DNA from: Halomonas alkalisoli
GTDB lineage: Bacteria; Pseudomonadota; Gammaproteobacteria; Pseudomonadales; Halomonadaceae
NCBI RefSeq assembly: GCF_021412585.1
Contig: NZ_JAKCMI010000012.1
Span: 186,001 to 250,000 of the forward strand
Reading direction: 5' to 3'
Length of the DNA: 64,000 bases
The notes beneath the pieces are model-generated. The model was given only the letters and a program-made list of their open reading frames with translations, had not been told where the DNA came from and did no database searches. A program made the position numbers and the translations under genes. Positions 1-64,000 of this stretch are shown here, one piece after another. Positions within the stretch are counted from its first letter, which is position 1. Each line of letters opens with the position of its first letter.

Positions 1-305
1 CACAGGAAGTAGGTGTCGGGCGCGTTGCTCTTCACGTAGCCCGAGACGAAGCCGACGATTTCGCCCTCTTGATTGGTCGCCACCGCGCAGGTATCCCTGA
101 ACTGCGTCGCCAGCAGCAGGTAGGCGTAAGCGGAATTGACGTCCAGCGGCGGGCAGGATTTGATCAGCTCATAGATGCCCCAGCCGTCATCGGGGTTGGG
201 CTTGCGGATAAACAGCGGTGCGGCATCGCTGCCAACCACGGCGTCGGCCACGCTGGGCCGTGCCAGATCGGCAGAAGGTGTAAAAGGCTGCGGTGTCACA
301 TTCAT
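1..305 (-). CDS. ectA: L-2,4-diaminobutyrate acetyltransferase EctA (5' part; gene leaves the window)
   Basis: EctA acetylates L-2,4-diaminobutyrate with acetyl-CoA, the step before EctC cyclises the product to ectoine, a cytoplasmic compatible solute. Only 101 codons are present and the gene continues past the left edge. The frame opens at the ATG complementary to 303-305 and begins MNVTPQPFTPSADLARPSV. Downstream come PDDGWGIYELIKSCPPLD, SAYAYLLLATQFRDTCAV and GEIVGFVSGYVKSNAPDTYF, which I recognise as nearly identical to Halomonas EctA; they form the first half of a GNAT fold. The acetyl-CoA loop lies outside the window. ectB and ectC are expected further left but are not visible. A sigma70-like promoter lies just upstream, and a terminator separates this gene from gor, so it is probably transcribed separately. 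Confidence 0.93.
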   Translation of the reverse strand, partial: MNVTPQPFTPSADLARPSVADAVVGSDAAPLFIRKPNPDDGWGIYELIKSCPPLDVNSAYAYLLLATQFRDTCAVATNQEGEIVGFVSGYVKSNAPDTYFL

Positions 306-337
306 GTTCAGACTTCGCTGTAGCGATGTTACGCATA

Positions 338-365
338 ATGATAACAGGGCTCATGACCAAATCAA
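338..365 (-). promoter_or_regulatory. Candidate sigma70 promoter of ectA
   Basis: Reading the minus strand, TTGATT (360-365) and TATCAT (338-343) are separated by 16 bp and lie about 35 bp upstream of the ectA ATG. Both hexamers are close to the consensus. The region is clearly more AT-rich than its surroundings, as expected for the osmoregulated ect promoter region. Use as a promoter is inferred from sequence only. Confidence 0.5.
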
Positions 366-499
366 AATGGACATTATGCCCCGAGCCACCTTCCATAACA
401 GAAAATTATGCAACGACACCATCTGTCCGGTGCCCGGTATCGCCCTCTCGCGTCACGCTGATAGTCTAGTCCAGGTTTTTCCTGGCCACCTCACGCAAA

Positions 500-521
500 C
501 GAGCCGCCCGGGGGCGGCTCG
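500..521 (-). terminator. Terminator hairpin downstream of gor
   Basis: A perfect 9-bp stem (501-509 with 512-520, GAGCCGCCC/GGGCGGCTC) follows the glutathione reductase stop codon by about 22 bases on the minus strand. It is followed by GTTTG, a short T run. It separates gor from ectA. Confidence 0.6.
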
Positions 522-542
522 AATGGAATGTCCTGCATCGGC

Positions 543-1904
543 TCAGGTGCGCGATGGGGTCCGCATGGTGACGAACTCCTCGGCGCCGGTCGGGTGGATC
601 CCCACGGTGGCATCGAAATCGGCCTTGGTCAGGCCTGCCCTCACGGCGATGGCGATACCCTGAATCAGCTCCCCGGCCTCTTCACCGACCATGTGCGCAC
701 CGACCACCACGTCGCTGGCATCATCGACGATGAGCTTCATCAGGCAACGCTCCTGGCTTCCGGAAAGCGTGTGTTTCATGGGCCGGAAGTCGGTTCGGTA
801 GACGCGGATCGCCCCATATTTTTCCCGTGCCTGCTCTTCCGAGACACCGACGGTGCCGATGTTCGGATGGCAGAAGACCGCCGTGGCGATATTCTGGTAA
901 TCCAGAGGCGCCGTCGGGGTGTCGGAGAAGTGATGCTTGACCAGGTGCATGGCCTCGGCGAGGGCCACCGGCGTCAGCTCCGGGCCACCGGTGACGTCGC
1001 CCAGGGCCAGGATGGATGGTACCGATGTCTCGAACCGCTCATTGACCTTCAGCGTGCCATCGTCATTGCAATCGACACCCAGCTCACCGAGGCCAAGCCC
1101 CTCCAGATGAGGCTTGCGGCCGGTAGCTGCAAGCACCGCGTCCACCTCCAGTGTCTCGCCGTTGGTGAGGAACACCAGCAGGCCATTATCGCCCGGTTCG
1201 ATACGCTCGATGTTGGTTTCGAATTGAAGGTTCACGCCCTTGATGGCCATCTGGTCGCGGGCGAACTCCCGAACCTCACGGTCGAAGCCGCGAAGAAACA
1301 GCTCGCCGCGGTAGACCAGGTGGGTCTCACTGCCCAGGCCGTTGAAGATGCTGGCAAATTCCACCGCGATATAACCACCGCCGAGCACCAGGAAGCGCTC
1401 GGGGAAGCGCTCGAGGTCGAAGATCTCGTTGGACGTCACCGTATGTTCGCTACCGGGGAAGTCGGGCACCCAGGGCCAGCCGCCGACGGCAACCAGGATC
1501 CTGGCGGCACTGATGCGCTCACCGCCCACGTCGACATGATGCTCGTCGACCACCTGGGCACGTCCATTGATCAGCCTGACTCCTGCGGTCTCCAGCAGGC
1601 GGCCGTAGATGTCGTTGAGGCGCTTGATTTCACCGCTCTTGTTGTCACGCAGCGTGGCCCAGTCGAAGGTGGGTGCGGCTGGCAGATGCCACCCGAAACC
1701 GCCAGCGTCCTCGAAGGCGTCGTGAAAATGGGCCGCGTAGGAGTAGAGTTTCTTGGGTACGCAACCCACGTTGACGCAGGTGCCTCCCAGGTAGCGATCC
1801 TCGGCCACGGCGACACGTGCGCCCGTGGCGGCGGCGGTGCGCGCCGCACGCACACCGCCGGAACCGGCACCGATGACGAAGAGGTCATAGTCGAAGTCTG
1901 GCAC
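543..1904 (-). CDS. gor: Glutathione reductase (NADPH)
   Basis: A flavin disulfide reductase that reduces glutathione disulfide with NADPH in the cytoplasm. The 453-residue reading has an FAD-binding GAGSGG near residues 12-17, the redox-active disulfide in [13 protein letters not shown] (Cys43, Cys48), an NAD(P)-binding GGGYIAVEF in the middle, and the C-terminal HPTGAEEF with the catalytic His-Glu pair of the partner subunit. Arginines in [12 protein letters not shown] after the second nucleotide fold fit NADPH rather than NADH. The GTG at 1902-1904 was chosen because GAAGGAGAA sits just before it; an open frame continues upstream to 2054 but lacks such a site. It is divergent from the carbonic anhydrase gene. 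Trypanothione or other disulfide reductases are less likely. Confidence 0.92.
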
Positions 1905-2073
1905 GAAGTTCTCCTTCTCGAACCGGGCTCTCGAACAGGGCCCGTTGGAATGGGGCGATAATACCAGTGCAGGCCGCGTCTCGGGAGTGTGGCGGTTGAC
2001 CGCTGCCCTGAGCGCCTGTAAAAAAGCCCCCCGGCCATTGGCCGCGCCGATCAAGCCACCGGAAACGCTTTAC

Positions 2074-2733
2074 ATGGACAAGGAAATCGCCACTCTACTC
2101 GAGAACAACCGATCCTGGGCAGAGCGCATGTGCCAGGAAGACCCGGACTATTTCACCCGCCTGTCTAGCCAGCAAAACCCCAATTACCTGTGGATCGGTT
2201 GCTCGGATAGCCGAGTGCCGGCCAACCAGATCGTCTCGCTTCCCCCTGGGGAGGTGTTCGTCCATCGCAATGTCGCCAACCTGCTCCACCACAACGACAT
2301 GAATGCCCTCTCCGTCGTGCAGTATGCGGTGGACGTGCTGAAGGTGAAGCACATCATGATCGTCGGCCACTACGGCTGCGGCGGTGTCCGGGCGGCGGTA
2401 GCCGGCGGCGAGTGCGGCATGGTGGACTACTGGCTCCACTCGGTCCGCGAACTCTACAGCCATCATCGCGCAGCGCTGGCGGCGCTGCCGCTGGATGAGC
2501 AGGTGGACCGGATGTGCGAGCTCAACGTCAGGGCCCAGGTCAACAACCTGTGCCGCACCAAGATCATCCAGCTGGCCTGGCAGCGTGGCCAGGCCTTGGC
2601 CGTCCACGGCTGGATATACGGCCTTGGCGACGGGAGAATCAGCGATCTCTCCTGTACGGTACAGGGTCTGGATCAGGTGGCGACCCTCTATCGCATCGAC
2701 CGGGTCGAGCCCCCGCCGACACCCGGGCGCTGA
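2074..2733 (+). CDS. can: Beta-class carbonic anhydrase
   Basis: Zinc enzyme interconverting CO2 and bicarbonate in the cytoplasm. The 219-residue protein has the beta-class signature: CSDSR at residues 43-47 (Zn ligand Cys43 and the Asp45-Arg47 dyad) and GHYGCGG with His99 and Cys102 as the other zinc ligands. Length matches E. coli Can (about 220). The ATG at 2074 aligns with the usual N-terminus (MDKEIATLLENNRSWA); the frame is open further upstream to 1945, but that stretch lies over the divergent gor promoter region. Function is certain at family level. Confidence 0.93.
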   Translation: MDKEIATLLENNRSWAERMCQEDPDYFTRLSSQQNPNYLWIGCSDSRVPANQIVSLPPGEVFVHRNVANLLHHNDMNALSVVQYAVDVLKVKHIMIVGHYGCGGVRAAVAGGECGMVDYWLHSVRELYSHHRAALAALPLDEQVDRMCELNVRAQVNNLCRTKIIQLAWQRGQALAVHGWIYGLGDGRISDLSCTVQGLDQVATLYRIDRVEPPPTPGR

Positions 2734-2803
2734 TCGATCCGGCTATCGTCCACTCCTGGCACTACGCTAAACTGGCATTAACCAGACCGCCAGGAAGGCT
2801 GCC

Positions 2804-4111
2804 ATGATCGATCCGCTCGCTGAGCTCCAGTGTTGCCATCTCGACCGGCTAGAGCAGCGCTATGCCGAGACGCTCTCCAGCCTCGGCCATGATTGCGTAT
2901 TGCTCTACAGCGGCCAGCCCGCCCTCCATTTCGGCGACGACCAGCACGCCAGTTTCCAAGCCTACGGTCATTTCCAGCACTGGACCGGCCAGGCGTATCT
3001 CACCCACAGCTGGCTGTTGGTGTGCCCGGGGAAGCGCCCGGTGCTCTACCTGCATGCCCCTGACGACTTCTGGCACCTGCCTGCCTGCCTGCCTCCGGAG
3101 GCCTGGACCGAGCGTGTCGACGTGGTGAAGGGGCGCTTCGATGTGCCTCCCGCCCTGCCCCGTGGCCGCTATGCCGTCATCGGTGACGTGGATGCCGCGA
3201 CTGCCAGGGCGCTGGGGGCCGAACTCAATCCCGGCGCCCTGCTCATGGCGCTGGACGAGGGGCGGGTGCGCAAGAGCGAGTACGAGGTCGCCTGCATCGG
3301 CCGGGCCAACCGACAGGCCATGGCCGGCCATAGGGCGGCCAGGGATGCCTTCCTGTCAGGTGCCGCCGAGCTGGATGTGCAGCTCGCCTACCTCCAGGCA
3401 TCGCGTCAACGCGAGAGCCATGTTCCCTACGGCAATATCGTCGGCATCAATGCCCACGGCGGCGTCCTCCATTACCAGCACTACGACACCCTGCCCCCGA
3501 AGCAGCAGCATAGCCTGCTGGTCGATGCAGGGCATCGCTACCGTGGGTACTGCGCCGACATCACCCGCACCTGGGCGGGTGCCCAGGCGGACGGACTGTT
3601 TCACGCGCTCATCGAGGGCGTTGCACAGGTGCAGCAACAGCTGATTGCCGCCGTGCGCCCCGGTGTCGACTATGTTGCCCTGCATGAGCGGATGCACGAC
3701 CTGCTGGCCGAACTGCTTGTCGAGCACCGCCTGGTCCTTGGCACCCCCGAATCTGCCGTGGCAAACGGTATCACACGGGCTTTCTGTCCCCATGGGCTGG
3801 GCCATCTACTCGGCATTCAGGTTCACGATGTGGCCGGGCGTCGTGCCGCGAACGGTGCGGCCCTGCCCCCGCCCGACAAGCATCCCGCCCTGCGCCTGAC
3901 GCGTGAACTGGAAGCGGGAATGGTGGTCACCATTGAACCGGGGCTCTATGTCATTCCCATGCTGCTCGACCCACTGCGTAAGGGGCCGGTTGGTCGCGAG
4001 GTGAATTGGGAACGGGTGGAACGACTGGCCCCCCACGGCGGCATTCGCATCGAGGATAACGTCCTGGTCACCAGCGACACTGCCAAGAACCTGACGCCCG
4101 AGGCCGAGTGA
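2804..4111 (+). CDS. pepQ: Xaa-Pro dipeptidase (prolidase) PepQ
   Basis: Cytoplasmic M24B metallopeptidase that cleaves Xaa-Pro dipeptides. All five dinuclear-metal ligands are visible: Asp241 and Asp252 (DAGHRYRGYCADITRTW), His334 (HGLGHLLGIQVHDVAG), Glu378 (TIEPGLYV) and Glu417 (GIRIEDN). The long N-terminal creatinase-like domain and the total length of 435 residues match E. coli PepQ (443). The ATG at 2804 has AGGAAGG upstream. The next gene starts 7 bases after its stop, so the two are probably co-transcribed. PepQ-type enzymes also hydrolyse organophosphate triesters; nothing here speaks for or against that. Confidence 0.93.
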   Translation: MIDPLAELQCCHLDRLEQRYAETLSSLGHDCVLLYSGQPALHFGDDQHASFQAYGHFQHWTGQAYLTHSWLLVCPGKRPVLYLHAPDDFWHLPACLPPEAWTERVDVVKGRFDVPPALPRGRYAVIGDVDAATARALGAELNPGALLMALDEGRVRKSEYEVACIGRANRQAMAGHRAARDAFLSGAAELDVQLAYLQASRQRESHVPYGNIVGINAHGGVLHYQHYDTLPPKQQHSLLVDAGHRYRGYCADITRTWAGAQADGLFHALIEGVAQVQQQLIAAVRPGVDYVALHERMHDLLAELLVEHRLVLGTPESAVANGITRAFCPHGLGHLLGIQVHDVAGRRAANGAALPPPDKHPALRLTRELEAGMVVTIEPGLYVIPMLLDPLRKGPVGREVNWERVERLAPHGGIRIEDNVLVTSDTAKNLTPEAE

Positions 4112-4118
4112 TACCATC

Positions 4119-5159
4119 ATGCGCGAGCGGCGACACGAAGCCGACTTCTCACCACCACGCGGGCTGACCAATGCCCACGTGCAGACGCTGCTGCCGCGCC
4201 TCCTGCCGCGTCCGCCACTGGCACGCGAGGTAGAAGTGCTCGAACTGCCCGACGGCGATTTCGTCGAGCTGAACTGGGCCAGCCCCCAGCCCGCAGATCC
4301 CGAGGCGCCGGTTTTCGTGCTCTTTCATGGGCTGGAAGGCTCCTTCGACTCCCCCTATGCGCGGTGGCTGCTCTCGGCGGCCAGCCGGCTGGGATGGCGT
4401 GCCGTATTGATGCACTTCCGTGGCTGTGGCAGCCAACCCAATCGCCTGCCGAGGGCCTATCACAGCGGCGATACCGCCGACGCCTACTGGCTCTTCGGAC
4501 AGCTCACCCACCGCTTTCCCAAGGCGCTCAAGGTGGCCGCTGGCGTCTCCTTGGGCGGTAACATGTTGCTCAAGCTGGTGGCCGAACAGGGGGGAGATGG
4601 CCTGGACCTGGCCGGTGCCATCGTGATCAGCGCGCCATTGGACCTGGCGGCCAGTGCCGACCGGCTCAATCAGGGGGTTTCCCGAATCTACGAGCGGCAC
4701 CTGTTGAGTGCGCTGAAGCGCAAGGTTCGTGACAAGCTCGTCCACGGGGCACTGCCGCTGCCGCTGGATGCCGGCGGATTGGACAGCCTGAGCAGCCTGC
4801 GCGCCTACGACGATGTGGTGACCGCGCCGCTGCACGGTTTCGAGGGGGCGGAGGATTACTACCAGCGCGCTTCCGCCGGCCCCCTGCTGGGAGACGTCGA
4901 GCTTCCCACCCTGATCCTGCACGCCGATGACGATCCCTTCATGCCGGCGAGCCTCTATGAGCGCCTGCCCGCCCCCTCTCCTGCCGTGCATCTGGAGATC
5001 GCCCGGCACGGAGGGCATGTCGGCTTCATGGAGTGGCGCAACCGCCGGCTGGAACCCTGGCTTGCCCGACGGATAAGCCGAGAGCTGGCGTCATGGAGCA
5101 GCCCGGCGATTCCCTGGACGGGCCGGGCCGGGCCCCATCTCACTCGATCGGGCAGCTGA
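4119..5159 (+). CDS. YheT-family alpha/beta hydrolase
   Basis: A 346-residue alpha/beta-hydrolase of the YheT/ABHD1-3 type; the substrate is not known for the bacterial members. The N-terminal [17 protein letters not shown] is the family signature (usually NPHLQT). The nucleophile Ser144 sits in GVSLGG, the oxyanion region is HGLEG at 70-74, and the acid and base are probably the Asp in [12 protein letters not shown] and the His in [10 protein letters not shown]. It follows pepQ by 7 bases. Its last 20 bases overlap the 3' end of msrA on the other strand. No signal peptide is seen, so it is cytoplasmic. The C-terminal ~20 residues are low-complexity and probably dispensable. Confidence 0.85.
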
Positions 5160-5754
5160 TGCCGGTGCCCTTCAGGCCACAATAGCCGCCGGGGTTCTTG
5201 TGCAGGTACTGCTGGTGATACTCCTCCGCCAGAAAGAAGTCGGTGAGCGGAGCGATCTCGGTGGTGATCTTCCCCTGTCCCGCCTGTGACAGCGAATACT
5301 GGTAGATGTCGCGGCTGCGCTGGGCCGCCGCATGCTGCGCGTCGCCGGTGGTATAGATCGCCGAGCGGTACTGGCTTCCCACGTCGTTACCCTGACGCAT
5401 GCCCTGAGTGGGGTCATGGGCCTCCCAGAAGGTGCGCAGCAGTGTCTCGACATCGATCCTGGCGGGATCGAAGACGACTCTCACCGCCTCGGTATGACCT
5501 GTCATGCCGCTGCAGGTCTCCTCATAGGTGGGATTGGGGGTGACGCCGCCGGCATAACCAACGGCGGTGACATGAACCCCCGGGAGCTGCCAGAACAGTC
5601 GTTCCGCGCCCCAGAAGCAGCCCAGACCCAACACGATGACCTCATGCCCATCGGGAAAGGGTGGCAGCATGGAGTGGCCGTTGACGGCATGTATGCCCGA
5701 CACGGCGAGCGGGCTATCGCGCCCGGGCAAGGCGCGGGCTGGGTCGATGATCAT
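5140..5754 (-). CDS. msrA: Peptide methionine-S-sulfoxide reductase MsrA
   Basis: Repairs the S epimer of methionine sulfoxide in proteins using thioredoxin. The catalytic [11 protein letters not shown] places the nucleophilic Cys at residue 46; YAGG, EVVYDP-like VRVVFDP and FWEAHDPTQ follow in the usual order. A C-terminal [15 protein letters not shown] supplies resolving cysteines. Length is 204 residues, close to E. coli MsrA (212). The ATG at 5752-5754 was preferred over a longer frame to 5808 because AAGGAGAG precedes it. It is the last gene of the minus-strand tam run, 65 bases after tamB, and converges with the yheT-type gene with a 20-base overlap. Confidence 0.93.
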
Positions 5755-5819
5755 GTTCTCTCCTTGAGCTCGAGCGCTCTTCAGGCTGTGGTCGACGGAC
5801 TCTCGCACATGAACCTGGG

Positions 5820-8800
5820 TTATGGACCGCTATCGACCTGCGGAGGTTTCCCGGGGCGGGAAAAGGTATAGACCAGATCGACCGCCTGCGCCGCACCCGA
5901 AACGGCCTGCACATAGAGATTGCGCCACAAGGTATAGCGCAGGGTCAGCTCGGCGATGGGCGAAAAGATACCGACGCCGTAGCTGATGCGAAGGTCCTCG
6001 GTGAGATAGCCGGTCACCACCACCTGGCTCTCGTCCCCCATGCCGGCCGTTTCCAACGCCAGGTCGTCAATGCCGAAGGCCTGGCCGATAGCCCCCACCG
6101 CGCCGCCGGTCTGCCCCAGGGTCAGGCCGACCAGCGCAGCCGTCAGGGCGCCGTCGGCATCGCCATCCCGCGGTGCCCGTCCACGCAGGAGATAGGATAG
6201 GGCACTGGCTTCATCCATGGCCGGCTCGGAAAAGATCTCCAGGCTTGGCTCGGCGGCAAAGCCGGTAACGCGAAGCCCCGCGATCACGCCATCGTCGGTC
6301 AGGTCGGGATTGCGGATGGCCTCGAAGTCGAGCAGTGGCTGGTCAGGAGGACCGCTGAAGAGCAGCTGGCCCTGGCGGATCATCAGGTCCTGGCCGAAGG
6401 CGCGGAAGCGCCCATCGGCCAGGATGACGTCACCGAACAGCTGCACCGGCCCGTCCTGCTGGCGAACCTGCAACGTACCCCGCAGCCCCGTTTCGAGCCC
6501 GCGGGATTCAAATTGCATATCGGGCCCCAGGTTCAAGTCGATGCGAACGTCCAGCGACATGCCGGCTTGCTGCAAGGCCACCGCAGCGGCCTCATCCGCC
6601 CCGGCCTCTTCCTCGAGGTCGGCGGTACGCCTGGCACGGGCTTCGTCGCGGCGGGTGATGATGATCTCGTCGGGACTGGGTGAGACCGCAGCGGGCGGCG
6701 TATCGCCGATCTCGAGCCGTGCCCAGGGGACCTGAACCGCGCCGCGTACCTGCAGCCGACTCGGGTCGATGCGCACCCGCAGGTCCGGCGCGATGCGCAA
6801 CCGGCCGAACTCGGGCATCGTTACCAGCAGCGGTCGCTGCGTGCCGTCCAGGTCGATCCCGATTCGCCAGTCGTCCGGCGAGGGCCAGGCCGCATCGCCG
6901 TTGATCACCAGCCGCCCATCGTCGCTTTCCACATAGCCCATGATACGGGCGGTCTCGCCGTCGAGCTCAACCCGGATGCGGCCATCCACGATGATCAGGG
7001 GGATATCCATCCCGCTGGCCTGCAGGCCGCTCAACTCCAGGGCGCCATTCAGCTGCGGGGATTGGCCGGTGCCGGATATGTCCACTCGCCCATCGATGAC
7101 GCCCTCCAGGGTGTCCATGCCGGCGGCCAGGGTGCGATAGCGTGACAGATCGAGTGCATCGAGGGTCAGGGTCCCCTCCAGGGCGCCGTCGCCGGCCGGA
7201 TCGTCCTGTCCCACGCGCAGTCGAACGCGGCCGGCATCGGCCAGGCGCAGGTCAAGGTCCAGATCGACTCTCTGCTGGCTGGCATCCACATTCACACTCA
7301 ATTGCGTGGCCGGCAGCGACCAGGGCTGACCGTAGATATCCACTCCCTGGAGGGAGATCTCGCTTTCAAGGTCGCTCTGCAGGCGCCACTGGGCACCACC
7401 CCTTCTCCACTGGGCCTGAAGGTTCATGTCGGTCTGGCCCGTCGCACGCCACTCTTCGGGCAGCCATTCATCCAGCAGTTCCATGGGCAACCCGCGAACC
7501 GAGAGAGCGGCATCACCGCTATCGGCACTGGCTTGCAGCGTCTCGTCGAGACAGATACTGCCGCCCTGCTCGCGGCGCAGGCAGAACGGCTGCACGCGCA
7601 CGCTGCCGGCCTCGAGATCGGCGCTGAAGCTCAGTGGTTCGTCCAGGCGGATATCGCCGTACTCCGCCGTCACCTCCAGCGGATGGATACGCCCGGTGTA
7701 GCGCTGGCGGTCCTGGGAGAGCCCTCCCTCGAGTACCAGTGAGGCCTGTGACAGCGGCATGCCGCGTCCGGCAATGGCGTCCAGCGTCAGCGCATGGTCC
7801 GATAGGCGGCCGTCGAGAAGGAGGGAGACCTCGCTGAAGCGCTGTCCGCCGGCGTTGAGACTCTCGATGTCCAGCCTCAGATCGAGCGCGGGGTCGTCCA
7901 GCCCCAGGATGCTGCCTGCCAATTGCAGGCTCTCCAGGTGATTGTCGGAAAACACCAGGCTATCGCCAAGGAGTTCGATGTCGATCTGGGGCGTCTCGAG
8001 GCTTCCCGATGTGGTGAATTGCCCGGCCAGGCTGCCGCCAAGGTCGTCGTGCAGGTTGGAGAGGTTGGGCAGGTCGATCTCGCCGTCAAGGCTCATGCTC
8101 TGCTCTGTCACCGCACCGCTGGCGGAGAGGCGATTGTCGGCCTGGCGAAACTCGAAGCGATCGATCTCCCAGCGCATCTCGCTGTCACCGCTGAGGCGCG
8201 CCTGCAGCGACATCGGCAGCGACTGCAGTTCGCCACCGATATCGAGGCGAGGCACGTCCAGCTGCCAGCCATGGAGCCCCTGGGCAAACGCCACTTCGAT
8301 ATCGCCGCTCAGGCGGCCATCGGTGGCGTCGGTGAAGGCCCCGGGATCGACGTTATCGAGGCGAATGACGGCGCTCACGTCCAGGCCCTGGGACCAGTCG
8401 GCACGACCGCGGCTGACCAGCGAGGCATCGCCCAGGGTCAACGACAGTGGCAGCCAGGCAAAGTGCTCGAAATCACCGCTGCCCGACAGGGCCACACGGG
8501 TACGCGGTATCTCGGGCCCTTCCAGCCGCATCGACAGAGCCGCACTGTAATCGAGCAGGCTGCCTGCGAGGCGCAGCGACAGATCTTCGATCAGATAGGG
8601 GTCGACCGACACCTCTTCCACGTCCTCGGGCATGTCGGTGACCAGCCGCATCGGCAGTGGCCACTGCAGCAGGTCGCTTTCCAGCGAAGCGGTAAAGGGC
8701 AAGGTCGGGTCCAGCGCATCGAGCCGGGCCGTCAGCTCTGCCTCCACGGGGCCTGTGGCAGCCAGCTCTGCCTCCAGGTCGCCGAGACTTCCGCTCAGCA

Positions 8801-10172
8801 GCAGATCGAGCCGCTGTCCGGCCAGCTCGGGCAGGGTTTCCGGTAGCCACAGACTGGCACGCAGCCGCGCATCGAGGGGATAGTCGTCCCGCAGTTGGAC
8901 CCTGGCCGACAGTTGAGCATCGACATCCAGGGTGGCGAGATTGAGGGAGGTCACCTCGACTTCCTGGCCGCTGGCTTCGAGGCCCAGGGTCAGGTGCCGG
9001 ATCGAGTAATCGACGAGGCCGCTGAGCTCGATCTCCTCGAGCCGGAGATGCGGCACGGACACCGACAGGGGAAGATGAATCTCGGGAAGCGCGATGCGCT
9101 CGCGCTGGGCCAGCGCCAGACCGGCCTCGATCTCGGCAGCGATGGCCGCCGGAAACGGCGATGCCAGGGCAATAGAGGCATCGATGGCTTCCGCTGACAG
9201 GCGAGGCTCGTCGGTTTCGCTCTCCGCCAGAGCCAGCTGAGCCCCTGGAGAGAGAGGGAGGCGAATGCGCAGTCCGGTAAGCCGAGCCGGCAACAGGGCC
9301 AGCTGCGACTGGGCGGCCTCGATGCCGGAGGTGAACGTATCGATCTCGATCCGAGTACCGTCCCCCAGCGTTACGATCGTGTCGACGACCTGAAGCTCGG
9401 GGGCCGTCACGGCCAGGGGCAGGCGAATCACCCGCTCCTCGGCAGCGACGGCTTCCTCCTCCACTTCGGCAGTGCCCGGCGGCGCGTCCGTCAGTGCGAT
9501 GGCCGCGTCAATGGCTGGTGCGGCAAGGCGTGGCGCGCCATCTTCGGTGTCGACCGGAGCCAGCTCGGCCCCCGGCGAGGCGGGAAGCGAAACGCGAAGC
9601 CCCTCCAGGCGGGTGGTCAGCAACTCGAGCTCGGATGCACTCGCCCTGGCCGCCGAAGAGAAATCATCGAAGCGGAGCCGCGTGCCGTCTGCCAGCGACA
9701 GCTCCACGTCGACCAGCGACAGCGCACGGATCTCCACGGGAAACGGCAGGCGGATCTCTCCTGCGGGCGCCCTTTCCTCCTCTTCCGGATCGGCCTCACC
9801 CGCTCGTAGCTGGATATGCGCACCCTCGACGGCGAGATGCTCGATACAGAGCCGCCCCCGGAGCAGGCAGTCGTCGGACCAGGCCAGGTCGAGGCGTTGC
9901 AATGACACCGTCGCGGGCCCGGCGTCCAGCTCCAGGCCGTGCAGGACCAGTCGGTCGAGCGGGGCCCCTTCGGCATCCTCCAGTTGGTAGAAGCCTCGTT
10001 CGGCCCCCTTCTCCAGCAAGAAGCCAGTGCCCCATGGGGAGAGCGCCAGGCCCAGCGCCAGGATGACCCAGCCCAGCAGCCAGAGTGGCAGTACGAACAG
10101 CAGACGAACAAGAGACCAGAACAGCAGCCGAGCCCTCAGAATTCCGGGCCGATGGCGAAATGAAGGCGCCAC
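5820..10172 (-). CDS. tamB: Translocation and assembly module protein TamB
   Basis: TamB is a very large inner-membrane-anchored periplasmic beta-taco protein that works with TamA in outer-membrane protein assembly and anterograde phospholipid transport. The 1450-residue protein has one N-terminal membrane anchor (about residues 14-45), a long beta-strand-rich periplasmic body and a C-terminal TamB/DUF490 domain including [16 protein letters not shown] and the terminal [19 protein letters not shown]. It is about 190 residues longer than E. coli TamB (1259). Part of the excess is an internal near-repeat at residues about 139-228 and 248-338. The frame starts 37 bases inside the 3' end of tamA. 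The exact start is uncertain because no strong ribosome site precedes the ATG at 10172. Confidence 0.92.
9159..9758 (-). repeat. Internal duplication in TamB N-terminal region
   Basis: Two ~90-residue blocks about 109 residues apart in TamB repeat the same order of motifs: IRLP(F/L), then a VD...V.L.DGTR segment, an acidic-aromatic step, a GLR(V/I).LP.SPGA(E/Q)LA segment and a (D/E).PRL(A/S)..AIDA(A/S)IAL segment. A weaker third start ([14 protein letters not shown]) follows. The duplication is visible at protein level, not as an exact DNA repeat. Confidence 0.65.
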
Positions 10173-12022
10173 GCATTCTCCTCGTCGTCAAAGGGATGGG
10201 CGACATCGAAGCGTACCGGACCGACGGGTGAAATCCAGCGTACTCCGAGGCCAGCCCCGGTATTGAGCGAATCGGGACCCCAGTCATCGAAGGCGTCACC
10301 GGTATCGATGAAGGCGGCGCCCCACCAGTTACCGGTGATGCGGTGCTGAACCTCGGTACTGGCGGTCAACAGCTGCTGGCCGCCTCGCAGCCGCCCCTCC
10401 TCGTTTCGCGGCGCCAGGGTTTCATACCCGTAGCCACGTACCGTGCGGTCGCCGCCGGTGAAGAAGCGCAGCGATGGCGGCACCTGGGAAAAGTCATTGG
10501 TCTCGATGGCACCGAGGCCAAGCCGGTTCACGAAACGCAGATTGCTGCCCAGCATGCGAATCCATTCGGTATCGCCTGTCATGCGCAGGAAGTCGGCACC
10601 CGAACCCCACATGCCGTCGGAGTATTCGAAGGCAATTCTCTGGCGGTCGCCCCAGCTGGGAAACCGAGGGTCGCGAGTCCGTGTCCGTGACCAGCTCACC
10701 CCGGGGTAGTAGATGAGGACACTATCGGCTTCCCCGCCCTGGGTGAAGTCCTCGTAGGTGGCGCGGACGTAGAGTGTCTGCACCCAGCGGTTGTCGAACT
10801 CCCAGCGCCGTGCCAGTTCGATCGTGCTTTCGAGGGTCCGGGTATCTTCCATGTCCCGATGACGCAAGCCGTACTGCAGGCGGTATTGATCGCGCAACGG
10901 ATCGTCCAGCGGTAACAGGTAGGTACCGGTCAGGCGCTGCTCCGGCTGAGAGATGAAGAGGTCGTGGTCGAGGCTATGGCCGTAGCGGTTGATCCAGGGC
11001 TGCTCCCAGCCGAAACCCATCCGGGGCCCTACGTCGGTGGCGTAGCCCACGGCGACCTCGAACTGGTGCCGGTCTGCCGGTGCCAGCACGACATCGATCG
11101 GCATGACGGGGCGTTCGGGTCGATGCAGCGTGGTCACGGCGGTGAGTGCCTCGGCGGATAGCCGTGGCCCATCGGCAGGCGGCGGCGAGGGTTCTGCCCG
11201 ATCGCTGGGCAGCGTCGCCTCTCCCTGGGTGCCGACCTCGTTCCACCAACCCAGCTCAGGGGGCGTCAGGGCCAACTGCCGGCGGCTGTCCAGCCGCGGA
11301 CGTACGCTGACCGAGCTGAACCAGCCCGCCTGCCCCAGGCGCTGGGCATAGAGCGCCACATCCCCGGCAAGGTAGGGTTCCCCCGGCGTGAAGGGGGCCA
11401 TCTGCCGAAGCCGCTCCTGGAGGATATGGCTACCCCGTATGGTCACATCGCCGAAGGCGTAGCGCGGCCCGCTGTCCAGCGCCAGGTAGAGGCGCGCGCT
11501 CTCGTCGAAGGGCCGGACCTCCATGCGCCGGTCAGTGAAGCTCCAGTCAAAATAGCCCCGTTCCAGGGAGAGGTTGGCAAGGCGATTGCGCATGCGGTCC
11601 CAGGGGGCATGCTGCAGCGGGTCGCCAACGTCCAGCGGGAATGCCTCGACCGTATCGCGGAAAGGGCCATCGTTGCTGGCATCGCCTTCGAGGCGAATGT
11701 CCAGAACCTCGATGATGACCTGGGGGCCGGGCTCGATGACCAGCTCTACATGACGGGGCGGATCACGCTCTTCGAGTCGCTGGTGGATCTGGGGTTCATA
11801 GTACCCATAGACCCGCATGGCCTCCCGAGTGCGCCGCAGGACTTCGCCTTCGAGACGCACTCGCCCGTACTGGGCGGCATCGAGGCTGCCCAGGTAGTGG
11901 CGAACATTGTCGGCGACATCGCCCTCCAGCCCGTCGATACGGGCCTCGAGGGCCAGCGCATCCTGGCTGAGGCCAAGGCACAGGACCACTGCCCCAAGGC
12001 ATGCTGCTACGCGCTTTCCCAT
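10136..12022 (-). CDS. tamA: Outer-membrane assembly factor TamA (Omp85 family)
   Basis: TamA is an Omp85-family outer-membrane barrel that partners TamB. The 628-residue reading starts MGKRVAACLGAVVLCLGLSQ, a signal peptide with likely cleavage after ALA (about residue 24). Then come POTRA-like segments and a 16-strand-type barrel with the Omp85 lid motif region VRGYGYETLAPRN and the final strand ending in [10 protein letters not shown], whose terminal Phe is the outer-membrane insertion signal. The ATG complementary to 12020-12022 was chosen to put the signal peptide at the N-terminus; the frame extends 20 codons further to 12082. Length compares with E. coli TamA (577). It is followed by tamB with a 37-base overlap. 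Confidence 0.92.
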   Translation of the reverse strand: MGKRVAACLGAVVLCLGLSQDALALEARIDGLEGDVADNVRHYLGSLDAAQYGRVRLEGEVLRRTREAMRVYGYYEPQIHQRLEERDPPRHVELVIEPGPQVIIEVLDIRLEGDASNDGPFRDTVEAFPLDVGDPLQHAPWDRMRNRLANLSLERGYFDWSFTDRRMEVRPFDESARLYLALDSGPRYAFGDVTIRGSHILQERLRQMAPFTPGEPYLAGDVALYAQRLGQAGWFSSVSVRPRLDSRRQLALTPPELGWWNEVGTQGEATLPSDRAEPSPPPADGPRLSAEALTAVTTLHRPERPVMPIDVVLAPADRHQFEVAVGYATDVGPRMGFGWEQPWINRYGHSLDHDLFISQPEQRLTGTYLLPLDDPLRDQYRLQYGLRHRDMEDTRTLESTIELARRWEFDNRWVQTLYVRATYEDFTQGGEADSVLIYYPGVSWSRTRTRDPRFPSWGDRQRIAFEYSDGMWGSGADFLRMTGDTEWIRMLGSNLRFVNRLGLGAIETNDFSQVPPSLRFFTGGDRTVRGYGYETLAPRNEEGRLRGGQQLLTASTEVQHRITGNWWGAAFIDTGDAFDDWGPDSLNTGAGLGVRWISPVGPVRFDVAHPFDDEENAWRLHFAIGPEF

Positions 12023-12081
12023 ATCAACGGTTTCCTGACTGGCTCCAGTCCAACCCGCGACTGGAGGCCCACCTGATGGCA

Positions 12082-12999
12082 TTACTGCAGGGCTTCCAAC
12101 CCGGCACTGAGTGCGAGCTGGGTCTGACGCAGCTCGATCAATTCGGCTTCCATGGCGGTGAGTCTGTTCTGCAGTCCGCTAACCGTTTCCTGATGCTCCT
12201 GCTGGCCTGACGCAAGGCCTTCCAGCTCCTCGTTCAAGGCGTCGAGACGCTCGGTCACACTCTCGAGCTGAGCGATCAGCTCCGCCTCCTGGCTCCGGGT
12301 GCGCTCATCCAGCGCCTGGAAACGCTCGTCCCGACCGGCCAGTTCCTCCGCCAGGGCGGCCTGCACGTCCTGCTGGATGTCGCCCAGTTCATCGAAGCGG
12401 CCCTGCCATTCCGACAGTTGCTCGGCGGTGCGCTGGCTGGAATCGGCCACCGTCTCGATGCGGGTGGCCAATGCCTGGCGCCCCTCTTCACTGGCCCGCT
12501 CCAGTGCATCCATCGAAACCTGGGTCGCACTCAGCAGGGCATCCCGGTAGGCCGCTTCCTCGGCCATGGTCTCCAGCTGCTCGGCAACGCCAGCGAGGCG
12601 ATCGTCCAGCTCGTCAAGCCGCGATTCGTCGATGTCGGCGACCTGCTCCACCTCCACCTCCAGGTTCGCCGTGCGAGCAGCCAGGGATTCGCCGCGATTC
12701 TCCAGCGTCGTCAGCCGTGACTCGATCACTTCCAGGCGATCGCCTCGGCCTTCCTCGGCATCGAAGCGAGCATGGACATTGGAGAGTTCGCCGGTCAATT
12801 GTCGCCACTGCTCATCGAAGCGCTGACGCTCCTGCCAGCCGAACCAGGTCACCGCTCCCAGGGCAATGACCAGCAGGAACACCATCAGCCGAAGCGGCCA
12901 AAGCCTGGGCATCGGCTGTGCTGGCCGCCGTGCCCGCGTCAGGCTGGTGTCCGGGTCGGGGACGATGGGGCGTCGCTCGGGCGGACGCGCTTCTGGCAT
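12082..12999 (-). CDS. Single-pass membrane protein with long coiled coil (unknown function)
   Basis: Not a family I can name. The 305 residues consist of a Pro/Arg-rich cytoplasmic tail (1-32), one membrane helix (about 33-55, LMVFLLVIALGAVTWFGW) and then about 240 residues of uninterrupted charged heptads rich in Glu, Arg, Ala, Leu and Gln, so the C-terminal part should be a long periplasmic coiled coil. The start has AAAGGAG 7 bases upstream. It lies between the UGDH-like gene (73 bases upstream) and tamA (60 bases downstream), on the same strand. The position suggests an envelope role, perhaps as a spacer or scaffold next to TamAB, but this is inference from neighbourhood only. Confidence 0.75.
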   Translation of the reverse strand: MPEARPPERRPIVPDPDTSLTRARRPAQPMPRLWPLRLMVFLLVIALGAVTWFGWQERQRFDEQWRQLTGELSNVHARFDAEEGRGDRLEVIESRLTTLENRGESLAARTANLEVEVEQVADIDESRLDELDDRLAGVAEQLETMAEEAAYRDALLSATQVSMDALERASEEGRQALATRIETVADSSQRTAEQLSEWQGRFDELGDIQQDVQAALAEELAGRDERFQALDERTRSQEAELIAQLESVTERLDALNEELEGLASGQQEHQETVSGLQNRLTAMEAELIELRQTQLALSAGLEALQ

Positions 13000-13072
13000 G
13001 GCAAACTCCTTTCAGCAAAGGCGGCAGGCGCCCATTGTAAGCAGGGAAACCGCCTGCACGCACGCTGTTACC

Positions 13073-14380
13073 TCAACGAGAAGGAGTCTGCGCGGGGTCG
13101 GCCCGGCGGCCGATACCCCGGTAGGAAAGTCCCCAGCTCGCCACATGGGATGGATCGTAGATGTTGCGCCCATCCAGCAGCAGGCCTTCCCGTAGCTGTC
13201 CCGCCAGCCTGGCCCAGTCCGGGTTCCAGTAGTGCTTCCATTCGGTGACCAGCATCAGGGCATCCGCGCCTTCGCAGGCAGCATAGGGGTCGGCATCGAA
13301 TAGCTCCAGCAATGGATGGTCGCCGACTTCGGCGCGCAGCGCCGCCGTGGCGGCGGGGTCGTGCAGCCGAACCTTGACGCCCTGGGCCCACAGTGCCTTG
13401 AGCAGCGTGAGGACCGGTGCATGATCGATGCGGGCCGAGCCCGGCTTGAAGGCCGCGCCCCATATCGCCAGGGTGCGCCCTTCCAGGCGGCCGTGGAAAT
13501 GGGTCCAGAGCTTGCGAAACAGCGTCTCCTTCACCTGCTCGTTGATATCCAGAACCTGTTCCAGCAGCGCCGAATGGCGGCCGCTGGCCTCCTGGACATC
13601 GGCCAGCCGCATCAGGTCGCGGGAGAAGTTGGGTCCGCCGAAACCGCAGCCCGGATAGAGGTATTCATAGCCGATCCGTGAGTCGGCACCCATGCCCTGG
13701 CGGACATGCTCCACGTCCACCCCGAGGGTATCGGCCAACCCCGCGATCTCGTTCATGTAGCTGATACGCGTTGCCAGCATGCCGATGGTGGCCAGCTTGG
13801 TCAGCTCCGCCGCACGACGCGGCATGCGCTGAACCACATCGCGACGTCGATTGAAGGCGCGCAGCAGTTCGCGCACCTGGGCTTCGGCATGATCGTCATC
13901 GCAGCCCAGCAGCCAGCGGCCGGGGCGGGTGAAGCTGGCCCAGGCGCGCCCCTCCTCCAGCATGTCGACCAGGGCTACGGCACGGCGCTCCGGCGCTCCA
14001 AGGCGCGACTCCAGGCGCTCGGTCTCGCCCACCGGGAAGGTGGAGTTGTTGATCAGCATCAGCCCGCCACCGTGGCCCGCAGCGGCCTGTTCCACCAGAT
14101 CGCCGGCCTCGTCCCGCTGTTCGGGAGAGAGAGCGAGCCATAGGATATCGATGGCGCCCGGGTGCGGCGTGTCGCTGCCCGCCACCGTCAGGGTGCCGAG
14201 CTCACGCCCTTCCTGGAGGCTGGCCATGAGGTCGGGCTCGCGCTTCAGCCAGTCGACTTCCAGCAGGCGGGGCCAGGGCATCGAGGCGTGGGGCACCCAG
14301 TGCACCTGGTGCCCTACCCAGGAGAGGGCGGCGGCGGCCGTGGCGGCCGCCAGCTCACTTCCATGAATCTCGAGTCGCAT
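13073..14380 (-). CDS. UDP-glucose/GDP-mannose dehydrogenase-like protein, catalytic Cys absent
   Basis: A 435-residue protein aligned by eye along its whole length with UDP-glucose 6-dehydrogenases: NNSTFPVGETERLESRL matches the STVPVG loop, AELTKLATIGMLATRISYMN matches the helix with the conserved Lys and Asn, and the C-terminal third has WGAAFKPGSARIDHAPV and DGRNIYDP. Two functional sites are damaged. The catalytic GGSCFPKD is replaced by GGPNFSRD (Asn for Cys), and the N-terminal Rossmann GxGxxG is absent (IHGSELAAATAAAAL). It starts 5 bases after galU and is surely co-transcribed. It may be a non-catalytic paralogue, a regulator, or a dehydrogenase with altered chemistry. Confidence 0.8.
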   Translation of the reverse strand: MRLEIHGSELAAATAAAALSWVGHQVHWVPHASMPWPRLLEVDWLKREPDLMASLQEGRELGTLTVAGSDTPHPGAIDILWLALSPEQRDEAGDLVEQAAAGHGGGLMLINNSTFPVGETERLESRLGAPERRAVALVDMLEEGRAWASFTRPGRWLLGCDDDHAEAQVRELLRAFNRRRDVVQRMPRRAAELTKLATIGMLATRISYMNEIAGLADTLGVDVEHVRQGMGADSRIGYEYLYPGCGFGGPNFSRDLMRLADVQEASGRHSALLEQVLDINEQVKETLFRKLWTHFHGRLEGRTLAIWGAAFKPGSARIDHAPVLTLLKALWAQGVKVRLHDPAATAALRAEVGDHPLLELFDADPYAACEGADALMLVTEWKHYWNPDWARLAGQLREGLLLDGRNIYDPSHVASWGLSYRGIGRRADPAQTPSR

Positions 14381-14385
14381 GGCGA

Positions 14386-15276
14386 TTACTCCGGCTGGCT
14401 ATAGCGGGAGAGCAGTTCGCGAAAGCCCTCGCCGAAGCGCGGATGACGGCGACCATAGACCATGGTGGCTTCGAGATAGCCGAGCTGATGGCCGCAGTCG
14501 TAGGTCTTGCCGCGCATTCGCCAGGCGTCGACGCCATCGGTCTGACGCAGCGTCTCGATGGCGTCGGTGAGCTGAATCTCGTTGCCGGCGCCGGGCGGGG
14601 TTTCGGCCAGCAGGGAGAAGATACGGCCCGGCAGGATATAGCGACCGATGACGGCCAGGTTGGAGGGTGCCTCTTCCCGTGACGGTTTCTCCACCACCCC
14701 GTTCAGCGGGCAGGATTCACCCGCCGAGGGTGCGCCGCCCCGAGGATCCACGATGCCGTACTTGTGGACATTCTCCCACGGCACTTCTTCGACCATCAGT
14801 TGGCAACGTCCACTGGCCTGAAAGGCATCGATCATTCCCGCCAGGTCGTTGCGCTCTAGGCCCTCATCATCCACCAGGACGTCGGGGAGCAGTACCGCAA
14901 AGGGTTCGTTGTCGCCGATTACCGGGCGGGCGCAGAGTACCGCGTGGCCAAGGCCCAGGGGCTCGGGCTGGCGAACGCTGATGATATTGACGTCATCGGG
15001 AACGATGGCGTTGAGTTCGTCGAGCAGCTCCTGCTTGTCCTTGGCCTCGAGGCTCGCCTCGAGCTCGAAGTGCTTGTCGAAGTGGTTCTCGATAGCACTC
15101 TTGCTGGCATGGGTCACCAGAACGATATCGCGGATCCCGGCGGCGACCGCTTCATTCACCACATACTGGATCACGGGGCGATCGACGATGGTGATCATCT
15201 CCTTGGGAATCGCCTTGGATGCGGGCAGGCATCGGGTTCCGAAGCCGGCCACGGGGAGAACAGCCTTGCGAATCAT
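14386..15276 (-). CDS. galU: UTP-glucose-1-phosphate uridylyltransferase GalU
   Basis: Makes UDP-glucose from UTP and glucose 1-phosphate for envelope polysaccharides. The N-terminal nucleotide-binding segment LPVAGFGTRCLPASKAIPKE, the following IVDRPVIQYVVNEA, and PVIGDNEPFAVLLPDVLVDD are diagnostic. The length of 296 residues equals the usual GalU size. GGAAGG precedes the ATG. It heads the minus-strand run galU, UGDH-like gene, coiled-coil gene, tamA, tamB, msrA, and is divergent from ubiG, sharing a 160-base promoter region. Position 14-15 has Cys where many GalU have Met, which is not expected to matter. Confidence 0.95.
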   Translation of the reverse strand: MIRKAVLPVAGFGTRCLPASKAIPKEMITIVDRPVIQYVVNEAVAAGIRDIVLVTHASKSAIENHFDKHFELEASLEAKDKQELLDELNAIVPDDVNIISVRQPEPLGLGHAVLCARPVIGDNEPFAVLLPDVLVDDEGLERNDLAGMIDAFQASGRCQLMVEEVPWENVHKYGIVDPRGGAPSAGESCPLNGVVEKPSREEAPSNLAVIGRYILPGRIFSLLAETPPGAGNEIQLTDAIETLRQTDGVDAWRMRGKTYDCGHQLGYLEATMVYGRRHPRFGEGFRELLSRYSQPE

Positions 15277-15380
15277 TGTGCCTTCCTTGTCGCTGGAGTC
15301 GGTTGATCAAAATGACGACCCGGGCCACCGATGATTCCGTCATGGGAAAGCCCGGGTCGCTACGGGTACAATAGCGCATG

Positions 15381-15393
15381 ATACCGAAGGTAT
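15381..15393. promoter_or_regulatory. Short palindrome in the galU-ubiG divergent promoter region
   Basis: ATACCGAAGGTAT is an inverted repeat with 5-bp arms and a 3-base centre. It lies between a TACAAT -10-like hexamer for ubiG and TTCAAT/TATTGT hexamers (18-bp spacing) that could serve galU on the minus strand. It may be an operator or a chance palindrome. Confidence 0.3.
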
Positions 15394-15436
15394 TGAATGA
15401 TGCCAGGGTGTCGACCCATTCACACGGAGATACAAC

Positions 15437-16159
15437 ATGAGCGCAAGCCTCCATCACCACAATGTGGACCAGGCCGAGATTGCCAAGTTCGAGGCGCTGG
15501 CCAGCCGGTGGTGGGACCCGCAGAGCGAATTCAAGCCGCTGCACGACATCAATCCGCTGCGCCTGGATTTCATCGATGCGCGCTGTGGCCTGGCGGGACG
15601 TCAGGTCCTCGACGTGGGCTGTGGCGGCGGCATCCTTGCCGAAGCCATGGCCCATCGCGGTGCCCGCGTTACCGGCGTCGACATGGGGGAGGCGCCCCTC
15701 GGCGTGGCGCGCCTGCATGCCCAGGAAAGCGGTGTCGAGGTGACCTATCGTCAAGCCAGTGCCGAGGAGATGGCCGCCGAGCATGCCGGCGAGTTCGACG
15801 TGGTGACCTGCCTGGAGATGCTGGAGCATGTACCCGACCCCGGCTCCGTCATTCGCGCCTGTGCCACCCTCGTCAAGCCGGGGGGGCACGTCTTCTTCTC
15901 GACGCTCAACCGGAACCCCAAGGCCTACACCCTGGCGATCATCGGTGCCGAATACCTGCTCAGGATGCTCCCCCGCGGCACTCATGACTACCGCAAGTTC
16001 ATCCGCCCCTCCGAACTCGCCGGCTGGTGTCGGGAAGCGGGCCTGGAAGTACGCGAACAGAGCGGCCTGGTCTACAATCCGCTGACCCGCCGCTACCGGC
16101 TCTCGGCACAGGATGTTTCGGTCAATTACCTGATGCACTGTCGCCGGGAGACAAGCTGA
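15437..16159 (+). CDS. ubiG: Ubiquinone biosynthesis O-methyltransferase UbiG
   Basis: SAM-dependent enzyme carrying out both O-methylations in ubiquinone synthesis. The 240-residue protein begins with the UbiG N-terminus ([20 protein letters not shown]), has the SAM motif [15 protein letters not shown] at about 58-72 and the family C-terminal half with [21 protein letters not shown]. The length matches E. coli UbiG (240). Its stop overlaps the next start as TGATG at 16157-16161, so the two genes are translationally coupled. Confidence 0.96.
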
Positions 16160-16824
16160 TGCAGTTGCCGGACGCGCTGCTGTTCGACCTCGACGGGACC
16201 CTGGTCGATACCGCACCCGACCTGGCACGAGCCACCAATGCCCTGCGTGCCCATCATGGGCTGGCACCACTGCCCTACCCGGTGATCCGCGCCCAGGTCT
16301 CCAATGGGGGCAGCGCCCTGGTCATGCTGGCACTGGGTCTGGAAAAGGCCCACGACGGCCATGAGGAAGCCCGGGAGTTTCTGCTCGAGGCCTATGGCCA
16401 GGCCGTCGCCGAAGAGAGCCGGGTCTTTCCCCCGCTGGATCGCCTGCTGGCGAACTGGGAGTCCAGGCGTCGGCCCTGGGGCATCGTCACCAACAAGCCT
16501 CGGGCCTATGCGGCGCCATTGATCGACGCCCTGGGCCTGATGCCAGGCGCCCTCCTCTGCGCCGACGACCTGCCCGTCAAGAAGCCGTCCCCCGAACCGC
16601 TGTGGGCCGCTGCGGTGGCACTGGGCGTCGCGCCGGAGCGGTGCTGGTATATCGGCGATCATCTGCGCGACATGCAGGCGGCGCGTGCCGCCGGCATGCC
16701 GGCCATAGCCGTGGGCTACGGCTACATCGAGGAGGGAGACGACTATCGCGACTGGCCGGCCGACCTATGGTTCGAGACCAGCGCGTCCCTGGCGGAGACC
16801 CTGATGCCCGCTCCCGCACTCTGA
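16159..16824 (+). CDS. mupP: HAD phosphatase, probably N-acetylmuramic acid 6-phosphate phosphatase MupP
   Basis: Haloacid-dehalogenase phosphatase of 221 residues. Motif I is DLDGTLVDT with Asp10 and Asp12, motif II lies in the GIVTNKP segment, motif III in VKKPSPEP, and motif IV in YIGDHLRDMQAA. Such proteins are often named phosphoglycolate phosphatase (Gph). I prefer MupP because the order ubiG, this gene, then a YciK-type short-chain dehydrogenase is the Pseudomonas arrangement in which MupP was shown to act in cell-wall MurNAc recycling. The start ATG overlaps the ubiG stop by one base. Substrate cannot be proved from sequence. Confidence 0.78.
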   Translation: MQLPDALLFDLDGTLVDTAPDLARATNALRAHHGLAPLPYPVIRAQVSNGGSALVMLALGLEKAHDGHEEAREFLLEAYGQAVAEESRVFPPLDRLLANWESRRRPWGIVTNKPRAYAAPLIDALGLMPGALLCADDLPVKKPSPEPLWAAAVALGVAPERCWYIGDHLRDMQAARAAGMPAIAVGYGYIEEGDDYRDWPADLWFETSASLAETLMPAPAL

Positions 16825-16871
16825 TCCAGGCATTCTGACCCAGGCACCGGGAGCGGGCCATGACGCCGGGG

Positions 16872-17636
16872 CTACGCCGACTTCGGCGGCTGCGCGTCGA
16901 AGCGCTCGCCGTTATGGCCATGACTGTCGGGCCCCATCAGCCACAGGTAGGTGGGCATGATGGCCTGCGGCGTGGGCAGCGTCTCGGGGTCTTCGCCCGG
17001 GTAGGCATTGGCCCGCATGGTCGTGCGCGTCGCACCGGGGTTGAGGCTATTCACCCGCAGGGTGCCGAGGTGCTCGACCTCGTCGGCAAGCACTTCCATG
17101 AACCCCTCGGTCGCGAACTTGGAGACCGAGTAGGCACCCCAATAGGCACGCCCCTTGCGCCCCACGCTGGACGAAGTGAAGACCACCGAGGCGTCCTTCG
17201 ATGCCTGCAATAGCGGCAACAGTGCCTGGGTCATCCATACCGGTCCGTTGAAATTGACCTGCATGACCTGCTCCCAGAGCTCGGGATTGTACTGCTCGAA
17301 GGGGGTTATCCGCCCCAGCAGGCTGGCATTGTGCAGGAGACCGTCGAGGCGGCCGAACTCCTTGTCGAGCATCTCCGCCAGGTCGTGGTAATCCTTCAGC
17401 GTGGCGCCTTCGAAGTTCAGCGGCACGATCGCGGGCTGAGGGCAGCCTGCCGCCTCGATCTCGTCGTACACCTTTTCCAGCTTGCTCAGCGTACGACCCA
17501 GCAGTATGACCGTGGCTCCATGGCGGGCGAATTCCAGTGCGGCCTCACGACCGATGCCGTCACCGGCTCCGGTGACCAGAATGATACGTCCTTCAAGCAG
17601 ATCGGCTGGCGCCTGGTAGTCGATCCTGCAGCTCAT
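16872..17636 (-). CDS. yciK: YciK-family short-chain dehydrogenase/reductase
   Basis: Classical short-chain dehydrogenase of 254 residues. The cofactor site TGAGDGIGREAA is at about 22-33, the NAG-like motif is HNASLLGRI, and the catalytic Tyr and Lys are in YWGAYSVSKFA. The N-terminal YQAPADLLEGRIILVTGAG is characteristic of the YciK group, whose substrate is unknown. The ATG at 17634-17636 follows GAGGAG. It faces mupP tail to tail and follows cpoB by 32 bases on the same strand, so it may ride on the tol-pal transcript. Confidence 0.85.
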   Translation of the reverse strand: MSCRIDYQAPADLLEGRIILVTGAGDGIGREAALEFARHGATVILLGRTLSKLEKVYDEIEAAGCPQPAIVPLNFEGATLKDYHDLAEMLDKEFGRLDGLLHNASLLGRITPFEQYNPELWEQVMQVNFNGPVWMTQALLPLLQASKDASVVFTSSSVGRKGRAYWGAYSVSKFATEGFMEVLADEVEHLGTLRVNSLNPGATRTTMRANAYPGEDPETLPTPQAIMPTYLWLMGPDSHGHNGERFDAQPPKSA

Positions 17637-17668
17637 CGCGGCTCCTCGTCCTCGGGCGGGGCCAGCCC

Positions 17669-18442
17669 TCACAGGGACTGGCGTAGAAAGTCGTTGGCAA
17701 GTCCGGCAGCGCTGCTGTCGGGATAATCATCCCTCACCCGCTCCAGCAATTCTCGGCTCTCACCGGGCTCCCCCTGGCGGGCCTTGATCAGGCCGAGCTT
17801 GTAGAGGGCATCGGGCAGCTTGCTGCTCTGGGGGTAGTTCTCGATGACCTGCCGGAAGGCGAGATCGGCCTCGGCCAGATTGCCCTCCGCGGAGTGCAAC
17901 TCCCCCAGCCAGTAATGGCCATTGGCGGTCAGGTTGTTGTCGGGGTGCTCGACCACGAAGGCTTCGAAGGCCCTGATCGCCTCCTGGAATTCGCGCGCCT
18001 GCACCTTGGAGAAGGCCGCCTGGTAGGCCGCCTGGGCATTGGCGCTCACACCGCTCGGCGATGGCGCTTGGGCGACCTGGCGGGCGGACTCCTCGTCGAC
18101 TTCCGGGCGGGCTTCGATGCCGGCACTGCCGGCCATCAGCCGCTCGTCGAGATCGAGGTACTGCTGGCGCGTCTGGTTACGCAGCTGTTCGAGCTGGTGG
18201 CGCAGTTCTTCGATCTGGCCACGCAGCTGCTGAATCTCCCGCTGGTGCTCCTCCACCTGGTTGAAAATGACCAGGCTGCCCCGGGACTCTTCCCGAACTT
18301 CTGCCTGATCCATGAAGGATCGCGACGGAGAGGCGGTCAGGTCCTCGATCACAGGGCGCTGTTGTGCAACGGCAAGGCTCATCACGGACAGCGGGAGCAC
18401 CAGGGCTCCCGCGCCGCACAGCCTTTTCAGACTGTGTCTCAT
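17669..18442 (-). CDS. cpoB: Tol-Pal system coordinator CpoB (YbgF)
   Basis: Periplasmic protein that links the Tol-Pal machine with peptidoglycan synthesis during cell constriction. The 257-residue protein has a signal peptide (residues 1-27, ending near VMSLAVA), a trimerising coiled coil rich in Gln, Leu and Glu (about 60-115), a Ser/Ala/Gln linker and a C-terminal TPR domain starting near AQAAYQAAFSKVQAREFQEA. The second of two in-frame ATGs (18440-18442) is preferred because GGAG lies 6 bases upstream. It is the gene after pal, as in most gammaproteobacteria. Confidence 0.93.
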   Translation of the reverse strand: MRHSLKRLCGAGALVLPLSVMSLAVAQQRPVIEDLTASPSRSFMDQAEVREESRGSLVIFNQVEEHQREIQQLRGQIEELRHQLEQLRNQTRQQYLDLDERLMAGSAGIEARPEVDEESARQVAQAPSPSGVSANAQAAYQAAFSKVQAREFQEAIRAFEAFVVEHPDNNLTANGHYWLGELHSAEGNLAEADLAFRQVIENYPQSSKLPDALYKLGLIKARQGEPGESRELLERVRDDYPDSSAAGLANDFLRQSL

Positions 18443-18478
18443 GTTGGACTCCATTGGCGCACCATCGCGCCGGCTCGA

Positions 18479-19018
18479 TCAGTAGGCGAAGACCACACGA
18501 CGATTCTGGGCGTGTGCATCGTCATTGTTGCCACGCACTGCCGGGCGCTCTTCACCATAGCTGACGATCTCCAGCTGGGAGGGAGAGACACCCTGAACCT
18601 CAAGGAAACGCTTCACGGAATTCGCGCGACGCTCACCGAGGGCCATGTTGTATTCACGGGTGCCACGCTCGTCGGTATGGCCTTGCAGCACGACGCGAGC
18701 GTTGCCGTTGGAGCGCAGGTAGCGGGCATGGGCTACCAGCACTGACTCGAATTCGGAGCGAATGTTGTCGCGGTCGAAGTCGAAGTAGATAGTACGGACT
18801 TCGGGAATGCGGCCGTCGGCTTGCTGGCCGGCACGATCGCCGTTGGCACCGACACCGGTACCGCTGACCTGACCGCTACCCGCCACGCCGGTACCGGCTG
18901 CGCCGTTGCGGGTGCCCTCCATAGACCCGTCCTGAGTCCCACCGGTGCTGGAACAGCCGGCCACGAGCGCCAGAGAAAGGGCGAGTGCCAGGCTCCTGGC
19001 ATGCGACTTGAATTGCAT
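18479..19018 (-). CDS. pal: Peptidoglycan-associated lipoprotein Pal
   Basis: Outer-membrane lipoprotein that binds peptidoglycan and TolB. The 179-residue precursor has a lipobox LVAGC with Cys22 as the lipidated residue, then a Gly/Ser/Thr-rich tether and an OmpA-like domain: IYFDFDRDNIRSEF, LQGHTDERGTREYNMALGER and the closing VSYGEERPA. The ATG at 19016-19018 has AAGGAG upstream; an open frame extends further to 19084 but overlaps the end of tolB. It is 45 bases downstream of tolB. Confidence 0.96.
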   Translation of the reverse strand: MQFKSHARSLALALSLALVAGCSSTGGTQDGSMEGTRNGAAGTGVAGSGQVSGTGVGANGDRAGQQADGRIPEVRTIYFDFDRDNIRSEFESVLVAHARYLRSNGNARVVLQGHTDERGTREYNMALGERRANSVKRFLEVQGVSPSQLEIVSYGEERPAVRGNNDDAHAQNRRVVFAY

Positions 19019-19062
19019 CGTCAAACTCCTTGAAGGATTCGAAAGACACGGATCATCGAGCA

Positions 19063-20352
19063 TTAATTCAGAAACGGTGACCACGCGGGTTCACGTACGT
19101 CACCCTGCGCCGATGGCAGCCGGTAGGACGCACGTCCATCGGCCGACACCGCCCCCAACACCCCGCTGTTTCCTTGCTGGGTGGCGAAGATTACCATGGT
19201 CCCGTTGGGTGCAACACTGGGTGATTCATCCCAACGAGACTCACTGATTACGACCAGCCGACCCGACCCCAGGTCCTGCCTGGCGATCTGGTAGCCATTG
19301 TTGCTGCGGTGGACCAGGAAAATGGATTCACCATCGGGAGCAAAGCGTCCGCGGGCGTTGTAGTTGCCGGTAAACGTAAGCCGTTCGGTCTCGCCACTGC
19401 CCACCGTATAACGATAGAGCTGAGGCCCGCCGCTACGATCGGAAGTGAAGAGGAGGCTACGTCCGTCCGGCGACCAGCTCGGCTCGGTGTCGATATTGTT
19501 GTTATTGGTGATGCGCTCGAAATTCCGCGACGCCACATCCATGATATAGATTTCCGGCTGGCCGTCCTTGGACAGCGCCATGGCCAGCCTGCGCCCGTCG
19601 GGCGACCAGGCCGGAGCACCGTTGATTCCCTCGAAGGACGTCGCCCTGACCCGCTGGCCGGTTGCCAGCTCCTGGATATAGATCGCCGGGCGTTCCGTTT
19701 CGAAGGAGACATACGCGAGCTTGCGCCCATCCGGCGACCAGGCCGGCGAGAGGATCGGCTCCCGCGAGCTCAGGACCTCCTGGCTGTTGTGACCATCGGC
19801 ATCGGCGACATAGAGGGCGAATTGCATGTCATCGCCGGCACCCCGGGCCGTGACATAGGCGATACGCGTGGCGAAGGCGCCACGAATGCCGGTAATGGAC
19901 TCGAAGATCTGATCGCTGATGTAGTGCGCCCCGCCACGCAATTCGTTTCTGCTGGCTGTCACGCTTTCACCCAGCATGCGGCGGGAGCCGCTGACATCCA
20001 TCAGCTCATAGCGAATTCGAAACCCGTCGCCTTCGCGGCTGACACGGCCTACCACCAGGTAGCGCACGTCCAGTCCGCGCCATTGGCCGAACTGAACCTC
20101 GTCACCGCTGCTGGGCCTGTCGTACATTGCCTGGCGATCGAGCGGCTCGAAGTAACCGCTGCGCTGGAGATTGTCGCTGATAATCTGGGCGACGTCCTCG
20201 GGCAGGTTTTCGCCGTCGGCGGCGAAAGGTACCACCGCGATGGGAGTGGCGCGGTCGCTGCCGCGTGTAATCTCAATCGTCAGGTTGGCCTGTGCCAGCG
20301 TGCTGAACATCAAAAGCAAGGCGCTCAGCCAGGTCGTCATCAAGGCTTTCAT
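19063..20352 (-). CDS. tolB: Tol-Pal system beta-propeller protein TolB
   Basis: Periplasmic protein that shuttles between Pal and the TolA/OmpA side of the envelope. The 429 residues comprise a signal peptide (1-22, cut after AQA), an N-terminal alpha/beta domain with PIAVVPF, and a six-bladed beta-propeller whose blades carry repeated PAWSPDG(R/K)(K/R)LA motifs (at least five copies). The length matches E. coli TolB (430). Start and tolA stop overlap by one base (TGATG on the minus strand), indicating coupling. Confidence 0.97.
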
Positions 20353-21614
20353 CAGCGTACATCTCCCGGTCGAAACCGCAGATTGAATTGTCGAAAGTCA
20401 CGCTGCGCCATAGCGGGTAATTGGCGCAGTTCACTGAACGGTGCGGCGGCTTCCACCGCCTGTATTGTAGAGCGGTCGAAGCTGCTATCACCGCTGCTCT
20501 GGATAATAGTAGCGCCAAACAGTTCGCCAGAGGGTCCCAGTTGGACCTGCACTATGGCCTCCAGGTTTCCTGTTGCGCCTGGGGGAATCACCCAGGCTTG
20601 CTCCACCGCCCTTCGCACCAGGTTGATGAAGCTGTTGGCCGCCTCCTGGGCCTGTCGTGCATTGGCCACGGATTCGCTTTCACCCTCTATGGCGCGATCG
20701 AGGCCCTGGCTGGCCTGTTCCGCGGCTCGACGTGCCTCCTCCTCGCGGCGGCGCTGCTCTTCGGCCTCCTGCTGACGGCGGGCCTCCTCCTCGCGGCGGC
20801 GCTGCTCCTCGGCCTCCCGCTGGCGACGGGCCTCTTCCTCCTCGCGACGGCGCTGCTCCTCGGCCTCCTGCTGGCGACGGGCCTCTTCCTCCTCGCGACG
20901 GCGCTGCTCCTCGGCCTCCTGCTGGCGACGGGCCTCTTCCTCCTCGCGACGGCGCTGCTCCTCGGTCTCCTGCTGGCGACGGGCCTCCTCCTCCTCGCGG
21001 CGGCGCTGCTCCTCGGCCTCCTGCTGCTGACGGGCCTCTTCTTCGGCCCGCCGTTGTGCCTCGGCTTCCTGGCGACGGGCTTCCTCTTCGGCCTGGCGCT
21101 GCGCCTCGGCCGCTTCCTCCTGCTGGCGCTGCCGCTGAGCTTCCTGTTCTTCTCTCAGCTGTGCCTGGCGCTCGGCCTCTTCGGCACGTCGCTGGGCTTC
21201 CGCTTCTGCGGTTTCCCGTGCCTCTTCACGCTGGCGCGCCTCGGCTTCCCGTGCGGCTTCGCGCTCAGCGGCTTCCTGCTCCGCCTGGCGGGCCGCTTCC
21301 TCGGCCGCCTGCTCTTCCGCGGCGCGTTCGAGTGCTTCGGCCTCGGCCTGCTGGGCTTCCTCTTCGGCCTGGCGGGCCGCTGCCCGAGCGCGCGCCTCCT
21401 CGGCACGCTGAGCCTGATCCGTCGTGGTCTCGGTGCTGACCAGCGTGGCCTGCACGATGGAGCTGGTCTGGGGATCTTCCGGCTGGCGCTGGGGTAGCGT
21501 AACCACACTGAGCACCACTACCAGGACGTGCAGGCCAACAGCGAGAACCGTTGGCAGACCATAGCCAACAGGTCGATCCGGCTGGGTGGGCGCGCGCTGG
21601 TCATGTCGAGCCAT
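20352..21614 (-). CDS. tolA: Tol-Pal system inner-membrane protein TolA
   Basis: TolA spans the periplasm from the TolQR motor to Pal and TolB. The 420 residues have one N-terminal membrane helix (about 18-42), a very long charged helical domain II (about 60-320) rich in Ala, Glu, Arg and Gln, and a C-terminal globular TolA domain with [17 protein letters not shown] and [14 protein letters not shown]. Domain II contains an exact-period repeat (see separate entry). The ATG at 21612-21614 was chosen because GAGGAG lies 11 bases upstream; a GTG at 21636-21638 would overlap the tolR stop. Lengthening of domain II by repeat expansion looks recent. Confidence 0.95.
20759..21013 (-). repeat. 51-bp tandem repeat in tolA domain II
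   Basis: A 51-bp unit encodes 17 residues ([17 protein letters not shown]). Near-identical copies begin at 20861, 20912 and 20963 on the plus strand, with a diverged copy before them and 48-bp variants (one Glu fewer) toward 20714. The copies differ by only one to three bases, so the array is young or being homogenised. Confidence 0.88.
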
Positions 21615-21630
21615 GGCGTTTTCGTTCTCC

Positions 21631-22068
21631 TCAATCACGCGGCGGTGGTTCGGAGATCAGCCCGACATTGGCCACGCCGGCCACTTGCAGGGTACTCATC
21701 AGGTTAACGACCTGGCCGTAGGGCACCTGGCGGTCCCCTCGCACCATGACCGGGGAGCCCGGCCGGCGGTCCAGCAGGATCAGTACCCTGTCGGAGAGTT
21801 CATCCAGTCCGACCTGGGTCTCGTCACCGCCGACCATCAGGAAGTACTCACCCTCACGGTCCACCGATACGACGATGGGTTCGTTATCCTCCTCGGAGTC
21901 AATAGGCTCCGAGGTTACCTGGGGCAGGTCTATCTGTACCCCCTGGGTCAGCATCGGGGCGGTGATCATGAAGATCACCAGCAGCACCAACATGACGTCG
22001 ATAAACGGCACCACGTTGATCTCGCCCATCGGCTTGCGCCGACCATCACGATTGAAAGGTCCTTGCAT
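21631..22068 (-). CDS. tolR: Tol-Pal system motor protein TolR
   Basis: ExbD/TolR-family protein of 145 residues, the peptidoglycan-gripping stator partner of TolQ. The N-terminus KPMGEINVVPFIDVMLVLLV is the family hallmark; the Asp in PFIDVML is the proton-carrying residue in the single membrane helix. The periplasmic domain ends VANVGLISEPP. It starts 12 bases after tolQ. Length agrees with E. coli TolR (142). Confidence 0.97.
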   Translation of the reverse strand: MQGPFNRDGRRKPMGEINVVPFIDVMLVLLVIFMITAPMLTQGVQIDLPQVTSEPIDSEEDNEPIVVSVDREGEYFLMVGGDETQVGLDELSDRVLILLDRRPGSPVMVRGDRQVPYGQVVNLMSTLQVAGVANVGLISEPPPRD

Positions 22069-22080
22069 GGTGCGGCTCCT

Positions 22081-22776
22081 TCAGGCAGTGCCGGCTTCGC
22101 TGCGTCCCTGCAGGTTACGGTGCAGGATGGAGTGGAACTCCTCGGCGAAGTCTTCGTACTTGCCCAGCAACCGGCCCGACTCGGAGGAGAGACGGTTGTA
22201 GAAAATGACCGCGGGAATAGCCGCGAACAGGCCCATGGCGGTGGCAATCAGGGCTTCGGCGATCCATGGTGCCACCGTGGACAGCGTGGCCTGCTGGGCC
22301 ATGGACAGCGCCTGGAACGAGCCCATGATGCCCCACACCGTGCCAAACAGGCCGATATAGGGGCTGGCCGAGGCGACGGTGGCAAGAAACACCAGGTGCA
22401 GGGTCAGGCGCTCCTCTTCCCGTGACCAGGCGACCCGCATGCTGCGCTGTACGCCGTCGAGGATGGCGTCGGGGCTCTTGGTCTTCGGCATCAGCCGGTT
22501 GAACTCGCGGAAGCCGGCACGAAAGACCTGCTCGGCGCCCTGGGTTTCCTGCTCGGAGGGCGTTTCACGGTACAGCTCGTTGAGATCGACGCCGGACCAG
22601 AAGCGCTCCTCGAACATCTGATGGGAGCGGCGAGCGCGTCGCATGACGAATGTACGCTGGAAAATCACGACCCAGGAGAGAATCGAGCCGATCACCAGAA
22701 TCAGCATGACCAACTGCACCACGGTGCTGGCGCTCATGATCAGGTGTGGAATTGACATGGAGTCGTTCACGGGCAT
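22081..22776 (-). CDS. tolQ: Tol-Pal system motor protein TolQ
   Basis: ExbB/TolQ-family proton-channel subunit of 231 residues with three membrane helices: about 20-40 (VVQLVMLILVIGSILSWVVI), and a pair near residues 135-200 with TVASASPYIGLFGTVWGIMG and IAEALIATAMGLFAAIPAVI, the latter containing the conserved Thr/Ala pore residues. The start is ambiguous: ATG at 22774-22776, GTG two codons later with GAGG 6 bases upstream, or ATG at 22756-22758. Length is like E. coli TolQ (230). It lies 17 bases after ybgC. Confidence 0.96.
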   Translation of the reverse strand: MPVNDSMSIPHLIMSASTVVQLVMLILVIGSILSWVVIFQRTFVMRRARRSHQMFEERFWSGVDLNELYRETPSEQETQGAEQVFRAGFREFNRLMPKTKSPDAILDGVQRSMRVAWSREEERLTLHLVFLATVASASPYIGLFGTVWGIMGSFQALSMAQQATLSTVAPWIAEALIATAMGLFAAIPAVIFYNRLSSESGRLLGKYEDFAEEFHSILHRNLQGRSEAGTA

Positions 22777-22793
22777 CCTCGTCGAACTTTCAG

Positions 22794-23189
22794 TTAACCG
22801 TTGAGAGCCGCGGCAATCGCCGGCGGCCATGGCGTGGGCTTGAGACGGGCAGCGTCCAGACAGGCGATGTCGACCCTGGCTTCGCACAAGGGTTCCCCAT
22901 TTCGGGTTACCGTTTGCAGAAAACTCGCGCGACAGCGCCCTGGCGAGTGAATGACAGCGGTGGCCTCCAGGGCATCGTCCAGCAGTGCAGGCTTGGCATA
23001 GCGGCACTCGAGGCGGTGGACGACCAGCTGTATGCCGGTTTCCAACAGGTCGCTCTGGGTGAAGCCGTGATGGCGCAGCCACTCGCTGCGGGCCCGCTCC
23101 ATATATTTGAGATAATTGACGTAGTAGACGATACCACCGGCATCGGTGTCCTCGATGTAGACCCGTACCGGGAGACGGAACTCGCTCAC
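22794..23189 (-). CDS. ybgC: Tol-Pal-associated acyl-CoA thioesterase YbgC
   Basis: Hot-dog-fold thioesterase of 131 residues, always linked to tolQ in proteobacteria; in E. coli it hydrolyses short-chain acyl-CoA and interacts with phospholipid synthesis enzymes. The catalytic Asp is in [20 protein letters not shown], the 4-hydroxybenzoyl-CoA thioesterase signature. The start overlaps the ruvB stop by 4 bases (ATGA), so the DNA repair genes and tol genes are translationally coupled here. Confidence 0.95.
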
Positions 23190-24223
23190 GGCCGTACCTC
23201 GCCAGTGGCATCCAGTGCCTGCTCATGGGGCGACAGTCCGAAGTGCTGCCATGCCTGGCGGGTGACCACCCTTCCCCGGGCGGTGCGCATCATCAGCCCC
23301 TGCTGAATCAGATAGGGCTCGATGACATCCTCGATGGTGTCGCGCTCCTCGCCGATGGCGGCTGACAGGGAGTCGACGCCGACCGGGCCGCCGTCGAACT
23401 TCTCTATCATTGCCAGCAGCAGCCGGCGATCCATATGGTCGAGGCCGTGATGGTCCACGTGCAGCATGTTCAGCGCCTGGTCGGCGATATCGGCATTCAC
23501 GCGGCCGCTTGCACGAACCTGGGCAAAGTCACGGACGCGACGCAGCAGGCGATTGGCGATACGCGGTGTGCCCCGGGAGCGGCGCGCCACCTCGGTGGCC
23601 CCCTCCCGGTCGGTCTCCACTCCCAGCAGCCGCGCCGAGCGAGTGACGATCTCGGTGAGCTCCTCGATATCGTAGAACTCGAGGCGCTGGACGATGCCGA
23701 AACGATCCCTCAGCGGCGAGGTCAGCAGGCCGGCGCGAGTGGTCGCGCCCACCAGGGTGAAGCGTGGCAGGTCCAGCTTGATGGAGCGTGCCGCCGGGCC
23801 CTCGCCGATGACGATATCCAACTGGAAATCCTCCATGGCGGGGTAGAGAATCTCTTCCACCACGGGCGAGAGGCGGTGGATCTCGTCGATGAAGAGCACG
23901 TCGCCCGGCTGCAGGTTGGTGAGCATCGCGGCGAGATCGCCGGCACGCTCCAGCACCGGGCCGGACGTGGACTTCATGCCCACCCCCATTTCGGCCGCAA
24001 TGATATTGGCCAGCGTCGTCTTGCCCAGTCCCGGCGGGCCGAACACCAGGGTGTGATCCAGGCTTTCGTCGCGCCCAAGGGCCGCGGTGATGAAGATTTC
24101 CAGCTGCTCTCGCACCCTGGGCTGGCCGATGTACTCGGCCAAGCGCTTGGGGCGGATCGCATAGTCGACGCGAGCCTCGCCGTCGTGCTCGTCGGCAGCG
24201 ATCAGTCGATCATTGTCAATCAT
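23186..24223 (-). CDS. ruvB: Holliday junction ATP-dependent helicase motor RuvB
   Basis: AAA+ motor that drives branch migration with RuvA. The 345 residues include Walker [13 protein letters not shown], Walker [11 protein letters not shown], sensor 1 in [11 protein letters not shown] and the arginine-finger-containing [18 protein letters not shown]-terminal winged helix follows. The ATG at 24221-24223 begins [18 protein letters not shown] as in Pseudomonas-type RuvB; a GTG five codons earlier is possible. It is 24 bases downstream of ruvA. Confidence 0.97.
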
Positions 24224-24247
24224 GCCAGCCACTCGCACTCATGGGGT

Positions 24248-24856
24248 TCATCCTGCCAGGCGACGGGTCAGCGCCGCCTTGATCATGGCCTCGGTGGAGA
24301 GACCATCGTCCAGGCCCGACAGCATCTTCGCTGCCTCCGTGGGCTTGTAACCCAGGCTGACCAGGGCCGCCTCGGCATCGACCAGGGGGTCCTGCCTGCG
24401 CGGAGTCTCGGCGCCACCCGCCCCGGCCGTGGCCATGTCGACTGGCTGCTCCCAGTGGGGGAAGCGGTCACGCATCTCGATGATCAGTCTCTCGGCGGTC
24501 TTCTTGCCCACGCCCGGCAGTCGCGTCAACGACTTGACGTCGTCATCCATGACGCAGCGGATGAAGGCGGTTTCATCCATGCCGGAGAGGATCGCCAGGG
24601 CCAGCTTGGGGCCGATGCCATTGACCTTGATCAGGGCGCGGAACAGGGCTCTCTCCTGCTCGCGGGCGAAGCCATAGAGCAGGTGTGCGTCGTCACGCAC
24701 GGTAAGGTGCGTGAACAGGGAAACGGCTTCCCCGGTGCCTGGCAGCGCCACCAGCGTGGTCATGGAGGCTTCCAGTTCATAGCCGACACCGGCCACATCC
24801 ACTACCAGCCAGGGCGGCTGCTTGTCGAGCAGGGTGCCACGCAGGCGTCCGATCAT
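24248..24856 (-). CDS. ruvA: Holliday junction binding protein RuvA
   Basis: Tetrameric junction-binding partner of RuvB, 202 residues. Domain I (OB fold) starts MIGRLRGTLLDKQPPWLVVDVAGVGY; domain II has two helix-hairpin-helix motifs including NGIGPKLALAILSG and LPGVGKKTAERLIIEM; domain III is C-terminal with LVSLGYKPTEAAKML. The length equals E. coli RuvA (203). A promoter candidate lies in the 139-base gap after ruvC. Confidence 0.97.
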   Translation of the reverse strand: MIGRLRGTLLDKQPPWLVVDVAGVGYELEASMTTLVALPGTGEAVSLFTHLTVRDDAHLLYGFAREQERALFRALIKVNGIGPKLALAILSGMDETAFIRCVMDDDVKSLTRLPGVGKKTAERLIIEMRDRFPHWEQPVDMATAGAGGAETPRRQDPLVDAEAALVSLGYKPTEAAKMLSGLDDGLSTEAMIKAALTRRLAG

Positions 24857-24912
24857 GGGCTTCGCTATACCGATTCTGAATGTGTCGAGGCCCTTACGGC
24901 CTTCATGGCGCC

Positions 24913-24941
24913 ACTATACTGGTCGCTCAAGCGGCTGACTA
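24913..24941 (-). promoter_or_regulatory. Candidate sigma70 promoter of ruvAB
   Basis: On the minus strand, TAGTCA (24936-24941) and TATAGT (24913-24918) are 17 bp apart, between ruvC and ruvA, about 57 bases before the ruvA ATG. No LexA box of the CTGT-N8-ACAG type is apparent in the gap, unlike the SOS-controlled ruvAB of E. coli. Confidence 0.45.
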
Positions 24942-24995
24942 GCCCAGCTTCAAACAGCGTTCGAAAATTGGTTCAAGCCGTTCGGTGAGCGTGAG

Positions 24996-25535
24996 TCAAG
25001 GTTGATAATCTCGCCACGACCCTCCCCGACGACGGGCGCGATGGCCACCAAAACTGCCGGTCGTCACCAGCCCCGACCGGGCATGGGCATGGGTCAGCGC
25101 GATCGCCAGCGCATCGGCGGCGTCGGCCTGGGGCGCGCCATCCAGCCCGAGGATGGCGACCACCATGTGCTGTACCTGGGACTTGCTGGCGCTTCCCGTG
25201 CCGGTGACCGCCTGCTTGATCTGGCGCGGACCGTATTCGCTGACGGGCAGGCCATGGTTGGCGGCGCAGACGATCGCGGTGCCCCTGGCCTGCCCTAGCT
25301 TGAGTGCCGAGTCGGCGTTCTTCGACATGAACACCTGCTCGATGGCGAACTCGCCGGGCCTGTGCAGCGCAATCAGCTCGCTGATGCCGGCATAGGCCTG
25401 TGCGAGCCGCTGGGCCAGGTCGTCGCCCTGCAGGCGGATACAGCCGCTGGCGACATAGCGTGGCGTCGGCCCGCCGACGTCGAGTACCCCGTAGCCGGTA
25501 ATCCGCGACCCGGGATCGATACCCAGGATCATCAT
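24996..25535 (-). CDS. ruvC: Crossover junction endodeoxyribonuclease RuvC
   Basis: Resolvase that nicks Holliday junctions delivered by RuvAB. The 179 residues start [19 protein letters not shown] with the catalytic Asp7; the other acidic residues are in [20 protein letters not shown] and in the C-terminal [12 protein letters not shown]. Either of two adjacent ATGs (25533-25535, 25530-25532) may be used; a TTG lies two codons earlier. yebC, which separates aspS from ruvC in E. coli, is absent here. Confidence 0.95.
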
Positions 25536-25634
25536 GTGCAACGTCCCGGAGCCGTCTGGCTGCTGCTGGCCCTATTGCTGTACCCGGCCATGCCGTCTCT
25601 CCTCGCATGCTCTCGCTGTCGAGAGGCCCGATAT

Positions 25635-25658
25635 GACACCGGCGCCATCAGGCGCCGG
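25635..25658 (-). terminator. Hairpin between aspS and ruvC
   Basis: A perfect 10-bp inverted repeat, CACCGGCGCC (25635-25644) and GGCGCCGGTG (25649-25658) with a 4-base loop, lies 27 bases after the aspS stop. There is no T tract on either strand, so it is more likely a transcript-end stabiliser or attenuator than a full terminator. Confidence 0.5.
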
Positions 25659-25685
25659 TGAACAGGGTGGCAACGCTGTCGCCTG

Positions 25686-27467
<1,782 letters not shown>

Positions 27468-27521
27468 GTCGTATCCTGTTCTCTAGCGTTATCGAAAGGG
27501 TTGATCGCAATGGGCGCGGGC

Positions 27522-27809
27522 TCAGGCCGCGGCACCATCCTTGGCCGGCTTGGTCTCGCCGCCCTTGGCGGGTGGCTTGGCCTCGCCGCCGGTGCTGGCG
27601 GTGTCACCGGCGATGTTCTTCTTGCTGCCGGACTTGAAGTCGGTCTCGTACCAGCCACCGCCGGCCAGCCGGAAGCCTGCGGCGGAGACCAGGCGATTGA
27701 GTTCGGGAGCCTCGCAGGCGGGGCAATCGGTCAGGGGCGCTGCACTGATCTTCTGCAGTTTTTCCAGACGATGGCCGCAGGCCTTGCACTGATATTCATA
27801 GATGGGCAT
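27522..27809 (-). CDS. FmdB-family zinc-ribbon protein
   Basis: Small 95-residue protein. The N-terminal MPIYEYQCKACGH with Cys8-Cys11 and Cys29-Cys32 forms a zinc ribbon of the FmdB/CxxC_CXXC_SSSS family, and an Ala/Gly/Lys/Thr-rich tail (about 62-95) is disordered. Members are commonly found upstream of aspS, as here (54-base gap), but their role is not established; the name comes from a regulator of formamidase. In this position it may be co-expressed with aspS. Confidence 0.85.
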   Translation of the reverse strand: MPIYEYQCKACGHRLEKLQKISAAPLTDCPACEAPELNRLVSAAGFRLAGGGWYETDFKSGSKKNIAGDTASTGGEAKPPAKGGETKPAKDGAAA

Positions 27810-27939
27810 GGTTCAATTCACTCCTGATTCGACAGCGCGCAACCTCCGGCAATATTGGGTCGTGCGAGGGACTTTCCAAGCCTGCCGTGAAAGCCGGACA
27901 TTATAGCGCGCCATGCCAGGCCTGTCCCAGCCCTGGCAC

Positions 27940-27977
27940 GGTGGACTCACAATAAGGTGGACTCACGATAAGGTGGA
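27940..27977. repeat. 16-bp tandem repeat, 2.4 copies
   Basis: GGTGGACTCACAATAA at 27940-27955 is repeated at 27956-27971 with one change and begins a third time (GGTGGA). It lies about 35 bases upstream of the 2-hydroxyacid dehydrogenase start, inside its probable 5' untranslated region. Confidence 0.7.
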
Positions 27978-28011
27978 TCCCCAAAAGGCGGACCAACAGA
28001 AGGAATCCCGC

Positions 28012-28947
28012 ATGAAAGCCGTGATACTGGATGCCGCCAGCCTTGGCGCCGATATCGACCTGTCACCGATCCGCGAACGGGTCGATGAGCTCGATGTGCA
28101 TGAACACACCGCCCCCGAGCAGGTTCGGGAGCGCCTCGACGGCGCTGAGGTGGCCATCGTCAACAAGGTGGTGCTGGATGGGGCTACCCTCGACGCCCTG
28201 CCCTCGCTTCGATCGATCTGCGTGCTGGCCACCGGCATGAACAATATCGACATGCCGACCGCCGAGCGCCTGGGTATCGACGTGCGCAATGTCACCGCCT
28301 ACGGCACCGCCAGCGTGGCGCAGCATACGCTGATGTTGATCCTCGCACTCGCCAATCGACTGCCGCTCTATCAGCGCGACGTGGCGGCCGGACGCTGGAA
28401 TGTCAGTCCCTTCTTCTGCCTCATGGATCACCCCACGCTGCAGCTCGAGGGCAAGCACCTGGTGGTCGTTGGCCAGGGCGAGCTGGGCAGTCGTGTCGCC
28501 GCCCTGGCGGAGGCCTTCGGCATGCGTGTCAGCTTCGCCGCCAGGCCTGGCAATGAAGCCAATGACCGCCGCCCCGCGCTGGCCAGCCTTGCGCCCGAGG
28601 CGGACGTCGTCACCCTGCACTGCCCCCTGAGCGACGCCACCCGACACCTGTTCGACGCCACCCTGCTGGCGACCCTCAAGCCAGGAGCGCTGCTGGTCAA
28701 CTGCGCACGGGGTGGCATCATCGACGAACAGGCGGCGCTCGATGCGCTGCGCGAAGGGCAGCTGGGCGGGCTAGGCGTCGACGTGCTGCCGGTGGAACCA
28801 CCCCGGGATGGGCATCCCCTGCTCGATGCCCTGGAGGAGTCGCTCAACCTGATCGTCACGCCGCACAGTGCCTGGATCACGCCGGAGGCGCGCCAGCGCA
28901 TCGTGACGCTGACCGCGGAGAATCTGCGTCAGGTTCAAGCGAACTGA
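28012..28947 (+). CDS. D-isomer-specific 2-hydroxyacid dehydrogenase (glycerate dehydrogenase-like)
   Basis: NAD(P)-dependent oxidoreductase of 311 residues. The Rossmann motif GQGELG is at 154-159, and the catalytic triad is Arg233 (NCARGGIID), Glu262 (DVLPVEPP) and His285 (TPHSAW). The ATG at 28012 has AAGGAA upstream. Closest by feel to hydroxypyruvate reductase/glycerate dehydrogenase (HprA), but substrate choice cannot be read from sequence. It is the first gene of a plus-strand set with ribokinase (13-base gap) and nucleoside hydrolase, an unusual partnership whose metabolic link is unclear. Confidence 0.85.
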   Translation: MKAVILDAASLGADIDLSPIRERVDELDVHEHTAPEQVRERLDGAEVAIVNKVVLDGATLDALPSLRSICVLATGMNNIDMPTAERLGIDVRNVTAYGTASVAQHTLMLILALANRLPLYQRDVAAGRWNVSPFFCLMDHPTLQLEGKHLVVVGQGELGSRVAALAEAFGMRVSFAARPGNEANDRRPALASLAPEADVVTLHCPLSDATRHLFDATLLATLKPGALLVNCARGGIIDEQAALDALREGQLGGLGVDVLPVEPPRDGHPLLDALEESLNLIVTPHSAWITPEARQRIVTLTAENLRQVQAN

Positions 28948-28960
28948 AAGAGAGGGCGCC

Positions 28961-29875
28961 ATGCTGCACAACTTCGGATCGATCAATCTCGACCATGTCT
29001 ATCGCGTCCCGCACCTGGTGCACCCCGGCGAGACGCTTGCCAGCCGGGCTTACCGGGTGGGACTCGGCGGCAAGGGAGCCAATCAGTCCCTGGCCATGGC
29101 GCTTGCCGGAGGGCAGGTCAGCCACTGGGGGCGACTGGGGCGACAGGATGCCTGGGCGCGGGACCGTCTGGCCGATGTCGGGGTGAACGTGGCCCATGTC
29201 TCACTGGTCGACGAGCCCAGCGGCCATGCCATTATCCAGGTGGATGATGTTGGCGAGAATGCCATCATCCTGTTTCCCGGCGCCAATCACGGCTTTGTAC
29301 CATCGGAACTTGCCTCTCTCACGGCATCGGCCCAGCCCGGGGAGTGGTTGCTGGCACAGAACGAGTGCAATGCGCTGCCGGAGCTCTTCGCGAGCGCTCG
29401 CGAACGCGGCCTGAGCATTGCCTTCAACCCGGCGCCAATGACGGATGATGTGGTCTGGCTGCCGCTGGAGACCTGCCAGCTGCTGTTCGTCAACCGCGTC
29501 GAGGCCGCGGGCCTGGTTGGCTTGCCCGAATCATCCGATGCCCAGGCCCTGCTGGCAGGCCTGCGGCAGCGCCTGCCCGATACCGAGACGGTACTCACGC
29601 TCGGCGGTGCTGGCGCCTGGTATCAGTCGGGTAAAGCGCAGTGCTACCAGCCCGCCCTGCCGGTCAAGCCCGTGGATACCACGGCGGCCGGCGATACCTT
29701 CATCGGTTATTTCATGACCGCCCGGCAGGAAGGCATGACGGTGGCGGATTGCCTGGAACTGGCCGCCCATGCCGCGGCGCTTTGCGTCCAGCAGTCAGGC
29801 GCTGCCGAAAGCATTCCTCGACGGACCGACGTCGACCAGGCGCTGAGTCAGTTCCGGGCCACCCGCTCTTCCTGA
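28961..29875 (+). CDS. rbsK: Ribokinase (PfkB family)
   Basis: Phosphorylates D-ribose to ribose 5-phosphate. The 304-residue protein shows the family N-terminus GSINLDHVYRVPHLVHPGET, the GGKGANQ substrate loop (37-43) and the C-terminal signature DTTAAGDTFIGYF with catalytic Asp245. Together with the nucleoside hydrolase 40 bases downstream it would salvage the ribose released from nucleosides. No ribose transporter is present nearby, which favours this intracellular source. Other PfkB sugar kinases are possible but less likely. Confidence 0.87.
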   Translation: MLHNFGSINLDHVYRVPHLVHPGETLASRAYRVGLGGKGANQSLAMALAGGQVSHWGRLGRQDAWARDRLADVGVNVAHVSLVDEPSGHAIIQVDDVGENAIILFPGANHGFVPSELASLTASAQPGEWLLAQNECNALPELFASARERGLSIAFNPAPMTDDVVWLPLETCQLLFVNRVEAAGLVGLPESSDAQALLAGLRQRLPDTETVLTLGGAGAWYQSGKAQCYQPALPVKPVDTTAAGDTFIGYFMTARQEGMTVADCLELAAHAAALCVQQSGAAESIPRRTDVDQALSQFRATRSS

Positions 29876-29915
29876 ACGCCGGTTGCGTCCACTTCACCTC
29901 GAGAAAGGAGTCCAC

Positions 29916-30860
29916 GTGCCTCATTCCATCATCTTCGATACCGACCCGGGCGTCGATGACGCCCAGGCCATCGCCATTGCCCTGCGCCATCCCGAGATCG
30001 AGCTGCTTGGCTTGACCACTACCTACGGCAACGTGGACGTGGAGACCGCCACCCACAATGCCCTGCTGCTGAGCGAACTGGCCGGCCGCGGCGATGTACC
30101 TGTTGCCCAGGGAGCCGCCGGCCCCATGGTCAAGCCGCGTCACCCGGCACCGGCCCACATTCATGGTGCCAATGGCCTTGGCAATATCGACCTGCCCGCC
30201 GTCGAGGGCAGCAAGGACCCGCGCAACGCCGCACAGTTCATCATCGACACGGTGAATGCCCGCCCCGGTGAGGTGACCCTGGTCGCGGTAGGACCTGTGG
30301 GCAATCTTGCCGCGGCGCTGCAGCTCGACCCGACCATCATCGACAAGGTCAAGCAGGTGGTGATCATGGGCGGCTCGATACGCGAGGGAGGCAATGTCAC
30401 GCCGGTCGCGGAAGCCAACATGTTCAACGACCCCCATGCCGCCCAGCGCGTACTCACTGCCGGCTGGCCGCTGGTCCTGGTGGGGCTCGACGTCACCCAC
30501 CGCTGCGTCCTCACGCCAGCGCACATGGCCCGCATCGAAGCGGGCCAGGGTGAACTGGGCAAGGTGCTGGCGGGCAGCTATGCGTTCTATCGGGACTTCT
30601 ACCGGGACTTTCTCGGCATCGACGGCTGCTGTCCCCACGACAGCTGCGCGCTGGCCTGGCTGTTGCGCCCGGAGCTGTTCACCACCGCGCCGGGGCATCT
30701 GGCAGTGGTGACCGAAGGCGCGGCCGAGGGGCAGACCATCTTTGCGCCGGAGGGTCGCGGCTTCATCCAGGAGCGCTGGTCCCAGACGCCGCTGGTCGAG
30801 GTCTGCCTGGAAACGGACGGCGATGCCGTGGTGGAGTGGATTGCCGCCACGCTGGCCTGA
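29916..30860 (+). CDS. Inosine-uridine preferring nucleoside hydrolase
   Basis: Calcium-dependent N-ribohydrolase that splits ribonucleosides into base and ribose. The 314 residues begin with the signature IIFDTDPGVDDAQAIAIAL (Asp8, Asp10, Asp14, Asp15); GLTTTYGNV, MGGSIREGGNVTPVAEANMF and CPHDSCALAW, supplying further calcium and base contacts, follow in the right order. The GTG at 29916 is taken as start because AAAGGAG sits 6 bases upstream. Pyrimidine- versus purine-preference (RihA, RihB, RihC) cannot be settled. Confidence 0.88.
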   Translation: MPHSIIFDTDPGVDDAQAIAIALRHPEIELLGLTTTYGNVDVETATHNALLLSELAGRGDVPVAQGAAGPMVKPRHPAPAHIHGANGLGNIDLPAVEGSKDPRNAAQFIIDTVNARPGEVTLVAVGPVGNLAAALQLDPTIIDKVKQVVIMGGSIREGGNVTPVAEANMFNDPHAAQRVLTAGWPLVLVGLDVTHRCVLTPAHMARIEAGQGELGKVLAGSYAFYRDFYRDFLGIDGCCPHDSCALAWLLRPELFTTAPGHLAVVTEGAAEGQTIFAPEGRGFIQERWSQTPLVEVCLETDGDAVVEWIAATLA

Positions 30861-30892
30861 CTGGCTGGTTCTGACTAGCTCGTTCTAACTGG

Positions 30893-31165
30893 CTATAGCG
30901 TGACGAAATTGTCCGGGTCCTGGGGTTCGAGCGACTCGAGCTCCACATGAGTGACCCGGGCATTCGGCGGGCCTTGCCAGAGCCAGGTCGCCACCCTGTT
31001 GACCGCATCCCCGTCGCCGCACAGCAGTACCTCCACCTGGCCGCCGGGCAGGTTCCTGGCGTAGCCGGTGACGCCATTCTGCAGGGCTTGATCCTGCACG
31101 GCCTTGCGGTACCAGACCCCCTGAACCTTCCCTGCCACCAGCGCTTTCACACAGCGTTTGCTCAT
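30893..31165 (-). CDS. acyP: Acylphosphatase
   Basis: Small 90-residue enzyme hydrolysing carboxyl-phosphate bonds. The catalytic Arg20 is in GKVQGVWYRK and Asn38 in GYARNLPGGQVEV, the two acylphosphatase signatures. The ATG at 31163-31165 has GGGAGGAGG upstream. It is convergent with the nucleoside hydrolase gene (32-base gap) and stands alone on its strand. Confidence 0.92.
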   Translation of the reverse strand: MSKRCVKALVAGKVQGVWYRKAVQDQALQNGVTGYARNLPGGQVEVLLCGDGDAVNRVATWLWQGPPNARVTHVELESLEPQDPDNFVTL

Positions 31166-31415
31166 GGCACCTCCTCCCTGTGAGACATCGTTCCCTCGTT
31201 CTACCATCCCCGGCACCGAACGACCAGCCGGATCAGCGTCATGGCAAGCCCACGAAATTCCACCGTCAGAGGCTAAGCCGGTTCTCGCCGGTGGCGTAAT
31301 GCTCTAATCTTTCCTTATGGGAACCTGCCGCTGCCACAAGCGACGGCAGGCCCGTCAACGGCCCCGATCGGGTCAACTGCACGACAACAAGTCATCCTCA
31401 CAAGGGAGAAACACC

Positions 31416-32456
31416 ATGCAGGTCTTCGATCATCCCGAATTCGATCATCATGAGCAGATCGTCTTCGGAAGTGATGCCGCCAGCGGTTTGCGCGCCATCA
31501 TCGCCATTCACGATACTCACCGCGGCCCTGCCCTGGGTGGCCTGCGCATCTACCCTTACGCCAGCGAAGACGACGCACTCACCGACGTATTGCGGCTCTC
31601 GCGCGGCATGAGCTACAAGTCGGCCCTCGCCGACCTGCCGCTGGGGGGCGGCAAGGCCGTGATCATCGCCGATCCTCGCCATGACAAGACCCCCGAGCTG
31701 CTGCGCGCCATGGGCCGACTGGTCGACTCCCTGGGCGGCCGCTACATCACGGCGGAAGATTCCGGCACCAGTGAAGCCGATATGCGCCATATCCATGAAG
31801 CCACGGCTCATGTCAGCGGGCTGGCTCGTCGTCCCGGCGAGTCCGGCGACCCCTCCCCCTTTACCGCTCATGGTGTGTTCTGTGCCCTGCAGAGTGCCAT
31901 TCGTCATGGCCTGGGCCGAGCGGACATGGATGGCCTCAGGGTGGCCATTCAGGGCGTCGGCCATGTGGGGGCGCACCTGGCTCGTCAGCTCCACGCGGCG
32001 GGTGCTCGCCTGGTGTTGACCGATATCGACCAGGAGGCGCTGGAGCTGCTCGCCGGAGAGGTCGGCGCGACGACCACGGCCCCGGCTGCGATATTCGATG
32101 CGGACGTGGATGTCTTCGCTCCCTGTGCCATGGGCGCCGCACTGACCGCGGATGTGGCAAAGCGCCTGCGGGCAGGCGTGGTATGCGGAGCGGCCAACAA
32201 CCAGCTGGCGACGCCGGACGTGGCCGACCTGCTGCATGGCCGGGGCATTCTCTATGCGCCGGATTATGTCGCCAATGCCGGTGGCGTCATCGAGGTCGAG
32301 TACCAGCGTCACGAGGACTATTCACGCAAGGCGGTGATGGCTCATGTGGAACGCATCACGGCGACCCTCGACGAGATTTTCGAACGCGCCCGGCGTCGCG
32401 GCACCAGCCCGGCGGCCATTGCCGACGAACTTGCCCGTGAGCGGCTAGTGTCCTAA
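31416..32456 (+). CDS. ldh: Leucine dehydrogenase (Glu/Leu/Phe/Val dehydrogenase family)
   Basis: NAD-dependent oxidative deaminase of branched-chain amino acids. In the 346-residue protein, GGLRIYPY, the substrate-binding Lys68 (GMSYKSALADLPLGGGK) and catalytic Lys80 fall at the same numbers as in Bacillus leucine dehydrogenase. The nucleotide fold has QGVGHVGAHLARQLHAAGA and the C-terminus APDYVANAGGVIEVE. The ATG at 31416 follows AAGGGAG. A 250-base upstream gap contains a short hairpin (31324-31330 with 31344-31350) and AT-rich promoter-like hexamers. Phenylalanine or valine dehydrogenase activity cannot be excluded. Confidence 0.86.
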   Translation: MQVFDHPEFDHHEQIVFGSDAASGLRAIIAIHDTHRGPALGGLRIYPYASEDDALTDVLRLSRGMSYKSALADLPLGGGKAVIIADPRHDKTPELLRAMGRLVDSLGGRYITAEDSGTSEADMRHIHEATAHVSGLARRPGESGDPSPFTAHGVFCALQSAIRHGLGRADMDGLRVAIQGVGHVGAHLARQLHAAGARLVLTDIDQEALELLAGEVGATTTAPAAIFDADVDVFAPCAMGAALTADVAKRLRAGVVCGAANNQLATPDVADLLHGRGILYAPDYVANAGGVIEVEYQRHEDYSRKAVMAHVERITATLDEIFERARRRGTSPAAIADELARERLVS

Positions 32457-32482
32457 GCTTGCCTTTTCCTCACGACAGCCAT

Positions 32483-32507
32483 CTGTGGGGGCTTTAGGCC
32501 TCCACAG
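32483..32507 (+). terminator. Hairpin after the leucine dehydrogenase gene
   Basis: CTGTGGGGGC (32483-32492) can pair with GCCTCCACAG (32498-32507) with one G-U pair, about 27 bases after the stop codon. It has no T run, so it is a weak terminator candidate. Confidence 0.4.
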
Positions 32508-32610
32508 CGTTACTGATTGGCTGATGACGCCATCTTGGCACTGGGCAGCGTCTCGCAGATGCCTCAAAGCCCTGGTTGATACCGTCTTCTTCCCAGGGTA
32601 AGACGCCTCC

Positions 32611-34368
32611 CTATACCTTGATGACCTTTACCCCGTAATCCGCGGGGTTGACGATATCCTCCAGCTTGCCGATCTGCGAGAAGTCGCCTTTGCTAAGCAC
32701 GCTATTGATGTTGGTGTCAGGAAATCGCAGGTTCTTGATGACGTGAACCTGGCTCGGCATGCCCTTGCCGTCGATATCCATAACCCAGGCGAGGAAGCCG
32801 CCCGAGAATTTGGCCAGGCTGCCGATCGGGTACAGGCCATACACCTGGATGTACTCCACCAACACCGTCTTGTCATAAGCCGCGTTCGCCTCATGGACCC
32901 TGCGGTAAGCGTCGAGCGGTGAGCGTGGCGGCACCCCGTTGCGCGCATGCATCAGTTTGTCGATCGCCTTGATCACCGCGACCAGCCGAATCAGCTCAGA
33001 AAGCTGATCCCCTCGCTTGCCAACCGGGTAGCCTGACCCGTCCAGACGCTCATTGGCATTCTCGATCACATCACCGCAGGTTGCGCTTGGCTCCCAGCCC
33101 AGCTCACGCAGCTTGTCACGGAGCACCGCCACATGGCTCCTGAGAATCGCCTTCTGCGTCGGATTCATGTTCACCTTGAGTGACGGCAACTGCGCACTGA
33201 TCAGCAGCGGCTTGCCCATGGTGTGCAGCAAGGCGCCCAGCACGGCCTCACGCACTTGGGGGTCATGGGGGTCGCGAGTCAGCATGAGGTCGGCCAGCTG
33301 GCTGGCGACCTGGACGGCATGCCTGACCCAGTCCGGATCGTCGCGCAGGAACGCCAGGGCATACAGCAAGGCCTTACGGTCCTGCTCCACCAGGTAGCGT
33401 AGGGTGTCGACGCAATCGTAGAAGATCTCGCTGGGGAACAGGTCGCGGGTCTTCATGTACATCAGCCCCACCTGGAGCTGATGAGCCACATCCATGACAC
33501 CGCGCTCCATGGGTGACTGGCGAGCGCGCTTATCTCGCTCCTGGGCTTCTCGCTGTAGAATCTTCTTCTCCTTGGCGCCAGGGATGAACAGGGGCGAGTG
33601 ATGAGTGAGCTTGTCGTTGGACCCAGTACGGTAGGCGGCCTCTCGCTCGGATTCATTCACGTACCGAAACAGGGCCTCTGTCTGGGACGTCGATAGGTTG
33701 ATGAACTGAACGCCGACCGCCGCGTAACCCTGGTTACCGAAGGGGCGGATATGGCGGACCTTGCCGTCGGCGAAGAAGCTCTCGCCGTTGGGAAACTCCA
33801 GCGTCACCCCGGGGATGTCCTGGTCCACGCTAAACGCGATGCTCTCCGCCAGATCGATGTCGACCATGCAGCCACCGATTGACAGATTGCGCAGTCGGCC
33901 TGGCACGTTGAGCTCATGCAGGTAGACTTCGAGGCTGATGCGGGCCTGCATGCCGAGGATGAAGGGAATCCGGACCGCGCCCCGGTTCTCATGGACGAAG
34001 ACCGATTCCGGGAGCTGGCACTCCAGGCGATACAGTGTATTGTCCGTCTTGAAAACCTTGGCGGCGACGTTGCTGAGGCTGTAGGTCTCGCGCTCGATGG
34101 ACTGTGGTCCCTTCAGCGCCTCCAGGTCGAAGCTCAGGCCACCGTTGGCCAGATACCGCTCGATATCGGAGCCAGCATATTCCACCTCCAGCACCAGGCG
34201 CCCTGTGCTCAGGTCCAGCTCTATTACCTCTGCCTTCAGGGCAAAGGGCATGTCCTTGGCATACACAGACAGCGCATGTGTGTGCTGGAGCAGTGAACGA
34301 ATCACATTCGCCGAGGGGTTTTCATACAGGGCGAGGTCGGCCATCTGGGACACCTGCGGATGCGGCAT
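32611..34368 (-). CDS. PilZ domain protein fused to a degenerate HD-GYP domain
   Basis: A 585-residue protein with three parts: an N-terminal YcgR-like beta domain (about 30-120), a PilZ cyclic-di-GMP receptor domain (about 125-235, with ENRGAVRIPF in place of the RxxxR motif and NLSIGGCMVDI matching DxSxxG) and a C-terminal HD-GYP-like domain (about 290-500). The HD-GYP core is degenerate: HDxGK reads HTMGK, and HHExxDGxGYP reads NANERLDGSGYP, so several metal ligands are gone while the GYP loop remains. It is probably a c-di-GMP-responsive effector without phosphodiesterase activity. The start may be the ATG at 34366-34368 or the one at 34342-34344, which has GGTG upstream. Confidence 0.82.
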   Translation of the reverse strand: MPHPQVSQMADLALYENPSANVIRSLLQHTHALSVYAKDMPFALKAEVIELDLSTGRLVLEVEYAGSDIERYLANGGLSFDLEALKGPQSIERETYSLSNVAAKVFKTDNTLYRLECQLPESVFVHENRGAVRIPFILGMQARISLEVYLHELNVPGRLRNLSIGGCMVDIDLAESIAFSVDQDIPGVTLEFPNGESFFADGKVRHIRPFGNQGYAAVGVQFINLSTSQTEALFRYVNESEREAAYRTGSNDKLTHHSPLFIPGAKEKKILQREAQERDKRARQSPMERGVMDVAHQLQVGLMYMKTRDLFPSEIFYDCVDTLRYLVEQDRKALLYALAFLRDDPDWVRHAVQVASQLADLMLTRDPHDPQVREAVLGALLHTMGKPLLISAQLPSLKVNMNPTQKAILRSHVAVLRDKLRELGWEPSATCGDVIENANERLDGSGYPVGKRGDQLSELIRLVAVIKAIDKLMHARNGVPPRSPLDAYRRVHEANAAYDKTVLVEYIQVYGLYPIGSLAKFSGGFLAWVMDIDGKGMPSQVHVIKNLRFPDTNINSVLSKGDFSQIGKLEDIVNPADYGVKVIKV

Positions 34369-34374
34369 TGATTT

Positions 34375-34394
34375 TTATTGATAAGCATCAATAA
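34375..34394. promoter_or_regulatory. 8-bp inverted repeat directly before the PilZ/HD-GYP gene
   Basis: TTATTGAT (34375-34382) and ATCAATAA (34387-34394) form a perfect inverted repeat with a 4-base centre, ending 7 bases before the first candidate start codon. It could be an operator or an RNA hairpin controlling initiation. The surrounding 34369-34460 is strikingly AT-rich compared with the rest of the window. Confidence 0.4.
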
Positions 34395-34463
34395 TATAGA
34401 ATTTTTATCTCCTCTAGTAACAAGCTATATGCATTTTATCTGCTATGGAATCTTTTGTCGGGC

Positions 34464-34485
34464 GATTCCACCTTTGTGTGGAATC
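34464..34485. terminator. Hairpin between the RR-EAL and PilZ genes
   Basis: GATTCCAC (34464-34471) pairs perfectly with GTGGAATC (34478-34485), 6-base loop. A further GGAATC lies at 34447-34452. In the 268-base gap between the two minus-strand genes it may end the upstream kinase-regulator transcript, though the response regulator stop is about 150 bases away. Confidence 0.35.
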
Positions 34486-34636
34486 ATGTGGCGAGAGAAA
34501 GCAAGCGCACGGTGGCTTGCCTGTATTTAGCAGACTAGTTATCCCTCAAACAGTCTGCCAGTGCGCTTGGCTACGTTCTGCCTCCTTGGCCGCAAAGCCC
34601 CTGATGAGCGGTTCCTTAGTCAAGGTAAAATCCGAC

Positions 34637-35890
34637 TCACCTCGACGATAGCTCGATAAGCCAGCGCTCTGGATCCCATTTTTGGGCCCAATCTTCCACG
34701 GCGTCGGCCGCCATGGGGCGAGCTATCAGATACCCTTGGGCCTGATCACAGCCGTATTCATACAGGAGTGCCCAGTCGTCAGGCGTCTCGACGCCTTCTG
34801 CCACCGTAGCCAGGTTCAATTTTCTGGCCATCTCCAGATTGGATTTCAAGATCACTCGGCCTTCTTTATGCAGAGACGCATAGTTGATGAAGGAGCGGTC
34901 GATCTTCAACTCGCCGGCGGCGATGCGGGTGAGTTGCTGCATGGATGAGTAGCCGGTGCCATAGTCGTCGATCGATAATGTGAAACCCTTCATGCGCAGC
35001 CTTGCAAGGTTCTCCAGCACGCGCCCAACGTCGATCATGACCGCCGTTTCGGTGATCTCAAGTATCATGTGGCAGGGATCCAGCCCCTGTCGACGCACCC
35101 GTTCGATCAGCGATTCCGCCAACCCAACATCGGCCAGGGACTGAATGGAGATGTTCACTGACACCTGGATATCCAGGTCGCGGTTTCGCCAGCAGGCACA
35201 CCAGGCGCTCGCCTTGTCGATCATGATATCGGTGAGTGCATCGATCAGCCCCCGGGCCTCCATGGTGTCGATGAAGGCATGGGGTGACAACACTCCGTGT
35301 TCGGGGTGGCGCCAGCGGGCCAAGGCTTCCAAGCCGCATAGGCGCCCCGTGGCAAGCTCCACCTTGGGCTGGAAGAAGGGCTCGAACTGGTCGCCTGCCA
35401 AACCAGCCTCGAGGTCTGCGACGGAGTAACTTGCCGCCATGGGGGGTGGCCGGTAGCGCCGTTGATCTGGCTTGTAGTTGTGCAGCGCGGTCAATAGTTC
35501 GCGGGGCGTGGCGGGCTTTTTTATGGTGCCCAGCAAACTGAGGCCATAGGCCGTGGCCATGGTGCGAACGGAACGTATCAGCGAGGGCTCCAGAGCACTG
35601 ACGATGATCAGGGCCGGCTCGTGCCATGACTCGCCCACCCGCCGTATGAACTCCATGCCGTCCATACCGGGCATGTCCAGATCGCTGATGACGATGTCTG
35701 CGGGTGGTTCAAGGGTGGCCATCAATTCGAGAGCCGAGCGACCACAAGTGGCTTCGAAGACCTCCTCTGCCCCTAAGCGACGGAGTAGGCCAGCCAGCAG
35801 CTGCCGCTGGAAGTCATGGTCCTCGACGATCAGCAGCCGCAGCCCGGGAGGCAACCTGGTGGTGTGTTCAGAGTCGGTCGATGTAGGCAT
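34637..35890 (-). CDS. Response regulator with EAL cyclic-di-GMP phosphodiesterase domain
   Basis: A 417-residue two-domain regulator. The receiver domain (about 18-135) has the acidic pair in IVEDHD, phosphoacceptor Asp70 in VISDLDMPGMDG and the Lys in GTIKKPA. The EAL domain (about 160-405) retains LEALARW, VNIS, EITE, IDDYGTGYSS, LKID, AEGVET and DQAQGYL, i.e. the metal and catalytic residues, so it should hydrolyse c-di-GMP. The ATG at 35888-35890 follows CAGGAG and overlaps the kinase stop by 23 bases, so kinase and regulator are translationally coupled. The architecture resembles RocR of Pseudomonas. Confidence 0.92.
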   Translation of the reverse strand: MPTSTDSEHTTRLPPGLRLLIVEDHDFQRQLLAGLLRRLGAEEVFEATCGRSALELMATLEPPADIVISDLDMPGMDGMEFIRRVGESWHEPALIIVSALEPSLIRSVRTMATAYGLSLLGTIKKPATPRELLTALHNYKPDQRRYRPPPMAASYSVADLEAGLAGDQFEPFFQPKVELATGRLCGLEALARWRHPEHGVLSPHAFIDTMEARGLIDALTDIMIDKASAWCACWRNRDLDIQVSVNISIQSLADVGLAESLIERVRRQGLDPCHMILEITETAVMIDVGRVLENLARLRMKGFTLSIDDYGTGYSSMQQLTRIAAGELKIDRSFINYASLHKEGRVILKSNLEMARKLNLATVAEGVETPDDWALLYEYGCDQAQGYLIARPMAADAVEDWAQKWDPERWLIELSSR

Positions 35891-38888
35891 GCAGGCGCTC
35901 CTGTTCCTGTCTGAATTCCTCGAGACCAGCGAAGATCTCCCCCCAGTTCTTTGAACGGCCGGCGCGCTCCAGGCGCTCGCAGGCCCGGGCGAACGGGTGG
36001 GCACCGACAAGCTGACTCGCCCCCTTGATTCTGTGAGCAGCACGCGCCAATGTCGTGCTGTCGTTGTCGTTTATCGCCTGCTGAATACTAGTGGCATCGA
36101 CATCGTTCGAGTGACGGAACTCGCACAGGATCTCGCGAGCCAGCTCCCTGTCATTACCGGAAATCACGTCCAGCATGGCCGGATCCAAAGGGTTGGCAGC
36201 CAAGGGATCCAAGGGCGGCGGTGTGACGACAACGCTATCGGTGACACTCCCCCGGCAGGACGGAAGCGACAGCCAATTTTCGATCATGTTAAGCAGTTGC
36301 AGCATGCCTGCCGGCTTGCTCAGGTAGTCGTCCATGCCGGCGGCGAAACAGCGCGAAGCGTCCCCCCCCAGGGCATTGGCGGTGAAGGCGATGATCGGAA
36401 TACGGGTGGCCTCCGCGTCACTGGTTTCCTCTTCGCGGATGGCTCGCGCCAGCTCGTAGCCATTCATGCGTGGCATGTTGCAGTCGGCCAGGATCAAGCC
36501 GAATCGACGTCGTCGCCAAAGCTCAAGGGCCTGTTGTCCATCGTCGGCGCTTTCGGCGGCATAGCCGAGCATGTTGAGTTGCCGCATCAGCACCTGGCGG
36601 TTAGTGGGGTGGTCATCCACCACCATGATCAGCGTTCCTTCCACTTCCGCCTGCTCGGACGTCGGTGGCGTACGCCTCGCGGTTGCGGCTTGAAGCTCTT
36701 GCTGATGGTGCTCGAGGGTGGCATCGACGAGCTGTGCCGGGTCGGCGGGTGCAACGGGCAGGGTCAAGGTCAGGGTCGTGCCTTGGCCAGGCTGGCTGAT
36801 CAATTCGATCTCCCCACCCATCAGCTCCGCCAGGCGTCGGCAGATGGACAACCCCAGGCCGGTGCCCCCATATCGAGCGGAAATGCTGCTTTCGGCCTGC
36901 ATGAACGGATCGAACAGGCGGGCTTGAAGCGCCGGCTCGATCCCGATGCCCGTATCACTGACCGTGAATTGCAACCATTCTCGCTGCTTTTCCCGCCGGA
37001 TACAGGTGATGTTTACTTCGATGCCGCCTTCATTCGTGAACTTCAAGGCGTTACTGATGAGGTTGTTGAGGATCTGCTTCAGTCGCAGGCTATCGACCAT
37101 TACGGCGGGGCTGATACCGGGATCGATGGTACAAGTCAGTGTCAGACCATGGCTGATGGCAGTGCTGCTGTACAGTGCCAGGACGTCTGCGACGATCCGT
37201 TGGACCGAGGCAGCACTTGGATAAAGCTCGAGTTTCTCGGCCTCTACCTTGGAGAGGTCCAGCACGTCGTCGATCAATCGTTGCAGGGATCGTCCCGATT
37301 GGCGTATGACCTCCACAGTAGTGCGCTGTTCCGGGTTCAGCTCGGAGAGACTGAGCACCTCCAGCATGCCCAGTACCCCGTTCAGCGGTGTCCTGATCTC
37401 ATGGCTCATGGTCGCTAGGAAGGTGCTCTTGGCGCGGTTGGCGACTTCCGCTGCTTCCTTGGCGGCACGCAGGGCGAGCTCCATGTTCTTGCGTGTATTG
37501 ATGTCGATGACGATCCCGTCCAGGGATTCCGGGCGCCTATCGTGAGAATGCTGGGCGCGACCCGCAGCTTCCACCCAGTGTATCGAGCCGTCCGGCCAGA
37601 CGACCCGGAACTCCTCCTGGTAGTTCGTTCCCTGCTCCAGGGCCCGGCTGACGGCGTGTTGGATCCGTGGGCGGTCATCAGGGTGTGTGCACCCAAGGAA
37701 CAACTCGTAATTCAGCGGCGTGCCTGGCGGAACCCCGAAGATCTCGCGACAGCGTGACGACCATTCCACTTCGTCACGGGGAATATGCCAGTGCCATTTG
37801 CCCAGTTGACTGAGTTCGACGGCCATCTGCAATTGCTGCTTGCTGATGGCCAGTTCCTGCGCCGCGGCCAGTTGCTCGGTGATATCTGCCCAGTAACCGT
37901 TCCACACCACGGTGCCATCCTCTCGACGATACGGCGTGGAGCGAGCATCAATCGAACGCGTTTGCCCGTTGGCATGCCGGACACGGTGGGTAAACTCGAA
38001 TTGTTCCAGCGTCCTGGCCGAGGCGGCGATGGCCGCCTCCAGGCCGGGAAGATCGTCCACCATGATCCGATCGAACAGGGCGCGGGGCGTATGCACTACC
38101 GTCTCGGGCTCGAGGCCAAGCAGATCGCGCAGCCCTTCACTGACGAAGGTGAAGCCACAGAGACCGTTGGGCTGCTGCCAATACTGGTAGACCGTTGCCG
38201 GAAGGCTATCGGTGATGGTTCGCAGATCATGCTCGGCCCGGTGGCGGGCCCGCTGCTGTGAAATCAGCGCAAGGTAGCCCAGCAGGAGACACAGCAGGAT
38301 GACCGGTACCAGGATGGAGAACACCATCATCTGAGCCTGGTAGCGGTCCTGCTCGGCGTGAAGCCGGTGGCCGAGGCGCTGCTGTTCCTGGTCGAGAAGC
38401 TGATAGACCAACGCGTGGGTATCCGCGGCGGCTTGCCTGAACTGAGATGAGGCGGCTAGTTGTCTCGCTGCAGCAAAGCCCTCCTCCTGGAAGAGGTCGA
38501 GGTGTTCATCCATCAGGTCGATGCGACTCTCGATCCGGTCCTCGATCTGTTCGACCTGGGGGCCGATGAGGGGGTCATGCTCGGCGTATTGCCGAAGCCT
38601 GTCGATGGCGATCGGCAACTCGACAACGGCCAGGTGGCGCGCGGTCAGATACGTCGAATCCCCACTCAGGATATGCCCCCGCTGGGCCGCTTCGGCCCGA
38701 TGAAGTTCCCGGCTGATCGTTTCGATGACATGGGAGATTCGCTCTGACTGCTGGATATCCTCGGTCGCCTCACGAGTGCTGTTGATAGCGCTGTAGAGCG
38801 CCCAGGCCATGGCCAGGATCACAAGCGCTACCAGCCCGACACCCGCGTGGGTCAGGCGACGGGAGCGGATCGACATATCATGGTTCAC
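35868..38888 (-). CDS. Hybrid sensor histidine kinase (CHASE3-PAS-PAS-HisKA-HATPase-REC-HPt)
   Basis: A 1006-residue inner-membrane kinase. Helices at about 14-36 and 188-210 flank a CHASE3-type helical sensor (about 40-185) with the RGHILSGD stretch. Two PAS/PAC domains follow (about 220-345 and 350-470). HisKA has His496 in TMSHEIRTPLNG, the ATPase has NLISNALKFTNEGG and GGTGLGLSI, the receiver has ILADCNMPRMNG, and a C-terminal HPt has ARAAHRIKGAS. Phosphate can therefore pass His-Asp-His inside the protein and on to the co-encoded EAL response regulator, tuning c-di-GMP. The GTG at 38886-38888 has GGGAGAG upstream; an ATG four codons later is possible. Confidence 0.92.
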   Translation of the reverse strand: MNHDMSIRSRRLTHAGVGLVALVILAMAWALYSAINSTREATEDIQQSERISHVIETISRELHRAEAAQRGHILSGDSTYLTARHLAVVELPIAIDRLRQYAEHDPLIGPQVEQIEDRIESRIDLMDEHLDLFQEEGFAAARQLAASSQFRQAAADTHALVYQLLDQEQQRLGHRLHAEQDRYQAQMMVFSILVPVILLCLLLGYLALISQQRARHRAEHDLRTITDSLPATVYQYWQQPNGLCGFTFVSEGLRDLLGLEPETVVHTPRALFDRIMVDDLPGLEAAIAASARTLEQFEFTHRVRHANGQTRSIDARSTPYRREDGTVVWNGYWADITEQLAAAQELAISKQQLQMAVELSQLGKWHWHIPRDEVEWSSRCREIFGVPPGTPLNYELFLGCTHPDDRPRIQHAVSRALEQGTNYQEEFRVVWPDGSIHWVEAAGRAQHSHDRRPESLDGIVIDINTRKNMELALRAAKEAAEVANRAKSTFLATMSHEIRTPLNGVLGMLEVLSLSELNPEQRTTVEVIRQSGRSLQRLIDDVLDLSKVEAEKLELYPSAASVQRIVADVLALYSSTAISHGLTLTCTIDPGISPAVMVDSLRLKQILNNLISNALKFTNEGGIEVNITCIRREKQREWLQFTVSDTGIGIEPALQARLFDPFMQAESSISARYGGTGLGLSICRRLAELMGGEIELISQPGQGTTLTLTLPVAPADPAQLVDATLEHHQQELQAATARRTPPTSEQAEVEGTLIMVVDDHPTNRQVLMRQLNMLGYAAESADDGQQALELWRRRRFGLILADCNMPRMNGYELARAIREEETSDAEATRIPIIAFTANALGGDASRCFAAGMDDYLSKPAGMLQLLNMIENWLSLPSCRGSVTDSVVVTPPPLDPLAANPLDPAMLDVISGNDRELAREILCEFRHSNDVDATSIQQAINDNDSTTLARAAHRIKGASQLVGAHPFARACERLERAGRSKNWGEIFAGLEEFRQEQERLHAYIDRL

Positions 38889-39107
38889 ACCTCTCTCCCA
38901 GGCGAGCGCTCCATGGCCTTGCCGGCCTCGGAAGTGGGTGACGTGGGGCCATGGGCCGGGGGCATGGCAGGAGACGATCCGGTGGTGGCGTATCAGTCGC
39001 GATGGTGACGACTGTCATCGTTTCTACGAACAGCTCTCTATGAACGGCGGATGGTTTGATGTCTGGTCTCGGCGTCACAGAAGCTCCATCGTGGAAAAAT
39101 TGCAGTT

Positions 39108-39177
39108 AGGGGCCAACCTTCCTCGCCAGCCTGCTGCCCCTTTGGCGGCAGCACGGGGCTACTCGGGAAGTGCCCCT
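39108..39177 (-). ncRNA. Candidate structured 5' leader of the hybrid kinase gene
   Basis: Three nested perfect stems occur within 70 bases: 39108-39113 with 39172-39177 (6 bp), 39118-39122 with 39166-39170 (5 bp) and 39132-39138 with 39147-39153 (7 bp, 8-base loop). On the minus strand the fold is followed 8 bases later by a TTTTT run (39095-39099) and then by about 210 bases before the kinase start. I cannot assign it to a known riboswitch class. Confidence 0.45.
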
Positions 39178-39203
39178 CTTAGCATAGCCTACTATAAATT
39201 TAC

Positions 39204-39228
39204 TTCGGCTTTTGCAGCCGAAACTTGA
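39204..39228 (-). promoter_or_regulatory. Hairpin overlapping a possible sigma28 (FliA) promoter
   Basis: On the minus strand TCAAGTTT, 11 bases, GCCGAAGT (spanning 39201-39227) resembles the flagellar sigma28 consensus TAAAGTTT-N11-GCCGATAA with the exact spacing; the -35 is 7/8, the -10 only 5/8. The same bases form a 7-bp hairpin (39204-39210 with 39216-39222), so the match may be partly a by-product of the palindrome. TATAGT and TATGCT just downstream could serve sigma70. Confidence 0.35.
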
Positions 39229-39334
39229 GCCGGGGACGGGCTTTATCCCGCATATTTCATCAGACTTAAAAAAAGCGGCTGAAATTCGGTTATGATTCAA
39301 GCTTCTGCAGCAACGAGTGAAGGAGCCGCCCGAC

Positions 39335-40240
39335 TCAGCTTTCCAGCAGCTCTCGCCTCACCAGGACGGCTCTGTTTCGTGGGATGATCTCTCGCCCCTG
39401 AGCCAGCAGGTAGCTGCGGACGAAGGCCGCGCCGAACAGCAGGATCAGCGAACTGTAGTAGACCCACAGCAGGATCATGACCACCGAGCCGGCGGCACCA
39501 TAGGTGGAAGCGGTTGCCGTGTAGGCCAGGTAGGCGGCGATGGCGGTGCGCCCGATGGCAAACAGCAGTGCCGTAATCAGGGCGCCCAGCAGGACATCCT
39601 TCCAGCCCAGCACCACATCCGGCAACACCTTGAAGATCGTCGCAAAGAGCGCGGTGATGACCGCCAGTGACACCACGAACTCAACTGCCGTGGTCAAGAG
39701 GCCGACGAAGGGCACCAGGTCGTCGCCGGCCAGCAGCAGAGCGCGAATCATCACGCCGAATACCAGCGAGACCAGCAGGATGAAGCCGATGGCAAGTACC
39801 ACGGCCAGGGACATCAGGCGTTTCTGAAGAAACAGCAGCAAGCCGTTACGACCCGGCTTGGCAGTCACACCCCACATGGTATTGAGGGAAAACTGCATCT
39901 GGGCGAAAACGGTGGTGGCGCCGACCAGCAGTGCACCGACCCCGAGCAGTGTCGGCATCAAGCCGCTCTCCTCGATTCTCGATGCCGCCACGGCCTGCTC
40001 GACAGCCTTGGCGGCCTCTTCGCCCAGGACCCCTTCCAGTTGCGCAACGATCTGCCCCTGGGCCGCCTCCTCACCAAATACCACGCCAATGACCGTCACC
40101 GCGATGATGATCGTCGGCGCCAGCGAGAACAGCGTATAGAAGGCCAGTGAGCCGGCATAGCTGAAGGCATTTCGCTGCAGCCAGAGCCGCACGGAATCCT
40201 GCATCACGCCCCACCAGAATTTCACGATATTGGTCTGCAC
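39335..40240 (-). CDS. YihY/BrkB-family inner-membrane protein
   Basis: A 301-residue polytopic protein of the YihY/BrkB family (once misnamed RNase BN). About six membrane helices can be seen, e.g. GSLAFYTLFSLAPTIIIAV, GLLLFLQKRLMSLAVVLAIG and GSVVMILLWVYYSSLILLFG; the family-typical YAGSLAFYTLFSLAP and QMQFSLNTMWGV are present. Function is unproven; transport or envelope roles have been proposed. The GTG at 40238-40240 was chosen because AAGGAGG lies 5 bases upstream; the frame stays open to 40456, where it would overlap the divergent nadM gene. Confidence 0.88.
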   Translation of the reverse strand: MQTNIVKFWWGVMQDSVRLWLQRNAFSYAGSLAFYTLFSLAPTIIIAVTVIGVVFGEEAAQGQIVAQLEGVLGEEAAKAVEQAVAASRIEESGLMPTLLGVGALLVGATTVFAQMQFSLNTMWGVTAKPGRNGLLLFLQKRLMSLAVVLAIGFILLVSLVFGVMIRALLLAGDDLVPFVGLLTTAVEFVVSLAVITALFATIFKVLPDVVLGWKDVLLGALITALLFAIGRTAIAAYLAYTATASTYGAAGSVVMILLWVYYSSLILLFGAAFVRSYLLAQGREIIPRNRAVLVRRELLES

Positions 40241-40354
40241 CCTGCCTCCTTGTGATCTGGGTATCTCCCGAACAACCCTGCCGGTCCTCCATTGCAGCCC
40301 TGCCTGACGCCCTCCATAATGGGCGGCCCCGAGCCGCCAGCGAAGGATTCGCCG

Positions 40355-41431
40355 ATGTCCGCTTCCGACCATGATTTTGACTGTCTCGTATTCATCGGCC
40401 GCTTCCAACCCCCTCACCTGGGCCATTTGGCCGTCATCAATGAGGCATTGCGCCACGCCCGGCAGGTGATCGTACTGGTCGGCTCCGCCTGGCAGGCGCG
40501 TTCACTGCGCAATCCCTGGCGCTTCGACGAACGCCAGGCTCTGCTGCGCGGCTGCTTCGATGAAGAGGAAAACGCACGGCTAGAGATAGTGCCGCTGCTG
40601 GATGCGCTCTATAACAATGACGTCTGGGTGCGTGATGTCCAGCGCAAGGTACGTGACATTGCCGGACACCACCATGCCAGGCTGCCACGAATCGGGCTGA
40701 TTGGCGCAAGCCGCGGCCAGTCAAGCTATTATCTCTCGCTGTTTCCGCAATGGGAATCGCTCAGTGTCCCCCTGGTCGAAGGCATATCGGCCAGCCAGAT
40801 CCGCGAGCGCTTGTTTCGCTCGGCCTCTTCGACCGACGACTACCTGAGCACCGGCGCGACCCATGACCTGCCGCCTCCCGTCTGTATGGAGCTGCGCCGC
40901 TTTGCCGGCGGCGAGGCCCACCAGCAGCTGATGGAAGAGCAACAGCTGCTGGAACAGTATCGCCAGGCATGGGCTCAGGCGCCCTACCCTCCGATCTTCG
41001 TCACCGTGAATGCCGTGGTGGTGCAGTCGGGCCATGTGTTGCTGGTGCGCCGCACCGCGGCCCCCGGCAAGGGGCTGCTGGCTCTGCCCGGGGGGTTCAT
41101 CAATCCCCATGAGCGCCTGCTTGACGCCTGCCTGCGGGAACTGCGCGAAAGGGTCAGGTTGAAAGTGCCGGAGCCGGTATTGAAGGGCTCCCTGCGTGGC
41201 CAGCGCCTGTTCGACGAGCCGCATCGCAGCTGGCGCGGGCGCACCCTGGCCGAAGCCTTCTATTTTGCCCTCAGGCCCGATCAGCAGCTGCCCCAGCTGA
41301 AACCGGTCAAGGGCGGCGATCACGCCCGCTGGGTGCCCCTGGCCGAGCTGGAGCCCGACGGCCTGTTCGAAGACCACTTCTTCATCATCCAGAATTTTCT
41401 CGGATTGCCGGCCGACTTCGGCGGGATCTAA
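40355..41431 (+). CDS. nadM: Bifunctional NMN adenylyltransferase / Nudix protein (NadM-Nudix)
   Basis: Residues 1-180 form an archaeal-type nucleotidyltransferase making NAD from NMN: GRFQPPHLGHLAVI carries the HxGH motif and ISASQIRERL the second ATP-binding motif. Residues about 205-350 are a Nudix domain, in relatives an ADP-ribose pyrophosphatase. Its Nudix box GGFINPHERLLDACLRELRE deviates: the last Glu of REUxEE is Arg and the following Gly is Arg, so hydrolysis may be weakened or lost. Length 358, similar to Synechocystis and Francisella homologues. The ATG at 40355 follows GAAGGA. Its stop overlaps the LysR-type gene end by 4 bases. Confidence 0.87.
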   Translation: MSASDHDFDCLVFIGRFQPPHLGHLAVINEALRHARQVIVLVGSAWQARSLRNPWRFDERQALLRGCFDEEENARLEIVPLLDALYNNDVWVRDVQRKVRDIAGHHHARLPRIGLIGASRGQSSYYLSLFPQWESLSVPLVEGISASQIRERLFRSASSTDDYLSTGATHDLPPPVCMELRRFAGGEAHQQLMEEQQLLEQYRQAWAQAPYPPIFVTVNAVVVQSGHVLLVRRTAAPGKGLLALPGGFINPHERLLDACLRELRERVRLKVPEPVLKGSLRGQRLFDEPHRSWRGRTLAEAFYFALRPDQQLPQLKPVKGGDHARWVPLAELEPDGLFEDHFFIIQNFLGLPADFGGI

Positions 41432-42345
41432 GCTTGCAAGAAATCGCGCGGCAACTTCATCATCTGCCGCCACAGCTTCTCGACCCCCGGTTTATGGACC
41501 AGCGAGCAGCGGTAGAGGCGTATCTCCAGCGGCACATCCCACTTGTCGTCACCGGCCCGCACCAGGCGGCCGTTCTTGAGCTCATCGCGAATGCAGAAGT
41601 CGGGGATCCAGGCCAGGCCGACGCCCTGCAGGACCATGCCCTTGAGCCCCTCGGCCATGGCCGTTTCATAGATGGTACGCAGACGCAGGCGCAAGGGATC
41701 GTTCTTCAGCAGCATCCGCACGCTGCGACCGAGAAAGGCGCCCTGGGTATAGGAGAGATACGGGATCGGGTCCTGGCTATCGAGGCTGAACCGTGGCTTG
41801 CCCTGCTTGTCCGCCAGGCTGACCGGCAGCATGTTGACCTGGCCGATGGAGAAGGAGGGAAAGACCTCCGCATCGAGTTGCATGGTTGCATACTGGTCGT
41901 GATAGGCGAGCATCAGGTCGCAGTTGCCTTCGCGCAGCACATGAATCGCCTCCCCCACGTTCATGGCCACCAGTCGCGTCGGCAGCTCTCCCAGGCCCTC
42001 CTGAAGCCGTGAGATCCACTCGGGATAGAAGCTCAGGGCAAGGGAATGGGCGGCGACGATATCCAGCGCTTCGCGAGCCATGGAGACGCCACGCAGATGG
42101 CCCAGGCATTCGTTGAGCTGCTCGACGAGATTGCGTGCCGTCACCAGGAAAAGCTGTCCTTCCGGGGTCAGGTTGATCGGCGTCGTGGAGCGATCCACCA
42201 GCGTGACACCGACCGCCTGCTCCAACGAGCGGATGCGGCGGCTGAAGGCGGGCTGGGTGACATGCCGCTGGCGGGCGGAGGCGGAAAAACTACGGGTGCT
42301 GGCCAGGGCAACGAAGTCTTCCAGCCATTTGGTCTCGAGGTTCAC
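41428..42345 (-). CDS. LysR-type regulator resembling HypT (YjiE)
   Basis: A 305-residue LysR-family regulator. The N-terminal winged helix-turn-helix starts NLETKWLEDFVALASTRSFS and includes HVTQPAFSRRIRSLEQAVG, strikingly like E. coli HypT (hypochlorite-responsive YjiE) as I remember it; the effector domain also aligns (AAHSLALSFYPEWIS, GVGLAWIPDF). HypT senses HOCl through methionine oxidation and controls Met/Cys and iron genes. The GTG at 42343-42345 follows GGGAG; a TTG further upstream is less likely. Neighbouring genes do not reveal its targets. Confidence 0.8.
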   Translation of the reverse strand: MNLETKWLEDFVALASTRSFSASARQRHVTQPAFSRRIRSLEQAVGVTLVDRSTTPINLTPEGQLFLVTARNLVEQLNECLGHLRGVSMAREALDIVAAHSLALSFYPEWISRLQEGLGELPTRLVAMNVGEAIHVLREGNCDLMLAYHDQYATMQLDAEVFPSFSIGQVNMLPVSLADKQGKPRFSLDSQDPIPYLSYTQGAFLGRSVRMLLKNDPLRLRLRTIYETAMAEGLKGMVLQGVGLAWIPDFCIRDELKNGRLVRAGDDKWDVPLEIRLYRCSLVHKPGVEKLWRQMMKLPRDFLQA

Positions 42346-42486
42346 CGCGACTCCCGATGACAGCTTTGACAAGTGAAAGTGATGAAAGCTACCGATAGCG
42401 AAACGTCGGCATGCCGTGTCGCATTTCAGGCAGGACCTAATGTAACCCAGCCACTGGCCGAACCCAAGACGACATGGAGCAAGATG

Positions 42487-43905
42487 CTACTGTATCGGCG
42501 CGGTCAGGTAGGCGGCTCGCGAGATGAGCTTTTGCCAGAGCGGTCGATTGTGCAGTTCGTCGTAACTGATCCGGCGGCAGTTGGCAAAATCCCTTTCCAA
42601 CATCAGGCGAACCTCGGCTGCAAATCGACGATCGGGAATAAAGGCCGTGATCTCGAAATTCAGCCGGAACGAGCGGTTATCCAGGTTCACGGTACCCACG
42701 GACGCCGTATTGTCGTCAATCAGGATCACCTTCTGGTGCAGGAAACCGGGCTGATAACGATAGACCTTCACCCCGGCACGGACCATATCGGGTAAAAACG
42801 AGAAGGCCGAAAGGTAGATCAGCAGGTGATCCGGACGTTCGGGAATCATGATACGGACGTCGACACCGCGCATGGCGGCCAGGCGCAGGGCATCCTGGAC
42901 CCCCTGGTCGGGGACGAAATAGGGGCTGGTTACCCAGAGGCGCTCGTGAGCACTATGGATAGCATGCTGCACCAGCAAGCTGGCGGTCTCCTGCCGGTCG
43001 GCCGGACCGGACGGCACGATCACCACGTTCTGGCACTCCTCGCAGGTGACCCGGGGCTCCCAGCTCAAATTGATGACCGTGCCAGTGGCCCAGTGCCAGT
43101 CTTCCCAGAAGGCCTCCTGCAACCCCAGCACGCTGGGGCCGGTGAGCTTGAGGTGCGTGTCGCGCCAGGGACCGTGCCGTGGGTGCTCGCCGAGGTATTC
43201 GACGCCGACATTGAAACCTCCCAGCCAGCCCTCGCGCCCATCCACCACCAGAACCTTGCGATGGTTGCGGAAATTGAGCTGAAAGCGATGCTTGAAGCCA
43301 CGCGAGGAGCGAAAGGCGCTGACCTCGACGCCGGCATCGCTCAGGTCGCGGAGATAGCCCTCGGAGAGATTTCGGCTGCCCACCTCGTCAAACAGGAAAT
43401 AGACACGCACCCCGCGGTCGGCCGCCTTCTCCAGGTGGTCCTTGAGCTTGATGCCCAGGGCGTCGTGACGAACGATGAAGAACTGGACCAGCAGGTACTC
43501 CTCCGCCGCATCGATGCCGGCAAAGAGACTGGCGAAGGTGGCCTCCCCATCGATCAGCAGTTCGGCTTGATTGCCGCTTGTAAGCGGCATCATCGCCAGC
43601 TGTTCCACGGCGCGAACGTCGGGGTTACGGGCATCCGCCAGGAAGGGTTCGAGCTGCTGCCGATAGCGGGCGAGAATCCGGCGCAGCACGGTGTCACGCT
43701 CGCCTCGCGCGGACACATAGCCGTAGAAACGGGGGCGGCCGAAGATCCAGTAGGCCGGAACGGCGAGATAGGGAATCGTGATCAGGGAGATGATCCAGGC
43801 AACGGCCCCCTGGGAGGTTCGGCTGGAAAGCAGAGCCAGGACTGCTGATACAAAGCCCAGCAGGTGCACCAGAAATATTGCCAGGCCGAAGAGCCAGGAT
43901 GCCAT
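42487..43905 (-). CDS. cls: Cardiolipin synthase
   Basis: Phospholipase-D-superfamily enzyme condensing two phosphatidylglycerols into cardiolipin at the inner membrane, a lipid linked to salt adaptation. The 472 residues have two N-terminal membrane helices (about 3-25 and 35-55) and two HKD motifs: HRKVLVVDGREGWLGGFNVG and HQKVILIDDNTASVGTVNLD. The length matches ClsA (486). The ATG at 43903-43905 has CAGGGAGAG upstream. It lies between hypT-like and fum genes on the same strand, separated from fum by a strong hairpin. Confidence 0.93.
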   Translation of the reverse strand: MASWLFGLAIFLVHLLGFVSAVLALLSSRTSQGAVAWIISLITIPYLAVPAYWIFGRPRFYGYVSARGERDTVLRRILARYRQQLEPFLADARNPDVRAVEQLAMMPLTSGNQAELLIDGEATFASLFAGIDAAEEYLLVQFFIVRHDALGIKLKDHLEKAADRGVRVYFLFDEVGSRNLSEGYLRDLSDAGVEVSAFRSSRGFKHRFQLNFRNHRKVLVVDGREGWLGGFNVGVEYLGEHPRHGPWRDTHLKLTGPSVLGLQEAFWEDWHWATGTVINLSWEPRVTCEECQNVVIVPSGPADRQETASLLVQHAIHSAHERLWVTSPYFVPDQGVQDALRLAAMRGVDVRIMIPERPDHLLIYLSAFSFLPDMVRAGVKVYRYQPGFLHQKVILIDDNTASVGTVNLDNRSFRLNFEITAFIPDRRFAAEVRLMLERDFANCRRISYDELHNRPLWQKLISRAAYLTAPIQ

Positions 43906-43950
43906 GATCTCTCCCTGTAAAAACAGCGTGCTACAGCATACCTCAGGCGA

Positions 43951-43980
43951 CAGCGGCCCCGCCAGTTGGCGGGGCCGCTG
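43951..43980 (-). terminator. Terminator hairpin downstream of the fumarase gene
   Basis: A perfect inverted repeat, 43951-43964 with 43967-43980 (CAGCGGCCCCGCCA and its complement; effective 13-bp stem with a 4-base loop), sits 19 bases after the fumarase stop and before cls. No T run follows, but the stem is very stable. Confidence 0.65.
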
Positions 43981-43998
43981 CATTATCGCGGGGCGGTA

Positions 43999-45504
43999 TC
44001 AGGCACGCTCGGCAATGATCTCCTTCCACTTGGCGGGGCCGGTCTGGTGGACCGAAGTGCCCTGGCTGTCGACGGCCACGGTGACCGGCATGTCTTCCAC
44101 TTCGAACTCGTAGATCGCTTCCATGCCCAGATCCTGGAAGCCCACGACGCGGGATTTCTTGATGGCCTGCGCTACCAGGTAGGCCGAGCCTCCCACGGCC
44201 ATCAGGTAGACGGCCTTGTTGTCGCGGATGGCGTCGATGGCCGCCGGGCCACGCTCTGCCTTGCCGACCATGCCCAACAGGCCGGTCTCTTCCAGCATGG
44301 TGCGAGTGAACTTGTCCATGCGTGTCGCCGTGGTTGGGCCGGCCGGCCCAACGACTTCGTCACGCACCGGGTCCACCGGGCCCACGTAATAGATAAAGCG
44401 CCCTTTCAGGTCGACCGGTAGGCTTTCGCCCTTCGCCAGCATCTCGACCATGCGCTTATGAGCGGCGTCACGACCGGTAAGCAGCTTGCCATTGAGCAGC
44501 AGAGTGTCGCCGGGCTGCCAGGTCAGTACCTCTTCCGGGGTCACGGTGTCGAGGTCGACGCGCTTGACGTTGTCGCCAGCCTCGCGGGTGATTTCCGGCC
44601 AGTCCTCGAGCTTCGGCACCGGCAGTGCCGCGGGACCAGAGCCGTCGAGCGTGAAATGTGCATGCCGGGTCGCGGCACAGTTGGGAATGATCGCGACCGG
44701 CTTGTTGGCGGCATGAGTCGGGTAATCCTTCACCTTGATATCGAGCACGGTGGTCAGTCCACCGAGACCCTGCGCCCCAATACCGCTCTTGTTGACCTTG
44801 TCGAACAACTCGAGGCGCAGCTCTTCGGCACGGTTGGAAGCACCACGAGCCTGCAGGTCCTGGATATCGATCGGGTCCAGCAGCGCCTCCTTGGCAATCT
44901 CCATGGCCTTCTCGGCGGTACCGCCGATGCCGATGCCCAGCATGCCGGGCGGGCACCAGCCGGCCCCCATCTTGGGCAGCTGCTCCATCACCCAGTCGAC
45001 CACGCTGTCAGACGGATTGAGCATGGCGAACTTGGACTTGGCCTCGCTGCCACCGCCCTTTGCGGCCACATGCACGTCCACGCTATCGCCCGGGACGATC
45101 TTGTGATGGATGATGGCCGGCGTATTGTCGCCGGTATTCTTGCGGGCCCCGTCCGGATCGGCCAGTACCGAGGCCCGCAGCACGTTGTCGGGCAGCTTGT
45201 AGGCGCGGCGCACCCCCTCATTGATCATGTCATCGAGGCTCATGTCGGCTTCCCAGCGCACGTTCATGCCGACATGGACGAAGACCGTCACGATCCCGGT
45301 ATCCTGGCAGATGGGCCGGTGACCGGTGGCGCACATGCGCGAGTTGATCAGAATCTGGGCGATGGCATCCTTGGCTGCGGGGTTCTCTTCCCGTTCATAG
45401 GCTGCCGCCATGGCGTCGATGAAATCCTTGGGATGGTAATAGGAAATGTATTGCAGGGCATCGGCGACGCTCTGGATCAGGTCATCCTGGCGGATCACGG
45501 TCAT
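43999..45504 (-). CDS. fumA: Class I fumarate hydratase (4Fe-4S)
   Basis: Iron-sulfur enzyme of the TCA cycle converting fumarate to malate. The 501-residue chain contains both the alpha (TtdA-like, residues about 1-290) and beta (TtdB-like, about 300-495) domains. Cluster cysteines are expected in RPICQDTG, PNCAATRHAHF-type and PAGMLGIGIGG-adjacent segments; GPAGPTTATRMDKFTRTMLEETGL is the beta-domain signature. The ATG at 45502-45504 starts MTVIRQDDLIQSVADALQYI as in other class I enzymes. It has its own strong promoter upstream. Confidence 0.93.
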   Translation of the reverse strand: MTVIRQDDLIQSVADALQYISYYHPKDFIDAMAAAYEREENPAAKDAIAQILINSRMCATGHRPICQDTGIVTVFVHVGMNVRWEADMSLDDMINEGVRRAYKLPDNVLRASVLADPDGARKNTGDNTPAIIHHKIVPGDSVDVHVAAKGGGSEAKSKFAMLNPSDSVVDWVMEQLPKMGAGWCPPGMLGIGIGGTAEKAMEIAKEALLDPIDIQDLQARGASNRAEELRLELFDKVNKSGIGAQGLGGLTTVLDIKVKDYPTHAANKPVAIIPNCAATRHAHFTLDGSGPAALPVPKLEDWPEITREAGDNVKRVDLDTVTPEEVLTWQPGDTLLLNGKLLTGRDAAHKRMVEMLAKGESLPVDLKGRFIYYVGPVDPVRDEVVGPAGPTTATRMDKFTRTMLEETGLLGMVGKAERGPAAIDAIRDNKAVYLMAVGGSAYLVAQAIKKSRVVGFQDLGMEAIYEFEVEDMPVTVAVDSQGTSVHQTGPAKWKEIIAERA

Positions 45505-45587
45505 GAGCAAGGGGCTCCTGGGCATTATCGGGATGCCTGCCATGGCGAAAAATAGACGCAGGCCACGACAGTCTCAAGCGGTGTCGG

Positions 45588-45616
45588 ATTATACCTCATA
45601 GGGCCCTACCTGACAG
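45588..45616 (-). promoter_or_regulatory. Sigma70 promoter of the fumarase gene
   Basis: On the minus strand CTGTCA (45611-45616), 17 bp, TATAAT (45588-45593): a perfect -10 and a 4/6 -35 with ideal spacing, 84 bases before the fumarase ATG. Confidence 0.65.
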
Positions 45617-45680
45617 TGGTGTGACGCCAAGGTCTAATGCGAGCGGCAAGAAAGAAGATAACGGTATAAATAGGCCGGAT

Positions 45681-46508
45681 CTAGAACACGTCTGGCTGGC
45701 AACCTGGGCAGCTGTACAGGCGCCGCGATGCAACCATCTCACGCTCTACCACCGTGCCACAGGCATGACACGGCAGCCCATTACGTTCGAAAACAGCAAA
45801 GCGACATAGCCGCGGGCTCTCTCCCCGGCGCCTGGCGGCACTTGCCCAATCGTGGCGATTGGTCACCCCGGCCTGCTCGTAGGCTTGGCGGGTCACCTCG
45901 AGGATGGTTCGCGCCAGCTGCCTCTGTCTAGCCTCTCCAAGATCAACGAACCTTGCCCTGGGTGGAAGCCCGGCAAAGAACAGGATCTCGGAGCGTAGGT
46001 AGTTGCCGATGCCGGCAAACAGCGTCTGGTCCAGCAGCAGCCCGCCCAGGGAACGCCGAGCGAATCGCGCCTCGCCCAGGCGCACCACGGCCTTCTCCAG
46101 TGTCACGCTGTGTGTCAGCAGGTCAGGGCCCAGCCGGGCCAGGAAAGGGTGTTCATCGAGTCTTTCGGCCGACCACAGCGAGACATCGGATGCGCTGTAG
46201 AGACTCGCCGAGCGCCCTTCTGCCGTCAGCCGCACACGCAGGGAGCGTTCGGTATCCGGCTCGCGCTCGGCGTCATGCAGCTTCCAGACGCCATAGAGTT
46301 GATTGTGGGAGTAGAGCACGCGGTCATCATCGAAACGTGTGAGCAGCGCCTTGCCCCAGCTGTCCACCGCCGTGACCCGGCGGCCTATCAGTGAATCGGC
46401 CTCGCTGGCCAGGTCGGGAAAAGCGAACCAGACCGACTCCAGTTGCCTGCCAGCGAGCTGCTCGTGGAGGCGGTCGGCGGCGCGTCGAACCTCGGGGCCT
46501 TCTGGCAT
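45681..46508 (-). CDS. nei: Endonuclease VIII-like DNA glycosylase Nei
   Basis: Bifunctional glycosylase/AP lyase removing oxidised pyrimidines. The 275-residue protein starts MPEGPEVRRAADRLHEQLAG with the catalytic N-terminal Pro-Glu, has the conserved Lys in DSWGKALLTRF, the helix-two-turn-helix in QTLFAGIGNYLRSEILF and a C-terminal zinc finger CHACGTVVE...YSCPGC with an Arg finger. The N-terminal EGPEVRR sequence points to Nei rather than MutM (usually MPELPEV). It is 172 bases upstream of fum and transcribed on the same strand. Confidence 0.92.
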   Translation of the reverse strand: MPEGPEVRRAADRLHEQLAGRQLESVWFAFPDLASEADSLIGRRVTAVDSWGKALLTRFDDDRVLYSHNQLYGVWKLHDAEREPDTERSLRVRLTAEGRSASLYSASDVSLWSAERLDEHPFLARLGPDLLTHSVTLEKAVVRLGEARFARRSLGGLLLDQTLFAGIGNYLRSEILFFAGLPPRARFVDLGEARQRQLARTILEVTRQAYEQAGVTNRHDWASAARRRGESPRLCRFAVFERNGLPCHACGTVVEREMVASRRLYSCPGCQPDVF

Positions 46509-46569
46509 GACACCTGACTCCCACAATCAGCTCAAGTTGATAGTGCGGATTACCCACGCAGCGAGAGGC

Positions 46570-46667
46570 GTCGGGGACAGGTCGCAGAGGGGGTCTTTTG
46601 CCATGGATGGCAAAAGTAGCGCCCAGGGAAGGGTTTACAGCGCCCCCTCGTAGACCTGTCGCCGAAA
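46570..46667. repeat. MITE-like palindromic element between nei and uvrB
   Basis: About 98 bp bounded by imperfect inverted repeats: TCGGGGACAGGTC...GAGGGGG (46571-46593) and its complement-like partner CCCCCTCGTAGACCTGTCGCCGA (46643-46665). The centre-left carries a perfect 10-bp palindrome (46595-46604 with 46607-46616, CTTTTGCCAT/ATGGCAAAAG). No coding frame is present. I believe similar sequences recur in Halomonas genomes, but there is no second copy in this window. Confidence 0.6.
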
Positions 46668-46686
46668 CAGCCTTGAGCGAACAACG

Positions 46687-48708
46687 TTAACCCAGCACCA
46701 GCTGCCGTTCCTTTAGCTTATGCAGCCGGTCGCGCAGTCGTGCCGCCTCCTCGAACTCCAGGTTCTGGGCCGCCTCGAACATGGCGTCCTCCGTACGGGA
46801 GATCTCCTTGACCAGCTCTTTCGGCGAGAGCTCGGTAAGGTCATAGATTGCCGCACCTTCGGCCACCTGGCGTTCCCCGCGCTTGCGGCCGCCCTTCTTG
46901 CCCGGGGTCCGGGAGGTTTCCATGATGTCGGCCACCGATCGCGTTATCGTGGTGGGGGTAATGCCGTGGGCCGCGTTGTGTTCCATTTGCTTGGCCCTGC
47001 GCCGCTCGGTTTCCTCGATGGCACGGCGCATCGAATCGGTGACCCGATCGCCATAGAGAATCGCCTTGCCATGGGCGTTGCGCGCCGCCCGCCCGATCGT
47101 CTGGATCAGCGAGCGCTCGTTGCGCAGGAACCCCTCCTTGTCGGCATCGAGTATCGCCACCAGCGAGACTTCGGGGATGTCGAGGCCCTCCCGCAAGAGG
47201 TTGATGCCGACCAGCACATCGAACTTGCCAAGACGCAGATCGCGGATGATCTCGACCCGCTCCACGGTGTCGATATCGGAGTGCAGGTAGCGCACGCGCA
47301 CGTCATGCTCGTCAAGATACTCCGTCAGGTCTTCCGCCATCCGCTTGGTCAGCGTGGTGACCAGCACCCGCTCACCGACATTGGTGCGCAAGCGTATCTC
47401 GGAGAGCAGGTCATCCACCTGTGTCGTCGCCGGGCGAACCTCGAGCTCCGGGTCGAGCAGCCCGGTGGGGCGCACCACCTGCTCCACGAGCTGGCCGGCA
47501 TGTTCCGCCTCATAGGGCCCCGGGGTGGCCGAAACGAAGATGGTCTGGGGAGAGATGCGCTCCCACTCCTCGAACTTCATGGGACGATTGTCCAGCGCCG
47601 ACGGCAAGCGGAAGCCGTACTCCACCAGCGTCTCCTTGCGAGAGCGGTCGCCCTTGTACATGCCGCCAACCTGGGGAACGCTGACGTGGGATTCGTCGAT
47701 GAACAGCAGCGCGTCCGCCGGCAGGTAGTCGAAGAAGGTGGGCGGCGGCTCGCCCGGTGCACGCCCCGACAGGTAGCGCGAGTAGTTCTCGATCCCGTTG
47801 CAGTAGCCAAGTTCGTTCATCATCTCGAGGTCGTAGAGGGTGCGCTGCTCGAGGCGCTGCGCTTCCACCAGCCTGTCATGCTTGCGCAGCCACTCCAGGC
47901 GCTCGACCAGTTCGCTCTTGATGCGATCCGCTGCCGCCACGATAGTCTCTCGCGGCGTCACATAATGGCTCTTGGGGTAGATGGTCATGCGCGGCACCTT
48001 GCCGCGCACCTCGCCGGTCAGCGGGTCGAACAGGCTGATGGTGTCGATCTCGTCGTCGAACAGCTCCACGCGTACCGCCTCCTCGTCGGAGTCGGCCGGG
48101 TAGATATCGATGACATCGCCGCGCACGCGATAGGTACCCCGGCGAAAGTCCATGTCGTTGCGGGTGTACTGCAGCTCGGCAAGCCGACGCAGGAAATCGC
48201 GCTGATGGATCAGCTCGCCCCGGGTGAAGTGCAGGCGCATCTTGAGATACTGGTCCGGATCGCCCAAGCCGTAGATCGCCGAGACAGAGACCACGATCAG
48301 CGCATCGCGCCGCTCCAGCAAGGCCTTGGTGGCGGACAGCCGCATCTGCTCGATATGCTCGTTGATCGAGGCGTCCTTCTCGATGAAGGTGTCCGACGAC
48401 GGTACGTAGGCCTCGGGCTGATAGTAGTCGTAATAGGAAACGAAATACTCGATGGCATTGTCGGGAAAGAACGACTTGAACTCGCCATAGAGCTGGGCCG
48501 CCAGGGTCTTGTTGGGGGCCATGACGATGGTCGGACGCTGCAGTCGTTCCACCACGTTGGCCATGGTGAATGTCTTCCCCGATCCTGTCACCCCCAGCAG
48601 GGTCTGGTGAGTCAGGCCCGACTCCAGCCCGCTGATCAGGCTCTCGATGGCAGCCGGCTGATCGCCGGCCGGCTGGAAATTCGACTGAAGGCGAAAGGGC
48701 TTGCTCAT
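46687..48708 (-). CDS. uvrB: Excinuclease ABC subunit B
   Basis: Damage-verification helicase-like subunit of nucleotide excision repair, 673 residues. The Walker A loop is [16 protein letters not shown] (about 37-52); the beta-hairpin region has [15 protein letters not shown], Walker B is LLFIDESHV and motif VI is [14 protein letters not shown]. The C-terminal UvrC-binding UVR motif is [19 protein letters not shown]. The length equals E. coli UvrB (673). No SOS box was found upstream. Confidence 0.98.
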
Positions 48709-48775
48709 GCCAGCTCCGGAGTGCGTCAGGCGCCGAGCTGGCGCCTGGGTGTGACGATTTCGATCCGCCGATCGC

Positions 48776-49198
48776 TCACGACTCGGCGATATCGGCAGTG
48801 CGAGTGGTAACTTCCACCGTTGAGCTGGTCATCAGGCGATGGATCGGACACTTGTGGCTGATCTCCTCGAGCCGCTGGCGCTGCGCCGGATCGTCGATGC
48901 CATGGAAGGTCATCACCACTTCGAGTCGATAGGTGCCCTTGCGTTCCTCGCTGTCGTCTCGATTGATCGTCACGCTGACGCCCTCCAGCGGCCACTGCTT
49001 GCGCTTGGCATACATCTGGGCGGTGATCGCCTTGCAGGCACCGAGCGACAGATCGAAATAGTCATGGGGATCCGGTGCGCTACCCTCGCCACCGAAGGCC
49101 CTGGGCACGTCGACGAAGATATCTTCGAAGCCATCGAGCTCGACCCGCTGGCGGAAAATGCTGTTACGCTCACTGACGATTTCAATGGTCTTCTGCAT
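48776..49198 (-). CDS. OsmC/Ohr-family thiol peroxidase-like protein
   Basis: A 140-residue OsmC-fold protein. The two peroxidatic cysteines are in [14 protein letters not shown] and [11 protein letters not shown], placed as in the YhfA/OsmC groups rather than Ohr. Members reduce organic hydroperoxides or are of unknown substrate. It lies 77 bases upstream of uvrB on the same strand and 18 bases after the small HMA-like gene, suggesting a stress-related pair. Confidence 0.85.
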
Positions 49199-49216
49199 GA
49201 AACGACCTCGACGGGA

Positions 49217-49414
49217 TTACTGGACTTCGATGGGGAGCTTGAGCGACTGGACCGCCTTGATCAGGGCCTCCCGGGAGACACGCCCCTGAACATCGGCCCC
49301 ATGGCGGCCGACCTCGGCCGACTCGACGCCGTCCAGCATCATCAGCACCGTGGTAATACGATTGACCTGGTCGGCGTTCTCCACGCCGCGAAAGCTCAGC
49401 GACTGCTGTGCCAT
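49217..49414 (-). CDS. Small HMA-fold-like protein without CxxC
   Basis: A 65-residue protein (MAQQSLSFRGVENADQVNRI at the start). The spacing of hydrophobic residues, FRGVENADQVNRITTVL, LDGVESAEV and ALIKAVQSL, fits the beta-alpha-beta-beta-alpha-beta fold of heavy-metal-associated domains, but the metal-binding CxxC is absent (the site reads ENAD). AGGAG precedes the ATG at 49412-49414. Metal transport is therefore unlikely; protein interaction or a lost function is possible. Co-directional with the OsmC gene. Confidence 0.75.
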   Translation of the reverse strand: MAQQSLSFRGVENADQVNRITTVLMMLDGVESAEVGRHGADVQGRVSREALIKAVQSLKLPIEVQ

Positions 49415-49576
49415 AGATGACTCCTGGACCGGCGGATAAGATGGCAGACATTGGATAGACGAGTTTAGCATGCTACCTACCGGTCGACAGCCGGTTGCAA
49501 TTCCTTCTCTTCGCCCGCATACCCTATGAATGACAACCCATCTCTTCCCCACATGACGCACCTGGAGCCACAGGCA

Positions 49577-50614
49577 ATGAGCGACTGGATTACCGCCCTG
49601 GAGGGGCGGCGCAAGAGTGAGGACCGGATCGACTTCGACACCCCGGACCCGGCCCGTGAGGCACTGGACGCCACCGTCGTCACCCCGCTCATCCATCTGG
49701 GCGTGCTCGACGTCATCGGTTCGGGCGCCGGCAAGTTCCTCCAGGGCCAGACCAGTGCCCAGGTGGATCTTGCCAATGGCGACTTCGCCCCCTTGACCTG
49801 CTTCTGTACCGCCAAGGGACGCATGCTGGCCAATGCCCAGCTGCTGCGAGTGGCACCCGATCACTATCGCCTGATACTGCATCGTGGCCTGATCGAGACG
49901 CTAGGCTCGCACCTCAAGAAATTCGCCCCCTTCTACAAGTCGGAGCTCAAGGTGCGGGACGACCTCGCCTTGATCGGCCTGATCGGCAAGGAAGCCAAGG
50001 CCCTGGCGGAGGTGCGATTCGACCTGGTGCCGCCGGCCATCTGGCACCAGGCCGGCGACGAGAACGTGCAGTTGCTGGCCCATCCCGGGACCCAGCCCCG
50101 GCTGCTGGCTTGCCTGCCTATCCCTGCGGCTCAGGAGCTCGTCGCTCGCCTGACCCCGCAGGCGAGCCTGGTCGGCAACGCCGTCTGGTGTCTCCACGAC
50201 ATCCAGGCCGGGCTCGCCTGGCTTACCCCGCAGCATCAGGACGCCCTGCTGCCACAGATGATCAACTGGGAGGCACTCGGCGGCATCAGCTTCAAGAAGG
50301 GGTGCTACACCGGGCAGGAAGTGGTCGCGCGAGCCCACTTCCGCGGCCAGGTCAAGAAGCGGCTGGCAAGGGCCCAGCTGGAGGGAGACAGGGTGCCGGC
50401 ACTCGGCACCCCCCTGCTCGACGAAAACGGCAAGTCCCAGGGCGAAGTGCTGGCCGCCGAAATGGACGCCTACGGCCAGCCCGAGATACTGGCCGTGACC
50501 AGCACCAGGGGGGAGGAGATAGGGCCACTGAGCGTCGACGGTCAGCCGGTCAAGCTGATGAAGCTGCCCTACCCCATCGAACGGCTGGATCCGGAAAGCC
50601 TGGCCTTGGCCTAG
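49577..50614 (+). CDS. ygfZ: Folate-binding tRNA-modifying protein YgfZ
   Basis: GcvT-related folate-dependent protein needed for Fe-S enzyme maturation (e.g. MiaB) under oxidative stress. The 345-residue protein carries the hallmark KGCYTGQEVVARAHFRG with the essential Cys, plus FLQGQTSAQVD and CTAKGRMLANAQL in the N-terminal folate domain. The ATG at 49577 has GGAG 9 bases upstream; in-frame ATGs at 49526 and 49553 could extend it. It converges with the tatD-type gene, overlapping by 4 bases. Confidence 0.92.
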   Translation: MSDWITALEGRRKSEDRIDFDTPDPAREALDATVVTPLIHLGVLDVIGSGAGKFLQGQTSAQVDLANGDFAPLTCFCTAKGRMLANAQLLRVAPDHYRLILHRGLIETLGSHLKKFAPFYKSELKVRDDLALIGLIGKEAKALAEVRFDLVPPAIWHQAGDENVQLLAHPGTQPRLLACLPIPAAQELVARLTPQASLVGNAVWCLHDIQAGLAWLTPQHQDALLPQMINWEALGGISFKKGCYTGQEVVARAHFRGQVKKRLARAQLEGDRVPALGTPLLDENGKSQGEVLAAEMDAYGQPEILAVTSTRGEEIGPLSVDGQPVKLMKLPYPIERLDPESLALA

Positions 50615-51372
50615 GACAGCCCGAAGACTCGCCGGGCGGTCGCCGTGCTCTGGGCGGCGATCGTCTTCGGCGCTTCGCCCCTTAGCTTCGCCACCATTTC
50701 GCATACCTGGACGATACGCGCCGGCTCGTTGCGCTGCCCCTGATGGCCGCATAGCGGCATGTCGGGGCTGTCGGTCTCCAGCACGAAGCCATCCTCGGGC
50801 AGGCTCTTCACCGCCCGCCACAGGCGCTGGGCTCGCTCATACGTCACGGCACCGCCCAGGCCGACCACGAAGCCGAGATCGAGGAATTTCCAGGCCTGGT
50901 CCGGCGAACCGGCGAAGGCGTGGATCAGGCCACCTGCTGGAAGATCGAGCTGGCGCAGCCGCTTGGAGACCTGATCGTTGGCGTGCACGCAGTGAATCAC
51001 CACCGGTAGCTGGCGCGACTTGGCCAGCCGAAGCTGGGCGTTGAACAGCGTCCACTGGGCGTCCAGGCTCTCCTCGAACCGGGCATCGATACCGCACTCG
51101 CCCAGCGCCCGCACCTCGGGATGCTCTTCGAGCATACGGGCCAAGGCCTCGACGTCCCCTTCGCCGTGTTCATGCATGAAATAGGGATGCAAGCCGAGGC
51201 TGACGTGAACGTCGCTGCGCTCACCCAGCGCCAGCACCGCCGGCCAGCGCTGGCGGGTGGTGCCGGGCACCATGAAGTGCCCGACCCCGACCGCCCTGGC
51301 CCGCTCGAACATGGCATCACGGTCGTCGTCGAATTCGGGGAAATCGAGATGGCAGTGGGCGTCGATCAGCAA
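50611..51372 (-). CDS. TatD-family metal-dependent deoxyribonuclease
   Basis: A 253-residue TIM-barrel hydrolase. Metal ligands are in LIDAHCHLDF (His6, His8), ALGECGID (Glu), VVIHCVHA (His), IHAFAGS (His) and ETDSPDMP (Asp). The YjjV/TatD subgroup acts as a 3'-5' DNase or on unknown substrates. It is followed on the same strand, 36 bases upstream, by prfC. Confidence 0.9.
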   Translation of the reverse strand: MLIDAHCHLDFPEFDDDRDAMFERARAVGVGHFMVPGTTRQRWPAVLALGERSDVHVSLGLHPYFMHEHGEGDVEALARMLEEHPEVRALGECGIDARFEESLDAQWTLFNAQLRLAKSRQLPVVIHCVHANDQVSKRLRQLDLPAGGLIHAFAGSPDQAWKFLDLGFVVGLGGAVTYERAQRLWRAVKSLPEDGFVLETDSPDMPLCGHQGQRNEPARIVQVCEMVAKLRGEAPKTIAAQSTATARRVFGLS

Positions 51373-51408
51373 TTCCAGCCTCCCTTGGCGAACCTTTCGG
51401 CAGCTCTG

Positions 51409-52998
51409 CTAGTGCTCGCGTGTGGCGGCGAACCGAATATCCGGCCAGCGCTCCTGAGTCATCTGCAGATTGACCCGCGTAGGGGCAATGTAGGTCAGAT
51501 AGCCGCCGCCATCTATCGCCAGGTTGGCACTCGCCTTGCGCTTGAACTCCTCGAGCATCTTGGCATCCTCGCAATAGACCCAGCGGGCGGTCTGCACGTT
51601 GACCGGCTGATAGACGCAGTCGACCTTGTACTCTTCCTTGAGCCGGTGGGCTACCACGTCGAACTGCAGGGTACCCACGGCGCCGAGGATGAGGTCGTTG
51701 TTGTCCAGCGGCTGGAACAGCTGGGTGGCGCCCTCCTCCGACAGCTGCTGCAACCCCTTCTGCAGGGCCTTGAGCTTGAGCGGATCCTTGAGCTGCACGC
51801 GCTTGAACAGCTCCGGGGCGAAGTGGGGAATGCCGGTGAAGCGCATGTCCTCACCCACGGTGAAGGTATCGCCGATCTGGATGGTGCCATGATTGTGCAG
51901 GCCGATGATGTCGCCGGGCCAGGCCTCTTCGACATGGGTACGGTCGGAGGCCATGAAGGTCAGCGCATCGGCTATCTTGACGTCCTTCTTGATACGCACG
52001 TGGCGCATCTTCATGTTCTTGTCGTACTTGCCGGAACAGACCCGCAGGAAGGCGATACGGTCACGATGGTTGGGATCCATGTTGGCCTGGATCTTGAACA
52101 CGAAGCCGGTGAATCTCGGATCGGCGGCTTCCACGTTGCGGGTATCGGTCTCTCGCGGCTGGGGCGGCGGTGCGTACTCGACGAAGCCATCCATCATCTC
52201 CCGTACGCCAAAGTTGCCCATGGCGGTACCGAAATAGACCGGGGTCAGCTCACCGCGCAGATAGGCATCATGGTCGAACTCGTGCGATGCCCCACGCACC
52301 AGCTCCACTTCCATGCGCAGCTCCTCGGCCAGGTCCTCGCCGAGCACCGCGTCGACCTCGGGGTTATCGAGCCCCTCGATGCGCCTGTCCTCGGGAATCC
52401 GACTCCCCTGGCCCTGGGTGTAGAGATGGATCACATCGTTATAGAGGTGGTAGACGCCCTTGAAATTACGCCCCATGCCGATCGGCCAGGTCATGGGCGC
52501 GCACTGGATATCGAGCACCTCCTCGACCTCGTCCATGACTTCGACCGGATCGCGGGTCTCACGGTCCATCTTGTTGACGAAGGTGAGGATCGGCGTGGTG
52601 CGCAGACGACATACCTCCATCAACTTGATGGTGCGGGCCTCGACGCCCTTGGCCCCATCGATCACCATCAGCGCCGAATCCACAGCCGTCAGGGTGCGGT
52701 AGGTATCTTCGGAGAAATCCTCGTGACCCGGGGTATCGAGCAGGTTGACGATACGTCCGCCGTAGGGGAACTGCATGACCGAGGTGGTCACCGAGATCCC
52801 CCGCTCCTGCTCCATCTTCATCCAGTCGGAAGTGGCATGGCGGTCGTTGCGCTTGCTCTTCACCGAGCCCGCGAGCTGGATGGCGTTGCCGAACAGCAGC
52901 ATCTTCTCGGTGATGGTGGTCTTGCCCGCATCGGGGTGCGAGATGATCGCGAAAGTCCTGCGCAGCCCGACTTCCCGGGCCAGAGTGGCTTCTGACAT
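51409..52998 (-). CDS. prfC: Peptide chain release factor 3
   Basis: Translational GTPase that recycles RF1/RF2 after termination, 529 residues. G1 is [11 protein letters not shown]2 [12 protein letters not shown]3 [14 protein letters not shown] and G4 NKMDRE; the domain order equals E. coli RF3 (529 residues). The ATG at 52996-52998 starts [20 protein letters not shown]. It is divergent from the betaine transporter gene across a 414-base gap. Confidence 0.97.
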
Positions 52999-53412
52999 CT
53001 GTTTTCGATTTCGCCGTCATGGCACCGGCTGAGGGTGCGTGAATGGAATGGCACGCATTCTACGGCTTTGGCGGCGGCAGTTGTAGGCCAGCGTCGGAAG
53101 TTGTAGCAAGGCGTCGAGGGAAAGGGGATGGCCGTAATCAGGGCGTCACCAGCTGAGAGGTCGTATGGGCACCTTGCAAACGTCGCCGTCAGACATGCGC
53201 GAGCCTCCCACAGGAGTAAATTGCAGCGTGACGCTCTGGACGCCGGGTCTTTCCCAATGGCGCCAGGACCGTCGTGCTCCGCTCTGAGGTGGCCCCCAAT
53301 CCACGCCACTCTCATCCACTTGCCCCTCGCCCTGTGCGCGGCCCGTTGGCGATAGCCCGCCACGTCTGCTTTTGCCTGGGCGAGAACAATAACAAGCGGG
53401 AGAAACCCTGAT
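52999..53412. other. 414-bp gap between prfC and the betaine transporter gene
   Basis: It must hold divergent promoters, but no convincing hexamer pair or operator was found. On the minus strand a 16-codon frame (MSDGDVCKVPIRPLSW, ATG at 53194-53196, stop ending at 53146) follows GGGAGG; whether it is translated is unknown. CGGGAG lies 10 bases before the transporter ATG. Confidence 0.6.
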
Positions 53413-55110
53413 ATGAATAGACCCACAAGCCATTCCCCATCCGGCCAACCAACGGCCGGCGCCGAGGGGGTGCCACCCCCCGAAGGCCCTAGCGACCTGA
53501 TCGAAACCGATTACGTGATCGGTCAGGATAATCTTAATCTCACCGGTCATTTCAAGATCGATCTCGATATCCACGGCAAGGTGTTCGGCATTTCTGCCCT
53601 GGTCACCCTGCTATTCGTCCTCCTCACTCTCGCCCTGCAGAGCGAAGTGGAGCCCCTCTTCACGGGACTTCGCAACTGGCTGACCGGCAACCTGTCCTGG
53701 TTCTTCCTGCTCTCGGCCAACATCTTCGTACTGCTCTGCCTGGCGCTGGTGGTCTCGCCGCTGGGCAAGGTGCGAATCGGCGGGCTCGATGCCAAGCCCG
53801 ACTTCTCCTATCTCTCCTGGTTCTCCATGCTGTTCGCTGCGGGCATGGGCATCGGCCTGATGTTCTATGGTGTCTCGGAACCCATGTCGCACTTCTCCAG
53901 CGCCATGGGCGGCACCGCCATGGAGAATGGCGTTCGCACCGACTGGGCTCCGCTAGGAGCGGCTGCCGGCAACGCCCAGGAGTCGGCTCGCCTGAGCATG
54001 GCGGCCACCATCTTCCACTGGGGCCTTCACCCTTGGGCGATCTACGCCATCGTGGCGCTGTCATTGGCCATCTTCGCCTACAACAAGGGATTGCCGTTGA
54101 CCATGCGCTCGATCTTCTACCCGATACTGGGTGAGCGCATCTGGGGCTGGCCCGGCCATGTCATCGATATCCTGGCGGTATTTGCCACCCTTTTCGGCCT
54201 GGCAACCTCGCTGGGCCTCGGCGCGTCACAGGCGTCCGCCGGACTCGGTTTCCTGTTCGGCATCCCGGACGGCAACTTGACCATGATGCTGCTGATCGTC
54301 GGCATCACGCTGATCGCCATCCTCTCCATCGTTGCCGGCGTGGACAAGGGCGTGAAACGGCTTTCCCAGCTAAACATGGGTCTGGCCTTCCTGTTGCTCG
54401 CCTTCGTCATCGTGGTCGGGCCCACGCTGGCCATCCTGACCGGATTCTTCGACAGCCTGCTGGCCTATGCAACCTACCTGCCGGCGCTCTCCAATCCGTT
54501 CGGCCGCGAGGACGCCAACTTCAGCCAGGGCTGGACCGCCTTCTACTGGGCCTGGTGGATCTCCTGGTCTCCGTTCGTCGGCATGTTCATCGCCCGGATC
54601 AGTCGTGGCCGCACGGTACGCGAGTTCCTGATCGCCGTGCTGCTGGTGCCGTCGCTGGTCTCGGTACTGTGGATGTCCGCCTTCGGTGGTACCGGTATCC
54701 ACCAGCTGGTATCGGCAGGGTTCGAAGGCGTCCAGAATGCCGCGCTCGAACTGCAGCTGTTCGTAATGCTGGCCGAGCTGCCGCTGGCAGCCATCACCTC
54801 CTTCATCGGCATCGTGCTGGTCGTGGTGTTCTTCATCACCTCGTCGGACTCCGGCTCACTGGTCATCGATACCATCACTGCCGGCGGCAAGGTCAACGCC
54901 CCCAAGCCCCAGCGTGTCTTCTGGGCAACTGTCGAGGGTTTGATTGCCATCGCCCTGCTGCTAGGTGGTGGGCTCGCGGCACTGCAGGCCATGGCGGTCT
55001 CCACCGGCCTGCCCTTCACCCTGGTGCTGCTGGTGGGCTGCTACTCGATCGTCAAGGGGCTGATGAGCGAGCCCCGTAGCAGGTCAGTTCTCAAGCCAAC
55101 CGTCGGCTGA
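53413..55110 (+). CDS. BCCT-family glycine betaine transporter
   Basis: Twelve-helix secondary transporter of 565 residues. The substrate/ion region has GMGIGLMFYGVSEP: Gly at the position that is Asp in the proton-coupled choline carrier BetT, so sodium-coupled betaine uptake is favoured. The BCCT signature FYWAWWISWSPFVGMFIARI with its Trp box is intact, as are SSDSGSLVIDT and the C-terminal VLLVGCYSIVKGLM. A hydrophilic N-terminal tail of about 58 residues is acidic. Its position beside gbcB and gbcA suggests supply of betaine for catabolism as well as osmoprotection. The 3' end and its terminator are duplicated downstream. Confidence 0.92.
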   Translation: MNRPTSHSPSGQPTAGAEGVPPPEGPSDLIETDYVIGQDNLNLTGHFKIDLDIHGKVFGISALVTLLFVLLTLALQSEVEPLFTGLRNWLTGNLSWFFLLSANIFVLLCLALVVSPLGKVRIGGLDAKPDFSYLSWFSMLFAAGMGIGLMFYGVSEPMSHFSSAMGGTAMENGVRTDWAPLGAAAGNAQESARLSMAATIFHWGLHPWAIYAIVALSLAIFAYNKGLPLTMRSIFYPILGERIWGWPGHVIDILAVFATLFGLATSLGLGASQASAGLGFLFGIPDGNLTMMLLIVGITLIAILSIVAGVDKGVKRLSQLNMGLAFLLLAFVIVVGPTLAILTGFFDSLLAYATYLPALSNPFGREDANFSQGWTAFYWAWWISWSPFVGMFIARISRGRTVREFLIAVLLVPSLVSVLWMSAFGGTGIHQLVSAGFEGVQNAALELQLFVMLAELPLAAITSFIGIVLVVVFFITSSDSGSLVIDTITAGGKVNAPKPQRVFWATVEGLIAIALLLGGGLAALQAMAVSTGLPFTLVLLVGCYSIVKGLMSEPRSRSVLKPTVG

Positions 55111-55122
55111 TCCCGTCGACAC

Positions 55123-55143
55123 AGGGAGGCCTACGGCCTCCCT
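55123..55143 (+). terminator. First hairpin after the transporter gene
   Basis: AGGGAGGCC (55123-55131) pairs perfectly with GGCCTCCCT (55135-55143), 3-base loop, 12 bases after the stop. The related hairpin in copy 2 lies at about 55345-55365. Confidence 0.55.
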
Positions 55144-55164
55144 GAAACAGATAGCGTCAACGAG

Positions 55165-55197
55165 AAGAGCCCCGCACATGCGGGGCTCTTCTTGTTT
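55165..55197 (+). terminator. Main intrinsic terminator of the transporter gene
   Basis: A 12-bp perfect stem (55165-55176 with 55179-55190, AAGAGCCCCGCA and complement) is followed by CTTGTTT. This is a typical Rho-independent terminator. Confidence 0.8.
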
Positions 55198-55422
55198 GCG
55201 GCACAGCAGGCCATGGCGGCCTCCACCGGCCTGCCCTTCACCCTGGTGCTGCTGGCTGGCTGGAGGGCTGCTACTCCGCCCCAGGAGCCGATGAGCGAGC
55301 CCGTGGGCGGTAGGCTCTCATGCCAACCGATCCCGTCGCCACGGGGAGGCCCGCAGGCCTCCCTGAAACAGATAGCGCCAACGAGAAGAGCCCCGCGCAT
55401 GCGGGGCTCTTCTCGTTGACGG
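55198..55422 (+). pseudogene. Copy 2: duplicated, decayed 3' fragment of the transporter gene
   Basis: Translates as QAMAASTGLPFTLVLLAGW, the C-terminal segment of the transporter (QAMAVSTGLPFTLVLLVG in the real gene), then loses frame through a short insertion near 55255-55267. The rest of the downstream region, including both hairpins, is retained. No start signal is present, so it is a remnant and not a gene. Confidence 0.85.
55379..55418. terminator. Bidirectional terminator: perfect 40-bp palindrome
   Basis: An 18-bp stem (55379-55396 with 55401-55418) around a GCAT loop. It is the diverged copy of the transporter terminator, but here the pairing is perfect to the ends. It lies 43 bases beyond the gbcB stop and can terminate gbcB on the minus strand as well as read-through from the plus strand. 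Confidence 0.75.
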
Positions 55423-55461
55423 CCAGGGAAGTGACTGGCCGAGGAGTATCGTTGAGGAGGA

Positions 55462-56568
55462 TTAGAAATCGACGACCACATTGCCCTTGGGCGTACTACA
55501 ACATGAAAGAATATAGCCTTCGGCAACATCCTCATCGGTAATGCCACCGTTGTGCTCCATTTCCACCTCGCCGGAAGCCAACGGCACCCGACAGGTGCCA
55601 CAGATGCCCATGCCGCAGGCCTTGGGGATGTGCAGCCCGAGCTTGGCGGCAGCGGAATGCACGGTCTCGCCCGGCTGAATGCGCACGCTCTTGCCGGAGG
55701 TGCTGAACTCCACACTGAGCATATCGGCGACATCGACCTCTTCGGCCTCCGCCTCGGCCTGTTCAGCCAGTTCCAACACGTCCTCACGCACATCCAGCGG
55801 TGTGGCGCCGAAGGACTCCTCATGATAGTGGCTCATGTCGAAGCCGTTATCGCGCAGGATGTGCTTGATTGCGTTCATGTAGGGCGTGGGGCCGCAGCAG
55901 AAGATCTCCCGCTCCAAAAAGTCGGGTGCCATCAGCTCCAGCATCGGCTGGGTCAGATATCCGCGATAGCCGGCCCAGGCCTCGCCGATGTCATCCTTTT
56001 TCTCACAAACGATATGCAGCTTGAACTCGGGGATTCGCGAGAACATGTGCACCAGTTCGCGATGGTAGATGACGTCGCGCGGGGCACGCGCACTATGGAT
56101 GAACTCGACGTCGACGCTGGCGTTGGTGTCGAAGAACCAGCGGGTCATCGACATCAGCGGCGTAATGCCCACGCCACCGGAGAGGAACAGCACCTTGTCG
56201 GCGGGAAAGTCGATCGAGTTGAAGTTACCCACCGGACCGTGTACGGCAAGTTCATCGTTGACCGCAAGGTTGTCATGCAACCAGTTGGAGACCCGGCCAC
56301 CCGGCACCCGCTTCACGGTGATCGAGAAGCTGTAGGGTACCGATGGCGAACTGGAGATGGTGTAGGAGCGCATGATCGGTTCACCATCGATCTCCAGCTC
56401 CAGTGTCACGAACTGCCCCGGCTTGAAGAAGAACAGCACCGGCTGCTCTGCCATGAAGCAGAAGGTACGCACATCCCAGGTCTCCTGAATCACCTTGACG
56501 CAACGCACCATGTGGCGGCCGTTGGCCCATGTCTGGGTAGTGACAGGATTGAGGAAGTTCATTGTCAT
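55462..56568 (-). CDS. gbcB: Glycine betaine monooxygenase, reductase subunit GbcB
   Basis: Electron-transfer partner of GbcA, passing electrons from NADH through FAD and a plant-type 2Fe-2S centre. The 368 residues have an FAD domain (about 15-115, RSYTISSSP), an NAD domain (GGVGITPLMSM and CCGPTPYM) and a C-terminal ferredoxin domain with CGMGICGTCRVP and a final Cys in LSCCSTPKGNVVVDF. The order FNR then ferredoxin is that of GbcB. The ATG at 56566-56568 starts MTMNFLNPVTTQ; another ATG lies two codons on. It is divergent from gbcA; in Pseudomonas the pair is likewise adjacent. Confidence 0.92.
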   Translation of the reverse strand: MTMNFLNPVTTQTWANGRHMVRCVKVIQETWDVRTFCFMAEQPVLFFFKPGQFVTLELEIDGEPIMRSYTISSSPSVPYSFSITVKRVPGGRVSNWLHDNLAVNDELAVHGPVGNFNSIDFPADKVLFLSGGVGITPLMSMTRWFFDTNASVDVEFIHSARAPRDVIYHRELVHMFSRIPEFKLHIVCEKKDDIGEAWAGYRGYLTQPMLELMAPDFLEREIFCCGPTPYMNAIKHILRDNGFDMSHYHEESFGATPLDVREDVLELAEQAEAEAEEVDVADMLSVEFSTSGKSVRIQPGETVHSAAAKLGLHIPKACGMGICGTCRVPLASGEVEMEHNGGITDEDVAEGYILSCCSTPKGNVVVDF

Positions 56569-56872
56569 ATCTCGTCTCGCCAAGGGTAAGCAAGGAGGTT
56601 GGGACCAGCCATTCAATGGCTAGAGCGCTGTTTGGGGGCATTTTGAGGGGTGGGAGACTCCCCCCATTGTTCTGCCAGCGACATCGACTTGCCTGAAGAG
56701 GCCAGCCGGATGAGCCATCGACAAGACCCAGGTCGTAACCACGCCTGTCGGCGTCGCTGCAAGGCATGGACCCATCTCGACGCTGGACCACACTCTGCTT
56801 GCCTCCGATGGTTCCGCAAGGTCCCGGATGACGCGAACCCCATTTACCAGCCCGTCAAAAAGGATGCCCTTG
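56569..56872. promoter_or_regulatory. Divergent gbcB-gbcA control region
   Basis: The 304-base spacer contains a perfect 15-bp palindrome AGCCATTCAATGGCT (56607-56621), 39 bases before the gbcB start, and a G-rich/C-rich stretch near 56630-56668. In Pseudomonas the betaine genes are activated by the AraC-type regulator GbdR; I cannot confirm a GbdR site here. AAAAAGGA precedes the gbcA start. Confidence 0.45.
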
Positions 56873-58159
56873 ATGTCCACTGCCACACCCTCGCCGCTCG
56901 ATGACCCGCTATCTGCCATTCGTCTCGATGTGGCCTCCCGTCTCGACAACCGCCAGCCCGGTTTCTCGCTGGCACAGCCGTTCTACAACGATGGTGGATT
57001 CTTCGCCCTCGACATGGAGACGATCTTCGAGAAGGAGTGGTTGTTTGCCGGCATGAGCTGCGAGATACCGGCCAAGGGGAACTATCTTACCCTGGACGTG
57101 GGCGACAACCCCATCATCATCGTCCGCGGTGCCGAGGGTGCCATTCACGCGTTCCACAATGTCTGCCGCCATCGTGGCTCACGGCTCTGTACCCAGTCAC
57201 GCGGCAAAGTGGCCAAACTGGTCTGCCCCTATCATCAGTGGACCTATGAGCTCGACGGCCGGCTACTGTTCGCTGGCAGCGATATGGGCGGCGACTTCGA
57301 TCTCGCCGAGTATGGATTGCGCCCCATCGCCGTAGAGAGCGCCGGCGGCTTCATCTTCATCTGCCTGTCCGACACGCCTCCTCCCATCGACGAATTCCTG
57401 GCGAGCCTGTCGCGCTATGTGGCCCCCCATGACCTGGAGAATGCCAAGGTCGCCGTGGAGTCCACCATCGTCGAGCAGGCCAACTGGAAGCTCGTGATCG
57501 AGAACAATCGCGAATGCTATCACTGTAACGGCGCTCACCCGGAGCTGCTCAACTCGCTACAGGAATTCGACGATACCGACGACCCCCGCGCCACCGATGC
57601 CTACAAGGCCCTGGTCGCAAGAAAGCAGAGCGACTGGGATGCGCTCGATATCCCCTGGGCGCTGCAGCGCCACGGCCGCAGGAATCGCCTGACCCGCACC
57701 CCCCTGCTCGAAGGGCGCGTTTCCATGACCATGGACGGCACACAGGGCTGCAAGCGGCTGCTGGGCGAGCTGAGCGATCCCGACATGGGCTCGCTGCGCA
57801 TCCTGCACCTGCCCAACTCCTGGAACCACGTCATGGGCGATCACGCGATAGTCTTCCGCGTCATGCCCCTGGGACCACAGCAGACCGTGGTGACGACCAA
57901 GTGGCTGGTGCACAAGGACGCGGTGGAAGGCGTCGACTACGACCCGACGGCACTGCGTCGCGTGTGGGATGCCACCAACGAGCAGGACCGTCGCCTGGCC
58001 GAAGAGAACCAGCGCGGCATCAACTCGAAGGCCTACTCACCCGGGCCCTACTCGCCCACCTATGAGTTCGGCGTCATCGACTTCATCGACTGGTACTGCG
58101 AGCGACTGCAGGAACATATCGGGCAGGCCACACCGAGCCTTCAGGTAGTGCGCCGCTGA
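56873..58159 (+). CDS. gbcA: Glycine betaine monooxygenase, Rieske oxygenase subunit GbcA
   Basis: Hydroxylates a methyl group of glycine betaine, giving dimethylglycine and formaldehyde. The 428-residue protein has the Rieske motif CRHRGSRLC ... CPYHQWTYELDG (Cys-x-His and Cys-x2-His ligands) and the mononuclear iron site in ENNRECYHCNGAHPELL with a later Asp. The N-terminus includes QPFYNDGGFFALDMETIFEKEWLFAG. Length and motifs match Pseudomonas GbcA. The ATG at 56873 has AAGGA 9 bases upstream; the frame is open to an earlier ATG at 56828. Choline or carnitine Rieske oxygenases are alternatives, but gbcB and C1 genes next door favour betaine. Confidence 0.92.
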   Translation: MSTATPSPLDDPLSAIRLDVASRLDNRQPGFSLAQPFYNDGGFFALDMETIFEKEWLFAGMSCEIPAKGNYLTLDVGDNPIIIVRGAEGAIHAFHNVCRHRGSRLCTQSRGKVAKLVCPYHQWTYELDGRLLFAGSDMGGDFDLAEYGLRPIAVESAGGFIFICLSDTPPPIDEFLASLSRYVAPHDLENAKVAVESTIVEQANWKLVIENNRECYHCNGAHPELLNSLQEFDDTDDPRATDAYKALVARKQSDWDALDIPWALQRHGRRNRLTRTPLLEGRVSMTMDGTQGCKRLLGELSDPDMGSLRILHLPNSWNHVMGDHAIVFRVMPLGPQQTVVTTKWLVHKDAVEGVDYDPTALRRVWDATNEQDRRLAEENQRGINSKAYSPGPYSPTYEFGVIDFIDWYCERLQEHIGQATPSLQVVRR

Positions 58160-58208
58160 AGATAGCTCGCAGGTGAAGATAGGGCGCCGCTTATCTGTGC
58201 GCCATACC

Positions 58209-58240
58209 TGACGGGACCCGCCTCTGCGCGGGTCCCGTCA
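58209..58240 (+). terminator. Terminator of gbcA
   Basis: A perfect 13-bp stem, TGACGGGACCCGC (58209-58221) with its complement (58228-58240), is followed by TTTCTG, 49 bases after the gbcA stop. Confidence 0.75.
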
Positions 58241-58344
58241 TTTCTGCGCCCATCGTTTCAGTAGCCAACGTTTCAGCAAACAATATGGCAAAGCCGTAGC
58301 GGCCAAGCCGATGACCAGGATAGCGTGGAATAGGCTTGTAGCAA

Positions 58345-58376
58345 CGAAAAAGCCCCGGCTCTTTCGAGTCGGGGAA
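58345..58376 (-). terminator. Terminator of the formate dehydrogenase transcript
   Basis: On the minus strand CCCCGACTC, GAAA, GAGCCGGGG (one mismatch) is followed by CTTTTTCG. It lies 27 bases after the stop of the 79-residue protein gene, so this gene ends the fds transcript. Confidence 0.75.
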
Positions 58377-58402
58377 GCCTTCAGCACGCTAATACGGTCT
58401 TG

Positions 58403-58642
58403 CTATCGCAAGGCAGGCAACAGGACCTCATCCAGTGCTGCCCTCACCGAGGGCAGCATGATGTCGGTCCGCTCGCCGAGCGCTTGCACCAGTTCCTGAA
58501 GACCAGCCACGCCCTCCTCGTCATGCTGCAGCAGTGCCAGGCGGGCGCTGGTTTCCGGGCTGGCTCCCTCGGGGATACGAATACCGAGCGCCACCAAACG
58601 ATCACGGAAATCATCGTCATCGATCAGGTCGACGATCATCAT
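58403..58642 (-). CDS. Unknown 79-residue acidic protein at the end of the formate dehydrogenase operon
   Basis: Not a family I recognise. It starts MMIVDLIDDDDFRDRLVALG and is rich in Leu, Asp, Glu and Ala, probably all-helical and cytoplasmic; no Cys, no membrane segment. GGAGAG precedes the ATG at 58640-58642. It lies 76 bases after the formate dehydrogenase large subunit and before the shared terminator. In position it replaces the usual small FdsD subunit, but it does not read like FdsD. A role in enzyme assembly or stability is an inference from context only. Confidence 0.65.
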   Translation of the reverse strand: MMIVDLIDDDDFRDRLVALGIRIPEGASPETSARLALLQHDEEGVAGLQELVQALGERTDIMLPSVRAALDEVLLPALR

Positions 58643-58718
58643 CGGTCTGCTCTCCTCTCCTGCTCTACCATGGCTGTCTGCATGACAGACCGCTCCACAT
58701 CACATGGCGCGACCTGGC

Positions 58719-61559
58719 CTATACGCTCTCCACCGGCGCCGACGCATTGGCGCGGCTCAAGCGACAGGCAGCATACTTGAACTCCGGGATCTTGCCGAAG
58801 GGATCCAGCGCCGGGTTGGTCAGGATGTTGGCGGCGGCCTCGGCGTAGCAGAACGGCACGAACACCATGCCCTCGGGCATGGCCGGGTCGGTACGTACCG
58901 ACAGGGTAATGCTCCCCCTGCGCGTGGTGATGGTAATGGCGGAGCCGGGCTCCACCCCCAGCCGGCGCATCTCAGCCGGTGCCAGGGTCGCCACCGCTTC
59001 CGGCTCCAGGTCGTCGAGCACCTGGGCGCGCCGGGTCATGGAGCCGGTATGCCAGTGCTCCAACTGGCGCCCGGTCGTGAGCACGACCGGGTACTCGGCA
59101 TCGATCGGCTCGTCCGGTGGCAGCGGCAGGGTCGGCGAGAAGGATGCGCGGCCGCTCTCCGTGTGGAAGGCATCGCTGAATACCACATCGGCTCCCGGCT
59201 CGTCGTCTGCCGGGCAGGGATAGGTCACCGACGCCTCCCGCTCCAGGCGCTCCCAACTGATGTGATCCAGCGAAGGCATGCCCTGCTTCATTTCCGCGAA
59301 GACGTCGCGGGGGTGATCGTAGTGCCAATCGAGGTCGAAGCGCCGGGCGATCTCCTGGATGATCCACCAGTCCGTCCGGGCTTCCCCGGGCATGGGCACG
59401 GCGGCGCGGCCGAGCTGTACCTGTCGGTTGGTATTGGTAACGGTGCCATCCTTCTCCGGCCAGGCGGAAGCCGGCAGTATCACATCGGCGAACTGGGCGG
59501 TCTCGGTCACGAACAGATCCTGCACCACCAGGTGTTCCAGTTGCGCCAGGGCACTGCGGGCATGCGCCAGGTCCGGATCGGACATGGCGGGATTCTCGCC
59601 CTGGATATACATGCCCTTGATCGTGCCGTCATGAATGGCGTGCATGATCTCCACCACGGTCAGCCCCGGCTGGTCGTCCAGCGGCGTATTCCACAGCTCT
59701 TCGAAAGCGGCACGAACCTGGGCATCCGCGACCGGTTGGTAGTCGGGCAGCACCATGGGAATCAGGCCCGCATCGGAGGCTCCCTGAACGTTGTTCTGCC
59801 CACGCAGCGGATGCAGGCCCGTGCCCGGACGCCCGATCTGGCCGCAGGCCAACGCCAGCGAGATGAGGCAACGGGCGTTGTCCGTGCCGTGGGTGTGCTG
59901 GGAAATACCCATGCCCCAGAAGATCATCGCCCTCTCCGCGGTGGCATAGACACGCGCCACTTCACGAATGGTTGCCGGATCCACGCCGCAAGCCCCGGAC
60001 ATCGCTTCGGGGGTCATGGGCGCCACATGGGCCTTGAGCGCTTCGAACCCCTCGGTGTGCTGGGCGATATACGCCTCGTCGTAGAGGCCCTCGGTGACGA
60101 TGACATTGAGCAGGGCATTGAACAGCGATACGTCGGACCCTGGCTTGAACCGCACGCTGAGGTGTGCATAGGCATCCAGCGACTGGCCACGGGGATCGAT
60201 GATGATGAACTTGGTGCCGCGCTTGGCCGCCTGCTTGAAGAAGGTCGCTGCCACCGGGTGGTTGATGGCCGGATTGCAGCCGGTGAGGATGACCACGTCG
60301 GCCTTTTCCGCCTGCATGAACGAGGCCGTGACCGCCCCCGAGCCGATGCACTCCATCAGCGCCGCCACCGAACTGGCATGGCACAGCCGAGTACAGTGAT
60401 CGACGTTGTTGGTGCCGAAACCGGTACGTACCAGCTTCTGGAACAGCCACGCTTCCTCGTTGGTGCACTTGGCGCTACCGAAGCCGGCCAGCGCAGCGGG
60501 GCCATGTTCGGCCTTGAGCCGCTTCAGGCCATCGGCGGCCATATCCAGCGCCTCGTCCCAGCTCGCCTCACGAAAATGGGTCAGCGGCGCGGCAGGGTCA
60601 AAGGCAGGATCGAGCCCCTTGGGCACCCCGGCCTTGCGGATCAAGGGCCGGGTGATTCGTGCGGGATGATTGGGGTAATCGAAACCGAAGCGGCCCTTTA
60701 CGCAGAGACGATTCTGGTTCGAGGGGCCGTCGCGTCCTTCGACAAACAGGATCCGGTCATCCTTGACGTGATAGGTCAGCTGGCAGCCTACGCCGCAATA
60801 GGGGCAGACCGAGTCGACCTGGCGATCGGCCGCACGGGAGTCGCCATGGCCGGCCGCATCGACCAGGGTCGCCGGCATCAGCGCTCCGGTAGGACAAGCC
60901 TGCACGCACTCGCCGCAGGCCACACAGGTGCTATCCCCCATGGGGTCGTCGAAGTCGAAGACGATCTTCGACGCCGCGCCCCGATGAGCCATGCCGATGA
61001 CGTCATTGACCTGGACTTCACGGCAGGCTCGTACGCAAAGATTGCACTCGATACAGGCATTGAGGTCGACGGCCATCGCCGAGTGGGAGCGGTCCTGCGT
61101 CAACGAGGACTCGCGGTCGGCCACATGATGCACCGTCGGCTGGCTGCGCTCGCCCTGCTCAGGCAACCACTGGCGCACCGCATCGGCATCGACGGCGAGC
61201 TGGTCGGCCATGGCCCAGAAGTGGCTGGAGCGGTCGGGGCTCGCATGGCGAGCAGGCTGGTCGACGGCAAGCAGCTCCAGGACGCCCTCACGCGCCACCC
61301 GGGCACGATCGGAGGTAGCACTTCTGACCACCATGCCGGGAGCGGCCTGGCGCAGGCAGCTCGCCGCCAGGACGCGCTCGCCTTCGATCTCGACCATGCA
61401 GGCACGGCAGTTGCCGTCACTGCGATAGCCCGGCGCATCCTTGAAGCAGAGATGGGGAATGGTCTCGCCGGCGCGCTTGGCGACCTGCCACAGGGTTTCT
61501 CCCGGCGTGGCGCTGATTTCATGCCCATCCAGGGTCAGGGTAAAGGTTTCCTGATTCAT
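58719..61559 (-). CDS. fdsA: NAD-dependent formate dehydrogenase, molybdopterin-containing alpha subunit
   Basis: Oxidises formate to CO2. The 946 residues contain: a 2Fe-2S domain (Cys38, Cys51, Cys54, Cys68); two 4Fe-4S clusters (Cys169/172/175/179 and 212/215/218/222); the Mo/W-bisMGD core with its own 4Fe-4S (Cys252/255/259/286) and the active-site Cys393 in HCTRLCHASSV, so no selenocysteine; and a C-terminal MGD-binding domain. The stretch between Cys68 and Cys169 has no Cys, so the Cys3His cluster of NuoG/FdsA relatives is missing. The ATG at 61557-61559 lies 4 bases after the stop of the fused beta subunit and follows AGGGGA. The pairing resembles FDH1 of Methylobacterium extorquens. 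Confidence 0.9.
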   Translation of the reverse strand: MNQETFTLTLDGHEISATPGETLWQVAKRAGETIPHLCFKDAPGYRSDGNCRACMVEIEGERVLAASCLRQAAPGMVVRSATSDRARVAREGVLELLAVDQPARHASPDRSSHFWAMADQLAVDADAVRQWLPEQGERSQPTVHHVADRESSLTQDRSHSAMAVDLNACIECNLCVRACREVQVNDVIGMAHRGAASKIVFDFDDPMGDSTCVACGECVQACPTGALMPATLVDAAGHGDSRAADRQVDSVCPYCGVGCQLTYHVKDDRILFVEGRDGPSNQNRLCVKGRFGFDYPNHPARITRPLIRKAGVPKGLDPAFDPAAPLTHFREASWDEALDMAADGLKRLKAEHGPAALAGFGSAKCTNEEAWLFQKLVRTGFGTNNVDHCTRLCHASSVAALMECIGSGAVTASFMQAEKADVVILTGCNPAINHPVAATFFKQAAKRGTKFIIIDPRGQSLDAYAHLSVRFKPGSDVSLFNALLNVIVTEGLYDEAYIAQHTEGFEALKAHVAPMTPEAMSGACGVDPATIREVARVYATAERAMIFWGMGISQHTHGTDNARCLISLALACGQIGRPGTGLHPLRGQNNVQGASDAGLIPMVLPDYQPVADAQVRAAFEELWNTPLDDQPGLTVVEIMHAIHDGTIKGMYIQGENPAMSDPDLAHARSALAQLEHLVVQDLFVTETAQFADVILPASAWPEKDGTVTNTNRQVQLGRAAVPMPGEARTDWWIIQEIARRFDLDWHYDHPRDVFAEMKQGMPSLDHISWERLEREASVTYPCPADDEPGADVVFSDAFHTESGRASFSPTLPLPPDEPIDAEYPVVLTTGRQLEHWHTGSMTRRAQVLDDLEPEAVATLAPAEMRRLGVEPGSAITITTRRGSITLSVRTDPAMPEGMVFVPFCYAEAAANILTNPALDPFGKIPEFKYAACRLSRANASAPVESV

Positions 61560-61563
61560 GGTT

Positions 61564-63282
61564 TCATCCCCTGACAATCACGTTCTGATCGGCCAATTCG
61601 GTCCGAAAATCCTTGAGCAGACCGAGCACCGGATTCGGCGCCGCCTGGCCCAGCCCGCAGATCGAGGCGTCCATCATCACCTGCGACAGGCGATCCAGCG
61701 CCGCTGCATCCCACTCCGGTCGCTCCAGCAGGGTCAGCATCTTTTCACTGCCGACCCGGCACGGCGTGCACTGGCCGCAGGATTCGTCGGCGAAGAAGGC
61801 CAGCAGGTTGGTGGCCACCCCGCGCAGGTCATCCTGGTCGGAGAGCACGATGATAGCGGCGGAACCGATGAAGCAGCCGTGCTCCTGAAGGGTGTCGAAG
61901 TCCAGAGGGACGTCAGCCTTGCTCGCCGGCAGGATACCGCCGGAGGCACCGCCCGGGAGATACCCCAGCAGACGGTGCCCGTCTGCCATGCCACCGCAGT
62001 ACTCATCGACCAGTTCGCGCAAGGTGATGCCGGCCGGCGCCAGATGCACGCCGGGATAACGAACCCGGCCGGAGACCGAGAAGCTGCGCAGCCCCTTGCG
62101 GCCATGCCGCCCTTGGCTTGCGAACCATTCGGCGCCACGCTTGTGGATGACCGGGATCCAGTAGACCGTTTCCACGTTGTTGACCAGGGTCGGCCGGTCG
62201 AAGAGCCCCTTCTGGGCCACGAAGGGAGGACGATGGCGCGGCTTGCCCGGCTTGCCCTCCAGCGACTCGATCAACGCCGACTCCTCGCCGCAGATGTAGG
62301 CCCCGGCACCGCGACGCAGGACCACGTAGCCGGGGTCGACCAGACCGGCCTGCTCCAGCTCTTCGGTCGCCTCCCGCAGTACCCGATGAAGGCCCGGATA
62401 CTCATCGCGCAGGTAGATATAGAGCGCCTCGGCCTCCACGGCCCAGGCGCTCACCAGGGCGCCTTCCAGAAAACGGTGCGGTTCACGCTCCAGGTAGTAG
62501 CGATCCTTGAAGGTACCGGGCTCGCCCTCGTCGGCATTGATGACGCAGTACCTCGGCCCGGGTTCGGCACGCACGAAGTGCCACTTGCGGAAGGTGGGAA
62601 AGCCGGCTCCGCCCAGGCCGCGCAGGCCCGCCTCTTCCATCTCCTGCATCAAGGTTTCGACCGACACGCGCCCTTCACGGCAGTCTGCCAGAAGCGTGTA
62701 GCCGCCAACGGCCCGGTAGTCGGCCAGGCTGGGCCAGTCGATGGGATCGGGATGCAGCTCCCCCGTCTCCAGGGCCGACGTCACGCTCTCGGGGGTGGCA
62801 TGCCCCAGGTGTCGATGGCCCACCTCCACCACCGGCGCGGTCTCGCAGCGTCCCATGCAGGGTGCCCGCAGCACGCGCACCTCGGCAGGGTCGGCACCCT
62901 CCTCCAGCCGGGCCCGGAGCGCCTCGGCACCGGCCAACTGGCAGGAGAGTGAATCACAGACCCGCAGCGTGATCGCAGGCGGCGCCTGCTGATCGTCGTG
63001 GGTCACGTCGAAATGCGCATAAAAGGTCGCCGTCTCGTAGACCGCGGCCATGGGAAGATTCATGTAGCTGGCCAGGGCGCGAAGCGCTGCCAGGGGGAGA
63101 TGCCCGCGACTATCCTGAATCGCATGGAGGTGCTCGATCAACAGGTCGCGCCGGCGCATCTCGGGTTGCTCACGCTCATCGCCAATCAGCTGGCGCAGTG
63201 CCGCAAGCTCATCGGTGTCGAGTTCGCGGCCGCGGGGCTTGCCACGAAAACGGCGCTTGGGATTCACGGTCTGGACGGTCAT
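61564..63282 (-). CDS. fdsB: Formate dehydrogenase beta subunit, fused FdsG-FdsB (NuoE-NuoF type)
   Basis: NAD-reducing diaphorase subunit of 572 residues. Residues about 20-180 form a NuoE/FdsG thioredoxin-like 2Fe-2S domain (VCDSLSCQLAG and APCMGRCETAP). Residues about 195-560 form a NuoF/FdsB domain with the FMN/NAD loops LRGLGGAGFPTFRKWHF and GAGAYICGEESALIES, and a 4Fe-4S site ESCGQCTPCRVGSEKM with a later CGLGQ. In most bacteria FdsG and FdsB are separate chains; the fusion and length are as in Methylobacterium FDH1 beta. The ATG at 63280-63282 has no clear ribosome site but overlaps the stop of a 14-codon leader ORF. Confidence 0.9.
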   Translation of the reverse strand: MTVQTVNPKRRFRGKPRGRELDTDELAALRQLIGDEREQPEMRRRDLLIEHLHAIQDSRGHLPLAALRALASYMNLPMAAVYETATFYAHFDVTHDDQQAPPAITLRVCDSLSCQLAGAEALRARLEEGADPAEVRVLRAPCMGRCETAPVVEVGHRHLGHATPESVTSALETGELHPDPIDWPSLADYRAVGGYTLLADCREGRVSVETLMQEMEEAGLRGLGGAGFPTFRKWHFVRAEPGPRYCVINADEGEPGTFKDRYYLEREPHRFLEGALVSAWAVEAEALYIYLRDEYPGLHRVLREATEELEQAGLVDPGYVVLRRGAGAYICGEESALIESLEGKPGKPRHRPPFVAQKGLFDRPTLVNNVETVYWIPVIHKRGAEWFASQGRHGRKGLRSFSVSGRVRYPGVHLAPAGITLRELVDEYCGGMADGHRLLGYLPGGASGGILPASKADVPLDFDTLQEHGCFIGSAAIIVLSDQDDLRGVATNLLAFFADESCGQCTPCRVGSEKMLTLLERPEWDAAALDRLSQVMMDASICGLGQAAPNPVLGLLKDFRTELADQNVIVRG

Positions 63283-63323
63283 GGGGGCTCGATATTCGGT
63301 CTTGTTGGTAGTGGCGGATTCAT
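63279..63323 (-). CDS. 14-codon leader ORF coupled to the formate dehydrogenase start
   Basis: ATG at 63321-63323 is preceded by GGGGGAG and encodes MNPPLPTRPNIEPP; its TGA (63279-63281) overlaps the fused beta-subunit ATG as ATGA. The beta-subunit start itself lacks a good ribosome site, so coupled re-initiation is plausible. Five of the 14 residues are Pro, which could slow translation. Translation is not proven. Confidence 0.5.
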   Translation of the reverse strand: MNPPLPTRPNIEPP

Positions 63324-63338
63324 GGTGTCACTCCCCCT

Positions 63339-63379
63339 ATACTAGGACAATGTCCGGCGCGCCAGACAATACATTGTCC
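63339..63379 (-). promoter_or_regulatory. Promoter of the formate dehydrogenase operon with two operator-like palindromes
   Basis: Palindrome 1 is GGACAATGTCC (63345-63355) and palindrome 2 is GACAATACATTGTC (63365-63378); outer arms GGACAATGT and ACATTGTCC (63345-63353, 63371-63379) also form a perfect inverted repeat. On the minus strand TTGTCT (63364-63369) and TAGTAT (63339-63344) are 19 bp apart, so the palindromes lie on the -35 and spacer. This arrangement suits a dimeric repressor or a regulator of unknown family. Confidence 0.55.
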
Positions 63380-63396
63380 CTGCTGGGGCATGATGG

Positions 63397-63426
63397 GATG
63401 AGCCTCGATGTGAACCGAGGCTCATC
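63397..63426 (-). terminator. Hairpin between the formaldehyde and formate dehydrogenase genes
   Basis: A perfect 11-bp stem, GATGAGCCTCG (63397-63407) with its complement (63416-63426), 8-base loop, downstream of the 90-bp repeats on the minus strand. It has no T tract. It probably ends the formaldehyde dehydrogenase transcript before the fds promoter. Confidence 0.5.
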
Positions 63427-63463
63427 GCCTATCGCTACGGTATACCTGCCGTCATCGCCAGTA

Positions 63464-63673
63464 TCAGGCGGCCACGCTGCCGTGGGGGTCGATACCCCGA
63501 AAGGCTGGCGGCGCCGCCTTTTGGCGCTAGACAACGGCCAGTTCAGGCACGCCTCAGGCGGCCACGCTGCCGTGGGGGTCAATACCCCGAAAGGCTGGCG
63601 GCGCCGCCTTTTGGCGCTAGACAACGGCCAGTTCAGGCACCCCTCAGGCAGCCACGCTGCCGTGGGGGTCAAT
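63464..63673. repeat. 90-bp tandem repeat containing the 3' end of the formaldehyde dehydrogenase gene
   Basis: Two full 90-bp units (63464-63553, 63554-63643) differ at two positions or so; the first 30 bp occur a third time at 63644-63673, where they are the genuine last codons (DPHGSVAA and stop) of the gene. Each full unit therefore carries a stray copy of the gene's 3' end plus 60 bp of downstream sequence with a GGCGGCGCCGCC palindrome. Confidence 0.92.
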
Positions 63674-64000
63674 GACGAATTTCTTGGCGGCACCGCCATC
63701 GAAGTCCGCGTAGCCCTGCGGGGCTTCGTCCAGGCTGATGACCTTGACGTTGACCGCGTCGGCGATCTTGACCTTGCCGAACAGGATCGCCTGCATCAGC
63801 GGACGGTGGTACTTCATCACCGGGCACTGCCCCGTGTGGAAGCTGTGAGACTTGGCCCAGCCGAGGCCGAAGCGCATGCTCAGCGCGCCCTGCTTGGCAG
63901 CGTCGTCGACGGCACCCGGATCTTCGGTCACATACAGGCCCGGGATGCCGATCTGGCCGCCGGCCCGGGTCAGCGACATTGCCGAGTTCAGTACCGTGGC
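63644..64000 (-). CDS. fdhA: Glutathione-independent formaldehyde dehydrogenase (3' part; gene leaves the window)
   Basis: Zinc-dependent medium-chain dehydrogenase that oxidises formaldehyde to formate with NAD without glutathione. Only the last 118 residues are present: ATVLNSAMSLTRAGGQIGIP, GLYVTEDPGAVDDAAKQGAL, RFGLGWAKSHSFHTGQCPVM and AKKFVIDPHGSVAA match Pseudomonas putida FdhA closely as I remember it. The 5' part with the zinc and NAD sites lies beyond the right edge. It is transcribed toward the formate dehydrogenase genes and consumes the formaldehyde made by GbcAB. Its final codons are duplicated twice downstream. Confidence 0.93.
   Translation of the reverse strand, partial: ATVLNSAMSLTRAGGQIGIPGLYVTEDPGAVDDAAKQGALSMRFGLGWAKSHSFHTGQCPVMKYHRPLMQAILFGKVKIADAVNVKVISLDEAPQGYADFDGGAAKKFVIDPHGSVAA

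What the first reader, a model, noticed from the sequence alone, without database searches (positions are those of the whole stretch)
13073..14380. UDP-glucose dehydrogenase-like protein without catalytic Cys or Rossmann glycine motif, coupled to galU
The full-length fold is recognisable and the Lys and Asn of the active site remain, but Cys is Asn (GGPNFSRD) and the N-terminal GxGxxG is gone. The gene has no frameshift and sits 5 bases after galU, so it is maintained. It may bind UDP-sugars as a regulator or structural partner, perhaps linked to envelope assembly by the downstream tam genes.
Basis: partly seen in the sequence, partly recalled or inferred. Interest (0 to 1): 0.6.

Follow-up and report, generated by a model that had tools for sequence, protein, structure and literature searches.

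The report
Inactive-looking UDP-glucose dehydrogenase relative
A protein shaped like the enzyme UDP-glucose dehydrogenase, but without the parts needed for its chemistry, has been kept for a very long time next to the genes that make UDP-glucose, and the gene called ugd in the Acinetobacter capsule locus appears to be one of these proteins.

Summary
Window 13073-14380 (-) encodes an intact 435-aa UGDH-fold protein with Asn at the catalytic Cys and GSELAA for GxGxxG, starting 5 nt after galU. It is not recent decay. It belongs to one old clade of Cys-less homologues in gammaproteobacteria: of 197 distinct sequences read, 0 have intact GxGxxG, yet the UDP-glucose contacts stay (Lys220, Arg260, Lys339 equivalents 197/197; DGRN 195/197, two rows truncated). 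Fifty Cys-bearing UGDHs keep every position checked. The clade is monophyletic (100/100). dN/dS is 0.093; compared with active UGDH only the NAD domain is relaxed. 105 of 108 Cys-less loci have galU and/or pgi next door, against 1 of 43 Cys-bearing loci. The tam link is halomonad-specific.

Unexpectedly, the 'ugd' of the Acinetobacter baumannii capsule locus (galU-ugd-gpi) is a member. In 7 of 8 Acinetobacter genomes checked, the only PF03721 protein is TviB/Gna-type. This fits published capsule loci, where D-GlcA is assigned to extra genes ugd2-ugd5.

Best reading: a UDP-glucose-binding pseudoenzyme serving UDP-glucose supply (sensor/regulator). Loss of the UGDH active site is shown at sequence level; binding and regulation are inferred.

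The parts
13073..14380 (-). Cys-less UGDH-like protein (pUGDH), 435 aa
   Evidence: AlphaFold2 model pLDDT 89.7, Z 44.9 to UGDH 3gg2
14345..14362 (-). residues 7-12 GSELAA in place of GxGxxG
   Evidence: intact GxGxxG in 0 of 197 Cys-less and 50 of 50 Cys-bearing sequences
13628..13630 (-). codon of Asn251, at the position of the catalytic Cys (human Cys276)
   Evidence: N, S, H, G or A in the 197 Cys-less sequences
13796..13798 (-). codon of Lys195 (human Lys220), kept
   Evidence: 197 of 197
13676..13678 (-). codon of Arg235 (human Arg260, reaches the glucose of the partner subunit), kept
   Evidence: 197 of 197; role from PMC3184952 passages
13445..13447 (-). codon of Lys312 (human Lys339), kept
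   Evidence: 197 of 197
13163..13174 (-). DGRN 403-406 (holds the human Arg442 equivalent), kept
   Evidence: 195 of 197; the other two rows, L045 and L065, are truncated
14386..15276 (-). galU, UTP-glucose-1-phosphate uridylyltransferase, 5 nt upstream
   Evidence: TIGR01099 340.2 bits over cut-off 326.8
14389..14392 (-). GGAG, likely ribosome-binding site of pUGDH inside the last galU codons
   Evidence: SD-like core in 62 of 66 named loci that keep galU upstream
12082..12999 (-). coiled-coil-like protein gene between pUGDH and tamA (halomonad neighbourhood)
   Evidence: only sub-threshold matches to coiled-coil families
10136..12082 (-). tamA (halomonad neighbourhood only)
   Evidence: Pfam Omp85 and POTRA_TamA_1
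5820..10172 (-). tamB (halomonad neighbourhood only)
   Evidence: Pfam TamB E 4.6e-61

Best explanation
The protein is a pseudoenzyme derived from UDP-glucose 6-dehydrogenase. Most likely it folds as a UGDH-like dimer and still holds UDP-glucose (or a close UDP-sugar) through Lys195, Arg235 from the partner subunit, Phe252, Lys312 and the DGRN loop, but cannot hold NAD and has no thiol for the oxidation. I propose that it works as a UDP-glucose sensor or scaffold that tunes the pathway fructose-6-P -> glucose-6-P -> glucose-1-P -> UDP-glucose (Pgi, Pgm, GalU), with GalU as the first candidate partner. Shown here: clade, residues lost and kept, purifying selection by domain, gene neighbourhood, predicted fold. 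Inferred: dimerisation, binding of UDP-glucose, absence of all catalysis, and the regulatory step with its partner.
For: In the 197 Cys-less sequences: GxGxxG intact 0, Asp for the NAD ribose 3, Arg346h 3, but Lys220h, Arg260h, Lys339h 197 and DGRN 195; control: all of these in 50/50 Cys-bearing UGDHs. The most decayed subgroup, L047-L053 and L075, lost Thr131h, Glu161h, Glu165h and Asp280h as well, yet keeps the UDP-glucose contacts 8/8. Cys-less sequences form one side of a 100/100 branch. dN/dS 0.093 (N domain 0.152, central 0.018, C 0.074) against active UGDH 0.073 (0.080, 0.028, 0.089) and galU 0.072. galU and/or pgi within about 1.5 kb in 105 of 108 Cys-less loci, 1 of 43 Cys-bearing; pgm in 5 of 24 wider contexts. 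Predicted fold is full-length UGDH, Z 44.9, 2.4 A over 412 residues to 3gg2.
Against: No binding or regulation was measured. Lys195 (197/197) and Asp255 (177/197), catalytic in UGDH, persist, so some other chemistry is possible. 14 of 80 named loci, ten of them titled Vreelandella, keep the gene although galU is not there. Co-variation of rates with GalU is no stronger than with TamA (partial correlations 0.37 and 0.38). Four nearly complete family genomes lack it (G094, G116, G117, G274), so it is not indispensable. Three Cys-bearing UGDHs also sit near pgi or galU (L080; Piscirickettsia L259; the second copy in L107). [quoted passage not shown]
Confidence: 0.5

Rival explanations
1. It is a neofunctionalised enzyme: it still binds UDP-glucose but does NAD-independent chemistry (for example hydrolysis, transfer or epimerisation) using Lys195 and Asp255.
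For: Lys195 197/197, Asp255 177/197, Glu143 184/197; central domain as constrained as in the active enzyme; conserved Glu9 in the former glycine loop of the named halomonads (80/80).
Against: In the subgroup L047-L053 and L075 Asp255, Glu143 and Thr114 are all replaced in 8/8 while the binding residues stay. A new acid-base set was not looked for systematically.
Confidence: 0.25
2. It is a partner or dominant-negative subunit of a genuine UGDH in the same cell.
For: The central domain, which carries the dimer contact in UGDH, is the most conserved part; the window genome has two Cys-bearing relatives, L001 and L002; 52 of 55 genomes without a close UGDH still have some other PF03721 protein over 100 bits, which may include E. 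coli-type UGDHs.
Against: 55 family genomes with a Cys-less copy have no close Cys-bearing UGDH, and two of them (G137, G156) have no other PF03721 protein above cut-off. 7 of 8 Acinetobacter genomes or records have only a TviB-type dehydrogenase besides it.
Confidence: 0.05
3. It is still a UGDH that works with Asn, His or Ser in place of Cys and an unusual cofactor site.
For: Lys, Asp and the sugar site are kept; published Cys276 mutants of human UGDH keep partial steps (PMC3184952, passages); capsule papers list the Acinetobacter gene as the UDP-glucose dehydrogenase.
Against: The residue at the Cys position drifts between N, S, H, G and A, and GxGxxG and the ribose Asp are gone; in A. baumannii capsule loci D-GlcA is assigned to additional genes ugd2-ugd5 (PMC9676051, passages).
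Confidence: 0.05
4. Recent decay of a redundant ugd gene.
For: Catalytic residues are lost; a few split or broken copies exist (G084, G222, G251, G266).
Against: Old clade across families, dN/dS 0.093, 88 of 90 genus genomes keep it.
Confidence: 0.02

Closest known systems
UDP-glucose 6-dehydrogenase, BceC/TuaD type (PDB 2Y0C-2Y0E, 3GG2)
   Same: Full three-domain fold, UDP-glucose contact residues, sequence relation (profile E 1.6e-121).
   Different: No catalytic Cys, no GxGxxG, no NAD-ribose Asp, no BceC Tyr10, Glu161 equivalent is Asp; below the NCBIfam TIGR03026 cut-off (174.1 against 189.8 bits).
'Ugd' of the Acinetobacter baumannii capsule (K) locus module galU-ugd-gpi-gne1-pgm
   Same: Same clade, same losses and retained residues, same galU/pgi neighbourhood.
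   Different: About 41% identity; in print it is listed as the UDP-glucose dehydrogenase that makes UDP-GlcA (PMC3628348 and PMC9676051, passages).
GalF, the low-activity or inactive GalU paralogue of enterobacteria
   Same: A degenerate homologue kept in the UDP-glucose supply pathway (abstracts of PMC4643126 and PMC11796359).
   Different: GalF derives from GalU itself and is a nucleotidyltransferase; the present protein derives from the next enzyme in the pathway.
UgtP and OpgH, UDP-glucose-linked size regulators
   Same: Precedent for a nutrient-dependent size regulator tied to UDP-glucose (search listing with starts of abstracts; details recalled).
   Different: Unrelated glucosyltransferases; analogy only.

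Membership tests
UDP-glucose 6-dehydrogenase (EC 1.1.1.22) | three-domain UGDH fold | tested here: met
   model pLDDT 89.7; Z 44.9, 2.4 A over 412 residues to 3gg2_D; caveat: UGDHs were in the input alignment
UDP-glucose 6-dehydrogenase (EC 1.1.1.22) | catalytic Cys in GGxCFPKD | tested here: not met
   Asn251. The 197 and 50 sequences were split by this column; the tree supports the same split
UDP-glucose 6-dehydrogenase (EC 1.1.1.22) | NAD-binding GxGxxG and Asp at the end of beta2 | tested here: not met
   GSELAA and Pro30; PF03721 not hit at E<=1
UDP-glucose 6-dehydrogenase (EC 1.1.1.22) | active-site Lys220 and Asn224 (human numbering) | tested here: not met
   Lys195 kept, Asn224 equivalent is Ile199
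UDP-glucose 6-dehydrogenase (EC 1.1.1.22) | UDP-glucose contact residues (Arg260, Lys339, DGRN with Arg442) | tested here: met
   roles of Lys339 and Arg442 are recalled, that of Arg260 is from PMC3184952
UDP-glucose 6-dehydrogenase (EC 1.1.1.22) | NAD-dependent oxidation of UDP-glucose | not testable with these tools
   needs an enzyme assay
NCBIfam TIGR03026 nucleotide sugar dehydrogenase | score over curated cut-off 189.8 | tested here: not met
   174.1 bits; the A. baumannii member passes with 193.7
GalF-like GalU regulator | GalU-type nucleotidyltransferase sequence | tested here: not met
   no NTP_transferase match in the protein
Cys-less UGDH clade described here | monophyletic, Cys-less, galU/pgi neighbourhood | tested here: met

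The most novel reading that the evidence does not exclude
A previously unrecognised family of UDP-glucose-sensing pseudoenzymes, widespread in gammaproteobacteria, born once from UGDH and encoded with Pgi, Pgm and GalU, controls UDP-glucose supply; the common 'ugd' of A. baumannii capsule loci is one of them and does not make UDP-GlcA. (A second published ugd homology group, in 2.1% of capsule loci, was not examined.)
Probability: 0.35. Interest if true: 0.85.

Novelty: new variant of a known kind. Interest (0 to 1): 0.72.

Why it matters
UGDH is a textbook enzyme, and I know of no described clade of it that dropped both the nucleophile and the NAD site while keeping the sugar site (recalled, not a search result). 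If right, a gene named in the standard Acinetobacter capsule-locus annotation has the wrong function, UDP-GlcA in those strains would come only from accessory genes such as ugd2-ugd5, and a possible regulatory layer on UDP-glucose supply, a node for capsule, LPS and other glycans, becomes testable with one purified protein and one deletion.

Tried and rejected
Selenocysteine idea: many genus hits were flagged '1 TGA inside'. In the 30 loci read, those stops lay at the C-terminal end of the matched range or came from reading the wrong strand. Rejected.

'No UGDH in the cell': I first took genomes without a close UGDH as having none. PF03721 showed that 52 of 55 have another intact-looking N-domain protein over 100 bits, many in open frames of about 390-430 aa, G004 has a split one, and only G137 and G156 have none besides the Cys-less copy. 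The claim was cut to that.

Envelope link by tam genes: holds only in halomonads. Rate co-variation with GalU over 63 loci: not specific. Rfam: nothing in 11000-17500. Promoter scan: a single weak site before galU and none between galU and the gene, with 0.5 expected by chance; weak. The first structure model had a poor central domain; a second with more distant UGDHs was used, which may pull the model towards the active form. Families absent from the fold listing are not excluded by it.

Literature: searches. In the passages I read no paper said that the Acinetobacter Ugd lacks the Cys. The most relevant paper (Kasimova 2018 on Ugd2, seen only in reference lists) is not held, so this could be in print there. 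Whether ugd2-ugd5 keep the Cys was not tested, except that an extra E. coli-type UGDH in G1088 (L341) has GTGYVG and GGYCLPKD.

Full report
OBSERVATION. The ORF at 13073-14380 (-) is intact, 435 aa, with its ATG 5 nt after the galU stop; GGAG 8 nt before the ATG lies in the last galU codons. Pfam finds the central and C-terminal UGDH domains (E 1.7e-26, 2.1e-21) but not the N-terminal one at E<=1. Cys is Asn251 and GxGxxG is GSELAA. Lys195 equals human Lys220; the Asn224 equivalent is Ile199, so the statement that Lys and Asn remain is half right. The window genome has five PF03721 matches over the cut-off elsewhere, two of them in close Cys-bearing UGDHs (L001, L002).

DISTRIBUTION. In the genus, 88 of 90 genomes (window genome included) have an orthologue (68-95% identity in the others; G016 and G069 partial, G084 split in two frames); the two without, G055 and G082, are 87% and 77% complete. 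In the family, 268 of 275 carry a Cys-less-type copy by score, broken ones in G222 and G266 included. The seven without are G055, G082 and G264 (71-87% complete) and G094, G116, G117, G274 (99-100% complete). In the order, 115 genomes were sampled, and Cys-less copies were read in seven genomes of three further families: G316, G352, G380 (f43), G374, G310, G346 (f37), G299 (f26). In the class, 350 genomes were sampled. Of 28 loci read outside the family, five from three families outside the order (G437, G679, G602, G486, G648) are Cys-less and 23 have Cys. A larger order sample (371 genomes, 39 matching at E<=1e-85 with a Cys-less query) gave 30 loci, all Cys-less.

RESIDUES. Of 247 distinct sequences (23 identical rows dropped), 197 lack Cys (N 128, S 29, H 19, G 14, A 7) and 50 have it. 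The split is by the Cys column; the rest is independent of it. In the Cys-less set GxGxxG is intact in 0, the ribose Asp in 3, the Arg346 equivalent in 3, the Lys279 equivalent in 3 and the Glu161 equivalent in 4 of 197. The Lys220, Arg260 and Lys339 equivalents and both Gly of GFGG are kept in 197, Phe277 in 187, Glu165 in 184, Asp280 in 177, Thr131 in 164, Asn224 in 102, DGRN in 195 (the other two rows, L045 and L065, are truncated). All these positions are 50/50 in the Cys-bearing set. Arg260 reaches across the dimer to the glucose in human UGDH (PMC3184952, passages); the roles of Lys339, Arg442, Lys279 and Arg346 are recalled. The sequences were collected by similarity to Cys-less queries, so the sets are not a random sample.

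PHYLOGENY AND SELECTION. Three maximum-likelihood trees put all Cys-less rows on one side of a 100/100 branch (55 rows; 47 rows with three distant dehydrogenases as outgroup; 44 rows with Acinetobacter). With the outgroup the Cys-less clade nests among Cys-bearing UGDHs, so one origin by loss is the simplest reading; the outgroup branch is long and the program warned of it. dN/dS over 13 sequences (78 pairs, 77 usable for two of the domains) is 0.093, by domain N 0.152, central 0.018, C 0.074; galU 0.072. Thirteen active UGDHs of the genus give 0.073 and 0.080, 0.028, 0.089. The NAD domain is relaxed about twofold; the UDP-sugar and dimer parts are not.

NEIGHBOURHOOD. Of 80 named loci, 63 read ubiG(-) galU gene coiled-coil tamA tamB, 14 lack galU there, and in the stretches held two lack the downstream genes and one lacks ubiG (UbiG confirmed in the window). 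Where galU is upstream (66), the gap is 3-6 nt in 65 and an overlap of 13 in one. Outside the halomonads the usual partners are galU and pgi, the latter identified as glucose-6-phosphate isomerase: in 24 of 24 wider Cys-less contexts that I fetched, galU and/or pgi are in the cluster, in five with a phosphoglucomutase. In 108 Cys-less loci with short flanks 105 have galU and/or pgi, against 1 of 43 Cys-bearing loci; the three without are L049 (partners further off), L283 and L288. Against a strict rule: a Piscirickettsia plasmid (L259) has a Cys-bearing UGDH with galU and pgi beside it, and in G380 a Cys-bearing copy lies in the same cluster as the Cys-less one (L107). The module galU, pgi, pgm is the route from fructose-6-phosphate to UDP-glucose.

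ACINETOBACTER. A protein search of the plasmid collection hit chromosome-sized A. baumannii records. The gene lies between galU and pgi, followed by a galE-type gene and, in reverse orientation, a pgm-like match (names of galU, pgi and galE confirmed). It reads GFGGENFSHD and GTTLHA and keeps Lys, Arg, FK and DGRN. Two further A. baumannii records carry the same motifs. In 239 genomes of that family 92 matched at E<=1e-80. I read 52 of these (30, 20, G867 and G936): all Cys-less. G1160 is nearly identical to the A. baumannii protein, hence the genus name for g392. In eight Acinetobacter genomes or records (E<=1e-8) the only PF03721 protein is TviB/Gna-type in seven; G1088 has an additional E. 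coli-type UGDH that keeps its Cys. Published capsule work lists ugd as UDP-glucose dehydrogenase, always present (PMC3628348, PMC9676051, passages), in two homology groups of which I did not examine the rarer. It assigns D-GlcA to ugd2-ugd5 in 24 loci and, in KL71, UDP-GlcA to ugd4 (PMC11619341, passages). That pattern is what an inactive common Ugd predicts. [quoted passage not shown] I saw no experiment behind it in the passages.

STRUCTURE. The second AlphaFold2 model (pLDDT 89.7, pTM 0.82) is a complete UGDH fold: Z 44.9, 2.4 A over 412 residues to 3gg2, and 44.7 to BceC 2y0e; best Foldseek E 1.2e-38, to BceC 2y0d. The N domain keeps its strands and helices although its binding motif is gone.

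MECHANISM. Shown: loss of nucleophile and NAD motif, retention of the UDP-glucose pocket residues, strong purifying selection, association with UDP-glucose synthesis genes. Inferred: it binds UDP-glucose as a dimer and reports or buffers it, acting on GalU, Pgi or a consumer. Partnership with active UGDH is unlikely as the general role: 55 genomes lack a close UGDH, though 52 of these have some other PF03721 protein; two have none, and seven Acinetobacter genomes or records have only a TviB-type one. Other chemistry on UDP-sugars is the serious rival.

NOVELTY. GalF is the precedent for a degenerate homologue in this pathway (abstracts). In the library searched no paper holds both 'UDP-glucose dehydrogenase' and 'pseudoenzyme', and none of the passages read notes the missing Cys in Acinetobacter Ugd; the paper most likely to mention it is not held.

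Noticed in passing
L258 6001-7263 and L290-L319: Capsule-locus ugd of Acinetobacter is Cys-less; A. baumannii Ugd passes the NCBIfam NDP-sugar dehydrogenase cut-off (193.7 against 189.8), which may keep the functional name in place.
   Followed up: yes
L143, L144, L152, L153, L160, L161, L163, L169, L170, L181, L184, L187, L188, L191: In 14 of 80 named loci (10 titled Vreelandella) galU is absent between ubiG and the pUGDH gene, which stays; where galU went was not checked.
   Followed up: partly
L047-L053, L075: A faster-evolving subtype (NNST replaced by VQPV, HPVL and similar), mostly in order galU-pgi-gene, that has lost nearly all catalytic residues but keeps the UDP-glucose contacts.
   Followed up: partly
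L107 8498-9796 and 11998-13386: One cluster (G380) holds both a Cys-less and a Cys-bearing UGDH copy beside galU, pgi and galE.
   Followed up: partly
L196, L207 (G117): A genus that lost the gene (g8) has two galU copies in G117 and galU pieces, two of them at contig ends, in G116.
   Followed up: no
L252-L255 (G437, G602, G486, G679): Small genomes (1.6-1.9 Mb) carry the galU-pgi-pUGDH operon and branch first in the clade; the organisms are unnamed here.
   Followed up: no
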